From the NCBI GenBank assembly GCA_043817485.1, contig JBDRGX010000132.1, positions 1-11,982 of the forward strand: a stretch of DNA of 11,982 nucleotides. Reading direction: 5' to 3'. Within the stretch, counting starts at the first letter, position 1. Every line of letters begins with the position of its first letter. Source of the stretch: JBDRGX01 sp043817485 [NCBI: bacterium] (GTDB taxonomy: Bacteria; JBDRGX01). A program made the translations under genes and the position numbers. A model generated the notes under the pieces. That model ran no database searches. It was not told the origin of the DNA and saw only the letters and a program-made list of their open reading frames with translations. This document shows, piece by piece, positions 1-11,982 of the stretch.

Positions 1-864
1 TTGCCAATTTATGCAATAGCAAATGAACCAAGTACAATGGATACTGAAAAAGAAAAAAAAATAGATAAAGAAAAAATAATCAAAGAAGTAGTAAAATTAG
101 AAGAATTATTACAAAAAGCTAAGGAAATAGTTGCAAAAAGTGAAAATAAAGCAGCAAAAGAAATTTTAGAAAAAGCAAAAGAAGTATATTCAGAAGTAAA
201 ACAAGCTGTTAAAGACGAAACTTATAGAATAGCCATAAAAAAAATGAAAGTAGCAATTACTTTAGCTCAAAATGCAATTAAAATTGCAAAAGAAAAAAAC
301 CCTTCAACAGTAACACCAGGTATTCCAAAAATAAAAGGAAAAATGGAACGATTATCTAATCTTTTAGAAAGAGCAGGAAAAATTGTAGAAAAAAGTGAAA
401 ATGAAAAAGCAAAAGAACTTTTAGAAAAAGCAATTACAAAATATGAAGAAGCAAAAGAAGCCATTAAAGAAGAAAAATATGGATTAGCTTTACAAAAAAT
501 TGAAGTAGCAATAAATTTAGCTCAACATGCTATTAGAATTGCAAAAGGACAACCATCTTTAATAATTAAAAAAGAAATGTCAAAATTAGCTCGTCTTTTA
601 CATAAAGCAAAAAAAATTGTAATTATAAGTGGGAATGAAGAAGCAAAAGATCTTTTAAAACAAGCTGTTGAATTAGCTAAAGAAGCAAGAGAAGCTATTA
701 AAGAAAAAAAATATGAATTAGCATTGGAAAAAATAAAACAATCTGCTAAATTAGCCATACAAGCTATTAAAATGGCTCGACCAATAGGAGATACTACATC
801 TGATCCAAATTTATTAGAAGATAAATCTAATGAAGAAATTTTAGCAAATACAGAATTAAAATAA
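1..864 (+). CDS. Secreted helical repeat protein, 5'-truncated by the window edge
   Basis: I do not recognise the family. The readable 287 residues are dominated by Lys, Glu, Ala, Ile and Leu and hold three tandem copies of a unit of about 67 residues: roughly 30-96, 115-181 and 193-259. Each copy reads as three amphipathic helices: a leucine-pair helix (LL at 36-37, 121-122, 199-200) ending at an Asn turn, a helix of the type AKELLEKA..Y.EAKEAIKE.KY, and a helix of the type LAL.KI..AI.LA..AI.IA. Linkers rich in Pro and Gly separate the copies. The frame opens with TTG as the first three bases of the window and then PIYAIANEP. The A-I-A/N stretch matches a signal peptidase I site, so TTG is more likely a Leu codon at the end of a signal peptide whose start lies upstream. 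A periplasmic or surface scaffold or binding role is conceivable, but no catalytic motif is visible. The gene ends at TAA (862-864) just before a strong terminator. Confidence 0.75.
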   Translation: MPIYAIANEPSTMDTEKEKKIDKEKIIKEVVKLEELLQKAKEIVAKSENKAAKEILEKAKEVYSEVKQAVKDETYRIAIKKMKVAITLAQNAIKIAKEKNPSTVTPGIPKIKGKMERLSNLLERAGKIVEKSENEKAKELLEKAITKYEEAKEAIKEEKYGLALQKIEVAINLAQHAIRIAKGQPSLIIKKEMSKLARLLHKAKKIVIISGNEEAKDLLKQAVELAKEAREAIKEKKYELALEKIKQSAKLAIQAIKMARPIGDTTSDPNLLEDKSNEEILANTELK

Positions 865-875
865 AAGTATTTCAA

Positions 876-920
876 AAAAATAAAAAGGGTAAGAAAAAAA
901 ATCTTACCCTTTTTATTTTT
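876..920 (+). terminator. Rho-independent terminator after the repeat-protein gene
   Basis: A perfect 19-bp inverted repeat (876-894 with 902-920) encloses a 7-nt A-only loop. The core is GGGTAAGA/TCTTACCC, one of the most GC-rich spots in the intergenic DNA, flanked by an A-run on the left and a T-run on the right. It starts 11 bp after the stop codon. The flanking A and T runs would let it act in both directions, but no gene converges on it from the right. Confidence 0.9.
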
Positions 921-932
921 AAATTAAACTTC

Positions 933-960
933 TTGACAACTTTTTATAAAAAGATACTAT
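933..960 (+). promoter_or_regulatory. Sigma-70-type promoter for the methyltransferase/ATP-grasp gene
   Basis: A consensus -35 TTGACA lies at 933-938. After a 16-bp spacer there is TACTAT at 955-960 as the -10 (4 of 6 matches to TATAAT). It sits directly after the terminator and would start transcription near 967, giving a leader of roughly 80 nt before the ATG at 1050. Because secA follows after only 47 bp with no clear promoter of its own, this promoter may also serve secA. Confidence 0.6.
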
Positions 961-1030
961 TATTGAAAAAATAATTTTCATAAATTATGTCAAATATTAA
1001 AATTAGTAAATATATTTCTTTATTTTAAAA

Positions 1031-1035
1031 AGGAG
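1031..1035 (+). promoter_or_regulatory. Ribosome binding site with long spacing
   Basis: AGGAG at 1031-1035 is the only Shine-Dalgarno match upstream of the fusion gene. It lies 14 nt from the ATG at 1050, longer than the usual 5-10 nt. The spacer is nearly all A. No closer start codon in the frame is available, so the ATG at 1050 stands. Confidence 0.6.
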
Positions 1036-1049
1036 AAAGAAAAAAAAAT

Positions 1050-2987
1050 ATGAAAGAAAAATTTTCTAAAACAGAGAATGCAAAGCCTCCACAAAAACAA
1101 AAAGATATTTTAGAAAAAGTTAAATCTTTTGGCCCTGTCCCTAATTTAGAAGAATATGTTCAACCAGATTGGTGGCGATCCATTTTCAATTCTATTTATT
1201 TAAAAACAGATGCAGATGTAGTTGATGATGAAAATATTACCAAAAATGAAATAAATATTTTTTTAGAAATTCTTAAATTATCACAAGAAGATCCTATTTT
1301 AGATTTATGTTGTGGACAAGCACGACATACTATTGAATTAACAAAAAAAGGATTTATAAATATTACAGGATTAGATCGTTCACACTATTTAATTCAAAAA
1401 GCAAAAACACAAGCAAAAAAAGAAAATTTAAATATTAAATTAAAAGAAGGAGATGCAAGAAATCTTCCATTTTCTCCAGACACTTTTAAAGCAGTTATGA
1501 TATTAGGAAATAGTTTTGGTTATTTTGAAACAATGGAAGATGATTTAAGAGTTTTAAAAGAAGTTTTTAAAACTTTAATTCCATGGGGAAAACTTTTGAT
1601 TGATGTAACTGATGGAGCGTATTTAAAAGAAAAATTTCAACCAAGATCATGGGAATGGATAGATAAAAAACATTTTGTTTGTAGAGAAAGATCTCTTTCT
1701 TTAGATAAACAATGCTTAATTTCAAGAGAAGTAGTTACTCATGTAGAAAAAGGAGTTATTGCTGATCAATTTTATGCAGAAAGACTTTATACTCGTGAAA
1801 TTCTAAATGAAATTTTAAAATTAGCAAATTTTACAGATATTACTTTCCATTGTGAAATATCTCCAAATTCTCAACGAAATCAAGATTTGGGAATGATGGA
1901 AAAACGAATTATTACCACAGCTATTGCTAAAAAAAATTGGGCTCCAATTAAAAAGAAAAAAAATGCAGTAAAAAATGTAGTTGTTGTTATGGGAGATCCA
2001 TCAAAACCAGATATTTTAAAACCATTATGTATTTTTGATGAAGATGATTTTTATACTATTGATCAATTAAAAAGTGCTTTAAGAGAATTTAAAAATTATC
2101 AATTTACTTATTTTAATAATCATGATACATTATTTCAAGATTTATTAAAAAATAAAACTAAAACAGATTTTATTTTTAATTTATGTGATGAAGGTTATAA
2201 TAATGATGCACGGAAAGAGCTTCATATCCCTTCTATGTTCGAAACACTTGATATTACATATACTGGTTCTGGTCCTCAATGCCTTGCTTTTTGTTATGAT
2301 AAATCATTAGTGCGTGGAATTGCAAATGAAATAGGAATTCCCGTTTCAAAAGCTTTTTTTATTAAACCAGAAGATATTACTTTTGATCTTCCTTTTGGAT
2401 TTCCAATTCTTGTTAAACCTAATTTTGGTGATTCAAGTTTTGGAATAACTCAAAAAAGTGTAGCAACTAATATTGAAGAACTTGTTAATGCCATTACAGA
2501 AATTAGAGAAAAATTTGGTTATGATAAACCACTTCTTGTAGAAGAATTTTTAACAGGAAAAGATTTAAGTGTAGGAATAATAGGAAATCCTCCAGAATCT
2601 TATACAGTTTTACCTATTATTGAAGAAGATTATTCTTTACTTCCTCAAAATCTTCCTAAAATATGTGGTTATGAAGCTAAATGGATTCCAAAATCACCAT
2701 ATTGGAATATTAAATCTATTCCAGCTAATTTACCAGAAGAAACTGAAAAATTTATTATAGATTGTTGTTTGAAATTATTTGAAAGATTAGAATGTAAAGA
2801 TTATGCAAGATTAGATTGGAGACTTGATGCAAACGGCAATCCAAAATTACTTGAAGTTAATCCTAATCCAGGATGGTGTTGGGATGGACATTTAGCAAAA
2901 ATGGCAAAATTTGCTGATATTTCATATCCAGAAATGATAAAATTTATTTTACAAGCAACAGAACAACGATTAAAAATTCAAGAATAA
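1050..2987 (+). CDS. Fusion of SAM-dependent methyltransferase and D-Ala-D-Ala-ligase-like ATP-grasp enzyme
   Basis: Two enzymes in one 645-residue cytoplasmic chain. Residues about 40-295 form a class I SAM methyltransferase: motif I is LDLCCGQ (84-90), the acidic end of strand 2 is the Asp in GLDRS (D109), GDARNLPF lies at 134-141, and the strand-4 region is VMILGNSFGYF. Residues about 305-640 form an ATP-grasp domain like the C-terminal part of Ddl: FNLCDEG (376-382), YTGSGP (404-409), VKPNFGDSSFGI (455-466, lysine K456), EEF (498-500), RLDWR (587-591) and LEVNPNPG (601-608) with the metal-binding Glu and Asn. ATP-grasp enzymes make amide or peptide bonds through an acyl phosphate. The GGxSxE..VS motif that binds the first D-Ala in true Ddl is not visible; the equivalent place reads VVMGDPSKPD. 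A substrate other than D-Ala is therefore likely. No neighbour betrays the pathway. The fold assignments are sure; the product is unknown. Confidence 0.88.
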   Translation: MKEKFSKTENAKPPQKQKDILEKVKSFGPVPNLEEYVQPDWWRSIFNSIYLKTDADVVDDENITKNEINIFLEILKLSQEDPILDLCCGQARHTIELTKKGFINITGLDRSHYLIQKAKTQAKKENLNIKLKEGDARNLPFSPDTFKAVMILGNSFGYFETMEDDLRVLKEVFKTLIPWGKLLIDVTDGAYLKEKFQPRSWEWIDKKHFVCRERSLSLDKQCLISREVVTHVEKGVIADQFYAERLYTREILNEILKLANFTDITFHCEISPNSQRNQDLGMMEKRIITTAIAKKNWAPIKKKKNAVKNVVVVMGDPSKPDILKPLCIFDEDDFYTIDQLKSALREFKNYQFTYFNNHDTLFQDLLKNKTKTDFIFNLCDEGYNNDARKELHIPSMFETLDITYTGSGPQCLAFCYDKSLVRGIANEIGIPVSKAFFIKPEDITFDLPFGFPILVKPNFGDSSFGITQKSVATNIEELVNAITEIREKFGYDKPLLVEEFLTGKDLSVGIIGNPPESYTVLPIIEEDYSLLPQNLPKICGYEAKWIPKSPYWNIKSIPANLPEETEKFIIDCCLKLFERLECKDYARLDWRLDANGNPKLLEVNPNPGWCWDGHLAKMAKFADISYPEMIKFILQATEQRLKIQE

Positions 2988-3014
2988 ATTTTTATTTAAA
3001 TAAGAATTTATTCT
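2981..3014. repeat. 34-nt palindrome over the stop codon of the fusion gene
   Basis: Two 17-nt arms (2981-2997 and 2998-3014) are reverse complements except at one position, which would still be a G-U pair in RNA. The palindrome covers the TAA stop at 2985-2987 and ends 8 nt before the secA ribosome binding site. It is almost entirely A/T and lacks a clean downstream T-run, so it is a poor intrinsic terminator. It could protect the mRNA 3' end or lower read-through into secA. Confidence 0.5.
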
Positions 3015-3034
3015 CTTAATTAAGGATACAATAT

Positions 3035-5527
3035 ATGTTTAATTTATTTCTCCAAAAATTATTTGGTACACAAAATAAAAGAGAAATTAAAAGAATTAGT
3101 TTAATTGTAAATCAAGTCAATGATTTAGAAGCTGAAATTAAAAATTATTCTGATCAAAAATTAAAAGAAAAAATGGAAATTTTAAAGCAAAAATCTCGTG
3201 AAAATCAACCATTAAATAATTTATTAATTGAAACTTTTGCCCTTGTAAGAGAATCTTCTAAAAGAGTTTTGGGAGAAAGACCTTATGATGTTCAGATTAT
3301 CGGATGCATTGTTCTTCATGAAGGTAAAATTGCAGAAATGAAAACTGGTGAAGGAAAAACACTAACATCTACAATGCCAATTTGTTTAAATGCTTTGACT
3401 GGAAAAGGTGTTCATATAATTACTGTTAATGATTATTTAGCTAAAAGAGACGCAGAATGGATGAAAGACATTTATCATTTATTAGGATTTACAGTTGATT
3501 TTATTCAAACTGATACACCAATAGAACAAAAACAAATAGCTTATAATTCAGATATTACTTATGGAACTAATAACGAATTTGGATTTGATTATTTAAGAGA
3601 TAATATGGTAATTTCTTATGATCATAAAGTTCAAAAAGAATTAAATTATGCTATTGTTGATGAAGTAGATAGTATTTTAATTGATGAAGCAAGAACTCCT
3701 TTAATTATATCTGGGCCAGCTGAAGAAAGCACAGATCTTTATTATCAAATTGATAAAATTATTCCTTTATTACAAAAAGACATAGATTATCAAATAGATG
3801 AAAAAGCTCATACAAGTGTTTTAATTGAAGCAGGTGTTACAAAAACAGAAAAATTACTTAATATCAATAATTTATATGAATCCTCTAATCTGGAAATAGT
3901 ACATCATATAAATCAAGCTCTTCGTGCTCATACTTTATATAGAAAAGAAGTAGATTACTTAATTAAAGATGGAGAAATAATTATTGTAGACGAATTTACT
4001 GGCCGTCTAATGGAAGGCAGAAGATATAGTGATGGATTACACCAAGCATTAGAAGCTAAAGAAAAAGTACAAATAAAAAGAGAAAACCAAACTTTAGCAA
4101 CAATTACTTTTCAAAATTATTTTAGATTATATAAAAAATTAGCTGGAATGACAGGAACTGCCTCTACTGAAGCAGAAGAATTTATTAATATATATCGTTT
4201 AGAAGTCATATCTATTCCTACTAATAAACCAATGATTAGAAAAGATTGTTTAGATGTAATTTATAAAACAGAAAAAGAAAAATTTAATGCAGTTATTCAA
4301 GAAATTAAAAAAGTACATTCTACAGGTGAACCAATATTAGTAGGAACAATTTCTATTGAAAAATCAGAAAAATTAAGTCGATTATTAAAAAAAGAAGGGC
4401 TTATTCATACTGTTTTAAATGCTAAATATCATGAACAAGAAGCAGAAATTATAAAAAGGGCTGGTCAACATGGTGTAGTAACTATTGCAACTAATATGGC
4501 AGGCAGAGGTGTTGATATTAAATTAGGATTTGAAATAACAAAATTAAATGGACTTTATATTATTGGAACAGAAAGACACGAAAGTAGACGTATAGATAAT
4601 CAACTTCGAGGAAGATCTGGTCGTCAAGGAGATCCTGGTATGTCAAAATTTTATATTTCATTAGAAGATGATTTAATGCGAATTTTTGGTGGTGAAAAAA
4701 TAAAAAATTTAATGGATCGAATGAAAATGCCAGAAGGACAAGTAATTGAACATCCATGGCTTAATAAAACCATAGAAAATGCTCAAAAAAAAGTTGAATC
4801 TCATAATTTTGATATTAGAAAGCATGTTTTAGAATATGATGATGTAATGAATCAACAAAGATCTGTTATTTATGAACAAAGACAAAAAATATTAAAAGGA
4901 GAATCTTTAAAAAATACAATTTTTTCTATGATAGAAGATATTCTTGACGAAATTTTATCTCTTTATATTAAAAACAAAAATAATAATGATAATTTTGATT
5001 TTAATGAGTTAATGCGTTCTTTAGAAAAAACATTTCCTATTAAATTTTCTATTAATGAGGAATTTAAAAAACTAAAAAAAGAAGAACTTTTTCAAAAATT
5101 ATTAGAAATAATAAAAAATGCTTATAATGATAAAGAAAAAAAAGAAGGAGAATCAAATTTAAGAGAATTAGAAAAAATTATTATGTTGCAAACTATTGAT
5201 AGTAAATGGAAAGAGCATCTTCATAATATGGATTGTTTAAAAGAAGGTATTGGCTTAAGAGCTTATGGACAAAAAGATCCTTTATTAGAATATAAAAAAG
5301 AAAGTTATAATATGTTTATGAATATGATTTATAAAATTAAAGAAGATGTTGTAAGATATATATTTATAGCACAATTAGTTTCTCAAGAACCTTCACAAAA
5401 ACCAATTTCTAAAATTTTTTTTGGACAATCAAAAACACCTATAAAAGCAAAAAAAATCGGAAGAAATGATATTTGTCTATGTGGTAGTGAAAAAAAATAT
5501 AAAGCTTGTTGTGGAAAACAAAAATAA
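3035..5527 (+). CDS. secA: Preprotein translocase ATPase SecA
   Basis: Motor ATPase that pushes unfolded preproteins through the SecYEG channel at the inner membrane. All hallmarks are present: Walker A GEGKT (105-109), the DEVD Walker B box (209-212) followed by DEARTPLIISG, the preprotein cross-linking region up to VDEFTGR (318-324), GMTGTA (371-376), ATNMAGRGVDI (485-495), the arginine-finger segment QLRGRSGRQGDPG (523-535), the helical scaffold and two-helix-finger region (about 716-756, including DSKWKEHL), and a C-terminal zinc knuckle C814-x-C816-x8-C825-C826 that normally binds SecB and phospholipid. At 830 residues it is full length and shorter than the E. coli protein mainly in the C-terminal linker. 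The ATG at 3035 is preceded by AAGGA (3022-3026) at 8-nt spacing. The common GRGTDI motif reads GRGVDI. It lies 47 bp after the fusion gene and may share its transcript. Confidence 0.98.
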   Translation: MFNLFLQKLFGTQNKREIKRISLIVNQVNDLEAEIKNYSDQKLKEKMEILKQKSRENQPLNNLLIETFALVRESSKRVLGERPYDVQIIGCIVLHEGKIAEMKTGEGKTLTSTMPICLNALTGKGVHIITVNDYLAKRDAEWMKDIYHLLGFTVDFIQTDTPIEQKQIAYNSDITYGTNNEFGFDYLRDNMVISYDHKVQKELNYAIVDEVDSILIDEARTPLIISGPAEESTDLYYQIDKIIPLLQKDIDYQIDEKAHTSVLIEAGVTKTEKLLNINNLYESSNLEIVHHINQALRAHTLYRKEVDYLIKDGEIIIVDEFTGRLMEGRRYSDGLHQALEAKEKVQIKRENQTLATITFQNYFRLYKKLAGMTGTASTEAEEFINIYRLEVISIPTNKPMIRKDCLDVIYKTEKEKFNAVIQEIKKVHSTGEPILVGTISIEKSEKLSRLLKKEGLIHTVLNAKYHEQEAEIIKRAGQHGVVTIATNMAGRGVDIKLGFEITKLNGLYIIGTERHESRRIDNQLRGRSGRQGDPGMSKFYISLEDDLMRIFGGEKIKNLMDRMKMPEGQVIEHPWLNKTIENAQKKVESHNFDIRKHVLEYDDVMNQQRSVIYEQRQKILKGESLKNTIFSMIEDILDEILSLYIKNKNNNDNFDFNELMRSLEKTFPIKFSINEEFKKLKKEELFQKLLEIIKNAYNDKEKKEGESNLRELEKIIMLQTIDSKWKEHLHNMDCLKEGIGLRAYGQKDPLLEYKKESYNMFMNMIYKIKEDVVRYIFIAQLVSQEPSQKPISKIFFGQSKTPIKAKKIGRNDICLCGSEKKYKACCGKQK

Positions 5528-5534
5528 GCAAATA

Positions 5535-5690
5535 ATACCAAATTGCAAACTACTAAATTCAAAATACAAAAATATAAGAGAAAATTCGAAATACGAATAT
5601 CGAAACAGTTTTTGTTTTGAACATTGAAATTTTGGTTATTTGAATTTGTTTCAAATTTCGATATTCGTATTTCGAATTTATACCAGATTG
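5535..5690. mobile_element. Possible small palindromic (MITE-like) insertion with flanking direct repeats
   Basis: The direct repeat ATACCAAATTG (5535-5545) / ATACCAGATTG (5680-5690), 10 of 11 identical, brackets the palindromic block between secA and bioF, and the right copy starts immediately after the right arm of the inverted repeat. This has the form of a target-site duplication around a non-coding insertion of about 134 bp. The weakness is asymmetry: the left arm of the inverted repeat starts 36 bp inside the left direct repeat. No transposase is encoded here. Chance similarity in A+T-rich DNA is a real alternative. Confidence 0.35.
5582..5679. repeat. Long inverted repeat, 24-bp perfect arms, in the secA-bioF spacer
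   Basis: Arms 5582-5605 and 5656-5679 are exact reverse complements over 24 bp and enclose a 50-nt centre. The arms are rich in TTCGAA, ATTCG and ATACG words, so their CpG content is unusual for this genome. The first 13 bases of the left arm also recur as a near copy (12 of 13) at 5555-5567 in direct orientation. The RNA would form a stable hairpin that could end or protect the secA message, although no T-run follows. The remainder of the spacer (5691-5767) shows only a tandem TTTCACAA pair (5741-5756) and no convincing promoter. Confidence 0.85.
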
Positions 5691-5767
5691 TTATTATAAC
5701 TTTGATTGCAACTTGATATTATTCATCAATAAAAAATCCATTTCACAATTTCACAATAATAATAAAA

Positions 5768-6910
5768 ATGATATTAAAAACAAATAAAATATTACGAAAA
5801 TTAAACGAATGTGAAAAAGGATCAGAAAGATATATTTTAATACAAGGAAAAAAACTTCTTAATTTTGGCTCTAATAATTATTTAGGACTTAGTAATCATC
5901 CTGCCTTAAAAAAAGCTGCACAAAAAGCAATTGATCAATATGGAATAAGTAGCTGTTCCTCAAGACTTTTAAGTGGAAATATACATCTTTATCGAATATT
6001 AGAAGAAAAAATAAAAGAATTAAAAAAAACAGAAGCTGCTTTAGTTTTTAATTCGGGCTATTTAACTAATTTAGGAATTATTTCTAATTTAGCTAAAGAA
6101 TATAATATTATTTTTTGTGATAAATATAATCATGCAAGCATTATAGATGGAATTTTATTAAGTAAAACACCATTTAAAAGATACCCGCATAAAAATACAA
6201 TTGCATTAGAAAAATCACTTAAAGAAAATGATAAACAAAATAAAATGCTTATTACTGATGCTGTTTTTAGTATGAATGGAAATATTGCTCCTTTAAATTC
6301 TTTAGTAGAAATTAGTCAAAAAAATAAATGCTTTTTAATAATAGATGATGCTCATGGAACTGGAGTTTTAGGCAAAAACGGAACTGGAACTTTAGAACAT
6401 CTTGGAATTTCTTCCAAAAAAATAGATCTTCAAATAGGAACTTTTAGTAAAGCATTAGGAGGATTTGGCGGATTTGCTGCTGGATCTAAAGACTTAATTG
6501 AACACTTAATTAATACTTGTAGAAGTTTTATTTATACTACAAGCTTACCACCAGCCATTTTAGCATCTAATATAAAATCTATTGAAATATTAGAAAAAGA
6601 ACCAGAAAGAAGAGAAAAACTTTGGGAAAATACTTATTATTTTCAAAAAGAATTACTCAATTTAGAATTTGATATTATGCAAACAGAAACACCTATTGTC
6701 CCAATTTTGTTAAAAGATGATGAAATATCTTTAAATTTTAGTAAAAAACTTTTTGAACAAAATATTTTTATTCCCGCAATTAGACCACCAAGTGTACCAA
6801 TTAAAAAATCTCAATTAAGAATTTCTCTTTCTTCTTTACATTCCAAAAAAGATTTAGATTATGTTTTAGAACAAATGAAAAAAATCAAAAATAAATTGAA
6901 AATAAATTGA
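5768..6910 (+). CDS. bioF: 8-amino-7-oxononanoate synthase (alpha-oxoamine synthase family)
   Basis: PLP-dependent enzyme that condenses pimeloyl-CoA (or pimeloyl-ACP) with L-alanine, releasing CO2, in the first committed step of biotin ring assembly in the cytoplasm. Family marks: LNFGSNNYLGL (31-41), SSRLLSGN (64-71), the conserved His in YNHASIIDG (H122), DDAHGTGVLG (193-202) with the Asp that pairs with the pyridine nitrogen, and the PLP lysine in GTFSKALGG (K228). At 380 residues it matches BioF length. Close relatives (2-amino-3-ketobutyrate CoA ligase, serine palmitoyltransferase) share the fold; the short length and absence of threonine dehydrogenase nearby favour BioF, but substrate is not proven. 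The ATG at 5768 is the only start, because the frame is closed by TGA at 5714-5716 with no start codon between. No Shine-Dalgarno is visible. The 3' end carries an 11-bp tandem duplication that supplies the TGA. No other bio genes are in the window. Confidence 0.85.
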   Translation: MILKTNKILRKLNECEKGSERYILIQGKKLLNFGSNNYLGLSNHPALKKAAQKAIDQYGISSCSSRLLSGNIHLYRILEEKIKELKKTEAALVFNSGYLTNLGIISNLAKEYNIIFCDKYNHASIIDGILLSKTPFKRYPHKNTIALEKSLKENDKQNKMLITDAVFSMNGNIAPLNSLVEISQKNKCFLIIDDAHGTGVLGKNGTGTLEHLGISSKKIDLQIGTFSKALGGFGGFAAGSKDLIEHLINTCRSFIYTTSLPPAILASNIKSIEILEKEPERREKLWENTYYFQKELLNLEFDIMQTETPIVPILLKDDEISLNFSKKLFEQNIFIPAIRPPSVPIKKSQLRISLSSLHSKKDLDYVLEQMKKIKNKLKIN

Positions 6911-6911
6911 A
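6890..6911 (+). repeat. 11-bp tandem duplication creating the bioF stop
   Basis: The 11-mer AATAAATTGAA occurs twice in a row at 6890-6900 and 6901-6911. Because 11 is not a multiple of three, the TGA in the first copy is out of frame and the one in the second copy (6908-6910) ends bioF. With a single copy the frame would run a few codons further, to the TAA that overlaps the promoter region. It looks like replication slippage. Confidence 0.8.
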
Positions 6912-6917
6912 AAAAAC

Positions 6918-6947
6918 TTGACAATATTTAAATTTTAAATATGTAAT
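6918..6947 (+). promoter_or_regulatory. Promoter with internal palindrome before the DRE-TIM synthase gene
   Basis: Consensus -35 TTGACA (6918-6923), an 18-bp spacer, and TGTAAT (6942-6947), which matches TATAAT at 5 of 6. The spacer is almost wholly filled by a perfect 9-1-9 palindrome, ATATTTAAA/T/TTTAAATAT (6924-6942), whose right end touches the -10. A repressor binding there would block polymerase, so it is a candidate operator, though an A/T-only palindrome is not rare in this genome. Transcription would start near 6954, and the unit would include the synthase and gltX. Confidence 0.6.
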
Positions 6948-6996
6948 ACTAAATTCTAAATTTTTTTTATTTAAAATCATAGGAGAATATAATATT

Positions 6997-8256
6997 ATGA
7001 CAAAGAAAAAAGTAGAAGAAAAGAAAAACAAAATTTATATTATTGATGTAACTAATAGAGATGGAGTTCAAACTTCTCGTTTAGGATTAGCAAAATTACA
7101 AAAAACAATTATAAATCTTCATTTAAGTAAAATGGGAATTTATCAAAGCGAATTTGGATTTCCTTTTACTCATCATGAAACAAATTATCTTAATGCAAAT
7201 CTTGAATTAGTTAAAATAGGTGCATTAAGTCCAATGATTTTAAGTGGCTGGATTAGAGCAATTCCAGTTGATGTTGAAACATCTATGAAAATGACTAAAA
7301 TACAACATCTTAATATGTCTATTTCAACTTCTCCTCAAATGTTAAAATCAAAATTTAGCGGTGGTAAAACAAAAAAAGAAATTTTAAAAATGATGACAAG
7401 TGCTGTATCTCTTGCAAAAGAAAAAGGAATAAAAACAGTTGGTGTAAATGCTGAAGATGCTTCAAGAACTGAACTTGATTTTTTAATTGAATTTGCAAAA
7501 GCTGGAAAAGAACATGGAGCAGATAGATTTAGATATTGTGATACACTTGGTTATGATGATCCTTTTACTATTTACGAAAGAATAAAAATTATTGCTCAAG
7601 AAACTAATATGCCAATAGAACCACATTGTCATAATGATTTAGGATTAGCAGTTGCTTGTTCTATTGCAGGAGCCAAAGCAGCTATTGATGCTGGAGTTGA
7701 TGCATATATAAATACTGGTATTAATGGAATGGGTGAAAGAGCTGGTAATGCAGATTTATTATCAGTAATTTTAGCTCTTAAAAAATCAAGTGGTTTTGAA
7801 AATAAATATATTTTAGATGAAAAAATAAAACTTTCTTGTATTTGGAAATTAGCAAAATATGCTTCTTATTCTTTTGATGTACCTATTCCTATTAATCAAG
7901 TTGGTGTAGGTGATAATGCTTTTGCTCATGAATCTGGGATTCATGCAGACGGTGCCTTGAAAAATAGAAAAAATTATGAACTTTATGATTTTGAAGAATT
8001 AGGTAGAGGAGATTTAGAAACAGTTGAAACTGGTAGAAGAATTACTGTTGGAGAATATAGTGGGATTAAAGGATTTAGAAATGTATATGAAAAATTAGAA
8101 ATAAAATTTAAAGATGATAAAGAAGCAACAGAAATTCTCGAATTAGCAAGATTTGCTAATGTTCATACTCAAAAACCATTAGTAGAAGATGAACTTCTTT
8201 TTATTGCTAAATATCCAAAAATTGCTAAAAAAATCTTTACAATGAGTCCAGAATAA
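6997..8256 (+). CDS. DRE-TIM acyltransferase: homocitrate / 2-isopropylmalate / Re-citrate synthase family
   Basis: Condenses acetyl-CoA with a 2-oxo acid in a metal-dependent TIM barrel. Visible motifs: the DRE-type RDG at 21-23, SEFGFP (51-56), the metal-binding HCHND (210-214) and GMGERAGN (244-251), then HESGIHADGAL (311-321). At 419 residues it has the barrel and the communication subdomains but not the full LeuA leucine-feedback domain, which makes it shorter than a typical LeuA (about 500) and a little longer than NifV. The first motif reads NRDGVQT rather than the usual LRDGEQ, with Val in place of Glu (residue 24). I recall NRDGVQ-type proteins annotated as homocitrate synthase or Re-citrate synthase, but the acceptor (pyruvate, 2-oxoglutarate, oxaloacetate or 2-oxoisovalerate) cannot be read from the sequence. 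A good AGGAGA (6981-6986) lies 10 nt before the ATG. gltX follows after 14 bp, probably on the same mRNA. Confidence 0.85.
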   Translation: MTKKKVEEKKNKIYIIDVTNRDGVQTSRLGLAKLQKTIINLHLSKMGIYQSEFGFPFTHHETNYLNANLELVKIGALSPMILSGWIRAIPVDVETSMKMTKIQHLNMSISTSPQMLKSKFSGGKTKKEILKMMTSAVSLAKEKGIKTVGVNAEDASRTELDFLIEFAKAGKEHGADRFRYCDTLGYDDPFTIYERIKIIAQETNMPIEPHCHNDLGLAVACSIAGAKAAIDAGVDAYINTGINGMGERAGNADLLSVILALKKSSGFENKYILDEKIKLSCIWKLAKYASYSFDVPIPINQVGVGDNAFAHESGIHADGALKNRKNYELYDFEELGRGDLETVETGRRITVGEYSGIKGFRNVYEKLEIKFKDDKEATEILELARFANVHTQKPLVEDELLFIAKYPKIAKKIFTMSPE

Positions 8257-8270
8257 AAATATTAAAAATT

Positions 8271-9716
8271 ATGAATAAAAAAATTAGAATAAGATTTGCA
8301 CCATCTCCTACTGGCAATCTTCATATTGGTGGAGCAAGAACAGCTCTTTTTAATTTTCTTTTTGCTCGACATAATCAAGGAACTTTTATTTTAAGAATTG
8401 AAGATACCGATAAAGAAAGGTCTACACAAGAATATCTTAATTCTATTTTAGACTCCTTAAAATGGTTAGAATTAAATTGGGATGAAGGTCCAGAAATTGG
8501 TGGTGAATATGGGCCTTATAATCAAATTGCAAGATTAGATATTTATTCTCAATATATAAAAAAACTTCTTGAAACAAAAAATGCTTATATTTGTAATTGT
8601 TCTCCAGAAAGATTAGAACAAATAAAAACTCAAGCTCAATTACAAAAACAACCACCTAAATATGATGGCAAATGTCGAAATGCAAATATTTCTTCATTAG
8701 AAAAAGGTTCTGTAATACGATTTAAAATCCCTCAAGAAGGAATAACTAAATTTAATGATTTAATTAGAAAAGAAGTTTCTTTTGAAAATAAACTTCTTGA
8801 TGATTTTATTATTCAAAGATCAGATGGAACCCCTATTTATAATTTTACAGTAGTAATTGATGATTTGACAATGGAAATTTCACATGTTATTCGAGGTGAA
8901 GATCATATTTCTAATACACCTAAACAAATTCTTTTATACAAAGCATTAGGTATAAATCCCCCACAATTTGCTCATCTTCCTTTAATTTTTGGAAAAGATA
9001 AAACTCGTTTAAGTAAAAGACATGGAGCAACATCAGTAATAGAATATCAAAAACAAGGTTTTTTAAAAGAAGCTTTAATAAATTATTTATCTTTATTAGG
9101 TTGGTCTTATGATGATAAACAAGAGTTTTTTACTATTCAAGAATTAATAAAAAATTTTAGTTTAGAAAGAGTTTCTAAAAATCCAGCTATTTTTGATTTA
9201 GAAAAATTATATTGGATTAATGGAAATTATATTAGAAATCTTGATATAGATAAATTAACAGAACTTTGTCTACCTTATCTTAAAGAAGCTTATAATTTAC
9301 AAAAAGAAGATATTAAGCAAAAATATAATTGGATAAAAAAAATAGTTAAACTTAATCAAGATAGATTAAAATATTTAGCTGAAATTGTTGAATTAACAAA
9401 TTTTTTCTTTCAAAAAAAACTTCAATATGATGAAAAAGCAGTAGAAAAAATATTGTTAAAAGAAAATCCTAAAGAAATATTAAATAAAGTAATAGAAAAA
9501 ATTGAAAATTTACAAGAATTTACTATTGAAAATCTTGAAAATGTAATAAAACAATTAGCAGAAGAATTAAATATAAATGCAAGCAAAATAATACATCCTG
9601 TTCGAGTATCTTGTACAGGTCAAAGTAAAGGGCCAGGATTATTTGAATTAATGGCTATTCTTGAAAAAGAAACTGTCCTTGAACGAATTAAAAATACTAT
9701 TACTACTTATTGTTAA
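8271..9716 (+). CDS. gltX: Glutamyl-tRNA synthetase (class I)
   Basis: Attaches glutamate to tRNA-Glu in the cytoplasm. The Rossmann fold opens with APSPTGNLHIGGARTALFN (10-28), the HIGH equivalent being HIGG (18-21). The second signature is KTRLSKRHG (244-252), the KMSKS equivalent. A zinc-knuckle-like set C108-x-C110 ... C135 with YDGKCR lies in the connecting domain, RGEDHISNTPKQ is at 208-219, and the helical anticodon-binding domain fills about 320-480, ending in the usual HPVRVSCTGQSKGPGLFELM segment. 481 residues is normal. The start has no Shine-Dalgarno and lies 14 bp after the preceding stop, so translation may rely on coupling with the synthase gene, but MNKKIRIRFAPSPTG is where the family begins. 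GatA downstream suggests this may be a non-discriminating enzyme that also loads tRNA-Gln; specificity is not readable by eye. Confidence 0.97.
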   Translation: MNKKIRIRFAPSPTGNLHIGGARTALFNFLFARHNQGTFILRIEDTDKERSTQEYLNSILDSLKWLELNWDEGPEIGGEYGPYNQIARLDIYSQYIKKLLETKNAYICNCSPERLEQIKTQAQLQKQPPKYDGKCRNANISSLEKGSVIRFKIPQEGITKFNDLIRKEVSFENKLLDDFIIQRSDGTPIYNFTVVIDDLTMEISHVIRGEDHISNTPKQILLYKALGINPPQFAHLPLIFGKDKTRLSKRHGATSVIEYQKQGFLKEALINYLSLLGWSYDDKQEFFTIQELIKNFSLERVSKNPAIFDLEKLYWINGNYIRNLDIDKLTELCLPYLKEAYNLQKEDIKQKYNWIKKIVKLNQDRLKYLAEIVELTNFFFQKKLQYDEKAVEKILLKENPKEILNKVIEKIENLQEFTIENLENVIKQLAEELNINASKIIHPVRVSCTGQSKGPGLFELMAILEKETVLERIKNTITTYC

Positions 9717-9720
9717 TTTG

Positions 9721-11148
9721 TTATTTTTTTTCAAAATTATATGCTACTTTTAAAATAGTTTCTTCATCAAATGGCTTTCCTATAATTTGCATACCTATCG
9801 GTAAATTATTTTGAGTTAATCCACAAGGAACAGAAATACCAGTAAGTCCAGCCAAATTAATTGAAACTGTAAAAATATCTGCTAAATATAAAGAAAGAGG
9901 ATCATCTATATTTTCTCCAATTTTAAAAGGTGGAATTGAAGAAGTTGGAGTAATAATTACATCTACTTTTTCAAAAGCTTTATCAAAATCTTGTTTTATT
10001 AAATTTCTTACTTTTTGAGCTTTTAAATAATAAGCATCATAATATCCTGCACTTAAAACATAAGTTCCTAACATAATTCTTCTTTTAACTTCTTTACCAA
10101 ATCCTTGATCTCGAGTTAATCCATACATTTGTAAAAGATTTTTTTGTTCACTTCTATATCCATATTGAACACCATCAAAACGAGCTAAATTAGAACTTGC
10201 TTCAGATACAGCAATTATATAATAAGTAGCTATTGCATATTCTGTATGAGGAAGAGAAATTTCTTCTATTTTTGCTCCCATATTTTCTAATATTTTAATA
10301 CCTTTTAAAACATTTTCTTCTACTTCTTTATTCATTCCTTTAATAAAATATTCTTTAGGAACACCTACCTTGATTTCTTTTATATCATTTTTAATGTTTT
10401 TAGTATAATCTGGAACAGAAATATTACAAGAAGTAGAATCTTTTTGATCAAAACCACTAAGAATATTCATTAATAAAGCACAATCTTCTACATTTTTAGT
10501 TAAAGGACCTATTTGATCTAATGAAGATGCAAAAGCTATTAATCCATATCTTGATACTCTGCCATAACTTGGCTTTAAGCCAACTATTCCACACAAAGAA
10601 GCAGGTTGACGAATAGACCCACCTGTATCTGAACCTAATGCTAAAATTGCTTCATTTGATGCAATTGCAGCAGCAGAACCACCACTTGATCCACCAGGTA
10701 CATAATCCAAATTTTTAGGATTATGAGTAATTTTATACGCTGAATTTTCTGTAGAAGAACCCATAGCAAATTCATCTAAATTAGTTCTTCCTATGAAAAC
10801 AGCATCTTCTTTTTGTAATTTTTCAATCACAAAAGCTGAATAAGGCGCAATAAATCCAGAAAGAATTTTAGAAGCACAAGTACATTCTATCCCCTTTTCG
10901 CAAATATTATCTTTAATAGCAATTGGAATACCAGCCAATAAACCTATTTTTTCTTTTTTTGCAATTTTTTCATCAACTATTTTTGCTTGTTTAATTGCTC
11001 TTTCAAAATTAGTAGAAAGATACGCATTGATAGATTTTTCTGTTAATTCTATTTGTTCAAAAACTGCTTTTACTATTTCTTCAGATTTTATTTCTTTTTT
11101 CAATAAAAGTTCTTGTAATTTTTTTGCTGTTAATTCATTTAATTTCAC
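9721..11148 (-). CDS. gatA: Asp/Glu-tRNA amidotransferase subunit A (GatA)
   Basis: Glutaminase subunit of GatCAB, which releases ammonia from glutamine and passes it to GatB to convert Glu-tRNA-Gln (and Asp-tRNA-Asn) to the cognate amide. It is an amidase-signature protein: catalytic triad Lys in IAIKDN (K79), cis-Ser in PGGSSGGS (S154) and nucleophile Ser in [10 protein letters not shown] (S178), numbering that coincides with that known for S. aureus Gat[14 protein letters not shown] (125-137), a GatA trademark, separates it from other amidases. 475 residues, complete. The start is GTG (11148-11146) with AAGGA (11160-11156) 7 nt upstream, and it overlaps the 3' end of lgt by 14 bp, so translation is probably coupled to lgt. 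gatC and gatB, often neighbours, are absent here. Its stop lies 4 bp from that of convergent gltX, and I see no terminator hairpin between them. Confidence 0.97.
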
Positions 11149-11887
11149 AACATTTTCCTTTCATTTTTTTTCCAAAATATAACCATAAGCATATGCCTAT
11201 TATTACTAAAATAATACTAACAATTTGTGCTGAACTTAAATTAAACATAATTTTTTCATTTACTCTTAACAATTCTATGAAAAAACGAGAAATAGAATAC
11301 AATATCATATATAGAAAAAATACCTGACCATCAAATTTTTTAATTTTTTTAAAATTCAACAAAATAAAAAATATAATTAAAAGTATTATAGATTCATAAA
11401 TTTGAGTAGGATGAACTGAATGACAACCATCAAATTTTATACCAAAACAAGAATTTGTTTCTTTCCCATAACAACATCCATTTAAAAAACAACCAATTCT
11501 TCCAATAGAATGTCCTATTACAAGAAATGGTATTAAAATATCACTTGTTTTCAAAAAAGGTAATTTTTTCTTTTTAAAAAATAAAAATGTCACAAAAATC
11601 GCACTAATTAATCCACCATAAAAAGCTAATCCTCCTTGATAAATTTTTATTATATCTAAAGGGTTTTTTAAATAATATTCAAAATTTTCAATAATATAAA
11701 AAATCCTTGCTCCTATTATTCCTGAAAGTAAAGCATAAAAAGAAAAATCAAATATTAAATCTTTTTTTATGTTTTCCTTTTCTGCCATTTTTGCAGCCAA
11801 AAAAGTTCCTAATAAACAACCAATAGCTACCATAAGTCCATAAGAATAAATACTAAACGAACCTAAACGAAATAAAATAGGATACAT
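11135..11887 (-). CDS. lgt: Phosphatidylglycerol:prolipoprotein diacylglyceryl transferase (Lgt)
   Basis: Inner-membrane enzyme that moves diacylglycerol from phosphatidylglycerol to the lipobox cysteine of exported prolipoproteins, the first step of lipoprotein maturation. Counting from the ATG at 11887 (250 residues), about seven hydrophobic spans are visible, near 10-32, 47-67, 85-104, 116-134, 165-179, 187-204 and 221-239. The Lgt signature is [16 protein letters not shown] (126-141) with the key Arg at 130; GLAFYGGL (86-93), HPTQIYES (159-166) and RFFIELLR (201-208) follow the family pattern. Compared with E. coli Lgt, His103, Asn146 and Glu151 appear as Tyr90, Cys133 and Cys138. An alternative ATG three codons upstream (11896) is only 2 nt from the AGGAG; the chosen start has 11-nt spacing and gives the family-typical MYPILF beginning. 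It is the first gene of the lgt-gatA pair and overlaps gatA by 14 bp. Confidence 0.94.
11156..11160 (-). promoter_or_regulatory. Ribosome binding site fixing the gatA GTG start
   Basis: AAGGA on the minus strand lies 7 nt upstream of GTG at 11148-11146, inside the last codons of lgt. It is the feature that singles out this GTG as the gatA start; the next codons give [10 protein letters not shown], a normal GatA beginning. Confidence 0.75.
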
Positions 11888-11898
11888 TTTTTTCATAA

Positions 11899-11903
11899 CT
11901 CCT
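11899..11903 (-). promoter_or_regulatory. Ribosome binding site of lgt
   Basis: AGGAG on the minus strand (within AAGGAG, 11904-11899). It is 2 nt from the first ATG (11896), too close to work, and 11 nt from the second ATG (11887). This argues for the shorter protein starting MYPILF. Confidence 0.6.
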
Positions 11904-11946
11904 TATTTTATAATTTTTAAACTTATTTATCTAAAAAATAATTAAA

Positions 11947-11975
11947 ATTATAGATTTGATATTTTATATTTAATA
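11947..11975 (-). promoter_or_regulatory. Probable promoter of the lgt-gatA pair
   Basis: On the minus strand a perfect -10 TATAAT (11952-11947) is preceded, after 17 bp, by TATTAA (11975-11970), a weak -35 with 3 of 6 matches to TTGACA. Transcription would start near 11940, some 50 nt before the lgt start. TATAAT by itself is expected often in DNA this A+T-rich, so the support is its position and orientation. Confidence 0.4.
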
Positions 11976-11982
11976 TCTTATA

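What the first reader, a model, noticed from the sequence alone, without database searches (positions are those of the whole stretch)
1050..2987. Methyltransferase fused to a Ddl-like ATP-grasp enzyme that lacks the Ddl substrate motif
A SAM methyltransferase (about residues 40-295) and an ATP-grasp ligase (about 305-640) are joined in one uninterrupted frame with the catalytic motifs of both preserved. The ligase half has the ATP and metal sites of D-Ala-D-Ala ligase but no GGxSxE..VS motif for the first D-Ala. Two linked activities suggest sequential tailoring of one small molecule or peptide: methylation and amide-bond formation. No pathway neighbours are present, so the product is open. 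Of all genes here, this is the best candidate for undescribed chemistry.
Basis: partly seen in the sequence, partly recalled or inferred. Interest (0 to 1): 0.6.

Follow-up and report, generated by a model that had tools for sequence, protein, structure and literature searches.

The report
Methyltransferase-ligase fusion enzyme in uncultured microbes
One gene encodes a two-part enzyme that probably joins two small molecules by an amide bond and adds a methyl group; nearly the same protein turns up, patchily, in many uncultured bacteria and archaea, so it may make a shared metabolite that nobody has described.

Summary
In detail: 1050-2987 (+) is one 645-aa frame, a class I SAM methyltransferase joined to a D-Ala-D-Ala-ligase (Ddl) fold ATP-grasp ligase. 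It is a real family: 584 relatives in one scan; the best 80 cover both halves at 64-74% identity, come by title from metagenome bins, and span bacteria and archaea. It is not a Ddl: ATP/Mg residues are kept, but the E. coli DdlB positions Glu15, Tyr216 and Ser281 (D-Ala recognition, recalled) are mostly Pro, and always Trp and Gly. 18 of 26 carrier genomes have a separate canonical Ddl; seven of the other eight are archaea. The gene is patchy (2/60, 8/294, 10/395, 26/148 genomes) without a conserved neighbourhood. One candidate partner: a DoeB/AstE-like deacylase, beside the fusion in two unrelated bacteria. Among 837 genomes of three phyla its subfamily occurs in five, all fusion carriers (44 of 837 are). 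Against this, most carriers lack it and the two proteins' distances do not co-vary. The nearest solved methyltransferase by sequence is NmbA, which N-methylates bacillithiol's cysteine. Most likely a self-contained synthase of a small methylated amide, with an optional hydrolase. Substrates and product are unknown. Nine PMC searches listed no description.

The parts
1050..2987 (+). Gene for the 645-aa methyltransferase/ATP-grasp fusion
   Evidence: Single open frame; 80 relatives kept at 64-74% identity
1146..1925 (+). Class I SAM-dependent methyltransferase half, residues 33-292
   Evidence: Pfam; its own AlphaFold2 model has pLDDT 86.1, pTM 0.84; VIA-align Z 24.1 to 3d2l (rmsd 2.5, 223 aligned) and 21.8 to NmbA 9ri2 (rmsd 3.6, 201 aligned)
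1296..1322 (+). Methyltransferase motif I, ILDLCCGQA (residues 83-91)
   Evidence: L84 D85 C88 G89 invariant in 43 proteins
1503..1526 (+). LGNSFGYF loop (152-159), motif IV/V region
   Evidence: L152 G153 N154 S155 G157 F159 invariant; SFGYFET also in the NmbA alignment
1965..2972 (+). Ddl-fold ATP-grasp ligase half, residues 306-641
   Evidence: VIA-align Z 29.3 to 1ehi (rmsd 3.2, 309 aligned), 28.7 to E. coli DdlB 2dln (rmsd 2.6, 291 aligned)
1992..2012 (+). GDPSKPD (315-321) in place of the Ddl first-substrate motif GGTSAER
   Evidence: DdlB Glu15 aligns with P320 (Pro in 32 of 42 rows); D321 in 42 of 42
2178..2195 (+). NLCDEG (377-382), family-specific motif
   Evidence: N377 D380 E381 G382 invariant in 43
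2433..2450 (+). SSFGIT loop (462-467), counterpart of DdlB Ser150-Ser151
   Evidence: S463 in 42 of 42, S462 in 40 of 42
2670..2684 (+). YEAKW (541-545): DdlB Lys215 kept as K544, DdlB Tyr216 replaced by W545
   Evidence: K and W in 42 of 42 rows
2850..2891 (+). LEVNPNPGWCWDGH (601-614): Mg ligands E602 and N604 kept, DdlB Ser281-Leu282 replaced by G613-H614
   Evidence: G613 and H614 in 42 of 42, E602 in 41 of 42

Best explanation
A self-contained biosynthetic enzyme. The C-terminal half uses ATP to activate a carboxylate as an acyl phosphate and couples it to an amine, as Ddl does, but with substrates other than D-alanine. The N-terminal half uses SAM to methylate, most likely a nitrogen of, one substrate or the product. 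The output is a small methylated amide (dipeptide-like). Some carriers add a DoeB/AstE-like deacylase that hydrolyses it or a derivative. Shown here: domain folds (predicted), retained ATP/Mg residues, replaced Ddl pocket residues, constant fusion, independence from a canonical Ddl, spread across bacteria and archaea, and restriction of the deacylase subfamily to fusion carriers in the samples searched. Inferred: catalysis itself, N- rather than O- or S-methylation, small-molecule substrates, the order of steps, and the role of the deacylase.
For: The ligase half has the full Ddl fold. K418, K456, E498, R587, D589 and N604 match DdlB ATP/Mg/catalytic residues in 42 of 42 rows (E602 in 41; DdlB Glu187 becomes Asp505 in 42), while the Glu15, Tyr216 and Ser281 positions are Pro (32 of 42), Trp (42 of 42) and Gly (42 of 42). 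Methyltransferase half: the nearest PDB sequence is 9ri2, which names as the bacillithiol methyltransferase NmbA; many rows of the fold list are named N- or C-methyltransferases of small molecules, glycine sarcosine N-methyltransferase among them. Canonical Ddl coexists in 18 of 26 carriers and lies 202 bp away in L002. Of the ligase matches that I count as fusions, all but two lie in open frames of 632 aa or more; the two exceptions are fragments in G799, one starting at base 18 of its contig, the other covering ligase positions 1-182. Among 1016 ORFs of 81 sequences no neighbour family recurs in more than six, so the enzyme seems to need no operon. The deacylase is a same-strand neighbour on opposite sides in L008 and L068, and its subfamily (E up to 1e-60) occurs in 5 of 837 sampled genomes, all five fusion carriers; hypergeometric p 7.8e-4 in the Asgard sample (4.4e-3 without its centre) and 0.025 in the Desulfobacterota sample.
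Against: No substrate or activity evidence. The deacylase subfamily is present in only 7 of 59 carriers tested (five more have only distant relatives, 23-31% identity) and in 5 of the 44 carriers of the three samples, 0 of 8 in the Planctomycetota one. Its distances do not track those of the fusion (rho -0.09, p 0.68, 7 of 9 pairs; rho -0.47, p 0.99 with one of each close pair). The four Asgard deacylase carriers look like two related pairs, by their fusion proteins, so the p-values overstate independence, and I chose this gene because it was adjacent twice. The methyltransferase resemblance to NmbA is about 22% identity. MAG contamination and incompleteness can blur single-genome statements.
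Confidence: 0.52

Rival explanations
1. A divergent D-Ala-D-Ala (or D-Ala-D-X) ligase of cell-wall synthesis that has picked up a methyltransferase.
For: Best NCBIfam and PDB matches of the ligase half are Ddl and Van ligases; same fold.
Against: PF01820 absent at E up to 0.1; Ddl models score about half their cut-offs or less (121.8 against 243; 117.6 against 245.65); Glu15, Tyr216 and Ser281 positions replaced; a canonical Ddl is present in 18 of 26 carriers, and the eight without are seven archaeal bins and one Aminicenantes bin.
Confidence: 0.03
2. The ligase half attaches an amino acid to a protein, peptide or cell-surface polymer and the methyltransferase tailors the same macromolecule.
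For: ATP-grasp ligases that modify proteins and peptides are known (RimK, graspetides; recalled). In L026 the fusion lies 20 bp after a sugar-transfer-associated ATP-grasp gene (PF14397) and 5 bp before a 287-aa protein without a Pfam match at E 1e-5. Lack of a metabolic operon fits a target encoded elsewhere.
Against: The ligase half is of the Ddl class, whose known substrates are small (recalled); no shared neighbour that could be a precursor peptide was seen, though ORFs under 60 aa were not called; L026 is one locus.
Confidence: 0.17
3. The methyl group is a carboxyl methyl ester that protects or activates an acid for the coupling step, as in cystargolide biosynthesis, so methylation is cryptic and the final product need not be methylated.
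For: In cystargolide assembly the methyltransferase CysG forms a methyl ester of the acid precursor, and the text notes an earlier case of SAM-dependent activation of an acid for amide formation (passages of PMC11427300). A hydrolase partner would fit removal of the group.
Against: Many of the closest methyltransferases in the fold list are named N- or C-methyltransferases; a Ddl-type ligase activates the acid with ATP and needs no ester (recalled).
Confidence: 0.12
4. It makes a low-molecular-weight thiol: cysteine coupled to a second acid and N-methylated, like N-methyl-bacillithiol.
For: NmbA, nearest PDB sequence to the methyltransferase half (E 3.2e-27), N-methylates the cysteine of bacillithiol (abstract and passages of PMC12719100). 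A review expects further novel thiols in archaea (passages of PMC7278568).
Against: About 22% identity only; NmbA itself does not act on glutathione or glycine; stand-alone methyltransferases in the Zixibacteria sample score higher than NmbA against the family profile (155 against 96 bits), and the best of them lies beside arginase-family and deoxyhypusine synthase genes; I did not test for thiol-system genes in carriers.
Confidence: 0.1

Closest known systems
D-alanine--D-alanine ligase (Ddl; E. coli DdlB) and VanA-type ligases
   Same: Fold of the ligase half and the ATP/Mg residues
   Different: Glu15, Tyr216 and Ser281 positions replaced, no PF01820 match, fused to a methyltransferase, occurs in archaeal bins in which no Ddl was found
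NmbA, bacillithiol N-methyltransferase (PDB 9ri2)
   Same: Nearest PDB sequence to the methyltransferase half; fold Z 21.8, rmsd 3.6, 201 aligned
   Different: About 22% identity, a single-domain enzyme; reported for bacteria with the bacillithiol pathway, no archaea with the complete pathway (passages of PMC12719100)
Glycine sarcosine N-methyltransferase (GSMT, PDB 5him)
   Same: Class I N-methyltransferase; Z 22.2, rmsd 3.3, 225 aligned; sequence E 3.1e-12 for the entry group with 5gwx
   Different: 17% identity; not fused
DoeB, N-acetyl-L-2,4-diaminobutyrate deacetylase (for the partner protein)
   Same: Only NCBIfam match at E 1e-10 or better of the two partner deacylases scanned (L068, L146); DoeB 6twl and 6twm are third and fourth of nine PDB matches
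   Different: 72 and 58 bits against a cut-off of 402.7, so not a DoeB; substrate unknown
Paired Ddl-like ligases of Planctomycetota beside a KamA-type aminomutase and a GNAT
   Same: Among the nearest relatives of the ligase half without the methyltransferase in that sample (up to 193 bits)
   Different: Score less than half of the most divergent fusions there (394 bits); no methyltransferase half detected in the loci scanned; other partners

Membership tests
D-alanine--D-alanine ligase | Ddl three-domain ATP-grasp fold | tested here: met
   VIA-align Z 28.7, rmsd 2.6, 291 aligned to E. coli DdlB 2dln, on a predicted model
D-alanine--D-alanine ligase | ATP/Mg and catalytic residues (DdlB K97, K144, E180, R255, D257, E270, N272; roles recalled) | tested here: met
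   K418, K456, E498, R587, D589, E602, N604; 41 or 42 of 42 rows. DdlB Glu187 is Asp505. The alignment around DdlB His63-Asp69 is gapped and was not used
D-alanine--D-alanine ligase | Glu15 in GGxSxExxVS, binding the first D-Ala (role recalled) | tested here: not met
   GDPSKPDILK; Pro in 32 of 42 rows at the Glu position
D-alanine--D-alanine ligase | Tyr216 and Ser281 of the substrate pocket (roles recalled) | tested here: not met
   Trp and Gly in 42 of 42 rows
D-alanine--D-alanine ligase | Curated family cut-offs | tested here: not met
   121.8 against 243 and 117.6 against 245.65 bits; PF01820 not hit at E up to 0.1. Pfam PF07478 (C-terminal domain) is over its cut-off (93.4 against 24)
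D-alanine--D-alanine ligase | Forms D-Ala-D-Ala | not testable with these tools
   Needs an enzyme assay
Class I SAM-dependent methyltransferase | Rossmann-like fold with motif I | tested here: met
NmbA (bacillithiol methyltransferase) | At least 35% identity to NmbA, the network criterion in PMC12719100 (25% in its genome search; passages) | tested here: not met
   22% in the structural alignment
NmbA (bacillithiol methyltransferase) | Host makes bacillithiol (BshA, BshB, BshC) | not tested
   No search made
DoeB (partner protein) | TIGR02994 equivalog cut-off | tested here: not met
   72 and 58.3 against 402.7 bits for two members
MADS anti-phage component mads_2 | Match to the whole mads_2 profile | tested here: not met
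   Match (E 1.3e-14) covers only profile positions 251-416 of 492, on protein residues 39-208, the methyltransferase part

The most novel reading that the evidence does not exclude
One gene makes a complete, undescribed methylated amide metabolite (osmolyte, thiol or redox/signalling molecule) that is shared, through horizontal transfer, by uncultured bacteria and archaea, Asgard archaea among them; in some of them a dedicated DoeB-like deacylase breaks it down.
Probability: 0.35. Interest if true: 0.85.

Novelty: new variant of a known kind. Interest (0 to 1): 0.6.

Why it matters
A protein about 67% identical (median of the 78 best) across bacteria and archaea, with no conserved operon and no cultured host among its best 80 relatives, points to a product with a strictly fixed structure that has escaped chemistry because its hosts are not grown. 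A single gene that may suffice for the product can be expressed and assayed directly, and the carrier-restricted deacylase gives a second, independent handle on the same compound. It also adds a case of the Ddl fold with its substrate pocket rebuilt, probably for another amide.

Tried and rejected
Divergent Ddl: rejected on residues, family cut-offs and coexisting canonical Ddl.

MFS exporter as partner: a DHA2-type exporter lies directly downstream in L016, L047 and L147, and 11 of 60 carriers have a match at E 1e-70 or better, but 31 of 118 genomes of the Desulfobacterota sample have one too, so it is not specific.

Co-evolution of deacylase and fusion: no correlation of distances (seven of nine pairs, because my motif pattern missed the G792 and G802 deacylases; one search shows that these two align over nearly their whole length, with the same or closely similar active-site segments).

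Other recurrent neighbours (THUMP-type gene, TrmD, M32 peptidase, macro domain; named by eye except the last two) occur in two to four loci and mostly follow one lineage. Defence: only a match of the methyltransferase part to mads_2. RNA elements: none at gathering threshold in the window.

Horizontal transfer: bacterial and archaeal rows interleave (seven changes of label) but well-supported branches force only two (quick LG+G4 tree of 105 rows, 97 different, SH-aLRT support only). Five duplicate loci were removed beforehand (110 to 105 rows), but duplicates of G311, G350, G293 and several Asgard genomes remain; L025, whose title and place disagree, is not counted.

Rows dropped: L010, L014 and L072 yielded no fusion ORF in my ORF picker; they are among the 80 but not among the 78 aligned proteins, and distances to the fusion exist for 78 of 81 sequences. 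The profiles A1-A3 use 42 relatives or fewer plus the window.

The genome samples are phyla that I chose because a carrier was their centre, so their frequencies are not those of prokaryotes at large. In the Planctomycetota sample 65 of 294 genomes matched the ligase profile at E 1e-35; I count as fusions the eight with 394 bits or more. itself warns that an empty answer has no positive control; a carrier outside that sample (G779, locus L037, a Phycisphaerae bin by title) does match.

Literature: nine searches that ran (some lists were cut) listed no paper whose title or abstract start describes this fusion; the passages shown of PMC11237513 (archaeal fusions), PMC12719100, PMC6282198 and PMC7278568 do not mention it. 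The library lacks most subscription journals. The comparison of A3 with A4 was uninformative.

Full report
The thing itself. The frame 1050-2987 (+) encodes 645 aa without a stop. Pfam places a class I methyltransferase at 83-180 and the Ddl C-terminal domain at 448-634, but not the Ddl N-terminal family. NCBIfam Ddl models match at about half their cut-off or less (best 25 of 76 shown). AlphaFold2 on 43 relatives gives pLDDT 81.8 (pTM 0.54, so the relative placement of the two halves is not reliable). The ligase half superposes on Ddl and Van ligases over its whole length (1ehi Z 29.3, rmsd 3.2, 309 aligned). The methyltransferase half, predicted alone (pLDDT 86.1, pTM 0.84), superposes on small-molecule methyltransferases (3d2l Z 24.1, rmsd 2.5, 223 aligned; YunM 24.1, 2.9, 230; GSMT 22.2, 3.3, 225; NmbA 21.8, 3.6, 201).

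The family. I extracted 78 proteins (77 loci plus the window; three loci dropped); pairwise identity is 59-99%, median 67%. The fusion is patchy: 2 of 60 genomes of the phylum of G019 (a Zixibacteria bin), 8 of 294 of the phylum of G003 (a Planctomycetes bin), 10 of 395 of the phylum of G021 (a Desulfobacterota bin), 26 of 148 of the Asgard phylum of G014. The ligase halves counted here sit in open frames of 632 aa or more, apart from two fragments in G799. More divergent fusions exist: G028 at 831 bits, and three in the Planctomycetota sample at 394-415 bits in the ligase half, of which two were checked for the methyltransferase half (362-364 bits). I found no unfused version of this subfamily in these samples; the next ligases in the Planctomycetota sample score 193 bits or less.

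Not a Ddl. Against E. coli DdlB (fetched) the ATP, Mg and catalytic residues are kept in 41 or 42 of 42 rows, Glu187 becoming Asp. The Glu15 position is Pro in 32 of 42, Tyr216 is Trp in 42 of 42, and Ser281-Leu282 is Gly-His in 42 of 42 (that these recognise D-Ala is recalled, not tested; the alignment around His63-Asp69 is gapped and not used). The invariant replacements suggest a pocket fixed for another substrate. Canonical Ddl (PF01820, over its cut-off) is found in 18 of 26 carrier genomes; the eight without it are seven archaeal bins and one Aminicenantes bin, which may be incomplete. In L002 a canonical Ddl lies 202 bp from the fusion.

Neighbours. In the window the gene lies between a charged repeat-like ORF (1-864) and secA, with bioF, a homocitrate-synthase-like gene, gltX, gatA and lgt further on. 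Across the relatives nothing is conserved: apart from the fusion itself the commonest cluster occurs in 6 loci. Two recurrent neighbours crossed lineages. The MFS exporter proved common in the background and is dropped. The other is an AstE/aspartoacylase-family deacylase (PF24827). It lies upstream of the fusion in the TA06 bin L008 (61 bp from the longest frame, 213 bp from the methionine nearest the window's start) and 69 bp downstream in the Desulfobacteraceae bin L068, on the same strand; the two are 61-63% identical. Seven of 59 carriers have it at 54% identity or more, five others only distant relatives at 23-31%. Searching whole samples at E 1e-60 gave 1 of 395 (G690), 0 of 294 and 4 of 148 genomes. 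All five carry the fusion, which 44 of these 837 genomes do (the same handles appear in the paired searches). Caveats: G014 was the centre of its sample and, with G018 and G690, was known positive beforehand; G792/G802 and G014/G018 look like related pairs; p-values. In G690, G014, G018 and G792 the two genes are not neighbours: they lie on different contigs, or 1.2 Mb apart in G792; in G802 they lie on different contigs. The closest curated model is DoeB of ectoine breakdown, far below cut-off; DoeB structures are among its PDB relatives. In all seven aligned members the HGDE, DLNRSFPG, DLH and LELG segments, which I recall as the active site of this family, are intact.

How it probably works. 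The ligase forms an acyl phosphate and then an amide, as Ddl does (established for the fold, recalled). The methyltransferase half resembles N-methyltransferases of small molecules, with NmbA first by sequence (22% in the aligned region). A metabolite that is made by one gene and hydrolysed by an optional deacylase fits a stored or protective compound better than a cell-wall precursor, but nothing here names it. A shared mode of spread is likely: bacterial and archaeal proteins interleave in the tree, though deep branches are weak and only two changes are forced. The deacylase and the fusion do not show the same pattern of distances, so if they work together they are acquired separately.

Literature. 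Passages of PMC12719100 show NmbA as an N-methyltransferase of the bacillithiol cysteine, and its main text does not contain 'ATP-grasp'; passages of PMC11427300 give a precedent for carboxyl methylation in peptide assembly; passages of PMC7278568 expect novel archaeal thiols. Nine searches that ran listed nothing that describes this fusion in title or abstract start.

Noticed in passing
L122:4303-7943, L119:6464-10195, L117:5988-9962: In Planctomycetota genomes, two Ddl-like ligases sit side by side with a KamA-type lysine 2,3-aminomutase (TIGR00238 over cut-off for L122; Pfam LAM_C for L119; by eye for L117) and, in L122 and L119, a GNAT acetyltransferase, suggesting a beta-amino-acid peptide or osmolyte cluster.
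   Followed up: partly
L093:1231-5671, L094:521-4961: A 716-719 aa protein with a Ddl-like N-terminal part and about 390 further residues without a Pfam match is followed by a gamma-glutamyltranspeptidase and an N-formylglutamate amidohydrolase gene in two genomes (Pfam for L093; L094 by eye).
   Followed up: partly
L084, L085, L087, L091: Stand-alone relatives of the methyltransferase half (about 131-158 bits) lie beside an arginase-family gene, in some with a deoxyhypusine synthase, suggesting a polyamine link (Pfam run on L084 only, the others by eye).
   Followed up: partly
L026:6495-10204: In this locus the fusion lies between a sugar-transfer-associated ATP-grasp gene (20 bp) and a 287-aa protein (5 bp) without a Pfam match but with weak similarity (best E 3.1e-5) to some of the fusion proteins, a possible ligase operon.
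   Followed up: no
window 1-864: Strongly charged, repetitive Lys/Glu-rich ORF without any NCBIfam match at E 1e-10.
   Followed up: no
window 6997-8256: Homocitrate/isopropylmalate synthase-like gene that stays below every NCBIfam cut-off listed (259.9 against 462.9 for NifV), so its product is open.
   Followed up: no
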